The position numbers were made by a program, and so were the translations under genes. The notes below the pieces were generated by a model. It was not told where the DNA came from and made no database searches. It was given only the letters and a program-made list of their open reading frames with translations. A DNA stretch of 64,000 bases from the NCBI GenBank assembly GCA_021432605.1, contig MU271144.1, positions 2,662,606-2,726,605 of the forward strand. Reading direction: 5' to 3'. This document shows, piece after piece, positions 1 through 64,000 of the stretch (positions are counted from its first letter, which is position 1; each line of letters opens with the position of its first letter). Source of the stretch: Coniochaeta sp. PMI_546 (Eukaryota > Ascomycota > Sordariomycetes > Coniochaetales > Coniochaetaceae).

Positions 1-611
1 CCCTAACGCTTGACATCTCCCCTCTTAGCTGCCCGGCTGCAGTGCCTGATTTCAGTAGTCGCGTGCGAATTGAGGCAGCGTTCCGGAGCCAGCTCCGATC
101 TACACAGAGCCACACGGGGTACATACCACGGTACCTCCCATTAGTCTGCCTGATCTGGTTTGGGCGTCTGCATTAGTCTGGGTGACACTTGACTAAGTTG
201 AGCATGAAAGGAGAAAACGATGTAGGTATTCGGAGTCCCATCGGCATCACACTTCTTGGGGGTCGTCAGCTTGCACACCGACGACTCCAGTCTAGTAGAA
301 GCGACTGTTATCCCCGGTGCTCTTTTCCAGCCCTATTCTTACCGAGCAGGCTAGAAGTTCTGGAAGTCTAATGTAAGTTGGGAAGTTGAGTGGCAGGGGT
401 CACTAGCAGTCCCCCCGGTTTTGGACACCGCCGACTAGCCGGGTGGCTATATTACCTGATCATTACCCACAAACCTGTGTAGTCAGACTCCCAGTTCTTC
501 TGGCCGTGTTCTTGTGATGTTCTCGCTACTGACCGCAAATATAAAGTCGCTGGTCTGTTAGACATCATAATGCTCTCGTCGCCGGCAAGACCGGCTCAAA
601 GCAGTTCCTTC
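1..611. other. intergenic, upstream of the Zn2Cys6 gene
   Basis: No convincing coding sequence, RNA gene or repeat is seen. Short open frames here have no family resemblance and no wobble-position G/C bias. The right part presumably holds the promoter and leader of the regulator that starts at 612. Confidence 0.6.
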
Positions 612-2722
612 ATGCCGAAAACGAAAAGATCGAGCTCACAGTCTCATGGGGCAAAGTATGCGCCGAGCCGCCCCGACTATACTCATAACATGCCTCTCTG
701 ACAACTTCACGCAGGAGTCCCGGCGCTTCGGGTCCCCAAATTCTCACCTTTGCGTTGCAGCATAGGCCAAGAGCAACTCGTGCTAGTGTGCCCAAAGTCC
801 GATCGGGATGCATTACCTGTAAGTACGATATTTAAGCATCCGAGATACATGCTACCCACCCTTACACGCAGTGCCCCTTTGTGCTTGACTGTTTACGAGC
901 TTCCAGTTTCAAGGTTGGCTAACTCTTGGCATTAGGCAAGTAAGTCTACCACTTCTGGGAGACCCCGATTAAGCCATTCGGCACTTGGCGTTTTTCTATG
1001 TAGAAGTGGTCTCAGGGCCCTACAACCCTTTTGAACAACTGCTCATTCTTCATTTCTTCTAGAAAACGGCACGTGAAATGTGACGAAGGGAAGCCGTCAT
1101 GTTCCAGATGCATCAAGTGGCAGGGCTTCTGCGATGGTTATGAACCCCAAGCCCTAAAGACAAACTCACGATCTACATCGCCTCCTGAATCGTCGTCGTC
1201 GTCCGGTGGAGGCTCACCACCGTCATCAGCCATCGCGCCATGCTGTGGACACAGCAGCCTCACACTGCTGGAACCCACTTCCAACGCCAATGTCTTCGGC
1301 TCGGACTGGGAGAAGGTCTACTTTGACCACTGGCTGGAGTTAGCCCACAACCTGGGCGGTGGCTGGTTCGAGGCCAAGCTGTTCACACAGACAATACCCC
1401 AGGTTGGCCAAGATGAGCCTGCTGTCCGCTATGCCGCCATGGCCATAGGAGCACTGGCTCATGCTAGGGCACGGACGAGGTGTACCGCACTGATGGAAGA
1501 CAGTACTCACTACAAGAGCGCCCTCAGCCTCTACGGGCAAGCTCTCCGTCTAGTACGACTACAACAGAGCCCAAATGAGGACTCGGCGCTCCGGGCTGCG
1601 GTCCTGTCCTGTCTGCTATTCATTACCTTTGAGTTTCTGCATGGCAATCGTCAAGCTGCTCTTCGTCACACTAATCATGGCCTCATGATTGTCGAGCAGT
1701 TCTTGAGGTCTAGGAAAAGCGATTCGGACAGCGAAGGTGCCGGTGTGTGGAGGCTACCTTCTTCTTCAAGCTATGTGGAGGTTGAATACACCGACAAGTC
1801 GCCCGCTCCACTCGTACTCGAGGACGAAGTCCTCCAGATCTTCCAGCGTCTCGACTACCAGTCGTGGTCGATGGCAATTCTGAATCCTGCCCGATTGCCA
1901 CCGCCGATATGGTACCGTGCATCAGCCAACCATCCGTGGGATGGGATCCCCAAGAAGTTCGACGATCTCGACGAAGCCCGCCGATGGTGGGATCTCGTGC
2001 AGCACTGGGTGCTCCATTTCTCACGCACAGCGGCCGACAAACTAGCAGCCATGATTGCCGCTTACCCCGATATATCTCACGAGTTCGACATCAGCGACGT
2101 CGAGGGCGTGAGGGAACTGCAAGTTGAGCATCTCGAAATACTGGAGCGCTGGAATGCGGCATTCTGGCCTCTCTACACCTCGGCGCGAACCAACAAGAAA
2201 GCTGACATGGGGGCCTACTATCGGGCCATCTCGTTGCAATTGCAATACCAGGCCTCCTGGGCGTGCGTCCGAGCCGTTTCATTCAGCCGCTATGACACCA
2301 TCTACTCTTTGACGCCAGCCTTCCGTGAGATCGTCCGCCTCAGTGCGGTTCTCCTCCCACAGCAACACAGGATGGGGGGAGGGTCCGAGGTGTTCACCAT
2401 AGACAACGGACCGACCATGGCCCTCTTCATCGTGGCCGTCAAGTGCCGCGACCCGGAGGTGCGCGAGGACGCCCTGCGCCTGCTCAAGAAGTACCCCAGG
2501 CGAGACGGACTCTGGGACAGCCGGGCATTTGCGGTCATTGCGGAGATAAACAGGGATCTGGAGATCATGAACGAGACGGACGGGGATATTCCTGAGCAGT
2601 GGCGGCGGCTGCGGAAACGGGAGGTGATTTTCGACGAGAGGGCGCAGGAATGCACAGCCCGGTACTATGTTAAGGACGAGGAAGGGAACTGGAAGCTGGT
2701 CTCGGAGAATATCAGATGGTGA
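612..2722 (+). CDS. Zn2Cys6 fungal transcription factor
   Basis: Predicted nuclear DNA-binding regulator of 603 residues. Exons are 612-655, 715-822 and 1063-2722. The binuclear zinc cluster (residues 47-74) follows the family spacing C-x2-C-x6-C-x6-C-x2-C-x6-C, with CITCKKRHVKC and DEGKPSCSRC visible. It is assembled only when the intron 823-1062 is removed; without this splice the first two cysteines are lost. A Ser/Pro-rich linker (about 90-110) precedes a helical middle region like the fungal-specific regulatory domain (DUF3468 type). The start at 612 was chosen because it splices in frame through intron 656-714, which has a CTGAC branch-like site. An alternative splice of the second intron would use a 4-nt exon at 936-939. 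Target genes cannot be inferred; the neighbour PSF2 is housekeeping. Confidence 0.88.
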
Positions 2723-3818
2723 GGTAGCTGACGTTCAAGGTAACCGACGTTCATGAGGTCTAGTCTCTGGATTTGTAGGATGTCATATCATTCATTGATA
2801 CTGTGAGCATTTACTACGGCCAGATTGTGATGTACAGCACGTTGATGAAGGACAAGCACCAAGTCACTCCCGGCATAGCAACCAATTTGCTAGTCGTGCT
2901 TCTCGCCAACCCAAGTTTCCTGACTCAAGGTTCACAATGAGGACATCATCTCTCTCAGGGGCACTGGCAGTAAGAGAGCCGAGATCCAGGCAGGACAGGT
3001 AGGCTTGCACGACGAGACTCCAGACCACGCACGCGAGCATTTAGCAAAATACGAACGGGCCAATGACGGCCCCTGGCCATGCGGCAGTCTAAATGGGAGT
3101 TTCTTGGAATTCCCATCAGCCTTATGCACAAGCGGTGCTCAAAGTGTGCTATCAAGCGGGCACTAAGCGCGAATAGTGTAAAGGCGCCATAAGCTTACTT
3201 TCCGCGTGCGTGAGCCGTGTCCCAGCGTTGTGGAACGATGAATCGGACGGAACAACCCTCTCTTAACGCCACTGCGTGAGAAAGGACGCGTAAACCGGTG
3301 GCTTGATCACGCCGTCCTCGATAATACCTAATCTTCGGATCGAGCAGCCAAGTCAGCACACAGCAAGTTCCTAAGGTAGCTTTGTTCGGGCAGACTCAAT
3401 ATTTGAAGCTGAATATGTTTCCTAATCCGGTAACTCGTATTGTTTCATAAAAACGATGTTGCTAAAAGCGCGCTAATGCAAAGCCGCTGCAGGAGTAGGG
3501 ATAACCCTGGAACAAAGGGCCACGCAGATCACTCACAAGGGTTCTTGAGCCCCATCTCAAATTGCCGCGCTACACCGCCCGCCTACCAGTACCTGCCCCG
3601 CGTTGAATGTTGAATGAAGGAAGGCGCGTCTCGAATCGCGGCTTCGCGACTCGAGCCAAAGTGCACCTGCCTTGTCTTTCATCGTGCAGATCACAATGTC
3701 TGATTAGCTTCAACAACAAACATAGCCAACCGGACTACCACCCTCCACGCATCTCTTAACTCCAGGTTGTCCGTCGTTCGCAGACTATGATTCCCAGAAT
3801 AGCACCGGCGATAACACA
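2723..3818. other. intergenic, regulator to PSF2
   Basis: About 1.1 kb between two genes on the same strand. No coding-like frame, tRNA or transposon trace is visible. Only small chance frames occur, without G/C-biased wobble positions. Confidence 0.6.
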
Positions 3819-4648
3819 ATGGCCCTCCCACTGCCGCCGGGGCTCACCCATGCCGAGGTAGCCTTCCTGTGCGAGATGGAGATGGTAACAGTCGTGCCAC
3901 GGCAGCGACTCGAGAGTATCAAGCTCCTAAGTGTACATTGCCCCAAACCTACCATCCATCCATCACCCCTCTTCTTGCTTCCAGTATCTAACCCTCCCAC
4001 CAGGGCACAACAACCCCCCTCCGTCCTCCTCACCGCGCCGACCTCCCACTCTGGCTCGCGCTCCTCCTCAAGAAACAACGGCGCGCCAACATCGTACCGC
4101 CGCCGTGGCTTCACCCCGCCTCACTCCGAAATCTCATCCACCACGAGACCAAAATCGACCCGGCGAAATTCTCCGCCCCTCCACCACCTCCCGCCCGCGC
4201 ACACCCATCCCGACCAGGGCTATCCCGCAGCCTCTACGGCGAAGACACGGCCTTCTCGCCCCCATTCCTCCACTCCTGCACGGCCACCGCGCCCTCGGGC
4301 TTCTTACCGTACCACTGGCTCGAGATGGCCGAGACCTTGCTGTCCCACGCGGCAGACGACATGCCCGCCCCGGCGGGCGAGATACGCGGTCTGGTGCGGG
4401 ACCTCGTGGAGGTCAGGGCCGCGAAGATGAGGGCCGGCATCGGGCAGGCCGGGATACTGGGAGGCGAGGACGGGGGGTTTCTGGATCTGACTGGAGTGGG
4501 TGCGATAGAGCTCGCCGAGAACAGGGGGTTTGTGTTGGGGGTTGTGGATGGGGTGCGCAAGATCGGGGCTAGTGCTGAGGCTAGTCGACGGGAGGAGGAG
4601 GAGATGGGCGGCGCTGAGGAGGAGGATGATGAGGACATGGGGATTTGA
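3819..4648 (+). CDS. PSF2: DNA replication complex GINS protein PSF2
   Basis: Subunit of the heterotetrameric GINS complex, which joins Cdc45 and Mcm2-7 to form the replicative CMG helicase in the nucleus. The model has exons 3819-3932 and 4004-4648, 252 residues in all; the intron has a CTAAC branch site and leaves phase 0. The N terminus ([19 protein letters not shown]) and the following [10 protein letters not shown] match the PSF2 opening beta/alpha segment. The conserved [20 protein letters not shown] and the helix around [13 protein letters not shown] also fit. The C terminus is a long acidic Glu-rich tail, longer than in yeast PSF2. An earlier ATG at 3787 is out of frame, so 3819 is taken as the start. 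Confidence 0.93.
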
Positions 4649-5296
4649 GGGTCTAGACTTGCAGGGTGGATGTTTTGAATCCTATCCTATATTCGGCCGT
4701 AAGCGTTACCAGCTTCACGTCACATGGGATGCTGCTTAGCTAGCAGAATAGTGTCGCCCTCTACAGAGCGTGTATGAGCATATGAATGGATGCTACACCA
4801 GATGTATGACGATAGAGTAGCAGTTCAGATTAGAAGCTCCTTCGCGGAGCACATATACCATATGGAAATGGGGACGCAGAAGCCTTGATCCGAGTCTGTG
4901 TAACTGGGAGAAGTATAGCAAAGAGTGTGCTCGTCACAGATAGTCTACCTCAGGTATGTCTTGGGAGTTGTTCGTATAAAAGCGGTTTCCACTTTCAAAC
5001 TTGGGCCCAGCCGAGATCAGTCCGAGTCGCTGGTCCCGCCGTGCCGGTACTCCTGGAGAACTGCGGGGCATTATGTGGAGCCCCGGAGTGTGATCCGCTA
5101 CCTTCGCGCTCCGGAAGTCGCGACACGTTTTCCATTAAACATCGAACCGATCACTAACTACCTTAGTTCGCAGACGATCGTCGGGCCCTAACTGATTAAA
5201 CACCTAAAATCCTCGTCTTTTATCTGCTGCTACTAGAAGCCGGCACCTATCACAGCAGACCTTGGGACTTTGGCTGCTTGCCGGCGAACATTATCC
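4649..5296. other. intergenic, PSF2 to dim-5
   Basis: Holds the 3' end of PSF2 and the leader of the methyltransferase gene. No other coding frame, RNA gene or repeat is supported. Confidence 0.6.
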
Positions 5297-6406
5297 ATGG
5301 AGAAAGCAACAGAACGCCATTTCTTCCAACATGCGAAGCTCGAGGTATGAACAAACAATGGGCTCCAAGTTTGTGCTCACTTTCTTTCTCGTATCACTTG
5401 TATCATGTAGCTTGCTGACCTTCTCCCTTTGTCTCAGCCCAATTCAGAAGAGCGCAAACGGTGCCACTGGTGCCAAATCCGATCCTTCGCGACACACAAG
5501 AAGCTCCCCGTCACGATAGTCAACGAGACTGAAGATGGAGCAACGCTCCCGCCTCACTTCCGCTTCATCGACAGATCCATCTTGACCGACGGCGTATCGC
5601 CGGCTGGCGAGGAGTTTAGGTCCGGCTGCCAATGCCCCGACGACGAGGAATGCATGTACAGCAGCTGTCTCTGCCTGGAAGAGATGGCGCCGGACAGCGA
5701 CGCCGACAGCGGCGACGAGGGAGGGAGGGACGGCCGGCCGCGGAGGAAGCGGTTCGCTTACCACTCGCATGGGGCTAAGAGGGGCATGCTGCGGAGTAGA
5801 ATTCTGCAGAGCCGGGAGCCCATCTACGAGTGCCACAGCGGGTGCAGCTGTTCGCTGCGGTGTCCGAACAGGGTCGTCGAGCGCGGTCGCCAGATCCCTC
5901 TGCAGATATTCCGGACCGATGAGCGAGGTTGGGGGGTGCGGTGTCCGGTGGATCTCAAGAAGGGCCAGTTCGTCGACAAGTATCTGGGCGAGATCATCAC
6001 TGGCGAAGAGGCGGATCGGCGGAGGGCACAGTCGAGCATGGCCAGGCGGAAAGACGTCTACCTGTTTGCGCTGGACAAGTTCTCGGACGAGAACTCGCTC
6101 GACCATCGACTGGCCGGCCCTCCGCTGGAGGTCGACGGCGAGTTCATGAGCGGGCCTACGAGGTTTATAAATCACAGCTGCGACCCGAACATGCGCATTT
6201 TTGCGAGGGTGGGAGACCACGCGGACAAGCATATTCACGACCTGGCGCTGTTTGCTATCAGGGACATTGCGGCGGGGGAGGAGTTGACGTTTGACTACGT
6301 GGATGGGCTGGAGGAGCTGGACAGCGATGCGCACGATCCGGCTATGAACAAGGACATGACGCGATGTCTCTGTCGGAGCAGGAAATGCAGAGGATGGCTG
6401 TGGTAG
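5297..6406 (+). CDS. dim-5: histone H3 lysine-9 methyltransferase, DIM-5/Clr4 type
   Basis: Nuclear SAM-dependent methyltransferase for H3K9. In Neurospora, DIM-5 trimethylates H3K9 and so directs HP1 binding and DNA methylation. Exons 5297-5344 and 5438-6406 give 338 residues, close to the length of Neurospora DIM-5. Exon 1 encodes MEKATERHFFQHAKLE. After it come the conserved CHWCQIRSFATH segment, a pre-SET zinc cluster (CQCPDDEECMYSSCLC, then YECHSGCSCSLRCPN), and a SET domain with RGWGV, YLGEII, RFINHSCDPN and the catalytic-region FDY. The post-SET motif CLCRSRKCRGWLW ends the protein. All the zinc-binding cysteines expected for the family appear present. The recognisable DIM-5 rather than G9a-like layout supports a filamentous ascomycete source. 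Confidence 0.96.
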
Positions 6407-7342
6407 ACCTGGAAGCAGCCACCCAGACAGGAATGCTGCTTGTGTAAGAATGATTCGAAACCTAGTCCGACCTATTTGGCCGATGATTATGGCATGACTT
6501 TCTTGGCGATCATCTGTTATGGACGGGCGGTAATTAGAAAGGCATAACTGCTTTCATGGACTGAACTCCCAAGTTGAAGACGGTTGCTTGCGTTGGACAA
6601 CCTAACATCTCTAGACTGTGGTTGTTACAGTTCGGATGGACACGGGAGTTATCAAGCTTCTGATGCGTAATACAGTCCGTCCTTATCAGACAATCACAAA
6701 CGGCGAGTTGCGTCACTGCCAGGGGTGACGGTCGCCGGGACACCCTTGTCAGATAATCAACTCAGACATCAGGAGCTCCTAAGTCTCGTCGACATCTTTG
6801 TAATGAAGGAGCAGACGAGGACTTTCGATCATTCAGAGCTGCAGCGACACTTCCTTAACTTGATATCCAGACCTACTACAAGGAACAGCGTCCGCTGCTC
6901 GCGATTACCCTCCGTTTGCAAATCACTGGCATGAGGAACAGACCACCGGGTCTCAGTCACTTGGAGTGGAGTCGGTATCGCTAGCCCAGTGCTAATTAAA
7001 GCTACTGTGGGGGGCGCGAGCATTCCCACGGCAGCCAACCAGGTTCCCGGACGGGGGGCGCAATGACAATGACATGCGCACTCGGTTGGCCCTTGTTTGG
7101 TCATTGGAAGTCTCCCCGACCACACCTTCTCCGCATCACGACTTTTGCTCAGAGGCCCTAAACCTTAGCTCGAGCACTCACCTTGTCCGGGTAGTGAATG
7201 TGGAGCAGACTGTACAACACAAAGCTTTGCCCTTCAGTGTCTGGGTCATCGGAGTCATGCCGACATGATTTATCTTGGTATTCAGTCTGGCTGATCAAAG
7301 AGAGCTCACCGGCGATTAAGGATCTTGGAGTGCTAGACCACC
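6407..7342. other. intergenic, dim-5 to ubiquitin-domain gene
   Basis: About 0.9 kb with no supported gene. Small frames on both strands look like chance. The right end carries the Kozak-like ACCACC directly before the start codon at 7343. Confidence 0.55.
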
Positions 7343-8639
7343 ATGGTATGATCTTGATGATAGCTCCCCGTTCTGCCCTGCCTCGCCATATGCCTACTTA
7401 GACGCATCTGTCCACGGTTAGCTACCTTGGCTTGCCTGCGTCATGGGCTCCTTCTGCTCATGCCCGAGCTGTGGTCGACGTTCTATTTCTATATATGGAT
7501 GAAGAGGCACCTCTGACTTTTGCATGTTACATACTATCCTCTCTTCGGTCGCTAACCGCATCTCACCCTGTAGGGTTGCTGCATATCTCGCCCCTCCGGG
7601 CCCAACTCGCCATACCCGGGTGGCGTTGGAGCCGACGCATCTGCCCGGGCGATAAACGATGCTCCGCAGCAAGTCACCACCGCGCCGCCCCTGCAACAAG
7701 CCCCCGATGACTCGCTCCCGTCGCCTGCATCCGGACAGCATCGCCGCCACAGGCACCACGGTGACCAGCCACTCGACCAACACATCAACAAACCCCTGCG
7801 GCGGCACGAGTGGATAAGCCGTGGCCGCGTGTGGACGCCGGCAACACTCGAACGCGAGCGCACAGAGTTCTTCGACACCAGAGTCACCGGCCGCCAGGAG
7901 ATATGGCAGGCCCTCCGCGCCGCTCTGGAGATGATGTGGGAGGCGGACACCACGGCTCGCAACAGCCGCGTCCAGCAACAGGCGGAGTCTCCCACCGAGT
8001 CGGAGGTAGGGGCGACCACCACCTCGGGCGAGAAGGACCGCGCGGAGGCCCTGGCTACGGCCCAAAGCATCCTCTCGGCGGCGGAGATCACCCTGCCGAC
8101 TGGCGACCTGGTGAATGGAGCGTACGACACGTTTGGGAATTACTACGCCTTCCCGGAGCACATTGTGTCGGACCCGATCAACATTTCGCTGACTGAGGAG
8201 GGTCATAGCGGTGGTGCGTACGGTGACACGAAAGGAGACCTGACTGCCGGTGAGGAGACTGCTGAGGAGGATCTCGGGGATGAGGATGAGGCTGCTCGGC
8301 GGAGGGAGGAGAAAGGGAAGGCTGTCGTTGACATGCGTGATCAGGTTCCGCTGAGGGCGAGATTGAGTGAGGGTGATAGGGATATCACTCTCTCTGTCGG
8401 ACGGGGGGAGAGCGTGAGGAGCGTTTCTCAACGCATTGCGGACGAGGCCTTGGTATGTGCTTTACCTTCTCCCATCTGGTTCCTATTCTTACTCTTATCG
8501 CTAACAAAACCCACAGCTACCAGCCACCAAGAAGATCCGCCTCGCCTACATGGGCAAGATCCTGAAAGAGGGATCATCCTTGTTATCACAAGGCTGGAAG
8601 CAAGGCCACGTCGTCAACGCACTTGTGTTCAACAGGTAG
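7343..8639 (+). CDS. ubiquitin domain-containing protein, UBTD/DC-UbP type
   Basis: A UBTD-like protein. The metazoan relatives link E2/E3 enzymes and ubiquitin; the exact fungal role is unknown. Exons are 7343-7345, 7574-8452 and 8517-8639, 334 residues. The frame is open only from 7574, directly after an in-frame TAG that is the acceptor itself, so an upstream exon is required. The best one is ATG alone at 7343 followed by GTATGA. Splicing then gives MGCCISRPSGPNSPYPGG, a typical N-myristoylation plus Cys-palmitoylation signal suggesting membrane attachment. Residues 60-210 contain the UBTD N-terminal helical domain (PLRRHEWISRGRVW, FFDTRVTGRQEIW, AAEITLPTGDLVNGAYD). The C-terminal ubiquitin-like fold runs from VPLRARLSEGDRDITLSV to GHVVNALVFNR. 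The 5' exon is the least certain part. An in-frame coding-like stretch follows the stop. Confidence 0.85.
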
Positions 8640-8912
8640 CAACGTTGGACGCCGGCGGGCGACACCGCCTCGCTGTCGGATCGCCGCGTCGTGTGGTCCG
8701 GCACCGATTCGTCCGACGACCGTCACACCCAATCGTCTTCCACGAGCAGGCTGCCTCTGCTCGACAGCCCCTCCAGCCCTGGCACGATTTACCGCCGCTT
8801 CCGCTATGATATGGCTCAGGCGCGGTGTGTGGGACCTATAACGCGAGCGGAGGAGATCCAGGGCTATCCGATGGGCGAGGCCTGGTTTGACGCAAGGGAT
8901 TCCACCTGCTGA
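8640..8912 (+). other. in-frame coding-like extension after a TAG stop
   Basis: Directly after the TAG at 8637-8639 the same frame stays open for 90 codons to TGA at 8910. Most of its codons end in C or G, like the real exons here. The product looks protein-like, for example SSPGTIYRRFRYDMAQA and EEIQGYPMGEAWFDARD. No homology is recognised. It could be a readthrough extension, an alternative exon (tag at 8637-8639 is also a possible phase-0 acceptor for the donor at 8453), a remnant, or chance openness in GC-rich DNA. Confidence 0.4.
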
Positions 8913-9837
8913 CGAGCGGTATCTTCCCGACATCCCTCCCTTCTTTTTCCACCATTTAACCATCTTCCTGCTTCATCGGCCGCTACAGCTATTCATCTCT
9001 CCAGTAGCCGTTAATCATTTTCTTGAACCGCTGGACTTTGGCCTCCAACACATTTCCAATACAACCTTAGTAATGCAAACACTATCAAGTGGGGGGGCAG
9101 GTGTTTATACGGGGTTGTCTTTTTCCATCATCAGGACTTATACCCCCTTTTTTCCCTATTCTCTTCTCATACCCCTATAGTCGTCTGTTATGACGGAGTC
9201 ATCCGGTGGCCGGTTTCATCATTGTTGACGTCCCACATCCCCGGGTTGTCGATCTGAGCTTGGAGCATGGGACGTGGCATCGTGGGTGTCATTGCATTGA
9301 GCACTCAAGCATGGGGTACGCGTGAATGTGCGGATTGCATCGACATTGCTCTTAGCATTGGGGCCTGAAAATGAGGCGAACCGCAAGGAAGTATGCCGGA
9401 TATTGAACCGGACCTGGGTCTTATGGATATTTAGCCCTCATCGTTTTGGAACCTAATAGTATTCTTCGACTTAATGAGGTGTTTTCACCGTTTTGATTTG
9501 CGCCTTCGACAGCCTGGTCCTGTGAACTCCCTATCTAGGAAAGGAACAGCTTCAGGACAAAGTTCTTCGTCTCCGTCAGGCCTGATTGCGCGTCGTGCAA
9601 CCTCGGGATCACGCAGTGAACACTAATACAGTGATGATAAGCTATCCATTTGATTCCTGAAAAGCTGCAAAGAGCAGTATGGTCTAGCATCCACGATTGA
9701 CTAAACCACCCGCTTAGTGACACACCTCCTTTTGGGGCCTAGACCTGAGTTCCGGAAATCCCCTACCCTACCGCTATCTCCTGCATAACTAACTGCATCT
9801 CTATAGGACTATGCACATCGACCGCCACACTGACACC
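8913..9837. other. convergent intergenic region
   Basis: Space between the convergent 3' ends of the ubiquitin-domain gene and beta-COP. It includes T-rich stretches near 8940-9170 that fit untranslated ends. No gene is supported. Confidence 0.55.
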
Positions 9838-12800
9838 CTAGGCTGTAGAACCAATCTTGTTCAGCCCCTTTAGCGACCCTAGGCTGAGAGCCAGACCCTG
9901 CGATCTGCTGCGTATCCGGACGAAGCCGGTGATCGGGCCATCCTCGCCTTCCTTCTCGATACTCAGGTTGGCCAAGGCATCCTCGCCTGTATTGACCTGT
10001 TAGTAACATCTTCCATGAAATTGCGACTCAGAAACGAAAAGCAGAAGAGACATACCGAAAACGCTCCTCGCGTACAGATTCGCGCTCAAGAACTGGCAGT
10101 CACCCTTGAGACTGGCCTCAGGCGTCAAGCAGTTCATATTCGTAGCCGCCATCAGCTGATCGAGGAATTCGCGCAGACTCTTGGCCTTGCTGTTGATGTT
10201 GACCTTGTTCTCCCACTCGAACTCGGTCCACATGGTCCGGAACTGCGTCTCGGTGCAGGTTGCGGGCTGGATGTAGTCCATGATGTCGACGTGCAGGTCG
10301 TTGAGAATGACGACGTTGGTGTCGGTGCTGTGTGCGCCGTCGTAAACCACGTTGCCGAAGATGACACCGGTGTCAGTCGACGACACCTTGATGGTGCACT
10401 GGACGTTGTGGAAGTCATGCGGGCCAATGTTCTGGGTTGTTGGCCGCTCGACGACCTTGAGATCACCAAGGGTGGCGAACTCGACGGACAAGTTCTGAAG
10501 CGTCTCTGTAGTTTGGTTGACGAGCAGGACATCGAGGACGATATCGAACTGGTGGACCTTCACGTAAGCCTCGGCGTAGACTGGGTCGGAGAATCCAGTG
10601 AGTTGAACGACTCGGCTGAGCTTGGAAGAAAGGTCCTCAGCAGCCGTGGCATCGCCACCCATAGCACGTTCAAGATCAAGTTCGACATCGTCGACACCGT
10701 CACCGGCGTTCTTCTTGGAAAGCTGGCGAATAGCCACCACATCGTCGACTTGCACCGCGGTCTTGGCCTTCTCGATGGCCTCCTTTGCCGCACGCTTCTT
10801 CTCTTCGACCTGCACCATGGCACGGAAAGCTTTGCGTGTGTCCTCAAGATAGACTGTTTCGAGCTCCCTATGCGCACTGAACTCGGCCAGCGACCGCACG
10901 CAGCTCATGATTCGGTCGACAGAGTCCTCGTCGATTGGTGTCTTGACAAACTGAGACTGGCCAACCCGGATAATGGAGATCATGATCAGCATGGCTTCTG
11001 CGCGCAGAGCATTTGTCCGTTCGGCAGAGGGCGAGATCTCAGAATGCCGCATGACGAGCTTCGTCAGCGTTGCAGACAATACGGTGGAAAGATAGTAGTC
11101 GCCGTCAAGGATAAGTTGCCGCAAAGGCGGCTTCTGTGCAGCTTTAACTGCCTCGAGCTTCGCTGCCTTGGAGGACTGACTTGTGAGCGCGGTCTCTGTT
11201 GCGTACGTGCCATCGGCAAGAACTCTCCTCGAGCCAGTGGGAGCAGCCTTGGAGTGGCCATTGACATGCTCCTCGGCCTTGGGCTCCTCATCAGCTTCTA
11301 CGTGGTCCAACAGACGCTGCTCAGAGGCCAGGATCGGGATCTCTCCCAGGCTGGCTCTTATTCTCTTCCAGGCATCTCTGATATCCTTCTCCTCGAGAGA
11401 GTACTCTCCGACGATCCACAGAATGCCGCGATACACCTTCCCGGCCCGAACCTCGCTCAGAGTGTCCACTAGCCTGGAGACAATGGGCGCGCGCAGCTTG
11501 GGGAACTTCTCGACCACCTCCTTGACAAAGTTGATGACATCCACAGCCGAGGTATTGTTAAAGTCGGCAATGAAGTCCATAAGAAGGTCAACAACGCTGG
11601 CGGCGACCTCGGAAAATTTGATGGCACATTGGTGGATCGAGTGGATGAGTAGTTGGCGATATTCCGTGTTCTTCTCGTACTCCTGATCCACGGTCTTCGA
11701 AAGCTCCTTCTTCAATAAAAGGACGACCTCTTCGACATTCTTGCTGGAAACCATATCTAGGGCGATAGAAAGTGCCTTCCTCCGCACATCGATGTCAGCG
11801 CTCGACAGGACGCGCAGAACTTCCATAATCAGGTCATCCAAAACGCCTTCATTTTTTTTGCGCAACTGGTCAACTCGGTCGAGCACGATCAGCTTAACAT
11901 TGTTATCTGCCTCCTTGATCGCAAGCTCGATGAACTTTCCAGCAGCAGCCTTGACAGCCACGGGGTTGCTTGTTAGTGCTGTGAGTGATGAAGCAGCCTC
12001 GTAGACCACTGTGGATGTGCTTGCTTCGAGGAGGTCGAAGATGAGGCGGAGATATCGTGCCTGGTAGAGGGTTAGCTACGTTGCCAAGCCTTGCGTTTTA
12101 CCCAGCATACCTTGTGCTGCTGGTTCTGGACAGCATCTTTCCTGATGAACTCGAGCTCGACCAATTGCAGCAGCTCCTCAGCATTGGGTATGCCATCAAA
12201 CACGCCGCTGAGGTATACGAGTGCCTTTTCATGGCTGATGCTGGACAGGGCTGCGAAGGCGTTCCTCTTGCAGGTGGGGTCACTCTCTGTTTCGAGGAAG
12301 ACCGAGATCAGATCGGCGGCGTCCGGGATTAGTGTGGGTGAGTGTTGGAAGATAGCAGCCACGGCAAACACTGCATTCTTGCGAACATACGCGTGTCGAT
12401 GCTCGAGACATTGCCGAGCGGAAGAGAGGAGAGGCTCGATAAGCTCCGGTTCGCGAAGTTTGCACAGGAAGCGGAGGGTGTTACCCCTAATGTACTCGTT
12501 GGGGTGTTGTAGGTCATTCCGGATACCGTTGCTACACATCAAGAGGTCAGCACTCCAATTTGTCCACTGCTTCTCGAGACACTATGGCTCGTACCAGACC
12601 AGGATCATCTCCTGCTTCAGCTTCCCTTGGGCATCCAGCTTTGGACATATCTCGTAGTAGAAGTATAGGAGCTTCTTCAGCGCTTTCGACTTGGAGGGCA
12701 TGACAAATCGGATGATGTGCATGAGCAATTGGGGCATCGGGTCGCCATTGAGCATTATGGTCAAGATGCGCTTCATGGTGTCGACCTTGCTCTCGTCGGT

Positions 12801-12896
12801 GCCCTTCTCCAGCTGGGTGCGCAGGTCGGAGAGGGATGGAACATCGGCAGTGTTGTCCTGGTGCACCAAGCTGAAGGCATTTTCTAAGTACGACAT
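9838..12896 (-). CDS. SEC26: coatomer subunit beta (beta-COP)
   Basis: Subunit of the COPI coat, which drives retrograde Golgi-to-ER and intra-Golgi vesicle traffic. Exons on the minus strand are 12595-12896, 12111-12531, 10056-12060 and 9838-9986, giving 958 residues, the usual length for beta-COP. The N-terminal adaptin-like HEAT/ARM solenoid shows family motifs: [36 protein letters not shown], and [13 protein letters not shown]. The C-terminal coatomer appendage region includes [12 protein letters not shown] and IFGNVVYDG, and the last exon supplies [20 protein letters not shown]. The start ATG at 12896 was preferred because the frame upstream has no ATG. The gene is divergent from Mago, with 583 bp between start codons. 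Confidence 0.95.
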
Positions 12897-13479
12897 TCTG
12901 AAAGATGTGGTAGCTGGTGCAGTAGCACCAGGATGCTTCGAAAGGGGTTGTGATGGTTGACTGAGCAAGGCGGGCCGTCGAGAAGTGGGATGGAACGCGG
13001 TGTCTGGACCGGATTCGCGGTGAAGGTCTCAGGCCCTGTGTAATTACACTTTGTCGACGGTATCTAGTCGTCCAGAAGCACGGAACGAGGTGAGGGCCGT
13101 TGTAAGTGGCTGTCTACCAAGGATCGGTGTGGTAGATTCCGAAAGAAAGATGGGCATCACAAGGTCAGACAGCTACACCGTGGAATTGGCTTCAACCTCG
13201 AAATGTCCCTGAGATCTGGCCTGCCCAGCCTGGAGTTGTGGTCTCAGATGGTCCGTGCGTGACCACTACCTCCCTTGATTGTGGCTTCACGTGATCGCTA
13301 TCTCCCATAGTAAGGTCAGCCTTGCCCCACCATCCCACTCTCGCTGACGTGCAGAGACAATCTTGATTGGAGACCGGGCTGGAGCTCTTGACTGCTAGAG
13401 TCAAGCCGCCATCTTAACCGCTTTCGCTTCTGCAGCCTCATTCCCAAGCAGGCAGTACACAACTCTTTGCCAGCAACAA
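12897..13479. promoter_or_regulatory. shared divergent promoter region, SEC26 / mago
   Basis: 583 bp between the start codons of two housekeeping genes read in opposite directions, so both promoters must lie here. No individual element is assigned. Confidence 0.5.
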
Positions 13480-14175
13480 TGTCGGCTTCCAACGAACAGT
13501 TTTATCTGCGGTACTAGTAAGTACTATGCTCGGACTGTGACGCCGTACGGCAGCTAATCAATATCGATAGTTCCGGCCACTCTGGCAGATTCGGCCACGA
13601 GTTCCTAGAGTTCGACTTCCGGACGGTGGGCGATGGCAGGAGCGCAACTGCACGATACGCGAACAACTCAAACTACAGGAATGACAGCTTGATTCGGAAA
13701 GAGAGTAAGCTTTGCCACTATATCGACCGCAAGTCAGCGACTAATCAAGATGGTTGCGCATAGTGTATGTTAGTGCTCTGGTCGTCGAAGAGATCAAGCG
13801 CATCATCAAGTCAAGTGAAATCTTGAAGTACGTGTCGCCCCCGCCCACGGCGCGCTGTTGTGGTCTGACATAAAAAAAAACAGGGAAGACGACGCAAAAT
13901 GGCCACAGAAGAATAAGGATGGAAAGCAAGAGCTGGAGATAAGGATTGGAAACGACCATATCAGCTTCGAGGTCCGTTGACATCAGAGACCACACACCCC
14001 TTTTGTTGTTGTAATGTGGCTAACAACATCACAGACTGCCAAGATTGGATCGATCAACGACGTTACGGAATCTGCCGACCCGGAAGGACTTCGAGTGTTC
14101 TACTACCTCGTGCAAGATCTGAAGGCTCTTGTCTTCAGCTTGATCGCTCTTCATTTCAAGATCAAGCCCATTTGA
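13480..14175 (+). CDS. mago: Mago nashi, exon junction complex core
   Basis: Core exon-junction-complex protein that pairs with Y14 and locks eIF4A3 on spliced mRNA in the nucleus. It is encoded by five small exons: 13480-13517, 13571-13704, 13764-13827, 13884-13971 and 14035-14175, giving 154 residues. Family motifs are nearly continuous: [37 protein letters not shown], and the C-terminal [20 protein letters not shown] ending in KIKPI. All phases close. The acceptor of intron 3 (13828-13883) follows an A-rich tract rather than a pyrimidine tract. An intron-dense gene encoding a splicing-deposited complex is in keeping with an intron-rich genome. Confidence 0.95.
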
Positions 14176-15586
14176 GTGTCAACAGTTAGATATTGGACAC
14201 ACGGAACTCGGACTCCAGACACAATCGACCGTGCCAGCACCAATGCACACCATGTGCCGATTTATACTGGACAGCACGGAGTTTCGGAGTACGGCACCGG
14301 GCATTTCGCATGTACAGGTCCTAACATGACCTTTGAAGGGCGGAAAGCCCTCGGTTCACGCGATGCATATTTTAAAGGCGCCATGTTTCGGGTAGAGACA
14401 CATGCAGAGCCCTGTGGCCTGGATAGACAGGGAGATCGGTAGTACTGACAGCCCTGTAATGATCTCAGGCTTCGCTTCCGTAGGGCATTCATAAGAGAAT
14501 ACAATCTTGTGATAGTATCCACCTATCAAGCCACTCCGTATATACACGTACTCACAAGAATTGGTATGCACGTGTGTACCAATCCAGCCTGCCGTACCCC
14601 GGAGCCACAGTACCGGTAATCGGTGGGCCTGCCGAAGCGAAGGTGGAGCTTGTGCCGACATTGAAACAAAGGTCGTCTAAGCTTTGAGACGACTACGTGC
14701 GAGTCTTCCAACTAATGACAATATTTTAAACTCAATCTCTCTGCATACTACAAGGTATGCTTTCTCTGTTGGTTGTGATACGTGTACATTGGGAGCAGGA
14801 AGCAACCCATGAAGGTTGAGCGACTGACGGAGTGGCTGGCAGACGAAGGAGCCGTAGGTAGCTAAGAACCTGGGAGAAGCGCCACCTGCAAACAAACTGT
14901 GCCAACTGTCGATATCCCGCCCAAGCTGAGAGGAGCAAGAAGCACGCATTCCACCCAGGCGTCATCGCATGTCAATCCGTCCCAACTTCAACCACATACA
15001 GAATCTCAGGATCTCTTGGATCAAACGAAACTGTCCCGCTCCCACCTGGCATACTGCCATACTATCTGGAACCGTTTCTGTGCCTTCCTGTTATCATTGT
15101 CTAATATTACCTTCGCCTCAACGTAGACTCTACGTCGCCTAAAGTCGAAGAGCGCCCTTGTCGCAATAATACGCTCAGCGCCCGGAGCCAAGCCGCAGCA
15201 CCCTGTCGCCGCTGGTAAGCCCGCTGCTGGAGAAAGATCCGTGACCGTCTTCGCTCCCGCATCCCGATCCAACGCGCTTACTACACGGCATCTACAACAC
15301 GCTTCCTAACATTGCACAGTAGTCTCGGGCTTTTTGCTTCGAAGACAATCGACCTCGGCATTGCTCCTGGCGGGACTTTTTTTGGCCGACACTTGCACCG
15401 GTCTTGTCTTAGCTGACGACCGACAAGCAACGACAGATACCAACAGCCGCCCTTCTGCGCACCGTCTGCTGAAGCATCCCCGTATACAATAGAATCGCCA
15501 GCTTCTGATATCCAAAAAGCATACGGCGCTGAAATAACTTCTCACCATCAACCGATATCCTCAAAGCCCCTAATCTCGTTAATATC
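14176..15586. other. intergenic, mago to GID4
   Basis: About 1.4 kb. The frames seen here lack recognisable motifs and codon bias. The right half, pyrimidine-rich with several CAACA-type stretches, looks like a long leader for the GID4 gene. Confidence 0.5.
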
Positions 15587-17159
15587 ATGCCCACACCTTC
15601 TGGCAACGCGCCAGACCCAAATCCTCACCCATCGCGCAACTTCGCCTTCTCATCATGTCCCGATCCAGAAGACAATGAGCAGGAACCACAAGAGCAACAA
15701 CAGCAGCAGCAGCAATCAGAGTCTCCAATTTCTCCCGCCTCGCCTTCATCGCCTTCCGCAGAGACCCTCCACGACTCACAAGAATCCCAACCAAGTTGGC
15801 GGCCCGAATCCTCGTCGCCGCAGTCACAATACGACCAGCTCCGTTCGTCGGCCGACGATAGCGCGAGTCCGCGATCGGTCACAATGTCGCCCATGTCGAG
15901 CAGTGTAGCCGCTGCCCTCGCTGACGGTTCCGGCGAGTTCGAGTCGCCCGGTGAGCGACGAGGCATAAGCATTGGTATAATCGAGCCGATGGAAATGGAC
16001 GACGATGACGACGGCCAAAAAGACGACGACGATGAGGACATGGAACTCGGAACCTCGCCCGGCGGAGGCCGTACTGCCCGTGGTGACGACGATGGTTCAG
16101 ATTCCGAGATCAGTGAGCCAGGAATGTTGTTCAGGGCGTCTCATCCAGTGGGGAGCTTGCAGGATCACCTACTCGGCTTAATCCGACAGATAAACGAGCT
16201 GAACGCCATGGATGCCGCGAGGGACGCTGGACGCGCTGTAGGGCCAGCAGGAGAGGTGGCCGGCCCCAACCCTCCGAGCTCGAGCAGGCGACGACCTGAC
16301 GCTGCTCGGTCGCGGTCGGCCGCCGACTATGGTACAAAATTCGGTACTGAGGGCGGCAGTAGTACACGGGATGATGAGCCGGATGCGCCCGCTTGGGGTG
16401 CCGATACGAGCATGCTGGGGATGGGGTACGAATATGCGGATCCGAGGGTCACGCCGATCTCTCCGTCGACGTACCTCCGGCCCGGTAGCCGCTTTCACGG
16501 AACGCAGCAGTCAGAGCGGCAACGGTATGATGTCCAGGTGGAGATCAAGCATGTCGACTTACGGGAATCGTTCTTGTGCGGGTACCTGCGAATTCAAGGT
16601 TAGTAGTCCCCCGCTCTGGGAATTTGTCTTACGCTTATAAGTGCCCACTGACACGCTTCTCACCAGGTCTGACAGAAGACCACCCAACCCTAACGACATA
16701 TTTCGAGGGTGAGATAATCGGGACGAAATACGGCTTCAACACGCAGCATCCGTCGTGGGGCGCGAGCGACAAGACGGACCTGTCGCACTGGGCCAAGTTC
16801 CAGGCTTTCCGGCCCTTCCAGAAGCAGATGAAGAAGGGCAGCGGCAACATCGTCATCAAGGACGTGGCCAACCGCGAGAACATCTTTATGCGCTGGAAGG
16901 AGCACTTCCTGGTCCCGGACCACCGTGTCCGGACGATCCACGGCGCGAGCTTCGAGGGTTTTTATTATATCTGCTTTAACCAGCTGCTTGGCGAGGTCAG
17001 CGGGATATACTTCCACAGTAAGAGTGAAAAGTGAGTGTTCTGATTATCCAATCGTTAGGTGTGAGGGAGTGGTTATTGACTGAGTGGCACAGGTTCCAAC
17101 AATTGGAATTGAAGCACGTGGAAGATAAGGGGTGTTATGGAGCCGTTGAGTTCAGATGA
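15587..17159 (+). CDS. GID4: GID E3 ligase substrate receptor, Vid24/GID4 family
   Basis: Probable substrate receptor of the GID/CTLH ubiquitin ligase. In yeast, Gid4 binds N-terminal proline degrons of gluconeogenic enzymes and delivers them for degradation on glucose return. Exons 15587-16598, 16667-17030 and 17093-17159 give 480 residues. The Vid24 beta-barrel occupies about residues 285-480, with GSRFHGTQQSERQRYDVQVE, LCGYLRIQGLTEDHPTL, FEGEIIG, HWAKFQAF and FEGFYYICFNQ. The first 280 residues look disordered: a seven-Gln run, Ser/Pro clusters, and Asp-rich stretches near 145-165, with a helix-like DHLLGLIRQINEL. This N terminus is much longer than in yeast Gid4. It is convergent with erdS downstream. 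Confidence 0.9.
15695..15715 (+). repeat. CAR codon repeat encoding seven glutamines
   Basis: Seven consecutive CAA/CAG codons within the disordered N terminus of the GID4-like protein, likely polymorphic in length. Confidence 0.85.
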
Positions 17160-18073
17160 GTAGGGCGTGGTCGTAGCGGACACCCTCCCCTGAGAGAGAG
17201 AGAGAGAATGAGAGAGGAGAGTTTTCATCTGCATAATCGGTGCACGGGCTGGCCGTCACGGTTGGATGAGTATGAATGTCGTCGGCTATCCTGATGAGGC
17301 CCTGTGGGACATTGACCGCACTTTCTTTTGGTCTATATAGCATTTTTGGTCGGAAGGACATTGACCCGTTTCTTATTCCAGCGTTTCTTTGAAGGGGGTT
17401 CTCTCGTTTGATGGATCATGTTGTCTATATACGTCTCGTGGATGAGATAAAGTAAAGTTTAAAGATTATTGGAAGGACGCAGCGCGCAGGTTCAGGACAC
17501 TTCCTACCCTACCGTACATTGTTGACTGATGGATACAGGGCAGCTGGATGGATAGACAGGACCTGGATCGTTGTGGTGAAGCACTCTTTTGAGATGTATG
17601 CTCGATCGAAATCGCCATCACCGTCACAAGTGGTGTGTCAAAGGCCATGGACAAACCTCAATACAGGAGCCCAAAACAATACTCGAAGTGATATTTGCGC
17701 CCTAAGTTTACGCTCAACTAGAACCATAACTCTGCAGCAAAAACTTCTATATCAACAAAGGTATCAACTAGCTAGGCAGGTTCGCATCTAGCAAACTTGC
17801 CAACCATGGTATCAATTGTGTGTTGTTCATGGAGACCGCCTTTCCCGCTTCACTGTCTTGAGAAAACCATAAAACACATTAGGTCTACCGCAAAGGACAG
17901 GAAGAAATGAGTTGCATCTAATCGATCAGAGCATCTCTCGCCTGGAAAAGGAACATAACGCCGTCAAGTCGAACATCGCCTCGCACCCATTCGCACTCGT
18001 CTTTCTCTTTCTCTTATTACCAGATCATGGTCATTCCCTCACGCCAAAAAGAAACCAAGAAATATATAACCAT
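17160..18073. other. convergent intergenic region, GID4 / erdS
   Basis: Between two 3' ends. It contains a (GA)n run at 17192-17207 and otherwise AT-richer sequence of untranslated-region type. No gene is seen. Confidence 0.55.
17192..17207. repeat. (GA)8 microsatellite
   Basis: Eight GA dinucleotides just after the GID4 stop codon, in the presumed 3' untranslated region. Confidence 0.85.
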
Positions 18074-20790
18074 CTAGTCCTCAAAGAACTTGATAATCTC
18101 CTGCAAGTCCCGGACGGTAACACCCCACCGCGGATAGCAGATGTACATCGCCTCGCCGTACGCGCCAAACTTCTGCCTGAACTCGGACTTGCGCCCCAGC
18201 TTCAGGCTCTTGGCCACAACGTCGTAGCTCCGGGCAAGGAACTTGGCCCGCACGCCGTGCAGGTGGGCGCCGGGCTTGAGCTTCTCCGACGCGCCGACGC
18301 CGAAGGTGACGGGCCCCGTGATGGCGCCCAGCGCGCGGTCGATGAGCACCTCGATCGTGCCGCTGGGCGAGCCGGGGAAGTCGAGCGCCCACTTGACCTG
18401 CCAGCCGTGGCGGGGCGCGAGGCGGGCCAGGACGACGAGCGCGCAGACCGTGTCGCCCTTCTCGGCGGCGAAGTAGCGCCTGTGGGCCTGGTCGACCCAG
18501 GGCCGCACCTCGGTGAGGTGGATCTGCTTGTGGCGGGACGTGCGGGCCGCCTTCCAGGCCTCGATGGCCTTGTCGGCGCGCTCGCGGAACTTCTCGTCGG
18601 GCTTCACCTCGTGGATCTTGATGCCCTCGCGCTCGACGCGGCGCTGGTCCTGGGCCGCGCCCTTGGGGAGGGCGTGGCGGTCTGCGTCCACGCGTTGCTC
18701 CTCGGCGCAGGTGAGGGTGCGGTAGCCGAACTCCGTGCCGAGGATGGCCTGCACGGGCGCCGACACCAGCATCCAGATGGGGGTGCGCTTGAGCTCATTC
18801 TTGACGAAGTCGATGAAGGCGGTGATGACTTCGTGGTACTGGCGCGGGTCGCAGAGCGGGTCGCCCGTCATCATGACGAACTTCTCGCTGCGGACGACGT
18901 AGCCGACGGCAGCGCCCGTGTGGTGTCGCCAGATCTGGAAGCGATCGTCGAGCCAGGAGGTGTTGGAGGCGTCGCCGTAGTTGGCGATGAGGTCCTCGAT
19001 CGGTGGCATTGGCTGGTCCTTCGGGCGAGGTTTGGTGGTGTCGGCTTCGGGGTGAGGGAGGCTTGGTGGTTTCTCCGGGAGGGACTTTGGATCGCGCGGG
19101 TAGAGGGTCGCGTTGCGGACGTCGCCGAGTTCGAGCGCCCAGGTTAGGATGCGCTCGAGGCCGAGACCGGCACCGCCGTGAGGAGGTGCGCCATGGTCGA
19201 ATGCCAATAGGTACTCTTCCATGCCGTCCTCGGCAATACCGGCCTTCTTCATACTCCTGCGGAGGTCCTTGGGGTCGTTGATACGCTGCCCTCCGGTACA
19301 TATTTCCTGGCCCTTGACAAAGATGTCGAACGAGTTTGTCCATTTAGGATCGTCGTCATCCGGGTGAGTGTAGAATGGTCGGACACTGGCTGGGAATTTG
19401 TCCAGGATGTAGTAGTCTGTCTTGAACTTCTCCTTGACCAACTCGCCGAGGCGTATCTCGTCACGAGTGGACAGATCTTCATCCTCCTCCGCCTCACGTC
19501 CGTCTTCGCGGAGCATTGCAATGCCCTCTTTGTAGGTCAATATTGGGGTCTCTTCCAACCATACCAAGGGGGCACTTGGCCACCTCTGTCGCACAATCTC
19601 CACCTCGGGCATCGCGTACATGGCTTCGAATATGCGTTTCAGCACGCCATCGATTGTGTGTATCAGCTCTCTGTAGTTCGAGGTAAGTGCCATTTCGATG
19701 TCGAGGCCAGTGTATTCAGTCAAGTGCCGATGAGTGTTTGAGTTCTCTGCTCGGAAAACAGGTCCAATCTGGCGGTATGAAAATTAGTCGAGACCTCATA
19801 CAGCGAATGTTCAGCGTAACTAACCTCGAAGACTCTGCCAAAGTCAGCAGAGACAGTCATCTGCTTAGCGAGCTGCGGACTCTGTGCAAGGAATGCCCTC
19901 CGGCCAAAGTAGTTGACCTTGAACACTTCGGCACCACTCTCTGTCGCGGCCGGCTGTAGTTTGGGTGTCTGGATTTCGACGAACTGCTTCTCCTCGAGGG
20001 CCTGTCTGAAAGTCCGGGTGACAGTAGCACGGATGCGGAACAGGGCCTGGTTCGACGGATGCCGCAGGTCAAGGATGCGGTCTTGTAGACGCTGGTGCAG
20101 AGCCTCAGGGGCATGATAGTTGTCCCATGGCAAATTGTTTGCAGCGCTTACAAGGTGAATAGAGTAAATGTCAACCTCGATGTCGGAATGCAGGGCAGAT
20201 TTGACAGGGGCGACCGGCTTCTGAAGAGTTCCGTGGACCTCGACGAGAGACTCCGAGTGCAGTCTCTGCACCCATTTGATCATGTGTGGTGAACCGCGCG
20301 ACAAGACGCCCTGGATGGTGTGTGTCTTGTCTCGCAGTAGGAGGAAGTCTAGAGCCTCAGATATGCGGCGTTGGTGCTGAATTCGGCAACGGAAGGTAAC
20401 CTCTGTTCCCACAGGCAGCGTGGCGGCCTTCTCGATGCTGATCAGCTCCATAGGATGAACAGGCTCGTCAATGCCTCCATAGCGTGCCAGGACCTCCGGA
20501 TCCTCCAATGCCCTCGCCCTCTCCTCCTCGCTCTTGCGCCGGGCTTCGAGCTCCTCCTTCTCGCGCTCCAGGCGCTCGAGCTTCTCCAGCTTCTCGCGGC
20601 GCTTCGCTTCACGGCGACCCCTGGCGGATTCAGTTGACGACCTCACGCTGTCACTGTTGTTCGGCGAATTGAGGACCGATAGGGGGTTCTTGGTGTCATT
20701 GACAGAGTTTACGTTGGAGTGCGAACCATTGGGCGAGCGTATGTTGAGCGCTTCGCCCAGGCGCGACAGAGAAGCACTGAATCGCGCCAT
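18074..20790 (-). CDS. erdS: aspartyl-tRNA synthetase-DUF2156 fusion, ergosteryl-aspartate synthase (ErdS) type
   Basis: Two exons, 19825-20790 and 18074-19768, give 886 residues. Residues 60-110 are a charged helix, followed by an OB-fold anticodon-binding domain. The class II AspRS core is complete: AQSPQLAKQM, motif 2 joined across the splice (FEIGPVFRAENSNTHRHLTE), and motif 3 GAPPHGGAGLGLERI near 505-520. After a short linker comes a DUF2156 domain (about 580-886) with YGDASNTSWLDDRFQIW, PLCDPRQYHEVI, YFAAEKGDTVCALVVL and the C-terminal FGAYGEAMYICYPRWG. Known family behaviour (Yakobov and colleagues): ErdS charges tRNA-Asp, then the DUF2156 part moves aspartate onto the 3-beta-hydroxyl of ergosterol. 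Both halves look intact here. Function is inferred from architecture. The divergent neighbour is an alpha/beta hydrolase that may reverse the reaction. Confidence 0.93.
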
Positions 20791-20811
20791 ATCTCCTTGA
20801 GCACCGGCAGA

Positions 20812-20830
20812 GCTGCTGCTGCTGCTGCTG
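20812..20830. repeat. GCT trinucleotide run in the erdS leader
   Basis: Six GCT units plus one base, read as CAG in the erdS sense strand. It ends 22 bases upstream of the erdS start codon. Confidence 0.85.
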
Positions 20831-21902
20831 AGAGGTGAGGTGCTCGGTGTTGGCGATAGGAGTCGAGTCTAACAACTCGACTCGAATGGCGAGAATGTCA
20901 AGAGGCGGGGTTCAGGTGGTTGAGGTGGATGAGGTGTGGGGGGGCCAACTTGAGTGGTACTGGTATCTGGTCTGATTCAGGAACAGACAGAGGAGTAAAC
21001 ACAAACAACGTGGTATGGCAACAAGGGTATCTTTGAGGATAGAATAGTATCGGTGATTGCTTTAGGTCATAGGTGGGTAAGCAACAAGTGGCAGTGCAAG
21101 TATATGAGGCCCGAAGAACAGAGGGAAATAGTAATTGTGGGAAAGACAGAAGCTTCGAGTCTCCAGATTATAAGCAATGCATGTGAGGTTGTGTACCAGT
21201 CGTGTCCAAAAGGTTCCATGTGCCGGAAACCTCGGGATTTCTCAAGGTCGGGACTGGGCGCCTCGCTCTTTATCAGCGGTCTGCCCGGATGCAGGTTTAG
21301 CTCTGTCAAGGTTTTGAAACTCTGAGTAATGCCTTGTTTTCTAATCCTGCCTTACCCGATATATCTGTCAGGATGCCTGAAACTAAATGCTAAAGAACGC
21401 CCCCTGACAGATGCAAGTACCGAGACTGAAAGCAGCCAGAGGAAATGATTCTACTGCGTTTGCGACCATGCATCAACAAATTTGTCCCTGATAGCGTCAT
21501 GCGTCCTCTCTGTTCTGGAGGGGGATCCGCCCCGAATGGCATGTGTCGCACTACTACTATGGTATACATAGTAGCAGAATCCATGGAACGACCTTACACT
21601 TATTCTGGTCCCACCGAGCGGTGTCCACTCAGATTGGCTGGAGCTCTTCCTACGGCCATGATACTCAAGGACAAACAGCAAGGCCTGCAAGGCAATGTCG
21701 TTCGCCGTTTTCCTTGTGCGGTCGAGGAAATACTGATAGACACTGGCGAAAGAGACATGATAGGCTCGCCGGAGTTCTCCTCCGGGATCTTCGCATGGCA
21801 ACCTGGCATAACAAGCATTTTTGGCAGTTGAGCCCCAGGTTTGCGGCAACTGCGACTGTCACTCGAGGAACATAGTAGGTCCCCGTGCGAGGGGCTGGAG
21901 GG

Positions 21903-21943
21903 GTTAGCGTGCCTGCCCTGGCAAGCCTGGCAGGCTAACAGGG
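21903..21943. repeat. imperfect inverted repeat
   Basis: GTTAGC and GCCTGCC on the left face GGCAGGC and GCTAAC on the right, with an 11-base loop between the GCCTGCC/GGCAGGC arms. An overlapping GCCCTG/CAGGGC pair adds to the palindrome. Possible protein-binding site; function unknown. Confidence 0.5.
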
Positions 21944-22807
21944 CTAGAAGGGCTTAGCGTCAACTCAATTGGGCCTCGCCAACTTTGACGTCATACCCCG
22001 TCAATTACGTATGTCACATTGTACCTGTACCTTTCTCCGTGTGGCTTGTGCCGAGTTGAACCTTTGGGACCCGTCATCCCACACATTTGAGCTCTTGTCA
22101 TCCTGTCAACGAGAACTCTTGTTTGGCGCCTCAGTTATGTAACATAGTAAGTGTAGTGTACACACGATATGGCCCAATCGCATCTCGTCTTCCCCTCAAC
22201 TTGTTTCATCAAGGTTATCACCGCATGAAACTTACATCACTGCCCGCACACGTAGCAGTCTTAAATGATCTTGTTAAGCTCTCCATTCGACACAGGGTAG
22301 CAATTGCGACTCGAGTTCTAGATTCCATCATTTTTGTTGCGCTTCTGCTCTCTACCGCGTTTCACGGTTGACTACGTGTACACGTATAGCATCGTACCAT
22401 AGGATTGGTGTTAGATCAGTCACAAATTCACAATCTGCACCTTTATCGCGCTGTCAATCTTGACTGCATACACCAGTCTATCCATTCCCGCATACCAGTC
22501 TACACTACCACAGTACTCCTCTCGTGCTGACGACGGCGTCTGACATTGAATCCTGCTCCGTCGCTGCGGGATCTGTCCGGATACGCCAAGTACCTCAATG
22601 GCTCAGCCTCGTACTGTCGTAACCCCCGATTAGGAATTGGAAATCGGTCTCACCATTCCCCGTATTTTTCACGATTCGATATCCAGGGACTGGAGGGACC
22701 ACCTCACTTCTCTCCACTCCGATAAGGTACTGCATAGTGCCTTATATCACTCCACTACCACCTACCTACTACCACGCCCACTGCCCTACCCGGCTGCCGT
22801 CCGCTTC

Positions 22808-22837
22808 ATGCATCACCAAGCAACGCCCAGTGGGTAG
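22808..22837 (+). promoter_or_regulatory. short upstream open reading frame
   Basis: ATG at 22808 opens a nine-residue frame (MHHQATPSG) that stops at 22835-22837, 17 bases before the main ATG of the hydrolase gene. If in the leader, it could lower or condition translation. Confidence 0.45.
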
Positions 22838-22854
22838 CAGCAACTAGTACCACC

Positions 22855-24342
22855 ATGGCCGCCTCGTCGTCGTCCTCCAGTCTCGACGTCCCAGACGTAC
22901 CCAACGCCATCAGTCACCCGATCCAGAGGACCCTCACGGCCCCCTTCATAGTCGGTCCTGACCCTCCCCCGGGCGAGATCTCTACCAGCAACGAGTACGT
23001 GAATCCTTTAGACAGCAAGTCGCGATGGAACCTGTCGGCTCGCGCATTCGCCCTGCGACAGGGCGCGCAGCTGGGCTTCGGCATGCACAACCGTTTCCAG
23101 ACACCGCCTGATCCCCACAAGACACTCTACTTCGACTCGACCCTCGGCTCCGCCAAGGGGAAGGGCGTCATCAAGGTGGACGTCTGGATCCCGCCCTGCT
23201 GCGAGGTCCACAAGAAGCGCAAGCACAAGAAACACGACAAGCCCCTCCGCCCCGCCGTGATCAACTTCCACGGTGGCGGCTTCGTGCTTGGCCAGGGCAC
23301 CGACGACGCCCGCTGGGCCGTGGCAGCAATGTCCGAGATCGACGCCATCGTCTTCGCCGTCAACTACCGCCTGGCACCTACCTACCCCTTCCCGATACCG
23401 ACAGAGGACTGCGTCGACGCCATCTGCCAGATCGCCAAGCTGGCCACCACCAGCCCAGAGTTCAACGTCGACCCGGACCGCATCTTCCTGTCCGGGTTCT
23501 CGGCTGGCGGGAACCTCGCCCTCTCCGCGTGGCTCGTCCTTGCCGACCCACAGAGGTGGAACTACACCCTCCCCGAACCCACCCCCAAGATAGTGGGCAT
23601 AGCCCTCTTCTACCCCTTACTCGACTGGACCATGTCCCGTCCCCGCAAGCGCGCCACCTGCGTCCGGCCCGACCTGACGCTACCGAGCAGCATGACCGAC
23701 CTCTTCGACGCGAGCTACATCTACCCGCCCCTCCCCGTCGACCAGCGCACCGACTGGCGCCTGTCCCCCGGCCTCATGTCCAACGAGCTGCTCGACCGCA
23801 TGCCGCCCCTCCACCTCTGCCTCTGCGAGTACGACATGCTCCTGACCGAGGGCCTCACCTTCGCCGAGCGCCTGCGGCTCCGCGGCAAGTTCGTCGAGGT
23901 CCGCGTCGTCCTGGGCGCCAAGCACGCCTGGGACAAGCCGCCACCGATCGTGCCCAAGGAGAGCGCGGCAATCGAGTACCGCGCCGCGCTCAACAGCATC
24001 AAGAGCTGGATCCGGGACATGGATAAGTGGGAGGGCGGCGGCGGCGGCGGCGGGGACGAGAGCAGCACCAACGTGAGCAGCACCGACGTCAGCAGGGAAG
24101 GGAGCGTCAAGGGCGTGGCCGCGCTGAAGCCCGTCAAGACCTGGAACGGGAGCCTGGACAAGATGAACAGCCCCGAGAGCGGTGCGAGCACGGAGGGCAG
24201 CGTCAGGGGCGTGGAGGTGCCGTCGATACAGATCGAGGATGTTGGCGGGACGCCAGTGGCGCCGCGCATCACGCTCGTGGAGCAGAGAAAGGGGCACAGG
24301 ACGCCGCAGGAGTATTTCCATCGGAGTGTCTCTTCCACTTAG
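22855..24342 (+). CDS. erdH: alpha/beta hydrolase, HSL/abhydrolase-3 type; ErdH candidate
   Basis: Single-exon gene of 495 residues starting in a strong CACCATGG context. The hormone-sensitive-lipase-like fold is clear: oxyanion motif HGGGF (139-143), VFAVNYRLAPTYPFP, nucleophile elbow GFSAG with Ser216, acid CEYDMLLTEG (Asp327) and base KHAWDK (His357). A basic insert (HKKRKHKKHDK) precedes the oxyanion strand. The last 120 residues are Ser/Gly-rich, with seven glycines at about 397 and two similar segments (REGSVKGV, TEGSVRGVE). Known: fungi with ErdS often encode ErdH, a hydrolase that removes aspartate from ergosteryl-aspartate. The gene sits head-to-head with erdS, so ErdH is the leading guess. 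A carboxylesterase or deacetylase of another pathway is the alternative. Confidence 0.6.
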   Translation: MAASSSSSSLDVPDVPNAISHPIQRTLTAPFIVGPDPPPGEISTSNEYVNPLDSKSRWNLSARAFALRQGAQLGFGMHNRFQTPPDPHKTLYFDSTLGSAKGKGVIKVDVWIPPCCEVHKKRKHKKHDKPLRPAVINFHGGGFVLGQGTDDARWAVAAMSEIDAIVFAVNYRLAPTYPFPIPTEDCVDAICQIAKLATTSPEFNVDPDRIFLSGFSAGGNLALSAWLVLADPQRWNYTLPEPTPKIVGIALFYPLLDWTMSRPRKRATCVRPDLTLPSSMTDLFDASYIYPPLPVDQRTDWRLSPGLMSNELLDRMPPLHLCLCEYDMLLTEGLTFAERLRLRGKFVEVRVVLGAKHAWDKPPPIVPKESAAIEYRAALNSIKSWIRDMDKWEGGGGGGGDESSTNVSSTDVSREGSVKGVAALKPVKTWNGSLDKMNSPESGASTEGSVRGVEVPSIQIEDVGGTPVAPRITLVEQRKGHRTPQEYFHRSVSST

Positions 24343-24737
24343 GCTGTGGGTGAGGATGTCTGTATGATGGTGTAGAGCCGAGAAACTAGACTTGGTGATA
24401 ATGTGTATTTTAGAGAGTAGCGAGCGTGGCGTTGGTTGTTTGTATTTTACCACATAGCATATAGAGATTACATTTTGATATTGGTGTTTCTTAGTCTGCT
24501 GACCAGATTGACATTGATCCCGCGGTACGCCATACGGCCCAGCCAATTGGCGAAGGGTCAGCATCACAAGGATACATCAGCCATATGTGCAAACAGCGCC
24601 TCTATTCGCTATCAAGAGGAATGCCAGCTTGCCGGCTCTCGTCTAAGTAATGTTACACTTGGTAGTCGTCGCCAAGCAATACCACCACAACCCAAACTTC
24701 CATACACGTGCCCCCGACTCCAGCCCATGGAATGAGC
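24343..24737. other. convergent intergenic region
   Basis: 395 bp between the 3' ends of the hydrolase and RPT5. It is AT-richer, with no gene seen. Confidence 0.6.
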
Positions 24738-26314
24738 TTAAGCGTAGAAGTTGACGGTCTGTACTCTATGGTTAGCTTCTTTACAACATCAGAAGGGGTG
24801 GGTCGCTGGAGAGTACTACTCACATCCTTCTTCTTGGCCTGGACCTCGGCAATGGCATCGACGTAATGCTCATGGCTGATCTTATTCTTGCCCATGCGCA
24901 GCGCGATCATGCCCGCCTCCACGCACACGGCCTTGAGCATGGCACCGCCGAACTCGTCCGTGCTGCGCGCCAGCTCGTCCCAGTTGACGTTGGGGTCGAC
25001 CTTCATCTTGCGCGAGTGGATCTTGAGGATCTGCGCGCGGGCCTCCTCGTTCGGCAGCGGGAACTCGATCTTCCTGTCCAGCCGGCCGGACCGGAGCAGG
25101 GCCGGGTCGAGGACGTCGACCCTGTTCGTGGCCGCGAGGACCTTGATGCGGTCGTCCGAGGCGAAGCCGTCGAGCTGGTTGAGCAGCTCCAACATTGTGC
25201 GTTGGACCTCGCGATCTCCGGATTTTTCGCTGTCGAAACGCTTCGTGCCGACGGCGTCGAGCTCGTCGATGAAGATGATGCTGGGCGCCTTCTCCTTGGC
25301 GAGGGCGAAGCAGTCGCGGACCAGCTTGGCACCGTCGCCGATGAACATCTGCACCAGCTGCGGGCCGGCGAGCTTGAGGAATGTGGCGTCGGTTTGGGCT
25401 GCGCAGGCACGGGCGAGGAGGGTCTTGCCTGTTCCTGGGGGTCCGTACATGAGAGCACCTACAATGTGTAATGATTAGTGTGTGTCTAGGTTAGAAAGTC
25501 CGTGGTGTTGTTGATGCATACCCTTGGGAGCCTTGATGCCGATTTTCTTGAACCGCTCAGCCTCCTTCATCGGCCAAACAATGGCCTCCACCAACTCCTC
25601 TATTTGCTTGTCCAGTCCACCAACATCGCTGTACTTTTCCGTCGGCTTCTCGTCGACCTCCATCGCCTTGACACGAGAGTCATACTCGGCAGGTAGGGTA
25701 TCCAGAATCAGATAGGAGTCCTTGTTCACACCAATCAGGTCACCTGGCTTCAGGTTGTCTGGATCTACCAGGCCGATCAGGGGGAGGAAGATGGTTTGGC
25801 GGGTAGAAGTCTTGATGACAGCTGATTTGCCCTCTCGCACAGCGTCCAGGTCGATATTCGCTCCTTCTTCGAGGGATTCGGCGGTCGGGTCGAGATCGAG
25901 GAGCTCTACGACGTTTCCGACGAGGTAGGGGAGTTGCCTGTTGAAGAAGAGGTCAGCACGAAGCAACAGACAGCCGCCAAGTCGAGCAAACAAGTATCGT
26001 TACCTGTTGTTGGCAATCTTCTCCTGGTTCTCCTTGATCTTCTCGCCCATCGTAGCCTTTTCGTGTGATAACCGCTGGTACTCGCTCTTCATTATTCTCG
26101 AGTCGTTCTCGAGGAGTCGCCGCCGGGTGAGAATGTCTTGGGTGTTGAGGCTGAGGATTTCGTCGTCGAGGATGTCCTCCTCCGGTTCCGCATCCTTCAT
26201 CTCTGCGTCTCCATCCTGCTTCGTGTTGCTGTTGCCCTTGCCATCTTTGCTGCTCTTGTCCTTGTCGCCCTGATCCCGGTTGGAGCTGCCACCGGGCGCT
26301 TGCACGCTGGACAT
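24738..26314 (-). CDS. RPT5: 26S proteasome regulatory ATPase RPT5
   Basis: AAA+ ATPase of the 19S base that unfolds substrates and opens the 20S gate. Exons on the minus strand are 26004-26314, 25522-25937, 24824-25458 and 24738-24758, giving 460 residues. An N-terminal charged, disordered part and coiled coil ([20 protein letters not shown]) lead into the OB domain ([16 protein letters not shown]). The ATPase shows Walker A GPPGTGKT, Walker [16 protein letters not shown], second region [20 protein letters not shown] and a C-terminal helical domain. The last exon has only seven codons (TVNFYA and stop) and supplies the conserved HbYX-type FYA tail that docks into the alpha ring. All phases close. 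Confidence 0.96.
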
Positions 26315-26982
26315 ATTGGAAGTCTAGAGCTGATGCTGATGGAAGGAGTATCAGGCAAGGTTGACGTGAGGTTGTGCGAGTGGAGAGGTGATTTGCGGAA
26401 GATTGGTTTGTCAGACGGGGCTGTTTGTATTTGGGAGATGGGCGATGCTACGATGAGAAATGCCACCGACGATGTCGAGAGCTCCAGCAACCTATCCAGC
26501 AATGAGGCGAGCTGCAAGGCAGTCGAAGTCGCGTAATCCATTCAACAGCCTGGCAAGGTACCCACAACAGCGACTAGTCCCGAAAAGGTAAGACCATGGT
26601 TGGGGTCAGCACGTGACAGCCCTCTCTTATACCTTCTTATCCCATCGCTAACAAAGTTCAGGAAGGTCTACCTCTAGCTGACACAGCGAGCTCGACAGCT
26701 TAGGTAGATGAAGAATGATTGAAGGGTTTTAATAGCAGGCTAACCGACCAGAAGGTGCCCGATAATTACAACAAGTTAGGTACAAAGGCATGCGACACAG
26801 GCCCATGCTAAGAGATGCAACCAGATAGCCTTCCCAATGCAACTCCGTCCGAAGAAACGCTGTCTGAAAGGATTAAACATATGAGAACCTTGGCAATTCA
26901 AAGGTAAAAAGGCATAGTCGCAGTCGTCGCTATCTCGGCAAGGACAGTATATCCTCCCTGCAGACTCTCGTGACAGCCCACA
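26315..26982. other. intergenic, RPT5 leader to Tic20-like 3' end
   Basis: Both flanking genes are on the minus strand. Presumed RPT5 promoter; no extra gene supported. Confidence 0.55.
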
Positions 26983-27780
26983 TCACTCATCATCCAGTAT
27001 CCTGCTGGCTATAGGCCCGATGACAGGGATCTCAAATCTGTATACTGTCAGCATGGCCACACTGTACCGTGATTGCAATTACAAACATACCTATCGAGCG
27101 TATCTGCATCCCAATATGCCCTCATCACCAACCATCCTATCAATACAATATCGCCGATGAAAAGGACCCAGCTGAGGAATCTCGACCACGAGAATAGCAG
27201 GTGTATGACGAATATTGCCGTAAACAGGAGGCTAGACTGCCACGCATGGAATCTGATGCCGGTAGTTAGCAATACGCCTTGAACCCCGCGCGAAAGCGCT
27301 ACAACATGGAAGCCAAACACACCTGACATAATCACTCTTCCTCTCCAAGACCAAGAGCAGTATCGGCCCCAAGGGCGGGAAAGCAAGATACGCCAGACAC
27401 GCCTCGTAATCCAGCCTGATGCCCAGACTGGTATCGAACTCGCTGACCATCCCCTCCCTCGCGCCCAGAGCCCCAAAGTAGTCGCCGACCATCCCAGCGG
27501 CACCTCCTCCGTGCGCCGCGTCTATGTTCGGACTGGTATCCTGGTAGCCCCCGGGTGCCTGGTATCCTGCCACTCCGCCGCCGACGGGACTTCGTATGCC
27601 GTCCCCGGACCAGGCTCGTTGCGGCTGGGGGTGTTGTAGTGGCGGGGGTGAGGCGACTGATATGCGGCGCGGTCGGTTGCTGGCGCTCTCCCATGCTCGG
27701 GGCGAGGAGACGCCGTCGTTCCCGGGCGAGAGGGTGCGGCCGTGCTCGGGTGGGGAGGATTGATAGGGGGCGAAGTCCAT
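26983..27780 (-). CDS. Tic20-like/DUF4870 small membrane protein
   Basis: Predicted 224-residue integral membrane protein of unknown function. Minus-strand exons are 27323-27780, 27091-27252 and 26983-27037. Residues 1-120 are hydrophilic, rich in Pro, Gly and Ser. After it comes the conserved block DYEACLAYLAFPPLGPILLL, then ERKSDYVRFHAWQSSL across the first splice. Membrane segments follow (LLFTAIFVIHLLFSW and LSWVLFIGDIVLIGWLVM). The C-terminal FEIPVIGPIASRILDDE sits on the last exon. The pattern of a hydrophobic pair around RFHAWQS is that of the Tic20-like/DUF4870 family; fungal members are uncharacterised. The first exon start at 27780 is the first ATG of the open frame. Confidence 0.82.
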
Positions 27781-28654
27781 TGTTGCTGAGGGACGGTGAG
27801 GTACGGAGGTTGAGTGGGTGTTGAGCTACTAGTAGCTGTAGCTAAGGTAGTCGTGGTAGATAGTCGCAGCTTGAAACGTGGAGATCTGCCGGTCTGCGAA
27901 CCAATGTCTTCGGTACAAGTACTTCGTACTGCTTAGGCCCAGAGCAGTACCGAGCTCCTTGGTGCCGTTGTCGTGCTTACCGAAAGCAAGCCATGGTGAA
28001 AATGCGTTGTAATGGATGGCTCAGGATTTGGTCGTCAAAGTGCTGTTGAAGCAGGTGTTGCTGTCGATAGATTTGTCGCAGTACTGCGCAGTACGTACAC
28101 CAGCCGCGTCGGCGAGGTGCGTGAAGGCTGCGAGGTTGAAATGAGGGTCACCGTGCGAAATGGTAGTGCGCGTCTCCCTATTCAACTGTGCTGATTTGAC
28201 GGTGCCTTTGACCAGGACGCTTCAGGACACCAGTGGCATAGTACTAGTAGCATTATCTAAGGTATAAATTTATAGCTAGGTACTAGTCAAAGTTCCCTAA
28301 TGGGTTTATTCGTGTTAAGAACCCCTGTGCCATTCTTTGCCTTGGGACAATCTACCTAAGGTACCTCTAGACACAATTCGACTTTGCTGCTGTTTCAAAC
28401 ATCAATTTGGTCTAAGCCAAAGTTTTCGACAATGTGTACCAGTGAGCAACAATAGTAAGTTAATAAATCGTGAACGTGCTGCATTGACGAGCCGTAACAA
28501 CACAGTATATCATTACAAGAATGATTCCTTTGGAGACATTGTAGCGTGTGTAGGCCCGAGACCCAGTCACCATCACAGAGGGCCTCCATGGCCGTTCGAA
28601 TCACAGCATTTACAATGAATCAGGTTCCCCTGTCTTGTTTGCTCATAAAACAGC
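27781..28654. other. intergenic
   Basis: 0.87 kb between two minus-strand genes. Several short tandem-like GTAC/AGTAC motifs occur near 27910-28100 and 28260, but no clear repeat unit and no gene. Confidence 0.5.
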
Positions 28655-29968
28655 CTATTCCACCTTGGCATCATCAGCTACACCAACGGACCCAAACGTC
28701 GGAGACTTGTCAACCTTGGTACATCCACTCAACCTGGCCTCACCTTCGGCACCCGGCATGTGTATTGCGCCGGCACATGGTCGGAAATACTGTCTGAGAG
28801 TCTCAGTGGCCTCGCGCTCGCGCTCCAACCCCAGGGATCTCGCCGCATCCAAGCACCGCTGCCGAATCACGTCCGGCGCATCGTCGCAGTAGCGGATGAG
28901 AGCATCCGCCACCAGCCGGAATCCTTGCGACTTCGGCGTCTCAAACCTTACCATGCCGCGGTGGTCGGCAGCAATAGCGGCCCGCTCCGTGTCGTCGTAC
29001 GTCGGGGCGGCGCTCTCGCGGGTGACGATGTAGGCGCTGCCGAGCCGGCCGGGGAAGGGCGTCGGGTCCTGCTCCCAGAAGAAGAAGATGCTGAAGTTGC
29101 GCATGATGGGGACGAAGTAGTCGGTGATGTTCTGAAGCGTTTCAGACTCCGTCTCAAGTGCATTGACTAGGTCAGACCTGGACATCTTGCCACCTGTGGC
29201 GATGGCGCCGAGCTTCTTGATGTAGTTCAGGTAGGTTGCTGCGGAGGAGCCCTGAGTGTGTTGGTCAGGCTGAAGTGAGAAACGAGAGTTAATGGTGGGA
29301 ACGGCCACTAACATGATGAGGGGTGCCGAAGAAGAGGATGCCGTAAGTGCAGCTGAAGATGGAATAGTCGTGAGAAACCTTGTACGAGGTGCGAGTCTGG
29401 GCATAGGTCAAAGCCTGGAGGAGCCAAGTTAGGTGTTTGGATTAGCAAAGCTAGCATTGTGATAATATACTTACTCGCTTCACGATGATGCCGCCGAGGG
29501 AGTGGCAGAGGAAGATGATCGGTTTGTCGGCCATTCCGGAGAGCTGGACCCTGCTTAGCAGTTGCTCCATCCTTGGTGAGAGGGACTTACTCGTCTGTCC
29601 GCAGCCAGGTTTGCCACGAGAGTGTGGGCGTGATGGTGGATGCGGTCCTTGGTGGGACGCCCGCCGGTGAGGGAAGTGAAATCAGCGTTGAATCCCCATA
29701 CTAAGATACGGGCGTTTTTGACGTGCTTCGGAAGAAATTGGGGGTCGTTGAGCCAGCAGCTGCCCGATTCGGTCGTCCATGTACTCAGCGCCCCCCCGTT
29801 GAGACCATGAACCGCAACAATGCTAGGTTGGTTAGGTCGCCAGACTCGATTGGGGGACGTGGTGGCATGAGGACCTTGGACTCACTCAACCTCTGGTTCT
29901 ATAGAGTCCGGGGGCCTGTAAAGCTCGTGAATTCCATACAACTTTCCCTGAGGCTCGGCAATTTTCAT
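28655..29968 (-). CDS. SERAC1/SesB-like alpha/beta hydrolase, catalytic motif intact
   Basis: Free-standing serine-hydrolase-like protein of 360 residues from five exons: 29886-29968, 29591-29822, 29475-29543, 29313-29414 and 28655-29251. The fold is recognisable as the lipase-like domain that fungi place at the front of many NLR proteins. Visible motifs are DIVAVHGLNGGALSTW (oxyanion HG), KPIIFLCHSLGGIIVKR (nucleophile Ser120), ILFFGTPHHG and AADHRGMVRF (likely catalytic His). It is clearly homologous to the first 290 residues of the NLR 3 kb away, sharing PIIFLCH.xGG, TRTxxKV and FFGTPH, but keeps the active residues. There is no NB-ARC or repeat domain. Substrate unknown; lipid or acyl ester hydrolysis is a family-based guess. 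The acceptor of exon 3 (29544) was chosen for frame. Confidence 0.85.
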
Positions 29969-30440
29969 CTTGAGTAATGCCACCTCCGTCCGATAGAAGG
30001 GAGTCAATGAATTTTAGGAATGATATTGTGGAGCAGACGGCCGTGGTGTTTCTGCATTTTAGCCACAGGGCCGCCTGGACGCCTTTCCACTGTCCTGTTG
30101 AAGGGGCTAGCCTTCGTTTGGGTCTGGAAACATGATACCAGGGTTGGTATGCAGTCCGAACTTGAGTGTAGGTTGCACTGCCTAGTCTCAAACACTTAGA
30201 CACGTCTCGACAGGGTCAAGGCGGCTCGTCGGCCAATAACACGCCAAAGTCTTATCCCCAGGAGTGCTTCTTAGAAGGAGGGTGGGAGGGGGGACGAGTA
30301 CAAGTCAAGACCCAGCTAGGCCAGTTTCCGAGCGACCACTGGTTGCTGATGACTCTACTGGTAGAATTGGTGCATGCAGCAGTTCATAGGAAAACTTAAT
30401 GGGTCTCTGAGTATACAAAAGAGTCAGGTCACACAGGTGA
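29969..30440. other. intergenic
   Basis: 472 bp between the 5' end of the hydrolase and the 3' end of the P450, both on the minus strand. No gene seen. Confidence 0.55.
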
Positions 30441-32102
30441 CTAAAAGCTTCTGCTAACAGTGACCTTGCACCCATCAGCACTTGAGAGTACGAGTGTCAA
30501 GACCTGTCGTTCTGTCCCTACCGGCTCTGCCTTCTGCCCTATTGGCAGCTCGATAAGAGAGAATGTTTGGAGGAGTCGCACAACTGTATACGAGACTTCC
30601 ATCAATGCGAAATCCTCCCCGAGGCACTGTCTAGGACCACCGATGAAGGGGAAGTAACCCCAACCAACATCGGTCAGTTCCCCAGTCTCCCATCTTTCCG
30701 GGCGAAAACTGTCTGCATCTTGGCCAAATATGTTCTTCTTCCGTGAGTTCACGTACTGCGAGAAGACAACCATCTCTCCCTTCCTAACCATTATCGGGCT
30801 CGTGCCATCCGGGCCTCCCCCTGTTGGAAGTAGAGTGGTCTTGACAGCCTCACGGTTGTTCAGCGGGACGGGCGGGTAGAGTCGAAGACTCTCTTTTATC
30901 ACACAGGCCAGAAATGGCATTTTTCTGATTTGTTCGCGTGTTGGGCTGGTCAGGTCACCCATAACAGTTTTAATTTCGCGACGTAACCTTTCCATGACAG
31001 CTGGGTGGCGGACCAGAAGACGAAAGGTCCATGATAAGCAACACGCCGTCGTGTCGCGCCCTGCGAGCAGGACGTTGAGTAGTTGATCACGAAGATCCAT
31101 TTCGGTAGCGGACTCCTGTGCGACTTGTCTGATGAACCAGGAGGCCGAGTCCTGTTGTGCCACATCGCAACTTCCGTAGGCTTCATGCATGAATCCATGT
31201 TCGCGGATATATCGCTCGACAAAGCGGTGTACATTACGACACGCCTTGCGGAAAGCCGGGGGGTTGTACATGAAGTGGAACGGGGCAAGTCGAAATCGTT
31301 TCGCAAGACCCTCCTGTGCAATGTTGAAGCTCTCGGCAAATTCTCGATTGTCAACGGCCTGGTCGATATCGGCCCGCAAGCTGTAAACAGATTGTCCAAA
31401 GAGCAGCTCCGTCGCGATATCCAACGTGAGGTTGAAGAAGAGCGGCTGCAGATCAACGACCCCGTCGGGCATGCGGTCTATCAGATTTCCAACGTGCTCA
31501 TCAAAGTAACGCAGGTCTTGATATTGCGCACGAACAAACTGCTTTCGCAAGAGTTGCCGTGAGTGTTTCCAGGCAGCCCCTTCCTGAGTGAAGATACCGT
31601 GGCCGAGAAGCGGGGAAAAGACGGCCGGCCGGCATCCAAATCCGTAATCCTTGAAGTTCGTCGAGAGGAGGACTTCGACATTCTGCGGGTGCAGAACATG
31701 ATAGGCGCGAGGGCCGATCAACAAATATTGGCACAGCATGTTTCCGGGTTCGTAGTCCTTCGCGATCGAGCACAGGAAGGCGAGAAGACGGCCATCAGCA
31801 TTAGATTCCCAGAGTTCCTTGATGCGGTCGACTCCTAAGGGCCACCGCTTTGGAAGCTCCGGCGGCAATCCGCAACCATGCTCGCGGCCGTAGAGAGTAT
31901 CAGTCTCATATGATCATCCGTGTTAGCAAGACGGGTTGGAAACAGACATTGGCAACATTCTCACCCGGTATTCCCATGCTTTTTTGAGTACATTATAGAC
32001 GACGTGCGCAATCGCGAAGCTGGCAAAGCCCAGTATCAATGCGCTAAGCCGCCAGCTTGTGGTCGGATCGCTCTCGACGGCTCTGAGGGGCGGAAGTCCC
32101 AT
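30441..32102 (-). CDS. cytochrome P450, CYP52-like (alkane/fatty-acid hydroxylase type)
   Basis: ER-anchored haem monooxygenase of 533 residues. Exons are 31965-32102 and 30441-31904. Exon 1 encodes an N-terminal membrane anchor (LSALILGFASFAIAHVVYNV). Exon 2 opens with REHGCGLPPELPKRWPLGVD, the cysteine-proline pattern typical of CYP52 and its relatives. Canonical motifs are the I-helix LLAGRDTTACCLSW, the K-helix KESLRLYPPVPLNNR, the PERW region DSFRPERWETG, and the haem ligand FIGGPRQCLG (Cys near residue 473). Family members hydroxylate the terminal carbon of n-alkanes and fatty acids; the true substrate here is unknown. The position between the free hydrolase and the NLR could be chance. 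Confidence 0.92.
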
Positions 32103-33007
32103 ATCTCCCTGATAGTGTTCGTGAGAACATTGATCTCAGTGCTCAGCTCGTACAGCGTACGGGGGGACAGCGGTTTCGCATCCTTTTCTACGATAATACA
32201 ACATAGGCAGCCGAGGGCAGCGTGACCTCGAAGCGCTCTGCAGCTGCCCCTGACCCTCCCCACCTCCACCGAGCCGGGGACTTGCATGTGCGCCAAGCGC
32301 TGCGCGAGCGGTCGGGGAATCGGCCGGCGGATTGCGGACGGTCCCTATTGGCCAGAGTCCACATTCGCATTTGCTGCAGCAAACCACCCACGTCGATGAA
32401 TGTCTATGCAACTTATCGAGAGGAAAAGGTATGTGTACATCACACAGAATGAGGTAAGTACCTTACCAGGTAGGTATCTAAGGTGCCTCTAGTCAACATC
32501 ACGATTGCACCCGTCCATGGATAATAGTTTCAAGAAGACGCCGGTTCACAGTAAATAGGCACGGCACTGTCGTCATTTCCTATACAGTAAAGCTTATTGT
32601 CATCATAATTCATACTATCAGACATTATCGCGAGATACTTTGTGTAGTTTTCGATCAGGCTGCGCGGAAACTTGGTACCTATAAGCCGTACCAAGAGCAC
32701 CCGGCCAATCTTCCCAGTCTGTGTTCGGGGTAGAGGTACCTTGCCCTGAGACAGGACCGCCCTTCCCGCTCGGCCTACCAACCTACCAGCACTCCTGCGT
32801 CGGCCAGCCCCCCGCTCTTCCGCTGCTGCACTTTCAACACAAAGCCAGTAGTCGCCAGTCGGCAGGACGGCACTCGTCGCAACGATCTCTCTCAGCCTGA
32901 GGCTTGGGCGACCTCCAAGGACGTCGTCGATATCCAGAGGACGCACTGCCCTGGGACAGATATAGCGTCAAATATGTCAATGAATCGCCCACTAACACCT
33001 TTGAAGC
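32103..33007. promoter_or_regulatory. divergent region, P450 / NLR
   Basis: 905 bp between start codons. A minus-strand frame at 32530-32946 has mixed codon use and no family signal, so it is not called. Both promoters should lie here. Confidence 0.5.
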
Positions 33008-36000
33008 ATGCTGCTGGGTTTGGAATGCCTTCATGACGCCGGCCGCGGGGCCAACCATGAGGAGGAATTGGTCGAGTATGTTTCCAGTGTTCTCCGTCAG
33101 TGCTCTAATTCGGTACAGGTTCTAACCATAACCGTGACTTAGTATTGTCGCGGTCCACGACATCCACGAAGACTCACTCGAAGCATGGACTGATCCGAAG
33201 TCCAAGGTCAACTGGCTGCGGGATTTCCTGCCACAAGATGTCCGGGTCGGCAGGGTTCTCGCATACGGCTACGATTCGTCGGCATCAGCTCTCTTTGCGA
33301 GCGAGGCGGGCGAGACCATACAGAGAATGGCAGAGTCTCTCGTTCAGGAGCTTAGGGCTGATCGTCAGTTCGCCGGCACGCTGAGACGGCCGATCATCTT
33401 CTTATGTCACGGCATGGGCGGAGTACTGGTCAAGAAGAGCTTGGTATATGCCTCGACGCGGACCGCCCCGAAAGTCGCCCATCTGTGGGACCACTACATT
33501 TCAACCTTTGCAGTCATATTCTTCGGAACACCACACGGACACGCAGACAAATCAGCCTGGCTGGAGTACGAAGCCATGTCAAGGCCAGCGCGACACCCAC
33601 TTGTCCAGACTGGAATCCGCCTCAGGTCTACGGAGAAGGGTGATCCCCAGATGCCTCTCTTGGTGGACAACGATTTTGCGCCGCTTGTAAAACAGTTCCA
33701 TCTGTTCTTCTTCTGGGCCGAAGTTACAACGCGTTTGAACAACCGGCCGGTTATTCTCGTCGACCACAAGTCGGCTGTGCCAACGCTCGACAATACAGAA
33801 TCAGCCGGTATTCACGCAAGCCATTTGGACATGTGCAAATTCGGCTCCAGGACGTCCTCCGATTATCGCACTGTTATCGCGGCGCTCGCTACATACTGTC
33901 AGAAGGCGCCTGGCATCATCTCTCGCCGTTGGCGGCTTGCAGACGCTGAATTGAAAAGACGCAGGATGGGCGAGGCCCAGGAAATAATGGGCGAAGAGAT
34001 CGTTGGATTTGACGTCCACCTCGAAGAGCTTTTTAGAAGCACCGGAATACGCTCCCGTGCCACCGGTATACTGCATTTCGACATTCCCGAGGAGGTTTCG
34101 TCGACCTTCATTGGTCGCCAAGACATGCTCAGGGTGTTGCGCGATGCCTTCTTCCCTGGTGGTGAGCCAACGTCGTCCCCGGGTCAAAAGTCTTTCGTCA
34201 TTTTCGGTATGGGGGGCTCCGGGAAAACAGAGTTGTGCTCCAAGTTCGCCAACGACAATAAGCACGAGTACACGGCCGTGTTCACCATTCGCGCAGCCTC
34301 CCCCGAGACTATCAAGGAGTCGTACTGCAACATCGGTCTGCTCGCTGGACTACAGCCGACTGAAAGTGCCGGGCGACACTTTCTGGCTCAGCAGAAGGAA
34401 CCGTGGCTTCTCATAGTCGACAATGCTGACGACCCATCCTTGCAATTGTGTCGTTTATTCCCCCCTGGAGGTGCCGCCCACATCCTCATCACAACGCGAG
34501 TCCGCGACTTCCGCCAGGACGGGACAAGGGGGTCTCTCGAACTCAAGGGGCTAAGAGAATCCGAAGCTCTGCAACTACTGCTTACAAGGGCCAATATTCC
34601 GCGTCCGTGGGACGACTCAGCTGCGGAGGAAGGAGGTCGGATTGCAAAAGCGTTGGGCTACCTTGCCCTGGCGCTGATCCAAGCTGGAACCTGTGTTTAT
34701 CGAGGGGTGTGCGAATTAGCAGGCTACCTCAGGATCTTGTCGGAAGTTAGGGAGGAAAAGCTATACCAAGAGACGTCCGCCCGAGAGTCGCCTGACGAGA
34801 TTGATCCTAGAATCGACATCATGAAGGTGGTTTATTCGACCTTCGATGTTTCACTCAACCACTTGGTCAAGAGCACCAATGTCCAGAGTCAGGACGCCTC
34901 AGACCTGTTGAACGTCCTCGCTTTCTGTCACTTTGAGCTCATCCCCGTGGAACTATTCTCCCGGGCCTTGACGAATCAGGACAGACATCTCAGCGGCCCC
35001 CTTTCGAAGTCATGGGTTTCCAACGCGGCTCATGGATTACTCCGACGCCTTGAGCCACCAACGCCTCTACCGCGCTTCCTAAAATCGAAGAACAGGAAGA
35101 TTGCGGAGCATCGCATCAAGGTTGCGCTCGCGAACCTGCAATCACAGTCCTTTATTCGCTGTGACGGGAAGTTCATCTCGCTGCACCCGCTAATTCACTC
35201 GTGGGCACGGGACAGGTTGACGGTCTCACAGCGACATCTGTGGTCGTCGATATCCTTGAACATATTCATGGAGTCCATTCTGCTACCGCCAACGGGCAAT
35301 ACGAAGACAGATGGCGAGTTTCACAGAGATGCTATTCCACATTTAGAGGCATGTTTAGCGGTTACCGGAAACCCACTGCCACAAGCTACTACTGATCTGG
35401 GAAGAATCCGGTTGCAGCTCGTTGGATTGCTTCGGCCATCCTTTCTACTAATTGTCCGCAACCAGGTCACCATGCACGCTAAGTGTGGTTGGATTTTCGC
35501 CGAGCGAGGTCACTTTGACAAGGCCGTAATGCATCTCCACACGGTCAGGACCATGTTGATTAAGCTCCGCGGCGAAACGGACGAGAAGACAATGAGCGCG
35601 ACTCTTGGTCTGGCCGGTATATATTGGGGTTTGGGACGCATGAAGGAAGCCATTGATCTGCAACGCTTGGTTGTGGAAACACGGACACGCATCTATGGAA
35701 ATGAGGATGGCCGAACTCTCCAGGCCATGGATAAGCTAGGGCGATCCTACTGGTTGCACGGTCAGTACCAAGAGGCCCTCGACCTGCAACAGGTTACCTC
35801 GCACCGGATGAAGAAAGTCTTGGGGGAGAGCCATCCTGAAACGCTCGAGGCGTTGGACAACCTCGGAGTCACGCTGGGTGCTTGGCATAGATTCCACGAA
35901 AGCCTCGAAATCCACCAGTTCGTCCTAGAAGCGCGGCTCAAATCCCTCGGAGCCGCGCACCTGGATACGCTCAACACGAAAGGTAATCTTGCCATGGCTC

Positions 36001-36674
36001 TCCTAGACATTGGTCGTCTCGACGAGGCAAAAGCAGCCATGGCCGAAGTCTACACCCAGAGGCAGAAGCAACTTGGCAAAGAACACCCCTGGACTCTGTG
36101 GGCTTTGTGTTATCTCGCCAAGATCGACATAGAACTAGGATTGCTCGATGAGGCTGAGGAGATGCTCACATGGGGTATCGAGGCAGCGACGAGGAGCTTG
36201 GGCGAGAAACACCTTGGCGTTCTCATGGGCCGTGGACAGCTTGCCCAGATATACGCTATGACGGGAAGACTTGACGAGGCTCAGAAAAACACTGAGGAGA
36301 TCATTGTCCTGGTCGAAGAATCCCGAGGAATCGCGCATCCAGACTGCGTTTACGGGCTTTGGAGGCTGGCGCGGCTGTATGTGCGTCAGGGTTCAAGGGT
36401 GAAGGCGAAGAAGACCTGCGAGCTGGGATTGCAGCGGGCAGACATGCGGATTACGCGGAAGCATCCATTGGCAAAACAACTGGAAGAGCTGTTAGATGGC
36501 CTTCAAGATCCAACGTCCACAGTTGCTGATTTGCTCAACATTAGACCGGCCAAGTCAGCATCAGTGGTCACCCAGAAAGCCCCAAGAGCCGGTGATAATG
36601 CTGAGAAGGAGGCTGTACAACGTTGGAGAAGTTTGAGTCTGCTTTCAGGCAGCGGAAGAGTTCCGACTTGGTGA
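33008..36674 (+). CDS. NLR-type protein: inactive SesB-like hydrolase domain, NB-ARC, TPRs
   Basis: Signal-transducing NTPase of the fungal NLR type, 1199 residues, exons 33008-33075 and 33143-36674. Residues 1-290 are a hydrolase-like domain homologous to the gene at 28655-29968. Here the nucleophile motif reads CHGMGG, with Gly113 in place of Ser, and the oxyanion loop reads VHDIHED instead of VHGLNGG, so esterase activity is unlikely. NB-ARC follows: P-loop FGMGGSGKT (about 377-385), Walker B WLLIVDNADD, sensor HILITTR, and ALGYLALALIQAG at the GxP position. From about 790 to 1130 are 42-residue kinesin-light-chain-like TPRs, for example LGRSYWLHGQYQEALDLQQV and LDNLGVTLGAWHRFHESLEI. Known: such proteins act in fungal non-self recognition or cell death. 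Ligand and output here are unknown. The start is in exon 1 (MLLGLECLHD), whose GA|T junction restores VDIVAVHD. Confidence 0.92.
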
Positions 36675-37464
36675 TGAGTTTGGTAGTACATGATACCCCT
36701 TTCCATTCTAACTTTGCGCCAAAGGGTGATTCTTCGCATTGCAAGGTCTGTATCGTCACATGTTGTTCTGTCTCGTCACACATTGAGCACCAGTTGCGAG
36801 AGGATATAATCGGACAGGACCATGATGTTTCCTGCATGAAGAAGGACACAGGGCATAACCGTCACGGCGAAGTTGTCTGTTGAAAACATATGGACGGCCC
36901 AAGTGACAGAACCCTTTGATAAGGGCATGCTAACAACAGCTGGCGGAAATGGCCAAAGCTGATTTCCAGAGATAGCAAAACACGCAGCTATCATGAAAGA
37001 CCGGAGAAGAAAAAAAGCAAACACCAGCCTAGTGATTGTCAAACTAGCCGGCGTGCAATGTAGACCAAAGTAGTTGCGGGTTGCCGGTAGAGGATCTAGG
37101 GAGGCTTCTTCGAGATCTAAACTTGAAGCGCCAAGATCTGCTAAAATAAGCCCCGGACTGCATGTTATACTGAAGTCTTTTGGTTGGCACCAAGGAAGGA
37201 TGGAAGGTGCATCTCTCGACGACACGATCAAGAGATCCCACCGAAAAAGGAACATACCGTAGTCAAGTTGTAACTTCGACGAGACATTGCAGTGATGATA
37301 CAATATAGTGTGATCTATATGCTACTGTTGAAATGGTACATGTGCAGCGGCGCTCTCGAGTCTCAAGACCCACCAAGTATACTCATATGCTTGCTCCTAG
37401 ATCGTACACTTACTTATTCAGCCGCAAATAGGCCGTTTCCCTAGTACACAGTTGATACATCGGC
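36675..37464. other. convergent intergenic region
   Basis: 790 bp between the 3' ends of the NLR and the mitochondrial ribosomal gene. It is AT-richer, with no gene supported. Confidence 0.55.
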
Positions 37465-38520
37465 CTACTCCTTCTTCTCACCCTCCGCCGCCGCCGCACC
37501 TTCGCTTTCAGCAGCAGCAGGCTTGCTCTCTTCCTCGAGGACACTCCTCCGGCTCTCCATAGTCAACCACAAGCTCTTGCTTGCTCCCTCGAGCGCAGTC
37601 GTCAATCCAAGACCAGCGCTCTGCAATAGATACACGAGCTGTGCACGTAACGAGTCCAGACCACCGTCAATGCCACCCACCCACCGCACACCCTCGACAT
37701 CAAACACACGTCCCTCGATCCTGCCTCCAACAAGCAGCAACTTCTGCAGCGCCGTCTGCACCGTCGGCTCGTAGTACCCTGGATTCTTCTTCCTGCTGGG
37801 CGCAGGGAAGGCCGGCGCCTGCGGGGCCAAGATGCTCAGCGCGGCGGCCAGATGGGCGGGCGACACGGCCGGGAAGGTGAGGATTGCCAGCGGCCCGACC
37901 ATGAGCGGCGAAAGCTGGCCGTAGGGCGAGTCGGCGAGTTTCTCCGGCTCCTGGGGCACGGATTTTATGGCCTTGTATGCTGCCTTTGACAGGTCGTGGT
38001 TGTAGACTCTGTTCTTGTTGCTGCCGCTCTTCACGGGCGCTACGGACGACGGGTCGAAGAACTCGACAATCTTGAGCGCGACGTCGAAGATGCGGGTGCG
38101 GATGATCTGCAGCTTGACATCGGCCGTGACCAGTGCGTCTTCAGGTGCCGTAGAGACGGCCGCTAGTGCTAGCCGTAGCTCTCTACGGACGGCGGCCCAT
38201 TCCAGGGCTGTGAGGTTGTTGTGTTGGAAGACGAGGATTAGGGGCGTCGAGCGTAGGAGCGAGGTGTATGTCCGGAGCAACTGGGCCTTGCGCACCTCTG
38301 GGGGTCGGGCCGTGGGGGGTTTTGTCGGTGGTACATAATCAGCCGGCAAACGGAGGGCTCCGAGGGAGGATGTGCTAGATACTGAGGTCGCGTACGACCT
38401 CGGAGTCGATGTGCTCGTGATCGATGTCGAAAGGAATATTGCTGGCCGAGCAGAGACTGTTGACCGGCTGATCGACGCCGTCAGACTGGCTGAGGCGGGA
38501 CACCGTAACCTGGGAGGCAT
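37465..38520 (-). CDS. MRPL11: mitochondrial large ribosomal subunit protein uL10m
   Basis: Structural protein of the mitochondrial ribosome at the base of the L7/L12 stalk (yeast MRPL11). Uninterrupted frame of 351 residues starting at 38520. The N terminus ([13 protein letters not shown], then [20 protein letters not shown], ending near RSYATS) is basic, Ser/Thr-rich and free of acidic residues, a typical mitochondrial presequence. The body has the uL10 pattern [35 protein letters not shown] and [10 protein letters not shown]. The C terminus is an Ala/Glu-rich tail. Fungal mitochondrial uL10 proteins diverge strongly, so family is surer than domain detail. An in-frame open stretch upstream has no ATG support and is excluded. 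Confidence 0.88.
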
Positions 38521-39003
38521 TGTGGCTGCAATTGGGACCTGGAGAAGCAAGCAAAGCCTCTCCGATAATCGTGATCGCAGTCGTAGGTGCTGATGATCCG
38601 AAGCTCCAAAATTTTGGCGTTGAAGTCGGCGCATTGACCATCTCGAGCTCGATTGATTGACTTGAATTCTGCCATTCACCACCGCTCTTGCGTTCTGTGC
38701 TGTGCCTGGCATTGGACCCCTGCTGCTGCCATGACATTTGCTGCCAAAGTCTCACCCCACCAAAAGTTCGACAGGTCGACGTGGGGCACTTATTCACACA
38801 ATTGACGACCGGATACGGAGTCAGAGTCATAGCAGTCGCAACACATCTTTGTCGCTGTCCCTATCCCAGAGAGACGGTTGAAGGTCATCCGTCATAGAGT
38901 TCTTCAACTGTGTTCGTTGGCTTGATCAATTGGTCTTTGATTGGCTTCATAGAGCATTACGATCTTGCTCCAAATCACCGACTTCGGTCTCATACAACTC
39001 ACA
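38521..39003. promoter_or_regulatory. divergent promoter region, MRPL11 / TRP4
   Basis: 483 bp between the start codons of two divergent genes. No specific element is assigned. Confidence 0.5.
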
Positions 39004-40328
39004 ATGGCCTCACAACAGCTATCAGGGGAGCAACAGCTTCCCAAGGTCGATATCAAACCTCTACTAGCGAGACTCTGGCCGGTAGACCATCCCGAGCCGG
39101 TCACAGCAGATGAGATCGCCGAAGCCATCTCGTACTTCTTCACCAACCAAATATCAGATGTTCAGGCCGGCTCTTTGCTCATGTGTCTGCATTTCACTGG
39201 TCTCGACCGCCAAGCAGAGGTCCTCGCCAAGTGCGCTGCAGCAATGAGGAAAGCTGCCGCTCAGGTCGATGCCGCTGCTCTACGGTCTGTTGTCAAGGCA
39301 CGAGGCCGACCAGAAGGCACCTACCAAGGTGGACTAGTAAGACACTCACTGTTCTGCTCACTCGTCTAGTCCTGCTCACCCCCTACTAGGTCGACATAGT
39401 CGGAACAGGAGGCGACTCACACAACACCTTCAACATATCAACCACCTCCTCCATCCTCGCCTCTAGCCTGCTCCTAATGGCCAAGCACGGCAACAAAGCC
39501 TCAACTTCCAAATCCGGCTCAGCGGACCTACTGAACTGCATGCAACCCCGCGCACCCAAGATCTCCAACGTGCGGCCAGACACAATCACCACTGTCTACT
39601 CGGCCACAAACTACTCCTTCCTCTTCGCCCCAGTCTTCCACCCAGGCATGAAATACGTCGCCCCTATCCGCCGCCAACTCCCCTGGCGCACACTCTTCAA
39701 CCTCGTCGGCCCCCTCGCCAACCCAGCAGACGTCGACCCGGGCAGCCACAACCCCCTCGTCGAAGCCCGCATGATCGGCGTCGCACGCAAGGACCTCGGC
39801 CCCGTCTTCGCCGACGCGCTGCAGATGACCGGCGCCAAGAAGGCGATGGTCGTCTGCGGCGACGAGGAGCTCGACGAGATCAGCTGCGCCGGCCCGACGC
39901 TCTGCTGGAGGCTGAACAGCGAGAATACCCCTGCCGGGGAGGAGACCAAGGTGGAGCATTTCCTGCTGCGGCCGGAGGACTTTGGGCTGCCGGCTCATCC
40001 GCTCTCGACGGTGTCGCCCGGTAAAGAGCCCGAGGAGAATGCAAAGATTCTGGGCAAGATTCTGAACGGGGAGGTGCCGGATGATGATCCCATACTGCAT
40101 TTCGTGCTCATGAACACGGCGGCGCTGTTTGTTGTGGCGGGGGTCTGTGAGGGGGAGAGGAGTGAGCTTGGACATGGGGATGACGGGGTCGTTATTCAGG
40201 AGAGGGGGCCGGGTGGTGGGCGGTGGAAAGAGGGTGTCAGACGGGCGAGGTGGGCTATCAAGAGTGGTGAGGCGGCGAGGCAGTGGGCTCGCTTTGTTGA
40301 GGTTACCAATAGCGTCAGCGACAGCTGA
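39004..40328 (+). CDS. TRP4: anthranilate phosphoribosyltransferase
   Basis: Second step of tryptophan synthesis: anthranilate plus PRPP gives N-(5-phosphoribosyl)anthranilate. Exons 39004-39336 and 39390-40328, 423 residues; the splice restores the active site start GGL|VDIVGTGGD. The N-terminal helical domain (ADEIAEAISYFFTNQISDVQ) and the glycosyltransferase family 3 domain are both present. Motifs include VGTGGDSHNTFNIST for PRPP, KHGNKASTSKSGSADLL and LFNLVGPLANPA. Two acidic inserts (around 290-330) are longer than in bacterial TrpD, as usual in fungi. The intron is 53 nt. Cytosolic; typically under general amino-acid control, but I do not see a clear TGASTCA site in the short divergent promoter. 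Confidence 0.95.
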
Positions 40329-40522
40329 GCTTACCTTTCGAATCAAGGATGACGGCTATTTGGGCAAGAAAAAAGTGTTGAAACTTATAGACAGGAGGGC
40401 TTGACCAGGGTCAGAATATACCATTGGGTTTTGTTCTTGGAGAACAGATGCGTTCTGGCCCATTAGCTGCTCTCAGGTCTTCGAAGCTCAAAGTCCGAAA
40501 GTCCGGAGGGTATCATAAAAAA

Positions 40523-42056
40523 TCATGACTGTGTTTCGAATTTGGTAAAGTATCCCCTTCGGAAAGGGTTGAGCTCATCGGCAGTCACTCCAACGTCGAG
40601 AGCGCGTCCTGCCCTCTCCCGCATGGCATTAGGGTCGACTTTTGCATCAGGTAGTCGTTGATAGGTGATAAGCCTTCGGGACCCTATAGTAGTCATGTAA
40701 GCTTTTGGCCTAAATGAAAAGGGGGGAGATAGACATACACTTATTGAATGGCTGTGTGCACACCACGACGACCTCCATGTACGGGTGTGACGGTATCGCA
40801 ATCTCCTGTTCTTCGTCGTTCGCCGTCGGCATCCAGAAAGACAGGCGACCGTAGTCGACAAGTGTCTGCGCCGAAAACTGTAAGATATCGTCCAGCATGG
40901 CCATGAAGCTGTATGGCTTTTTAGGCGGGATATAGGCTGGGTCCCTTGATGCACGTCAGTACCAGAACACAATAACTATGTCGTGAAAATGCCACTCACG
41001 ACTTCATCTCCTTACCAACCCTCACCCTCCACGCATCCTTGCCCTCCGGATCCCGCACCCCCAGCACAACGAGCCCTTCCCTCACTCCGTAAGGTGGATC
41101 ACACAGGATAGCATCAAATGTCCGCCCCTTGCCATTCTCCCCATCTCCAGTCCCAAGTTCCGCCCTTCGTATAGGCGAGTTCGTCAGATCTGCGGTAAAG
41201 AACGCGCCCATCCGCTCGACAAGCCCGTACTGCTCGAAGTTCGCCTTCAGCGTCTTCTTCTTCTCGTCGCCCCTCACACTACGGCCATCAATATCACTCC
41301 CGAAAGTCAAAGCCCCAAACAGTCCACACGCAATGGGAAAACTCCCCGTCCCCACAAAGGGATCGTAGATCATCTTCCCCGGCGCGGCCAGTGCCAGATT
41401 GGCCGTGATGAGCGCCAGCTCCGAGTCCATGGACGTGGTACTGATGTACCTCCTCTTCTTGAGGTCGAGTTTCTGCGGCAGGTCCCTCGCACCGTACCCA
41501 ACCTTCCTGCCGAGGTAGTAGCACTTCGGGTCCGGGATGCCGAGCGGCACGGACTGGTCGGGCCAGTCCTCGAAGATGGTGAACTCCTCTTCCGGGTCGG
41601 ACATGCGCACCTCGCCGTCGAAGGGCAGGTAGGCGAACTCCTTGATCAGGGCGAGGCGCTTGGAGTTGGTGCGCGCGCCTTGGTAGCTGTCCAGCCAGAA
41701 CTTGAAGGAGGCGGTGCGGTACCGCGGCCAGAGGTGGGAGGAGTTGGCACGGACCGAGGCGTGCAGCTCCGGCGTGGTGGTGCCGGAGCCCCAGAGCTCG
41801 GAGATGGTCTGCACTAGGATTGCGCGCTTCACGAGGCGGGCTGCGTCGGCGCTGGAGGCGGAGGGGAGGTGGATTATGCAGAAGGGTGACTGTGAGATTG
41901 TGTGTGAGTATGTGTGAGAGGCCGGGTGAAATGGGGACTTACGTCTTGGCTGTATGAGAGGACTTTCATGTCGATTCCTTCGAGGGTCGCCAGGGCTTGG
42001 ACCTCTGGGAGCCGGAAGGACTCATGAGACTGCGAGAAACGGATTATGTAGTCCAT
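40523..42056 (-). CDS. TRM11: tRNA (guanine-10-N2)-methyltransferase TRM11
   Basis: Catalytic subunit of the Trm11-Trm112 enzyme that makes m2G10 in tRNA. Minus-strand exons 41943-42056, 41000-41889, 40739-40944 and 40523-40683 give 456 residues. The N terminus MDYIIRFSQSHESFRLPEVQ is the THUMP/NFLD-like region, followed by KRRYISTTSMDSELALITAN. The Rossmann methyltransferase core has motif I DPFVGTGSFPIACGLFGA and motif IV DAILCDPPYGVREG. The last donor was placed at 40738 because GTATGT there gives the in-frame junction NK|WSRRLITYQRL. Cytoplasmic or nuclear. It is head-to-head with RPP40, 326 bp apart. Confidence 0.94.
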
Positions 42057-42382
42057 CTTGTCGGGTTGTGACTTGACGGTGGTGCTGATATCTTGTCTCA
42101 AGTTGTAAGAAAAGTTGTTCGCTTGAAATGCTCGCATGGCAAAAATTCGAGGTACATCTTCCTTCGGGCACTAAATCTGCTATGAAGCCCGCATAAAGTA
42201 AGGTTGCTCAGGTAAAGATCCACTGTATGTCAGCGGGCTTTAGCGGCATCTTGTCCCATTTGTCCCCTGTGAAGATACATCGACGCCTCCAGAATCGAAA
42301 GTGCATCCGAGCAATCGAGTTTTTCTCGTTGGTCTCGCCTCCTGCTGCCTCAACACATCCTGGTAAGCAGTCCCGGGTAACG
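42057..42382. promoter_or_regulatory. bidirectional promoter region, TRM11 / RPP40
   Basis: 326 bp between the start codons of two divergent tRNA-maturation genes. An ATG at 42227, in frame with RPP40, could start a 52-residue-longer protein. No defined element recognised. Confidence 0.5.
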
Positions 42383-43745
42383 ATGCAAGCTTTCTCCGAG
42401 CCTTCGGTCTACCAGACCTCCAAGTGCTATGTCACTCATGGGACAATTGGACACCTTGATCCGAAGCAGTTGCCGACAAAGGGCAAACCATGGTCCGCAA
42501 TTGTTGGCCTGGATTTCATCCACAGAGTATGTGATCCTCCTCACGTGAATACAGGTACGGGGTATATGTACGGTTACTGACGTCGTCATAGGTCGATCTG
42601 ATACTTCCTCAAGAGCATTTCCAGCTCATCCAGAACTCTCTTCTCAATGGACCAGCTCCCGAGTACAGACGGGTTATCATGACCCTGGGGGACGTCCTGA
42701 CGGGGGACTTTCTCAAGGAGTATATCAAGCAAGGTTGGACTACGGTTGTCTTCGGGTAATATTTAAGTTAGCTGACTGTCTCAAGGGAATATAATGATGA
42801 TGTCTGAGGGTACCATTGGCGTGGACAACGTCTTCGTCTTGAAGAGTGGTAAGCCACGCATGAGAACTTCACGATTGGCCGACTTGACTGACGGACCAGG
42901 AAACCTCAAAATGTTCCTTGACAAGGAGACTTACGAAAGAGCCGGTCTGGTCGGAAAGCCTCACGGTAGCAAGGGCAAGAGGGGTCTGAAGCCTAGATGG
43001 GGTACGTTTGACGGCATTTGACATAACTGACATTGGTACACAGGTGCTGACTAGCTTCTAGTTGTTGAGCTCGATCTCTCTGCTCCAGCCATGTGGCCCG
43101 GCAAGAAAGGCTTCGAGAGGTTGATACACGCCTGCAAGAATGCCCTGAACCAACCTCTGACTTGGCTCTTTTGCAATCTGTCGTCGAGCAGTACGTACAA
43201 GTCAACCTCATCAAGTGTCGCAGCATCTGACATAGTCTACATCTACAGCCCCTGAGCCCGATCCTCTAGCTCAGCACGCTCCAACTAAATTCACCTCCAG
43301 AGCCGGTATCACGCAAAACATTGATGTCAAGCTCCCACCTCTAAAACCAGACACCGAGATGGTAGCTTCGGGCGACAAAGATGAGTATGAGGAATTTGCC
43401 ACCAACATATACGAGTGGCTCTCGCTCGTCCGCCTGGAGAGCCCGCGCATCCTTTCTAGCGATGAGATCGACCCATATCTATCGCGGTATCGGATTCCAG
43501 GAGACAGCCAAGACCAACAACCTGCGTCCCTATGCAAGATCAGCTGGCGAGGCTTCCTCTCGTCGGCATGGGCTCGAAAAACGCTTGTTGATGTCATCCT
43601 CGCTCTGCCAGCAAAGACGTGGTTCTCCTTCAGCGCGACTACGTTCTCGAGCGGAATGATGGCGGAGAGTTCCGAGTTTGCTCTCTTCCGTCCGCCCGAG
43701 TCGCAAAGAGAGTACTTTATGTGGGAGGTGAAGAGCCATGACTGA
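42383..43745 (+). CDS. RPP40: ribonuclease P/MRP subunit RPP40-like
   Basis: Protein subunit of RNase P, which removes 5' leaders from pre-tRNA in the nucleus. Six exons: 42383-42526, 42592-42733, 42786-42848, 42900-43001, 43062-43190 and 43249-43745, giving 358 residues. Features match the Rpp40 family: YQTSKCYVTHGTIGHLDP, GDVLTGDFLKEYIKQGN, MMMSEGTIGVDNVFVLKSG, FLDKETYERAGLVGKPH and VVELDLSAPAMWPGKKGFER. The C-terminal part (EFATNIYEWLSLVRLESPRI, AWARKTLVDVI, TWFSFSATTF) completes it. All phases close. The start at 42383 was favoured because similarity begins right there; 42227 is the alternative. The 3' end converges on the ankyrin gene with 21 bp between stop codons. Confidence 0.86.
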
Positions 43746-43766
43746 GGTCTTTACTCAGTACCTTGA

Positions 43767-44447
43767 TCATTCTTGCCTCGGCCGCACATTACGCTCCTCA
43801 CCCAAACCCTGGTCCGCGATTGTGTCTTCGACCAACTGTCGGAGCCGAGCTTGGCCTTCCGGAGTGTCGAAGTCTTCTCTCGCCGCGAGCTCCTCTATCC
43901 TCCGTCGGAACCCCGGGTCGACTTCCATTGTCATTTCTTCGATCTGCTCTGGCATGGTACCGACCCGGACCGACAGGCCTTCCGGCGGTGGTGGGAGACC
44001 CATGGCAGCATCTGCCGACTCGCCTGCCGCGTCGCCGTTTGTGCTGGTTCCGTTCAGTGCATTTCCGCCTTGCTCGGTCTCATATTGCGCCAGGTGCCTG
44101 GCCAGAGCGGGATATTCGTCTTCGATGCGTATTTTCTCCGGCGCGGCGATGCCCTCGTCGTTCTTGATCATGGGGTCGAGTCCAAGCTCGTCAATCAGGA
44201 CTTTTGCTGCGTTCACCGATTCAACCACGAACAACGCAGTCTCGCCATCCTCATCCTTGAGATCCACTGGCACATTGTATTCCCTGACGAGAGTTCGAAG
44301 GAGATCGAGGTGGTTGTAGCTCGCTGCGGCGTGGATGAGGGAGTAGCCATGCTCGTCTTGGCGAGCGGCAATGGACGGATCTTCGCGCAGAAGCTCCAGA
44401 AGGGCCGCGGGGTTGTCAGCAGCGAGAAGGTATGGGTTGGGCGCCAT
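43767..44447 (-). CDS. small ankyrin-repeat protein
   Basis: Uninterrupted frame of 226 residues starting at 44447. About three ankyrin units fill residues 1-110: NPAALLELLREDPSIAARQD, EHGYSLIHAAASYNHLDLLR, EDGETALFVVESVNAAKVLI. An acidic, low-complexity C-terminal half contains PPPPEGLSVRVGTMPEQIEE and a helical end rich in Glu and Arg. Small proteins of this layout are conserved in ascomycetes and fission yeast, but I know of no established function; a binding or chaperone adaptor is possible. No targeting signal is seen. A run of A/T lies directly upstream in the leader. Confidence 0.85.
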   Translation of the reverse strand: MAPNPYLLAADNPAALLELLREDPSIAARQDEHGYSLIHAAASYNHLDLLRTLVREYNVPVDLKDEDGETALFVVESVNAAKVLIDELGLDPMIKNDEGIAAPEKIRIEDEYPALARHLAQYETEQGGNALNGTSTNGDAAGESADAAMGLPPPPEGLSVRVGTMPEQIEEMTMEVDPGFRRRIEELAAREDFDTPEGQARLRQLVEDTIADQGLGEERNVRPRQE

Positions 44448-45430
44448 GTTGAGGTTGATTTTTGGTAGAAGCAAAAACAAAAAAAAAAGCACTTGTGGTA
44501 CTGGCGTCGACAGTGAGGAATGAAAGAGCTCGGCCAGCCTGCCAAAGTTTTTGGACAAGGGTCCTGTCCGGTGTGACACATGTATGTTCTACCTTAGTCT
44601 CGGAGGAACCCCGCCATAATGACGGTTGCCACCGCCTTGCTAGCGGCCACTGTGGCAGGGCAGTCAGTCGTAGCCTGACTCGTAGGGCTGGAAACGCACC
44701 GAAGTAGCAGCAGCCATTGAGCTTTAGGTAGGTGAGATATGGACGTTGTTCTATATTCGAGATCTACTTATTCTCAGCTGAGATTGCATGTTGCATCCGT
44801 GAAGCGTAAGCCCAGGTTATTGCTTAAAGATGCTTTGCAGATATCCCCAGAGTGTACGGCATAAGATCTCGGGAAGCATTGAAGGGAAGCAGTGTTGGTC
44901 TGTGTGCTGTCCGTCTTGAGTGCTCCGCCCCGTTTGTGCCGCTTTGGGTCGCTCTGCTTGGGTTTGTGACTCTACCGGCGAAGCAGTAAAGAGGTTCCAG
45001 GTTCAGCTTCCAGCTTGCCAACCAGTCTTGCCGGCGAAATCTGTTTGGCGAAACAGCAGGTGCCTGTCGTGCCATTGGCGATATAGGTAGACTTTACTGC
45101 ATAGTAGATCTGGATTGACTCATGCCCCACACCTCAACTGCTTCTTTGGTGCATCTACGCTTGTTGGTCGTAGCTACGACCCGTCCGTCACACAGCCTTG
45201 CCCTGGGAAAGAGTGTTGCTTTCACGTCCGAGTCACTCCCCGTCAGCAATTCCATTCGCACCTTCGAATACAAATACCGTCACCAGGTTACCACTCCCTT
45301 GTTTGCTTCTCACATCAATTCTCCGGCTTTCCACTCTCAGCGCCCTCGTTGTCTCAAGACTCCATTTTGGAGCAAGCTCAAAAACTTCTGGATCCCACCT
45401 CAGACGACAGCTCTTACGTCAACAACCATC
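44448..45430. promoter_or_regulatory. divergent region, ankyrin gene / TRL1
   Basis: 0.98 kb. The left part has an A-rich tract at 44473-44488. The right 309 bases (45122-45430) are open in frame with TRL1 and could encode an N-terminal extension or be a pyrimidine-rich leader. Confidence 0.5.
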
Positions 45431-47911
45431 ATGGAGCACGTCTCGACCGAGGCGGACAGGACCGCTGCAGCTAACATGGAAGCTCCATACATCAGCCAAG
45501 ACGCCTACGAGACGACACAACTGGTCCAGGCTCTTGAAAGCCATGCCAAAGGCGGCAAAGGGGGATTCAAAGTGAAGAAAACTCAGTTCCTCGTTGAGAA
45601 CTCCCCGGATGGCATCGTCGTCGATTCGTGGAGATTCCAGGATTATGACTACAAGAAAAGCAACCTTCCCACATATGCTCGCGGCTTGTTCACCACAAGA
45701 GCACGCAAAGGCACACCGGAGATTGCCATTCGCGGCTACGACAAGTTTTTCAACGTCGGTGAGGTCCGTGAGACCCAATGGGACAACATTAGGCAGAGGA
45801 CGAAAGGCCCTTATGAGCTGACCCTGAAGGAGAACGGTTGTATCATCTTCATCAGTGGTCTAGCTGACGGAACACTACTCGTGTGCAGCAAGCACTCGAC
45901 CGGAAGCCGCGGTGAGGGAGAGGCGAGCCATGCTGTTGCCGGCGAGCAGCGTCTAGAGAAACAGCTCCAACGCATCGGCAAGACGAAGGAGGATCTCGCT
46001 CGCGAACTCAGGAAACGCAATGTCACGGCTGTTGCTGAGCTGTGTGATGACAGCTTCGAGGAGCACATCCTTGCCTACGGCCCGGAGGACGCCGGTCTCT
46101 ATCTGCACGGCATCAACCTCAACGTTCCAGAGTTTGCAACATACCCCAGCCTGGCTGTGCAGCAGTTTGCAGACTCTTGGGGGTTCAAGAAGGTCGGACT
46201 CATTACATACGATGACATTGACCAGGTGAAGGAATTCTTGGAGGAGTGCGCAGAGACCGGAGCACACGGTGGGCGGGACGTGGAGGGGTTCGTCATCAGG
46301 TGCAAGATAACCCACGACCCGAACAAGCAGTCGTTCCAGGACTGGTTCTTCAAGTACAAGTTCGAGGAGCCATACCTGATGTACCGTCAATGGCGCGAAT
46401 GCACCAAAGCCATGATCGCTGGCCGGCAGCCGCGATACAAGAAGCATGCCAAAATCACCGAACAGTATCTCGAGTTTGCCCGGAAACGACTGGCCAGTCA
46501 ACCCGGTCTCGCAAAGGAGTACAACAAAAATCACGGTATTATTGCCCTACGGAACGAGTTTCTCGCTTTCAAGAACATGAACGGTGCCGATGCTGCCAAC
46601 TTCGAGGATCTCTATGGCGACCACGGCAAGACTGAGGTGACTGGTGACGTTATTCTTGTTCCCATCGCCACGATCGGCTGCGGAAAGACCACCGTTGCCA
46701 TCGCTCTCAGCCATCTCTTTGGCTGGGGCCATGTCCAGAACGACAACATTACTGGGCCGAAGAGACCGCCACGCTTCACCAAGGCGCTCATAGAGGAGTT
46801 GGAGAAGCAACCGGTTGCATTTGCGGACAGAAACAACGCCCAAAGACACGAGCGCAAGCAGCTTCTCACAGACGTCAAGCAGCAGTGCATGGCAGCGCGT
46901 CTAGTGGCACTCCATTTCGTTCACAACGACCTGGACACCGTCCGGAGAGTAACGCAAGAGCGCGTTTATACCCGTGGCGATAATCACCAGACCATCCAAG
47001 CAGCAACAGACATGAACAAGGTCCGCGGCATAATGGAAGGCTTCATCCACCGCTTCGAGCCCTGCCAGCCGGAGATCCCGCCTGATGACGGGTTCGACGA
47101 GGTGATCGACCTTAACCCCGCCGTCGGCAGCAGACAAAACCTGGAGACTGTCATTCGCGAACTGCACCGCATCTACCCGAAACTGGTCCCCAAGATGCCG
47201 ACCGCGGGTGAGATGGACGAGGCCATCCAGTACGCGCTCGAAAACTACAAGCCCGACATGCGGCATACAATCCCCGACCGCGGAGGCAGGAACAAGAACA
47301 AGAACAATGACAACAACGCCCAGAGCCAGCCGCAGGGCTCTAAGAAGGAGAAAAAGAAGCCCCTGGAGTACATGTCCGTCGACCTCGTGGCAAAGGACAT
47401 CAACGCGGCCCTAGAGCGCACCTTCTCCGCCGCCGGTCTGGGTCCGGAAGCTTCCCGTTTTTTCCGCCAGTTGCAAGGCTCACGCCGTGTGCAGCCAAAG
47501 TTCCACGTTACGCTTATGCACCGCACTGGTGCCAAGGAGCGCCCTGAGCTGTGGGACCAGTATGTGCGTGCTCAGGAGGCGTTTGGAGCCAACACCGCGG
47601 ACGGCAAGTTGGGCGACATGAACGTCCTACTCGAGCGCGTTGTCTTCGACGACCGGATCATGGCTATTGTTGTTCGACTTGAGGAGGTAGAGGGCGGTAG
47701 GCCTGAAGGTATCGAGAAGTGGGAGTGCGTCAACCGTGTTGCACATATCACGGTCGGAACGAGAGACGACAGTGTCAAGCCAAGAGAAAGCAACGATTTG
47801 TTGGTCAAGTGGCTTGAGGAGGGCACTACTGAGGAGAATAAGATACGGGAGTTAGTCATTGAAGGGAAGCCAGTTCTTAAGGGCGTCGTCCGGGGTGTGC
47901 TCTCGCGATAG
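45431..47911 (+). CDS. TRL1: tRNA ligase, fungal trifunctional type
   Basis: Joins tRNA halves after intron excision and, in fungi, seals HAC1 mRNA in the unfolded protein response. From the ATG at 45431 the product has 826 residues, matching yeast Trl1. Three activities are visible. The adenylyltransferase domain has the KENGCIIF motif (Lys133 as nucleotidyl acceptor) and DVEGFVIRCKI. The polynucleotide kinase has P-loop IGCGKTTVAIALSHLFGWGH near 415-435. The cyclic phosphodiesterase has two HxT-type motifs, KFHVTLMH (about 690) and VAHITVGT (about 772). An in-frame ATG at 45122 would add 103 residues with few acidic residues, presequence-like at its start. Which start is used cannot be settled from sequence. 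Confidence 0.95.
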   Translation: MEHVSTEADRTAAANMEAPYISQDAYETTQLVQALESHAKGGKGGFKVKKTQFLVENSPDGIVVDSWRFQDYDYKKSNLPTYARGLFTTRARKGTPEIAIRGYDKFFNVGEVRETQWDNIRQRTKGPYELTLKENGCIIFISGLADGTLLVCSKHSTGSRGEGEASHAVAGEQRLEKQLQRIGKTKEDLARELRKRNVTAVAELCDDSFEEHILAYGPEDAGLYLHGINLNVPEFATYPSLAVQQFADSWGFKKVGLITYDDIDQVKEFLEECAETGAHGGRDVEGFVIRCKITHDPNKQSFQDWFFKYKFEEPYLMYRQWRECTKAMIAGRQPRYKKHAKITEQYLEFARKRLASQPGLAKEYNKNHGIIALRNEFLAFKNMNGADAANFEDLYGDHGKTEVTGDVILVPIATIGCGKTTVAIALSHLFGWGHVQNDNITGPKRPPRFTKALIEELEKQPVAFADRNNAQRHERKQLLTDVKQQCMAARLVALHFVHNDLDTVRRVTQERVYTRGDNHQTIQAATDMNKVRGIMEGFIHRFEPCQPEIPPDDGFDEVIDLNPAVGSRQNLETVIRELHRIYPKLVPKMPTAGEMDEAIQYALENYKPDMRHTIPDRGGRNKNKNNDNNAQSQPQGSKKEKKKPLEYMSVDLVAKDINAALERTFSAAGLGPEASRFFRQLQGSRRVQPKFHVTLMHRTGAKERPELWDQYVRAQEAFGANTADGKLGDMNVLLERVVFDDRIMAIVVRLEEVEGGRPEGIEKWECVNRVAHITVGTRDDSVKPRESNDLLVKWLEEGTTEENKIRELVIEGKPVLKGVVRGVLSR

Positions 47912-48409
47912 GAAGATGGAGCGACTCGTGGTGGTCGTCACTAGCGTGCACGTGGGCCCGGGCATGGGCAGAGGCATGGGAGGATGCATGGGCGTGCACA
48001 TGGAAAAGATGGTGCGCGTGCTAGGCTGTAAACTCCAATTCCAGGCAGGATGCCACCTGGGAGACCTGGGAACCGTAGGGGATTCCGGAGTCCGCGGCGT
48101 GGATCGGTATGTGTTATCTAGCCCACTCTATGATTACATACTTTTGGGAGGAGAGCGTAACCAGTACGGCTCCCTCGCTCATGAGACACTACCTTAAGTA
48201 GCACTCATCTTACTCAGATGTCTGTATTGAAGAACTGTAATCATGAACTTTAGTGGCAACCGGGTACTGTTGATTTACACCGACCACGCAAACACGGATA
48301 CGCACCTTGATTCCGCGCTTATTTCCAACAGTCTTCCTCCTGGCTGTCCCTCGTTGGCCGTCAGTCTATTCAAGACATATCTCAACATGAAATACCATCC
48401 AGCTCTACC
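47912..48409. other. intergenic
   Basis: 498 bp between two plus-strand genes; GCATGG-rich stretch near 47960-48000 but no gene recognised. Confidence 0.55.
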
Positions 48410-50046
48410 ATGCACGTCACCTCGAACGACTATCGCTTCTCTGATGCTTCCCCAGTCACGATGCTTACAAGTGAACAGCTTCCCTCCACAGGATCGCCTG
48501 GGAATCAGAAATATCCCGCCCATCTGGTCCCGACGATACTCTACCTGCCAAGCGAGATAATTATACAGATTCTAGCCAGTCTCAGTGGCATGAGGTACCT
48601 CCTGCCTGCCATTCTCACTCATCGAGCCTTCAACACGGTCTTCAAGGAGCACAGGCAGTACATTCTCCAAGGAATATTATCACAGCAGGTCCCTTATCGG
48701 TTGTTGCCGCTGGCCGTTGCTACGCATAAAGCGACGAAAGTAATACACCAAACATGGGATGCGGACCATGACTTGGACAACTGGGAAGCGATCTCCGGCC
48801 TTCTGGATGAAGCTTTTGCTCAGCCGTCACCATTGACTCCGTTCAGAAACATGCCAGTTCTCGCCCCGAAAGACGTGATTGTCATGGAAAAGACACAAGC
48901 CATAATAGACTATTTCGTTGACGACTTTGCCAGCAGGGCCCTCCCTCACTTCAAGGGCATCTTCACCGACATAGAGATTGGTACTCGCGAGGGAAAATGT
49001 ACAGAGATGGAGAAAGACCGCCTGTATAGGGCCTTCTACAGGTTTCAGCTGTACAGCCGCACTTTTGGCCGCAAAGCGCTGGCCTTCGCCATCGGCGGTG
49101 TCGAACTCGTGTCGCAGGTGCAGCTCGACCAGACACACAGGCGGATGATGGAGCTCTTCTTTCGGCCGTGGTCGCCGTGGGCTAACGAGCAGCTTGCTTG
49201 TGTATTTCAGTATCTGGACGAGAAGGTGGCGACTGGTCAGTGGAGGCCTGCTGCTCCTTTACAGACATTATAGTCGCGGGCTGGAGCTACGCCAGTTGTT
49301 CCTTGGCTAATGAGTTATTACAGCTTTCAATGAAGTAGCCGAGCGCGACCTAGAATGGGCGTACTGCCAGATAAACTGGGTAGAACCCGGCGCCGCGGCC
49401 GAGAATCGACACTATCTCGTGAGCACTCGTTCATCGACCACCTTTGGTTCAACGAACCTGACTCCTCTGATAGCTACACTTCGGCTTGACATTCGTCCAC
49501 GCCCTAACCCAAGCCTCCAATTACGACACCTGCAAACGCATAATCGACATGACCGACTTCCCCTGGTTTGGGGGACACTTCGACGAACTCCGCATCCCCA
49601 GCTTTTTACAGGACTCAGTTCCCCAGCCTACAGGCGGTGTAAACGTGGATGTGGCATTGCTAAGTCCGCTCGGGACAACTACCACGGACGAACTGGAAAA
49701 GCTCGCGCAGTCGACAGCTTGGCAAGGGGTAGATGGCGTAGACTCCCTGCCGGTCTACCTGTGGCTGCACGCGCACTACAACTGCGCTCCCGGTGTCACC
49801 GTCAACGCGGAAAAGAACTTACTGCTAAGAGACGCCGGGTACGTGTTCTGGGACGGACCGCGGGAGGAGACGCTGCAGCTGCTGGAAAGACTGGACCGGT
49901 ACAAGTGGACGTTTGAGGGTCGGCTGCCGCCGGATGAGTTGGCTGTCAAGGTGCGGGCCATGCGGGAGTCGTGGGTGATGAGGACGGAGATATATCTGAG
50001 GAACTATACGCCGAGACGGTGGCCTGGAAACATGCCAGGGTGGTAG
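48410..50046 (+). CDS. F-box-like hypothetical protein
   Basis: Predicted 497-residue protein from exons 48410-49235, 49324-49418 and 49474-50046. The first two junctions are inferred from phase: GATG|C (donor GTCAGT) and HYL|LHFGLTFVHALTQ. The N terminus has an F-box-like stretch, VPTILYLPSEIIIQILASLS then HRAFNTVFKEHRQYIL, as in many fungal proteins annotated as F-box or unknown. The middle and C-terminal parts (HFGLTFVHALTQASNYDTC, YVFWDGPREETLQLLERLDR) resemble uncharacterised fungal proteins of the same layout. If the F-box is real it would recruit SCF ubiquitin ligase. Function is unknown, and the first ATG is uncertain because MLTSEQLP is another start. Confidence 0.72.
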
Positions 50047-50362
50047 TTTTGCTTGAGGCAGCAATATGCTTGTCCATTAGGTTTGGCCTACTATGAAAGT
50101 ACCCGGCAGTCCATGGCTCTAATCACGGTCTCGAGGGTCTTGGACAACTCATCCGGAGTGCTCGAGAAGGGGCAGTGACCGCTCCTGAGGGCAGTGGTAC
50201 GCAGTTTCGATCCTAGCTGCTAGATCATACCCTACTGAAGGACAAGGGATCCGTAAGCAGATATAGACCGCAGGGAACGGAAACAGAATATCGCAGCAAG
50301 CATTAGTCGTCCATCTTAGAACGTCGAGATGCGGGGATATCAACTTGAGATACAAAATGATC
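50047..50362. other. convergent intergenic region
   Basis: 316 bp between convergent stop codons; nothing recognised. Confidence 0.6.
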
Positions 50363-51555
50363 CTACACGGATGGACTGACCCTGACAACGACCTTCCCAA
50401 AATGCGATCCGCTAAACAGATACTTCAACGCCTCTTTCGCCTGCCCAAACTCAAACACCCGATCGACTGGCGGACGGATCTGATGTTGCTCGTAAAACGA
50501 ACACATCTCCTCGAACCGGTCCCTCGGACCATTCAGGATACCCTTGAGCGTGACATTGCGCCGCAGGGCAAGCAAGTTCACGTTTGTCCGATCTCCAGGG
50601 GCATCCTCCTTTCCGGACAGGTATCCGATGCAGGCGATGATGCCGCCAAAGCCGATGGAGTCGAAGCTCTTCTGCAGCGTCTGCGCTCCGCCGGTCTCTA
50701 GGATGATGTCCGCACCCTCATCATTCGTGAACTTCATCACCTCGTCCTGCCAGTTGGGGTTGGCACGGTAGTTGATGGTGTGGTCTGCGCCAAGTTTCTT
50801 CGCTCTCTCGAGTTTTTCGTCCGAGGACGAGGTTATGATTGCTAGGCACTGTCAGTATCGCATCACATCACTAGCCTATAATCATGCTCACTCACCCTTA
50901 GCACCACTAGCCTTAGCAATCTGCAGCCCAGCAACAGCCACACCACCGGTCCCCTGAAGCACGACCGTCATCCCTTCCCCACCGGGCCTCCCAATCTCCC
51001 TAAATCCGTTAATCGACATCCACGCCGTGACCGCCGCAATCGGCAGACAAGCCCCTTCCTCATCGCTCAGATACTCGGGACACTTCACCAATCCCGTGGT
51101 AGGGAACAAGCGGTACGTCTGCAGCACACCGTCCAGCGGCTTGCCGAGCCCAGACGCCATGTCCTTGGCCTTGATCTGGCCCGTCAGATGGCTCTGGTTG
51201 AAGGTGGAGAGCACGCGGTCGCCGACTTTCCAGCCAACGGTGTGCGGGCCAGGACCGACGGCGGTTACGACGCCGCACATGTCGGAGCAGGGCACTAGAG
51301 GTGGGGTGTCGCTGGTCATGGTTTTGTGGTGGTTGTAGAGGCCCATTACGACTGGTGCGCCTTAGGGGTCTGATCAGAGAGTTCGGGAGGGGGATATTTA
51401 CCTTCTGTGTCCCGGTAGTTGAGAGATACGGCCTTGATCTCGACGAGGACCTCATCCGCGCCCGGTAGCTCGGGTACAGTGGCATCCTGGAGAGTGAGGT
51501 TGTCTAGACCGTCCTGGAGCGTGATCCACTTTTTGGCGTCCTGTCTGACTGCCAT
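50363..51555 (-). CDS. MDR-superfamily NAD(P)H oxidoreductase (quinone oxidoreductase-like)
   Basis: Medium-chain dehydrogenase/reductase of 365 residues. Minus-strand exons 51402-51555, 50896-51360 and 50363-50841. The N-terminal GroES-like catalytic domain has VSLNYRD and VPCSDMCGVVTAVGPG. The Rossmann NAD(P) domain has VLQGTGGVAVAGLQIAKASG (GTGGVAxxG) and ADIILETGG. The zinc-binding residues of classical alcohol dehydrogenases are absent, which favours a zinc-independent quinone or enone reductase, although similar fungal proteins are often labelled zinc-type alcohol dehydrogenase. Substrate unknown. Cytosolic; no signal sequence. Confidence 0.9.
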
Positions 51556-52184
51556 GATAGATGATTTATCGCCCAGATGTGTCCGGCACACAAGTTGTTG
51601 AAGTTTTGTTAAGGATCGTGCTGCTCAGGATCAGAGAGTCTCCAATACCACGAGATAAGGCGTTACACTAGCAGCTATCGCGAGATGCAAGCATGTGACG
51701 TCAAGGGTATTGCTGGAGTAGTTTTGACGAAAAAGCTCCACTAAGCTGGAGATCTTGCCTGGTGAAGTTGCAACTCGACACACTGAAGGCCGAACTCGGA
51801 ACAGTTTTATCTAAGCCGAGGGCTTCATATGTCGTTGTTGAAGACCCTCTTTCGATGCAATTGATCACTTTGGACTCGCATCTACAGTGATATGAGCATT
51901 ATGTGTGGCCTTTGCTTCGTAATTGTGGGTTCACTTTCGCAATCGTTGTTTTCGTGCTCGTCGTAGTTTGTTGTCCTCGACGTCGTGCGTGGACTTGTTA
52001 GAGCTTGACCCCTGATGAGGTGGTCGCCTGGAAGGATATTGCTCTACCTACACACTAACAACAGCCACCATGCACCGACATCATCAGTCTTTGTTCATCG
52101 GCATCAGTTAAGTGATCGAGCAAACACCTGCGAGCCGTTCTCACATCCTCCTATCGACCTAGATCGCGTCCCAAGCTCGGTTTC
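51556..52184. other. intergenic
   Basis: 629 bp between the 5' end of the oxidoreductase and the 3' end of the lipase. No gene seen. Confidence 0.6.
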
Positions 52185-53531
52185 TCATGCCGCATAACCC
52201 CTCAACTCCGGCTCCCTCGTCAAGCGCGGCTGGAAAGCCAACAACCTTACAGCAGCAGTAACAATCTGCCCAGCCGTAGCAGTGGCATCACCCACCGTCA
52301 GTCCAGGCGCTACATAAGTCTTACACACGGCTTCCAAATCAATCCTCCCCAAGTTCGCCGGACCAGGATGGCTCAGCGCATCCACAGCCAGCGCCGCAGT
52401 GAGCGGGCTAAACAGCATTCCTGCATGGCCGTAGAAACTCCCAGCCGGCTGCCCAAAGCACGCCGCCTGCGCCTCGACGTTGGTAACGCCCACCCCCCTC
52501 CCATCTCGCAAGAAAGCGGACGCTAAGAGATCCTGCTGCGGCTCGACAATCTCGTCAAACACGCCCGAGTAAACCGTCGTAGTAGGCACATACGCGTCCG
52601 CACCGCCCTTTGCCCGCAGCGTGGTGACAAAGTTTGAGTCGTACTCCTGCTGGATGACACTGGGTGGACAGGGATCGAAGTCCGTCTTGCCCGGGCTAAG
52701 GCACAGCGCTGGTGCGAGCACGGTCCCGTGGAAATCCGGGCTGACGGCAATGAAGTCCGAGACTACGGTGCGAGTCGACGGCCAGAAGGCGAAGGCCCAT
52801 TGCGTGTCCAGCCCGCCCTGCGACCAGGTTATGATGCTCACGTTGGCGCTGTTGCTGATGCCCGAGATGTAGTTGATGGCGTAGGCCACATATTCTGCGT
52901 TGGACTGCGCGTCCGCCAAAAGAGCGCCGGGGACATTGAGCCAGACTGGATCCGCGAGTGGGGAGTCTGAGAGCAGTTTGAGAAGGTTGTAGGTGAATGC
53001 TTCGCCGCCGTATGTCCCCGTCCCAGGCACGAATATCAGAGGTGGTTTTCGGCCGTAGGTGAAGGAGCTTGGGATGAAGATTGCTGAGCGGAGGTCCTGC
53101 TCGGACTGGGAGTAGGGGGCATCGGATTTGATCTTCTGGGGATGAATAGACTCCGTTGTGTTCTTGGGGTTGTTGTTATTTGTTGAACCCAGCGGTGTGT
53201 AGGGCGCAACAAGGTCAGCGGAGACGTCTGGGCTGCTAATGCCCACATCGATCTGTGCATTGACGCCAGCGTAGAAGTTGATGTTGCTACTGCCCCAGAC
53301 GGAGGCAAGGCTAAGCCGCAGTTCTTCCTCAGTTTTCGGCGCCGGAACCTTAGGCTTTTCAGCAAGCAGACCGCTGAGGATGTCAGTCCTATCCCCAGTG
53401 TCAGCGGCTGAGGCCAACCGTCTGGTGAGCAGGTCATCACTCGAGGGCTCGCCGGCGGACCTGTAGGGCACTGCATTCGCACCGCGGAGAAGAAGCAGCA
53501 ATGTCGATATGAGACACCCCGTGATATACAT
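52185..53531 (-). CDS. secreted CalB-type lipase
   Basis: Extracellular lipase/esterase of 448 residues in one exon, with a signal peptide (MYITGCLISTLLLLLRGANA, cut after residue 20). It resembles Candida antarctica lipase B: oxyanion-side VPGTGTYGG (168-176), nucleophile elbow TWSQGG (Ser237), acid SGVFDEIVEP and base GHAGMLF. A pro-region of about 100 residues precedes the fold, and several N-glycosylation sequons (NTT, NVS) fit secretion. All catalytic residues are present. Members hydrolyse triglycerides and many esters. Neighbours on the same strand are a sugar transporter and an oxidoreductase, suggesting nutrient use, but no proven cluster. Confidence 0.92.
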   Translation of the reverse strand: MYITGCLISTLLLLLRGANAVPYRSAGEPSSDDLLTRRLASAADTGDRTDILSGLLAEKPKVPAPKTEEELRLSLASVWGSSNINFYAGVNAQIDVGISSPDVSADLVAPYTPLGSTNNNNPKNTTESIHPQKIKSDAPYSQSEQDLRSAIFIPSSFTYGRKPPLIFVPGTGTYGGEAFTYNLLKLLSDSPLADPVWLNVPGALLADAQSNAEYVAYAINYISGISNSANVSIITWSQGGLDTQWAFAFWPSTRTVVSDFIAVSPDFHGTVLAPALCLSPGKTDFDPCPPSVIQQEYDSNFVTTLRAKGGADAYVPTTTVYSGVFDEIVEPQQDLLASAFLRDGRGVGVTNVEAQAACFGQPAGSFYGHAGMLFSPLTAALAVDALSHPGPANLGRIDLEAVCKTYVAPGLTVGDATATAGQIVTAAVRLLAFQPRLTREPELRGYAA

Positions 53532-54271
53532 CTTGTATAGTCAAGGCAGACCTTCGTATCAAGGTTGTCGATGAGTGAAATCACGGAGTGGTCGCGCTGA
53601 AACCAAGGCAGGCTTCCAGGGCCTCATGGTCTCATCGCGGACTAAATATAATGACGATGCACACAAAGACGTGTTCTGTCCTTGGAGCTCGCGACATGGA
53701 GGATTCACATGTCTGGGTCCGCTGCCGACAGACACGGCATTTGGATCTGGTCAATCACTTCCCGAACTAGTTAGCTAATGGTGATGTTCCCAATCTGCTG
53801 GGCACCGTGTCTGGCTTCCCCACACGAGGGTTGCAGAGCTAGACTTTTCTCGGTGAGCGGGTGTATTCTTAGCGGCGGCGATCACAAAACAGAGGTCAAG
53901 CGCCAGTTGTGATGCAATTCGATTCATCGGTTTGTCATGAATGTCAACATCCAAGGAAACATGGGTTTGACACATCCCGCGGGTAGGCGTCGAGTTTTCC
54001 AAATTGGTACCGTAAGACGAGCTACAACCCTGATGTATATGGGATGAGTATGGGGTTTGTGTATGTACCACGAGTATGGTTATTTCAGTTTGCTTGGTAT
54101 GACCTGACCAGCCGTTATTGCTATGGGGTCTCTAGCACTCCTATAGCCCTCCACTTTTGTAGCGTTTGGAGTTCCTAGAGAGTCCCATATGCAAGCTAAG
54201 GAATCGATGACGAGTGACGCTATTAGCTTCGAGTCTGTCATGAGCCTGAAAGCTACCTCAGACATGCTGCC
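53532..54271. other. intergenic
   Basis: 740 bp upstream of the lipase; no supported gene. Confidence 0.55.
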
Positions 54272-56031
54272 CTAGGCCTTGGAGACGTCACCGTCCTTGT
54301 GCGAATGCTCAACTGTCTCGAGCTCTACCTGAAGCACTTTGTCCACGTTCCTCTGTACCTGCTCTTGTACCTCCTTGCCTTCGAACATGAAGCTGAGCTC
54401 TTCGAGCGTTCGATTGTGCGTCTCCGGGAAGAGCAGGTAGACTGTAGCGATCTCGACGAGAATCCAGATACAGTACACGATGTAATACTTCCATCCAATG
54501 GCATCCAGAGCAATTGGATTGACATAGGTGTTGAAGAAGACGGCGAAGCGTACGGTAAGTTGTTCGACGGCAATACCCTTAGCACGTTGCTGGAACGGGA
54601 AGATCTCAACCATGTATGTATAAGCTAGGGCGTTCCAGCCAATGTTATAGAAGCTACAGTGCATGTCAGTCGCGGCATCGCTGCATGGTAAGGAGACTGA
54701 TAAGAGGGCAAATGCTTACGGAGAGTAGAGAAAGATGAAAACAAGTACAGGTATCGCGGCTTTCGAACTGTTGTCCATCGCGAACCTGGCAGAGGCAACC
54801 GTCCATACTGTGTAGACAACGGCAGTACCAATAGTGCAGGTCAGGAACATCTTCCGACGAGCAAACCGTGGTGCTATCAGGGCAATGGGCAAGGCGTTGA
54901 TGAGACCCCAGCATGTATTGCTGAGAATGACCTTCTGTACAGTTCGATCGTCCTTAATCCCAACCAGATTAAGTATCTTCTTCATGTAGAACGACAGCAA
55001 ACCGTTGCCGCTCCACTGCGTGAAGAAGCCGACAATGGCAGCTATGGTAAAGCGACGGCGCATTGGAGGATCTCGGATGACATCTGCCCAGACGAACCTC
55101 GACTCAAGTTGCTTCTCTTGGGCAATTGTAGCTTGGATCTCGGCGAATTCGAGACGGACAAACTCTTCACCATCAGTCCCTTCGCTATGGTACTTCTGCA
55201 GTATGGCGAAGGCCTCGTCGCCACGGTCCTTGGAGATCAGCCATCGTGGTGATTCCGGGCACCAGGGCATGAAGACTATTTGACACATACTGGGCACGAG
55301 TTGGAGAATACTTGGAAGCCTCCATGCCCACGTACTCGACATCTGAAAGGTGCCATAGGTCGTTCCAGCCGCAACAATGGCACCAATGAACCATGAGGCG
55401 TTGAAACTGTGTATAGTCAGCGGAACAGATCCCTTTGCCGACCCAAGAGGCAAAGAACTCACAGAGAAGTCATGATGGGCCGCTCTTTAGCATATGACAG
55501 TTCTCCGATCAGGGAGGATGCGTTGACGATGGCAAATGGGATCCCAAAACCGAGAACCCATCTTGAGGCAAGAAACATATCTGAGTTCTGCGCGCCCGCT
55601 TGCAGTCCGGCCCCTATGCTCATAATGGCAGACGCAAAGAGGATGGTGTAGCGTCTCCCTAGAAACTGGCTGACGGTAGGGATGAACGGAATTGCCATGA
55701 GCGCGCCAAGACTATACATGGCGTTCAGCAGACCCAGGCGTGAGGAGTTTGGGTTGCCAAAATCTACTCCGAAGTTTTGTTAGCTTCAGCAAGCAGCCAC
55801 TGCTGTAGGATCAGAAAGCAACCGACATGTAACCCAGGAGTTGACAGCTTGTAGACTATTCATCATCGAAGAATCGAAGCCGCTCGTCCATTCGACTCCC
55901 AGGGCTGTAGGGACGAGAATGAGGTAGAGGAACCGCAGGTGTGGTTTCTTGTACCATATCTTCGTGTCCGCTTGCGCGATGCGTTGCAAGCGAGGCTCGA
56001 CATGCTCTTCTCGAGCTCCTAGGATGGCCAT
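54272..56031 (-). CDS. MFS sugar transporter, hexose/lactose-permease type
   Basis: Plasma-membrane sugar/H+ symporter family, 524 residues. Minus-strand exons 55827-56031, 55463-55763, 54720-55406 and 54272-54653. Signatures are FDSSMMNSLQ (TM1), the loop GRRYTILFASA, WFIGAIVAAGTTYGT, PESPRWLISKDR in the central loop, and the TM10 and C-terminal region YMVEIFPFQQRAKGIAVEQL with PETHNRTLEEL. About twelve hydrophobic segments. The first intron acceptor was chosen so the junction reads WVT|YFGNPNSSRLGLLN, the family consensus; its donor GTCGGT is weak. Likely substrates are hexoses or lactose-like disaccharides. Confidence 0.93.
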
Positions 56032-57275
56032 ATTGTAAGTGGTGGTCGTGTCAAGCGCTTCTCAACAGCAAGAGATGCCTGATGTCGAGCCTTGACAGGC
56101 TTCTTGCCATGAAGAGAACTCGAATGCATCTCCTTGGCCTTATAATGGCGCCCATCCTACTCCCTATACTGCTACCGAGTACGCGGGGAAGCTTGGCCAA
56201 GACACGGGATCGTGTACCCAGTCACGCATCATTGCTGGATCCGTGAATACCAAGATACAGTCGGCAAATAAGAGGCCTTCGTAGCACGAAAAGCACCAAC
56301 GACCTGCCTAAAGCCGACCTCTTCGACCTGTTGTCACCTGCACGGTCTGCGGGGTCCATATTGGGAGCTCGGGAGAAGGCAGTCCGAGGAACTTGACTGC
56401 TTCTTCGGTCACAACGAAGGATCAAAGTGCATTGCACACCAGTCATCTGCACCAATAGCCAATCCTCTCATCACACGCATCTGTGGTCATGATATTGCAG
56501 TGGACTGTGTCTTGAAGCACGAGATGTTCAACGCACCCGTTCTATATAGATCAAGCCATTTTGCTTGTGCCTCGTCGATACCGAGCAACTAGACAAGCAA
56601 CTGCCTGGAATAGGCATCATATCGAGCTTAGTTGAACATAAATGGGGTTCAGGAGCTGTACATTATTTGAACTCGACAAGCATCAGGCCAAGAAGTAGAG
56701 TTCAGCCGAATGTTGAGGTCCAAATAGAGTTTAGGAAAGAAGGACATGTGCTTGACACGAAATGCAACTCGTGGAAATTGTGGATTGCATATTCACATGT
56801 CTCAGGTACCTTAAGTAAGTTCGACGACATCATCGCTTAAGAATTGCCGGGTCAAATAGAGCTCCTATTATTCCTGTTTACTGGATGACGGATACGTTCG
56901 AAAGTCCTTCAGGGCAACTACCGGAAGGACTTGTGTGTCAAACGCTCCGGATTGACGATCGCATACTCATCGCTCGCTGTACCTTGTGTCTTTATCTTGG
57001 TCACCCGCTAGATTTGGAGTAGATGATGACTTCAGAGAGAAAATCGGCGACGATCATCACATCAGTGCCAGATTGCATGGAAACGACAACCAACCCACAG
57101 GAATCAGTCTGTCACGGAAACCCAAAGATGCCAGGACATGACGCGCCAACATTGTTGCAGGTCAGTTACGCTGCGGCAAATTGTCTGATGACTAAGCAAT
57201 ATTACTTGATCTCGCACAGTGACTATTGCCGTTAGTTCAACCTCCAACATTCACAGCTACCATGAAACATATGAT
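56032..57275. other. intergenic
   Basis: 1.24 kb between the divergent transporter and phosphopantetheinyl transferase genes. Weak chance frames only (for example 56565-56840). No mobile element trace. Confidence 0.5.
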
Positions 57276-57885
57276 ATGGCATCAAATTTTGCCCGCTTCC
57301 CTCTTCCATTCAAGGTTGGGACCGATATATGCCGAATCACCCGGGTGAAGCATATTCTAAACGGACCAAGATCCGAAAAATTCATCAAACGAATACTGAC
57401 CGAGGAGGAACGGGTGCTGGCAAGCGACTTGCTGCAGCCTTTTTTGGCAGAGGAATCCGTCCCAGAATCCATCGACAGCGACAAGAAGCCCGAAAAACCG
57501 GGGAATGTGGGCAAAGTCCCCCGGTTTATAGCATCTCGGTATGTACCGTTCTTGACAAGTCGGCTGCGGACGCCCTTCTCACACGTGGCTCAGCTTTGCG
57601 GCAAAAGAAGCTGTTATCAAAGCCAGTGAGGACAGGCTCACTTTCCACGACATTCTTATCCTGAAGAGACAGAGCGGCGAGCCATTTGCGATCATCAAGG
57701 CGGGCTATGGGAGAAGCCAGGATCGGGAAGCTCTGCTTAGCATCAGCCATGATGGAGATTACGCGACTGCTGTCTGCATAACGGCTATAAAGGAAGCATG
57801 GCCAGCTGATGAAAAGGAGGCGGCCGGTCGGGCAGAGTGTCATGAAGTCGTAAGGGAAGCGGAAAGAGATGATGCCAAAGGATAA
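57276..57885 (+). CDS. 4'-phosphopantetheinyl transferase, AcpS-type
   Basis: Transfers phosphopantetheine from CoA to acyl-carrier proteins. This short AcpS-type form fits the mitochondrial holo-ACP synthase Ppt2 rather than the NpgA/Sfp type. Exons 57276-57538 and 57594-57885, 184 residues. The splice joins SR|FAAKEAVIKASEDRLTF, recreating the conserved W/RFxxKEAxxKA motif; the other metal-binding block is VGTDICRITRV near the start. A Lys/Glu/Pro-rich insert (ESIDSDKKPEKPGN) lies between them. The C-terminal SISHDGDYATAVCIT is the final conserved strand. The first 12 residues are not an obvious presequence. Confidence 0.88.
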
Positions 57886-58185
57886 GGACGCGCAGTGGAG
57901 TTGCCGTGCCTCCCTGCCGATGGTACAGTATATGCTGGATCATGCTGAGCATGCCGGTATTTACCAGCCACATGTACCAAGAATGATTACAATTTCACAT
58001 GATTTGTACAGATATTCAATTCTTTGCTTGCTTAACTTGGGGATAGAATGCCCGCTGCCGATATCTCTCGACAAGATAGATCGTAGGTCACATAGAGTTT
58101 GATTTATGGGCACGTGACCTATCTGCACAAAGGCTGGAGAATTTTCTTTATCAGACCCGTTAGGCAACAAAAGCCTCCATCAATC
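57886..58185. other. intergenic, to tRNA
   Basis: 300 bp between the transferase stop and the tRNA; nothing recognised. Confidence 0.6.
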
Positions 58186-58287
58186 GGTGGAGTGGCGCAA
58201 TGGTAGCGTGCGGTCCTCCTACTAGCTTCGGCAAGTTGTGAGAATCTCAATAGACTGAGGTTGTGGGTTCGAGTCCCATCTCCATCG
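58186..58287 (+). tRNA. tRNA-Arg (anticodon CCT) with a 30-nt intron
   Basis: A full cloverleaf can be drawn: acceptor GGTGGAG / CTCCATC, D stem GCGC/GCGT, anticodon stem CGGTC / GACTG, T arm GTGGG-TTCGAGT-CCCAT, discriminator G. The loop is C-T-CCT-A, then an intron at 58222-58251 between positions 37 and 38, then A. The anticodon at 58218-58220 is CCT, reading AGG arginine codons. Internal A box TGGCGCAATGG and B box GGTTCGAGTCC are present and a T-run terminator follows. CCA is not encoded, as expected. It would need the splicing endonuclease and the ligase TRL1, whose gene lies 10 kb to the left. Confidence 0.9.
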
Positions 58288-59370
58288 ATTCCTTTTTGCT
58301 TTTACCACCTCTCGTATGGTAACAATGCCACCGTCACTTCACGGCTGGTCGTCCTCGTTTGTTTGAGACTGCTGTTGCGGCAGTAATGCAGTACCGGCAT
58401 CAAGTGAAACAACTGCTAACTTGCCGCTTCCGCATCGACCGTGTTCCAGAATGTTGAACACCACCTTCCTTTTGATGTAACTTGCCTCTTGGATTGAGAT
58501 CCTGCGTTGTGTTTTTGGGTCTTTTTGGAGTCTTTTACAGATGCAGTAGCGGTCTAGGTGACGTAGGGTGCAACGAGTGTTGGCAGGGCTTCGGGCAGCG
58601 CCGGAGAGTGCTCGTATCTAAAGCTTCTCACTTACCTTACTCTCTTGTCTCGAAGCTGCCGTTGATAAAAGGATAACTGCATTAGGGATGCTGCTTGTTG
58701 TGGAACAAGATCAGAGAGATCGTTGCCACAGACGCACTTGCTGCTGATCCTAGCTTCCTGCCATACTAATGATGTCTCAATTCCGCGCCAGAGGTCGCCA
58801 AGTGTGGTTAATCAAGTTGGACCTACGTACCTGTTGTCTGTTCTGATCCTATGTCTCGATACTATAGCAGTTAGTCCTGCTTCAGAGATGGAGTAGCAGG
58901 GACCAAACCGTCCCAATCTCAGCACATATGGAGGAATCACCGGCAGCGGTCACAGCGTGGTGATCCGTCCGTTTGGGTTCATTGATCTGGAAGTTTCCTA
59001 CTTGGGTGCTAGCTCGTGGTCTCATGTTGTGGACGGCCATTCTTGGGGTAGTGAATGGCCCGAGTGCAAGAGTTGGTGGATATCAGGGAGAATGTTGGCC
59101 AGTTTCACTTGTGGTTAACGGGTCAGCAAAGAGTCTACTCGCTACCAGTCTTCTGCTTGTCAACTTCAGACTTGCTCCTGTTAGGCATACCTGTTAATCG
59201 CCTTGATTTGAGTGACTACTAAAAAGTCTTGTTTGGCTGCTCCCAAGCACCTTTCTCATGTCCTCTCATCAGAAAACGCGACCTCATAACCTGTCAACCA
59301 AGAGGACACTCACGATCTATGGTCTACACTTCGTCGCTTCTTTGCTGTATACAATCGACAAGCAGCCACG
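58288..59370. other. intergenic
   Basis: 1.08 kb between tRNA-Arg and the GMC oxidoreductase. No gene with codon bias or motifs seen. Confidence 0.55.
58293..58297 (+). terminator. RNA polymerase III terminator
   Basis: TTTTT run 5 bases after the tRNA 3' end. Confidence 0.8.
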
Positions 59371-61696
59371 ATGAACTATCTTACTCTCGCTTGCCTCCTC
59401 CTTGCCATCATTCTCTCTGGTGCCGCCTGTTTGCACATTCAACCAGGTGGTATCGACTACCAGCTCCTTTCGTGCTATGACTTCATCGTAGTTGGAGGTG
59501 GTGTGTCAGGCTTGGTGGTTGCTAGACGACTTGCCGAGAATCCCAAGAGTAATGAATACCCTGTTCTTTCACAAAATTGTGGCATACCACTGACTTTCAT
59601 TTTGACAGTCTTCGTTCTAGTGCTGGAGTCAGGACAATTGTACATCTTCTGACATGAGATTACTCTACGGGCTAATTCTAACAGTTTACACAGAGACACC
59701 GAGGGAGAATCAGTCACGATTCCAGCTTTCGTTGGCCAGGATCTTTGGACAAAGTACGACTGGAACTTCAGTACCACGGCACAGACCTTTCTAGACCAGG
59801 GCAAGCGGGCGTTCAATTCTGGCCGCGCTGTAGGCGGGAGCAGTATTCTGAACGGCTTAGTATGGACGCGTGGCGCGAAACCTGACTATGATGCTTGGGA
59901 AGCCTTGGGCAATCCCGGTTGGGGGTGGAAAGGTCTTCTCCCTTATCTCAAGCGGGTAAACCGCATCTCAGAGGCCTTCTTTAGTTTGCTTACTGACTGA
60001 GACACTAGAGCGAAACGTTCACACCTAACTTCCGAAATAGCACCAATGGCAGTCTACACGCTCGTTCTGACGTCCCGGAACATGGAAGTGATGGGCCGGT
60101 CGAGGTAGCCTACCCCAACTTCGTCTACGAACAGTCAAGTATGTACTCACCGCCACGTCCAATCGTGCGGGATCTGACCAGGATACAGATAGGTTCCTTC
60201 ATGGTATTGCTTCACTTGGCGTGCCACTCTTGGAGGACCCAAATAAAGGCGTTGTTGTCGGTGCTTCGATCCCGCCCGCGAGTATGCACCCGCTGAATCA
60301 GTCGAGGTCAGATGCAAGGACGGCATACTTGAATACAACCAATCGTGACAACCTGCACATTGCAACGGAACAGACAGTCACCCGAATCTTGGTTGGGAAG
60401 GAAAATGACACATATACTTCGCCTTCAGTTCCGCCATTTGGATTTCTTCGACGAGCCTTCGGCGTCGAGGTAAGTTGGCCACAGCGATGGGCGTGTGACC
60501 CTCTCTAACTGCTGACAGTTCGCATCGACATATGGAGACAGGATACGGAATGTCACTTGTTCCAGGGAAGTTATCCTAGCCGCTGGCGCTCTGGTATCCC
60601 CCGTTCTTTTGCAAGTGTCCGGCATCGGTCCGGCAGAGACGCTTCGCTCGATTAATGTCACAGTCCAAATCGATCTCCCTGGGGTAGGCCAGAACTTTCA
60701 GGACCATCCTATGGTCGGCGGATTCTACAATTGTGAGTTGTGTCTCGCTTGCAGTGGGCGCCGCTAACATATTGTCTTATGCAGATACCAACTCGAGTAT
60801 ATTTTCAGCCAACAACGTGACGGGCGAAAACCTTCAAGCCGCTCACGACTTGTACTACACCAATCGGACGGGACCATGGACGGCTCCTCTGATTTCAACC
60901 GTCGCCTTCCCGCCTCTTCATCTGCTTACATCTAATCGAAGCACGCTCCTCGCGCAAGCAACAGCTTGGCCCGCAGCGCGTTACCTCTCAGAGGAGATGA
61001 GACAACACCCCACCGTGATAGCAGGCTACAATCTACAGCAGCAAATCCTAGTCGGCCTCCTCAAACGAGCCGACATCGCCGCATCGGAGATACTGGCTGA
61101 CAGCATCGGTACCCTCTCAGTAGCAGCCATGCGCCCCTTCAGCCGCGGCACAGTCCGCGCCACGCACGCCAACATCCTCTCTCCGTCCTCAGAAAACATA
61201 GCCATTGACCCGATGTACTGCTCCCATCCTGCAGACTGCGCCCTCCTCGTTGAAGCCCTGCGCTTCAATGCCCACCTGATCGACACGGAGGCCATGCAGG
61301 CTCTTCAACCGGCACCGGCGTTGCCTTGGGCCGGAACAGAGGGAGAAACACCTCAGCAAGAGGAGTCACGGCTGCTAGACGCCGTTAAGAAGAACCTGCG
61401 CACCGAGTTCCACCCCTGCGGCACGACGGCCATGATGCCGCTTTCGCTGGGTGGGGTGGTCGATCCGAGCCTGAAGGTGTACGGGACGAAGAACCTGAGG
61501 ATCGTGGATGCGGGTGTCATGCCCCTCATTCCTGGGGCGCATCTACAGGCAACCGTTTACGCTGTCGCTGAGAAGGTGAGTTGTTTGATAGGAAGTTGTC
61601 TATGTGTATTCAAGCTGACGAGAAACTGAGTAGGCGGCGGATATAATCCTTCGAGTGGGTCAGGACGGTCGTCATGGGCACGACAACGAACCTTGA
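59371..61696 (+). CDS. secreted GMC-family flavin oxidoreductase
   Basis: FAD enzyme of the glucose-methanol-choline family, 649 residues, eight exons: 59371-59548, 59609-59639, 59694-59955, 60009-60138, 60189-60469, 60519-60732, 60785-61575 and 61634-61696. A signal peptide (MNYLTLACLLLAIILSGAAC) precedes the FAD loop YDFIVVGGGVSGLVVARRLA. GMC signature 1 is GRAVGGSSILNGLVWTRG and signature 2 GALVSPVLLQVSGIGPAETL. The catalytic region has FHPCGTTAMMPLSLGG with His and GAHLQATVYAVAEKAA, where a second His or Asn is expected. Many NxT/NxS sequons fit secretion. Related enzymes oxidise alcohols, sugars or choline; substrate unknown. The last acceptor is at 61634; the earlier possible acceptor (ending at 61630) would give an immediate stop. 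Confidence 0.9.
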
Positions 61697-62742
61697 TGGG
61701 AAGGGGCCTCGCCCTTAGAGGCTTCATGGAGATTGATGGCATCAGTCGTGGTAATCTAGGGGACGACAAGAATCACTGATTCGCTGTAGAATAAAAAAGA
61801 CACTAATGCCATAGACGAGTGCGGTGGCCGTCCAGACCATCCCACATCGGCCACTAAAAGTCGAAGAACTCCCGCCACCAATGAGCAAGTCTACAGAATA
61901 CGATCGTGACGCTTCCAGCGAGCACCATCCTGGTCACTTTTGAGTGTCCATCTGTTAAGTTGTTTCTCATGGAACTGTTTTCACCATGGTATCCCAAACG
62001 CTCGGTCTCGAACAGGTCGAAATGAACTCCGGCAGCGAGGTTCTTTACCAAGTAGAGATATCATCCAATCCCTCCTGAAACGAAATTGCAAGCGTGGGCG
62101 TTTTCTCATTATGGCCAAGAACTGTTCAGATAGTAAAGAGTTTTCTGCGATCTTTCAGCTCTCAGGCATGGCACATGGCGATAGCATCAGAATGTGGTAC
62201 ATACAATTCTTCGAGCCTCTGCATCATCTGAGACAGACTTTCAAGTTTAATCAACGTGGAAATGGGCACTGAAACCGGATCACCACGTCGGGGTACTTCA
62301 GCAGTTTTCTGCTGTCCTACAACATCATTATGGAAGGCGTGAAATAATCAGGAGAGGGTAGCCGTGCAACTGTCCTTGAATGCATTGCACCGATGATGCC
62401 TCGCGATTCACTGATCCGCGGTAAGCATGAAGCAATCCCACTGTCGTTGTAGCGCAACCCCTGCCCGTATACTTAACCTTTCCATGTCCCAGAGCTGGAT
62501 GGCCCATATATTGTGTAGACATGGTTTCCTCCAGAACTACCTTATGTTCGTGCAAGTTTGTACTCTCGTTCCAAAACCGGTGACTGCAACAAGGCCGTGG
62601 TAGATGATCGTGCTTCTAGACCTCACCATTGGAAGGTACAGGACGCTACGCAATCTTCCTTTGGCATCTTGGAATTCATCTGACAACATCGGAGAAGCGC
62701 TGCAGTCAACTCTCTTGAGACATCAGGGCTCCTCTTCACACC
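61697..62742. other. intergenic
   Basis: 1.05 kb with only chance frames on both strands. No gene, tRNA or repeat supported. Confidence 0.5.
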
Positions 62743-63244
62743 ATGTCTGTCACGACGAGCAGTTCTGTTGATAACACCCACCCTGGCGTAGGGCTTGCCG
62801 AAGCCTGGTCTCTGCATAGCATCCATCGAGGTCAGGAGATGCCCATCGGGCCCTTTCCGGTACGAGGATTGGAGCGGACGTAGTGAGCGTAGGACTGGTC
62901 ACGCGGTGGTCACATGCAGAAGCAGGGCCTTGAGTGTAAGTTCGGGCAGTTTTGAGCGCAGCCATACTCGAGCTCTGCAGATCGACTCTTTTCCTGCTTA
63001 CAATGTACAGACGGACATGCGTGTCCTTGAATTAGGCGTCTTTGGCCAGCTCTCGAGAATGCCTGATCACAACATTACAGTCTCAGCATACTGTGTAAGC
63101 GAGGGACCAGGGCTACGCTCCATTCGCATCGTGGACCATTCCCCTGTACAATATGTGGCCCCTCGGGAGGTGCATCGTTGGGCGCGGAAAATGATCCGAT
63201 TCAGACACGATATGCGAATAAAAGTTGGTGTTGAGCCGCTGTGA
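62743..63244 (+). CDS. weak model, hypothetical protein
   Basis: A two-exon model, 62743-62882 and 62962-63244, gives 140 residues in frame (MSVTTSSSVDNTHPGVG, then RALQIDSFPAYNVQT and VQYVAPREVHRWARKMI). The donor is GTGAGC and the acceptor GCGCAG, but no good branch site is seen and wobble G/C bias is weak. No family is recognised. It may be a lineage-specific gene, a remnant or noise. Confidence 0.25.
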
Positions 63245-64000
63245 TGCATGTCATTGCGTTAGCCGTCATGCAAGGCCGGGCCTATGGCCTCGTCGCCCGG
63301 TCATGTCAGATGGACAAGGAACACGGCACGGACATGGGTGCTCCAAGCTCGGGCTTCTAGAATCATGTGGGTACTCCAGTGACAGCGCCGACGAGCGGTT
63401 ACAGCCGCTGTCGTCGGTGCATTACGGCGACCAACTGGAGGCCACGAAGGTCCGCTTCGGCGCCCGAGGTAGCCAGGGTTTTCGTTATCTGGAACATTAA
63501 TTCGATCGGGATCAGCAACACATGTTACAACGATGATGGAGCGGGATGGAATTTCCGGCCGCCCGTGTGCTCTGCGAACGCTCTTGCCCATGATGGTCTC
63601 GACGTCTCGTATGGAGCTCGTTTATCTCGCGCTAGTCAAGGCTGTCAGGTGTGTGGAGATGCTCAAATGCAGCAAAGTGGAAACTCGGCGGCAGCAATCA
63701 TTTGTGGCATGCCGGGGTAGGTGTGGATCATCACCACACCACAGTATGCACAACTCGGGAAGAATATTTGGAGGATGGAGCCGAGTTCGGCATGCCGATG
63801 AATCCTACGGAAACCAAGTAGTCTTAGGCCGGTCTCTCCGACAGTCATTTAATGGTTCCATTTCACGCCGGTTATACCACACTGGAGTACAGGTGCGGCT
63901 ATACTAGAGGTCTATGGGCGGGTGTCCGGACATCGGCCGTTGGTTACACAGCATCATGAGAGTCGCAGCAACAGAGCACATGTTGATTGTGGTTCCTCGC
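63245..64000. other. window end, no supported gene
   Basis: Frames at 63367-63720 and 63533-63907 overlap in two registers and carry no recognisable domain. A partial gene running off the window cannot be excluded. Confidence 0.4.

Follow-up and report, generated by a model that had tools for sequence, protein, structure and literature searches.

A SesB-like hydrolase gene linked to an NLR gene whose SesB domain has lost catalytic residues

What use can a hydrolase domain be to an NLR once its catalytic residues are gone, and does it matter that an apparently active relative is encoded close by? Few N-terminal domains are commoner in fungal NLRs than the SesB-like ones, about whose mode of action little is known. 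Where a dead copy takes the output position and a live paralogue is close by, there is a concrete, testable pair, and such a pair lies in the stretch of 64,000 nucleotides from Coniochaeta sp. PMI_546 analyzed here (the window, at its full length). STAND receptors usually carry their output domain at the N-terminus. Should the NLR need the hydrolase, the general idea would be that of non-catalytic output domains acting through an enzyme in trans; should it not, the pair would show that an NLR can make use of a SesB domain that does not catalyse.

Gene modelling confirmed two genes where the earlier note had placed them, one at 28655-29968 on the minus strand and one at 33008-36674 on the plus strand. 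The first encodes a free SesB-like alpha/beta hydrolase of 360 aa, identified by gene model, Pfam and conserved-column alignment. Its five exons (29968-29886, 29822-29591, 29543-29475, 29414-29313 and 29251-28655) are separated by four GT-AG introns and give 360 codons with no internal stop, and the codon of the nucleophile Ser120 (CHSLGG) is found at 29499..29501. The second encodes an NLR of 1199 aa in two exons (33008-33075 and 33143-36674), also with no internal stop, where an N-terminal pseudo-hydrolase domain (33008..33977) is followed by a P-loop NTPase/NB region (GMGGSGKT, 34080..35210) and a C-terminal TPR array of the kinesin-light-chain type (35583..36437). At the nucleophile-elbow position of the NLR (CHGMGG) the codon is GGC, for Gly (33411..33413). 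The 5' ends of the two genes are 3.0 kb apart on opposite strands, and the pair is linked and non-adjacent, as a cytochrome P450 ORF (30441..31913, minus strand; PF00067, E 2e-58), with an extra 5' exon to about 32102 as judged by eye, sits between them. This P450 was absent from the earlier note. A gene-model artefact was ruled out, since both models are open, have GT-AG introns and carry the family motifs in frame, and a decaying NLR pseudogene was ruled out by the main exon, a single open frame of 1178 codons. No tandem DNA repeats were found in the NLR gene, thus there is no sign of near-identical repeats. Elsewhere in the window (52185-53540, minus strand) a TWSQGG motif marks a lipase-like ORF that, judged by eye, is not related to SesB. 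Overall, we consider it nearly certain that the locus consists of an intact SesB-like hydrolase gene linked to an NLR gene whose SesB domain is, by sequence, dead.

In Pfam the free hydrolase matched Abhydrolase_6 above the cut-off (E 8.9e-06) and DUF676 below it (E 0.0015), and it shows the HG oxyanion loop, the GxSxG-like elbow and the conserved Glu and His of SesB proteins. The TPR part of the NLR matched TPR_12 (E 3.1e-38), every nSTAND, NACHT and NB-ARC match in the P-loop NTPase region was below the cut-off, and the NB-TPR part scored 297.5 bits against NCBIfam FxSxx_TPR, just under the cut-off of 300. For the N-terminus of the NLR there was nothing beyond two matches below the cut-off, Abhydrolase_6 (E 0.054) and DUF676 (E 0.13); we call it SesB because it matches the linked hydrolase (E 1.5e-49, 35% identity) and because of its predicted fold. 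With a SesB-type domain, a P-loop NTPase and TPRs in one protein the NLR belongs with the SesB-like/NB/TPR NLRs, and the effector domain lacks an intact active site (G34D, S120G and E222A). Each of two further searches returned a single weak match, PHROGs to the TPR part of the NLR and PADLOC to the hydrolase (PDLC02918, E 2.6e-07).

The state of the active site was read from aligned domains, with positions given in free-hydrolase numbering. The free hydrolase keeps the oxyanion Gly34, the nucleophile Ser120, Glu222 and His259, and so all four residues are present in what the earlier note had described as a 360-residue stand-alone SERAC1/SesB-like hydrolase with all catalytic motifs. Three of the four are lost from the NLR domain (G34D, S120G, E222A) and only His259 is kept; the claim that an NLR 3 kb away bears a copy that, judged by its residues, is catalytically dead was thereby upheld, the distance being 3.0 kb. 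Conserved columns, 26 in number, were those conserved to at least 85% in the 17 Ser-bearing SesB domains of this genome. All 26 are kept by nine of the 17, including the free hydrolase (26/26), which is itself one of the defining rows. The NLR row keeps 19 of the 25 columns where it has a letter, P19 being absent through row trimming and left out of the count, and the six that it lost are G34 (Asp), G37 (Glu), T42 (Ala), S120 (Gly), L194 (Glu) and E222 (Ala). The loss count alone is unremarkable, as the Ser-bearing row C7_1507088 loses nine; what is special is which positions are lost.

Gly34, Glu222 and His259 are each found in 17/17 of the Ser-bearing domains of this genome, and whereas Ser120 is 17/17 by construction, since the domains were picked for it, the other three are not. 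As a prokaryotic and viral yardstick we used 82 relatives, 80 from GTDB genomes (the best 80 of 101) and two from IMG/VR. Among their lettered rows Gly34 is present in 78/78, Glu222 in 73/79, His259 in 79/79 and Ser120 in 81/81, where the scan patterns for GTDB and IMG/VR allowed Ser or Gly and would mostly have missed other residues, and only Ser turned up. SesB-type domains occur in many bacteria (Nostoc, rhizobia and others) at 21-33% identity, and two of the first 25 relatives listed belong to long proteins with a P-loop. A profile of ten domains matched the solved hydrolases BlEst2 (6wpx, E 5.4e-06) and a triacylglycerol hydrolase (1qge, E 0.0067), and aligned SesB Ser120 with the Ser of VSYSKGG and GHSQGG, respectively. 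By alignment, it is on active-site positions that the losses in the NLR fall.

An AlphaFold2 model of the NLR domain (317 residues, with a 12-row alignment as input) reached a mean pLDDT of 76.2 and a pTM of 0.75, with low confidence for residues 146-168 and 302-317, and showed a strand (84-89), Gly 90 and a helix (92-105) at the elbow. Foldseek with this model gave 44 PDB matches at E <= 0.001, with modest query TM-scores of 0.33-0.45, and by title these were lipases, esterases, thioesterases and other alpha/beta hydrolases. The N-terminal domain of the NLR is thus predicted to keep the alpha/beta-hydrolase fold. With this predicted fold, the catalytic residues lost and the gene intact, the domain has the characteristics of a pseudoenzyme.

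Is such a loss peculiar to the window? In the window's own 33.5-Mb genome 21 SesB-like domains were modelled with a spliced-alignment script, 20 of them near full length and one, on C15, a fragment; the weak matches C13:166982, C6:2466648 and C15:126726 were left out of every count. A P-loop then follows in 16 of the 21 (12 by pattern, four by eye), and none was seen in the examined stretch for the window hydrolase, C4:2402k, C12:702k, C3:2913k and C17:8.2k. Fourteen of the 16 domains before a P-loop show all four catalytic residues, the two exceptions being the window NLR and the fragment on C15, which has Gly at 120. Ser is found at the elbow in 17/21, which leaves four Ser-less domains, the window NLR and three others. 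The domain at C3:2913278-2914222 (CHGVGG) shares with the window NLR its three altered active-site positions (here G34D, S120G, E222G); no P-loop was seen there and a TPR-like stretch follows. At about 260.8-264 kb of C15 an NB-TPR NLR has a fragmentary SesB domain with GHGLGG and Glu222 kept. At C17:8167-9058 Ser120 is replaced by Cys (AHCLGG) and the oxyanion Gly by Ser, Glu222 is kept and no P-loop was seen. The domain names patatin, HET and, at C3, TPR were assigned by eye. NLR genes with SesB N-termini form clusters at C9:734-764 kb and C7:1508-1536 kb, and the N-terminus of the C7:1516k NLR is HET-like by eye.

Around each of the three other Ser-less loci ORFs of at least 110 aa were listed over 8.7-9.4 kb, and among the best-scoring candidates, where misses are possible, no second SesB match was found within 10 kb of C3:2913k, C15:260.8k or C17:8.2k. 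An intact free copy is accordingly linked to one of the four Ser-less domains, that of the window NLR, or to one of two if only NLRs are counted. The co-occurrence of free SesB genes with Ser-less SesB domains, for which the earlier note had suggested a survey, did not hold as a general rule in this genome, as the other three Ser-less domains have no linked copy. By sequence, Ser-less SesB domains recur here, for the most part with no active partner linked to them.

Kinship of the two window domains was analyzed in three trees built from SesB domains of this genome, all of which join the free hydrolase and the NLR domain as sisters, with support of 95/96 (20 rows), 98/95 (16 rows) and 98/92 (26 rows, with a bacterial outgroup). 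The C15 fragment is in none of these trees and the C3 row was cut at the domain end; four long-branch rows (C7_1507088, C17, C9_736722 and C9_732516) were left out of the 16- and 26-row trees, and the latter includes 10 of the 82 prokaryotic and viral rows. Next to join the pair is the Ser-bearing domain of the C12:60k NLR (C12a), with 92/97, 98/97 and 99/98 in the same three trees. The raw identity of the free hydrolase is 35% (99/283) to the linked domain vs. 38% (110/291) to C12a. AU tests did not reject the free hydrolase with C12a (p 0.064 in the 16-row tree, 0.252 in the 26-row tree), the NLR domain with C12a (p 0.062, 16-row tree) or the NLR domain with C3:2913k (p 0.104 and 0.188, respectively), and the best trees do not pair the last two. 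The NLR branch is longer than that of the free hydrolase (1.51 vs. 0.64 with 16 rows, 1.23 vs. 0.68 with 26 rows), and in a relative-rate count with C12a as outgroup the NLR had 49 and the free hydrolase 29 of 275 columns (p 0.031). With regard to the shared recent ancestry for which the earlier note had proposed a domain tree, the two are sisters in this genome and not members of distant clades, but at 35% identity the tie between them is, by sequence, an old one, and the AU tests leave alternatives. An intron at Asp28, phase 2, was dropped as proof of the pair, since it is present in 7/20 models and is probably an old family intron, although C12a is without it. Segmental duplication with the C12 locus was ruled out, as the surrounding 17.8 kb held no P450 match at E <= 1e-3.

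The NB region has other relatives. In a tree of the 11 NB domains that a search with the window NB brought up, this genome's NACHT-type NLRs being outside it, the window NB groups with C2:1184k and C17:399k (88/93) and the C12 NB is in another group. The N-terminus of C2:1184k is patatin-like by eye, and no SesB match was found in 1.5 kb upstream of C17:399k. Since the NB groups with other NLRs than the SesB domain does, the two parts have different histories and were joined by shuffling. The sister relation of the SesB domains together with the other NB lineage would be compatible with transfer in either direction, from the free gene to the NLR or from the NLR to the free gene.

Is the linkage itself informative? 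With 20 loci placed, none of the sister pairs in the 20-row tree other than the window pair lies within 50 kb. Ranked by raw identity, there is one other locus whose best relative is no farther than 50 kb away (C9_736722/C9_762164, 30%, 25 kb), and the best relative of the window hydrolase is then C12a. The chance that a given locus lies within 3.1 kb is small (p about 2e-4), and with 21 loci 0.13 pairs would be expected within 10 kb, where two were seen, the window pair and C9:734k/738k, both members of the latter having Ser and a P-loop. A linked sister is explained equally well by tandem duplication and by function, and the sole hint of more than duplication is that the two genes, although long separated judging by their divergence, are still linked.

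We propose, tentatively, that the hydrolase and the NLR form a two-gene receptor/effector unit, in which the hydrolase is the executor and is reached via the pseudo-domain. With the chemistry of the N-terminal domain gone, either the fold itself would signal or an enzyme in trans would do the work. Binding of a ligand by the TPRs would lead to oligomerization of the NLR, whose pseudo-hydrolase domains, unable to cut, may then dock, concentrate or release the active paralogue, a lipase-like executor. Pfam scans found no amyloid-type family in either protein, for whichever such motifs Pfam covers and with the tails read by eye only, and the dead homologous domain would therefore be the link between receptor and effector, a folded replacement for the amyloid motif. 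The points for such a unit are the losses at the active site, the open frame, the predicted fold, the sister relation, the linkage, the distinct NB history and the effector role that N-termini usually have in fungal NLRs, some of which are known with a free SesB-type lipase beside them; against it are the P450 in between, the opposite strands, C12a being nearer by raw identity, the AU tests, the three unpartnered Ser-less domains and the amyloid device of the known pairs, of which Pfam gave no sign. Those three domains (C3:2913k, C15:260.8k, C17:8.2k) also show that catalytic loss needs no linked partner, as would be the case if the window genes are uncoupled tandem duplicates, local SesB copies of which one is NLR-borne and dead, with an NLR that signals non-catalytically and independently of the hydrolase, and a linkage that is a leftover. 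SesB loci neighbour each other elsewhere as well (C9:734k/738k/763k and C7:1508k/1535k), and the longer NLR branch is what relaxed constraint would give. However, the kept predicted fold and intact frame indicate that the domain is not decaying freely, and the pair is down to 35% identity and still within about 3 kb. Coupled unit and uncoupled duplicate are, as we see it, about equally probable, the duplicate by a shade the more so, and each is a serious possibility rather than an expectation; the coupled unit is placed first for its sharper prediction.

A different role for the same anatomy, of the kind suggested in the earlier note, is that of a guard or integrated decoy: a parasite factor would attack the hydrolase, and the pseudo-domain of the NLR would mimic the enzyme or sense its state and trigger defence. 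The intact enzyme and its linked dead homologue, as seen in sequence, and their sister relation in three trees stand; the guard or decoy role found no such support. A dead homologue fused to an NLR beside an intact cousin does fit a decoy, as do the differing histories of the SesB and NB parts and the longer branch of the NLR domain, and there are fungal proposals of this kind, in the cited passages, for CHK2/PRD-4-like decoys (PMC12258605) and a PLP-1/SEC-9 guard (PMC12881547). On the other hand, the dead domain occupies the N-terminal output slot and is neither an extra domain nor at the sensor end, with 35% identity it would be a poor mimic of the linked enzyme, there is no known attacker and the linkage is not general in this genome. 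We regard this role as improbable, and the two-gene unit is preferred over it because the N-terminus, where the dead domain is placed, is the usual output position. Still less probable is that the NLR domain is not inert, and has an alternative nucleophile or serves as a sensor of a lipid or acyl ligand. His259 and the predicted fold are kept, C3:2913k is altered at the same three positions as if under shared constraint, and a common origin of the two was not rejected (AU p 0.104 and 0.188). Yet in alpha/beta hydrolases Gly cannot serve as a nucleophile and an oxyanion-loop Asp should work against catalysis, and Ser120 and Gly34 are without exception in the lettered relatives (81/81 and 78/78; the best 80 of 101 from GTDB and two from IMG/VR).

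Returning to the two-gene unit, how would it relate to known systems? Among the literature matches listed, which were without subscription papers and supplements, no fungal NLR was found described with a SesB domain that is inactive or lacks the Ser. According to the cited passages, fungal NLRs usually have their effector domain at the N-terminus, and there are known cases of a free SesB-type lipase next to an NLR (PMC4986451, PMC5485727, PMC7885112). SesB-like domains are there among the most frequent N-terminal domains, and the tripartite order of SesB-like/NB-ARC/TPR NLRs is the same as in the window NLR (PMC4986451, PMC12258605), which differs by the loss of three of four catalytic positions. 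The CHK2/PRD-4-like kinase domains of Sordariales NLRs, which resemble a free host enzyme and were proposed to be integrated decoys, are, as far as the cited text goes, C-terminal additions to complete NLRs (PMC12258605), whereas the dead copy in the window NLR is its own N-terminal domain. In PLP-1/SEC-9 a fungal NLR is proposed to monitor the condition of a second host protein (PMC12881547, PMC7159315); in the parts of these papers cited, SEC-9 is a SNARE and no homologue of a domain of its NLR, unlike the window hydrolase. Closest are the amyloid-coupled SESA/SESB/HET-eN sigma cluster of Nectria haematococca and the HELLP/SBP/PNT1 cluster of Chaetomium globosum (PMC5485727, PMC7885112), where, as in the window, a putative lipase (SESB, SBP) is encoded free in the cluster of the NLR, and the window pair would by analogy be a counterpart of SESB/HET-eN and SBP/PNT1. 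A wider class of pseudo-SesB domains would be pointed to by C3:2913k, with its changes at the same three positions. It is conceivable, although we would not count on it, that the pair represents a third type of fungal NLR/effector coupling, in which a dead homologous domain recruits or restrains the enzyme in place of amyloid templating or direct fusion. In the two amyloid systems, as described in the cited passages, receptor and effectors share a short amyloid motif, and the window NLR has a whole dead SesB domain instead.
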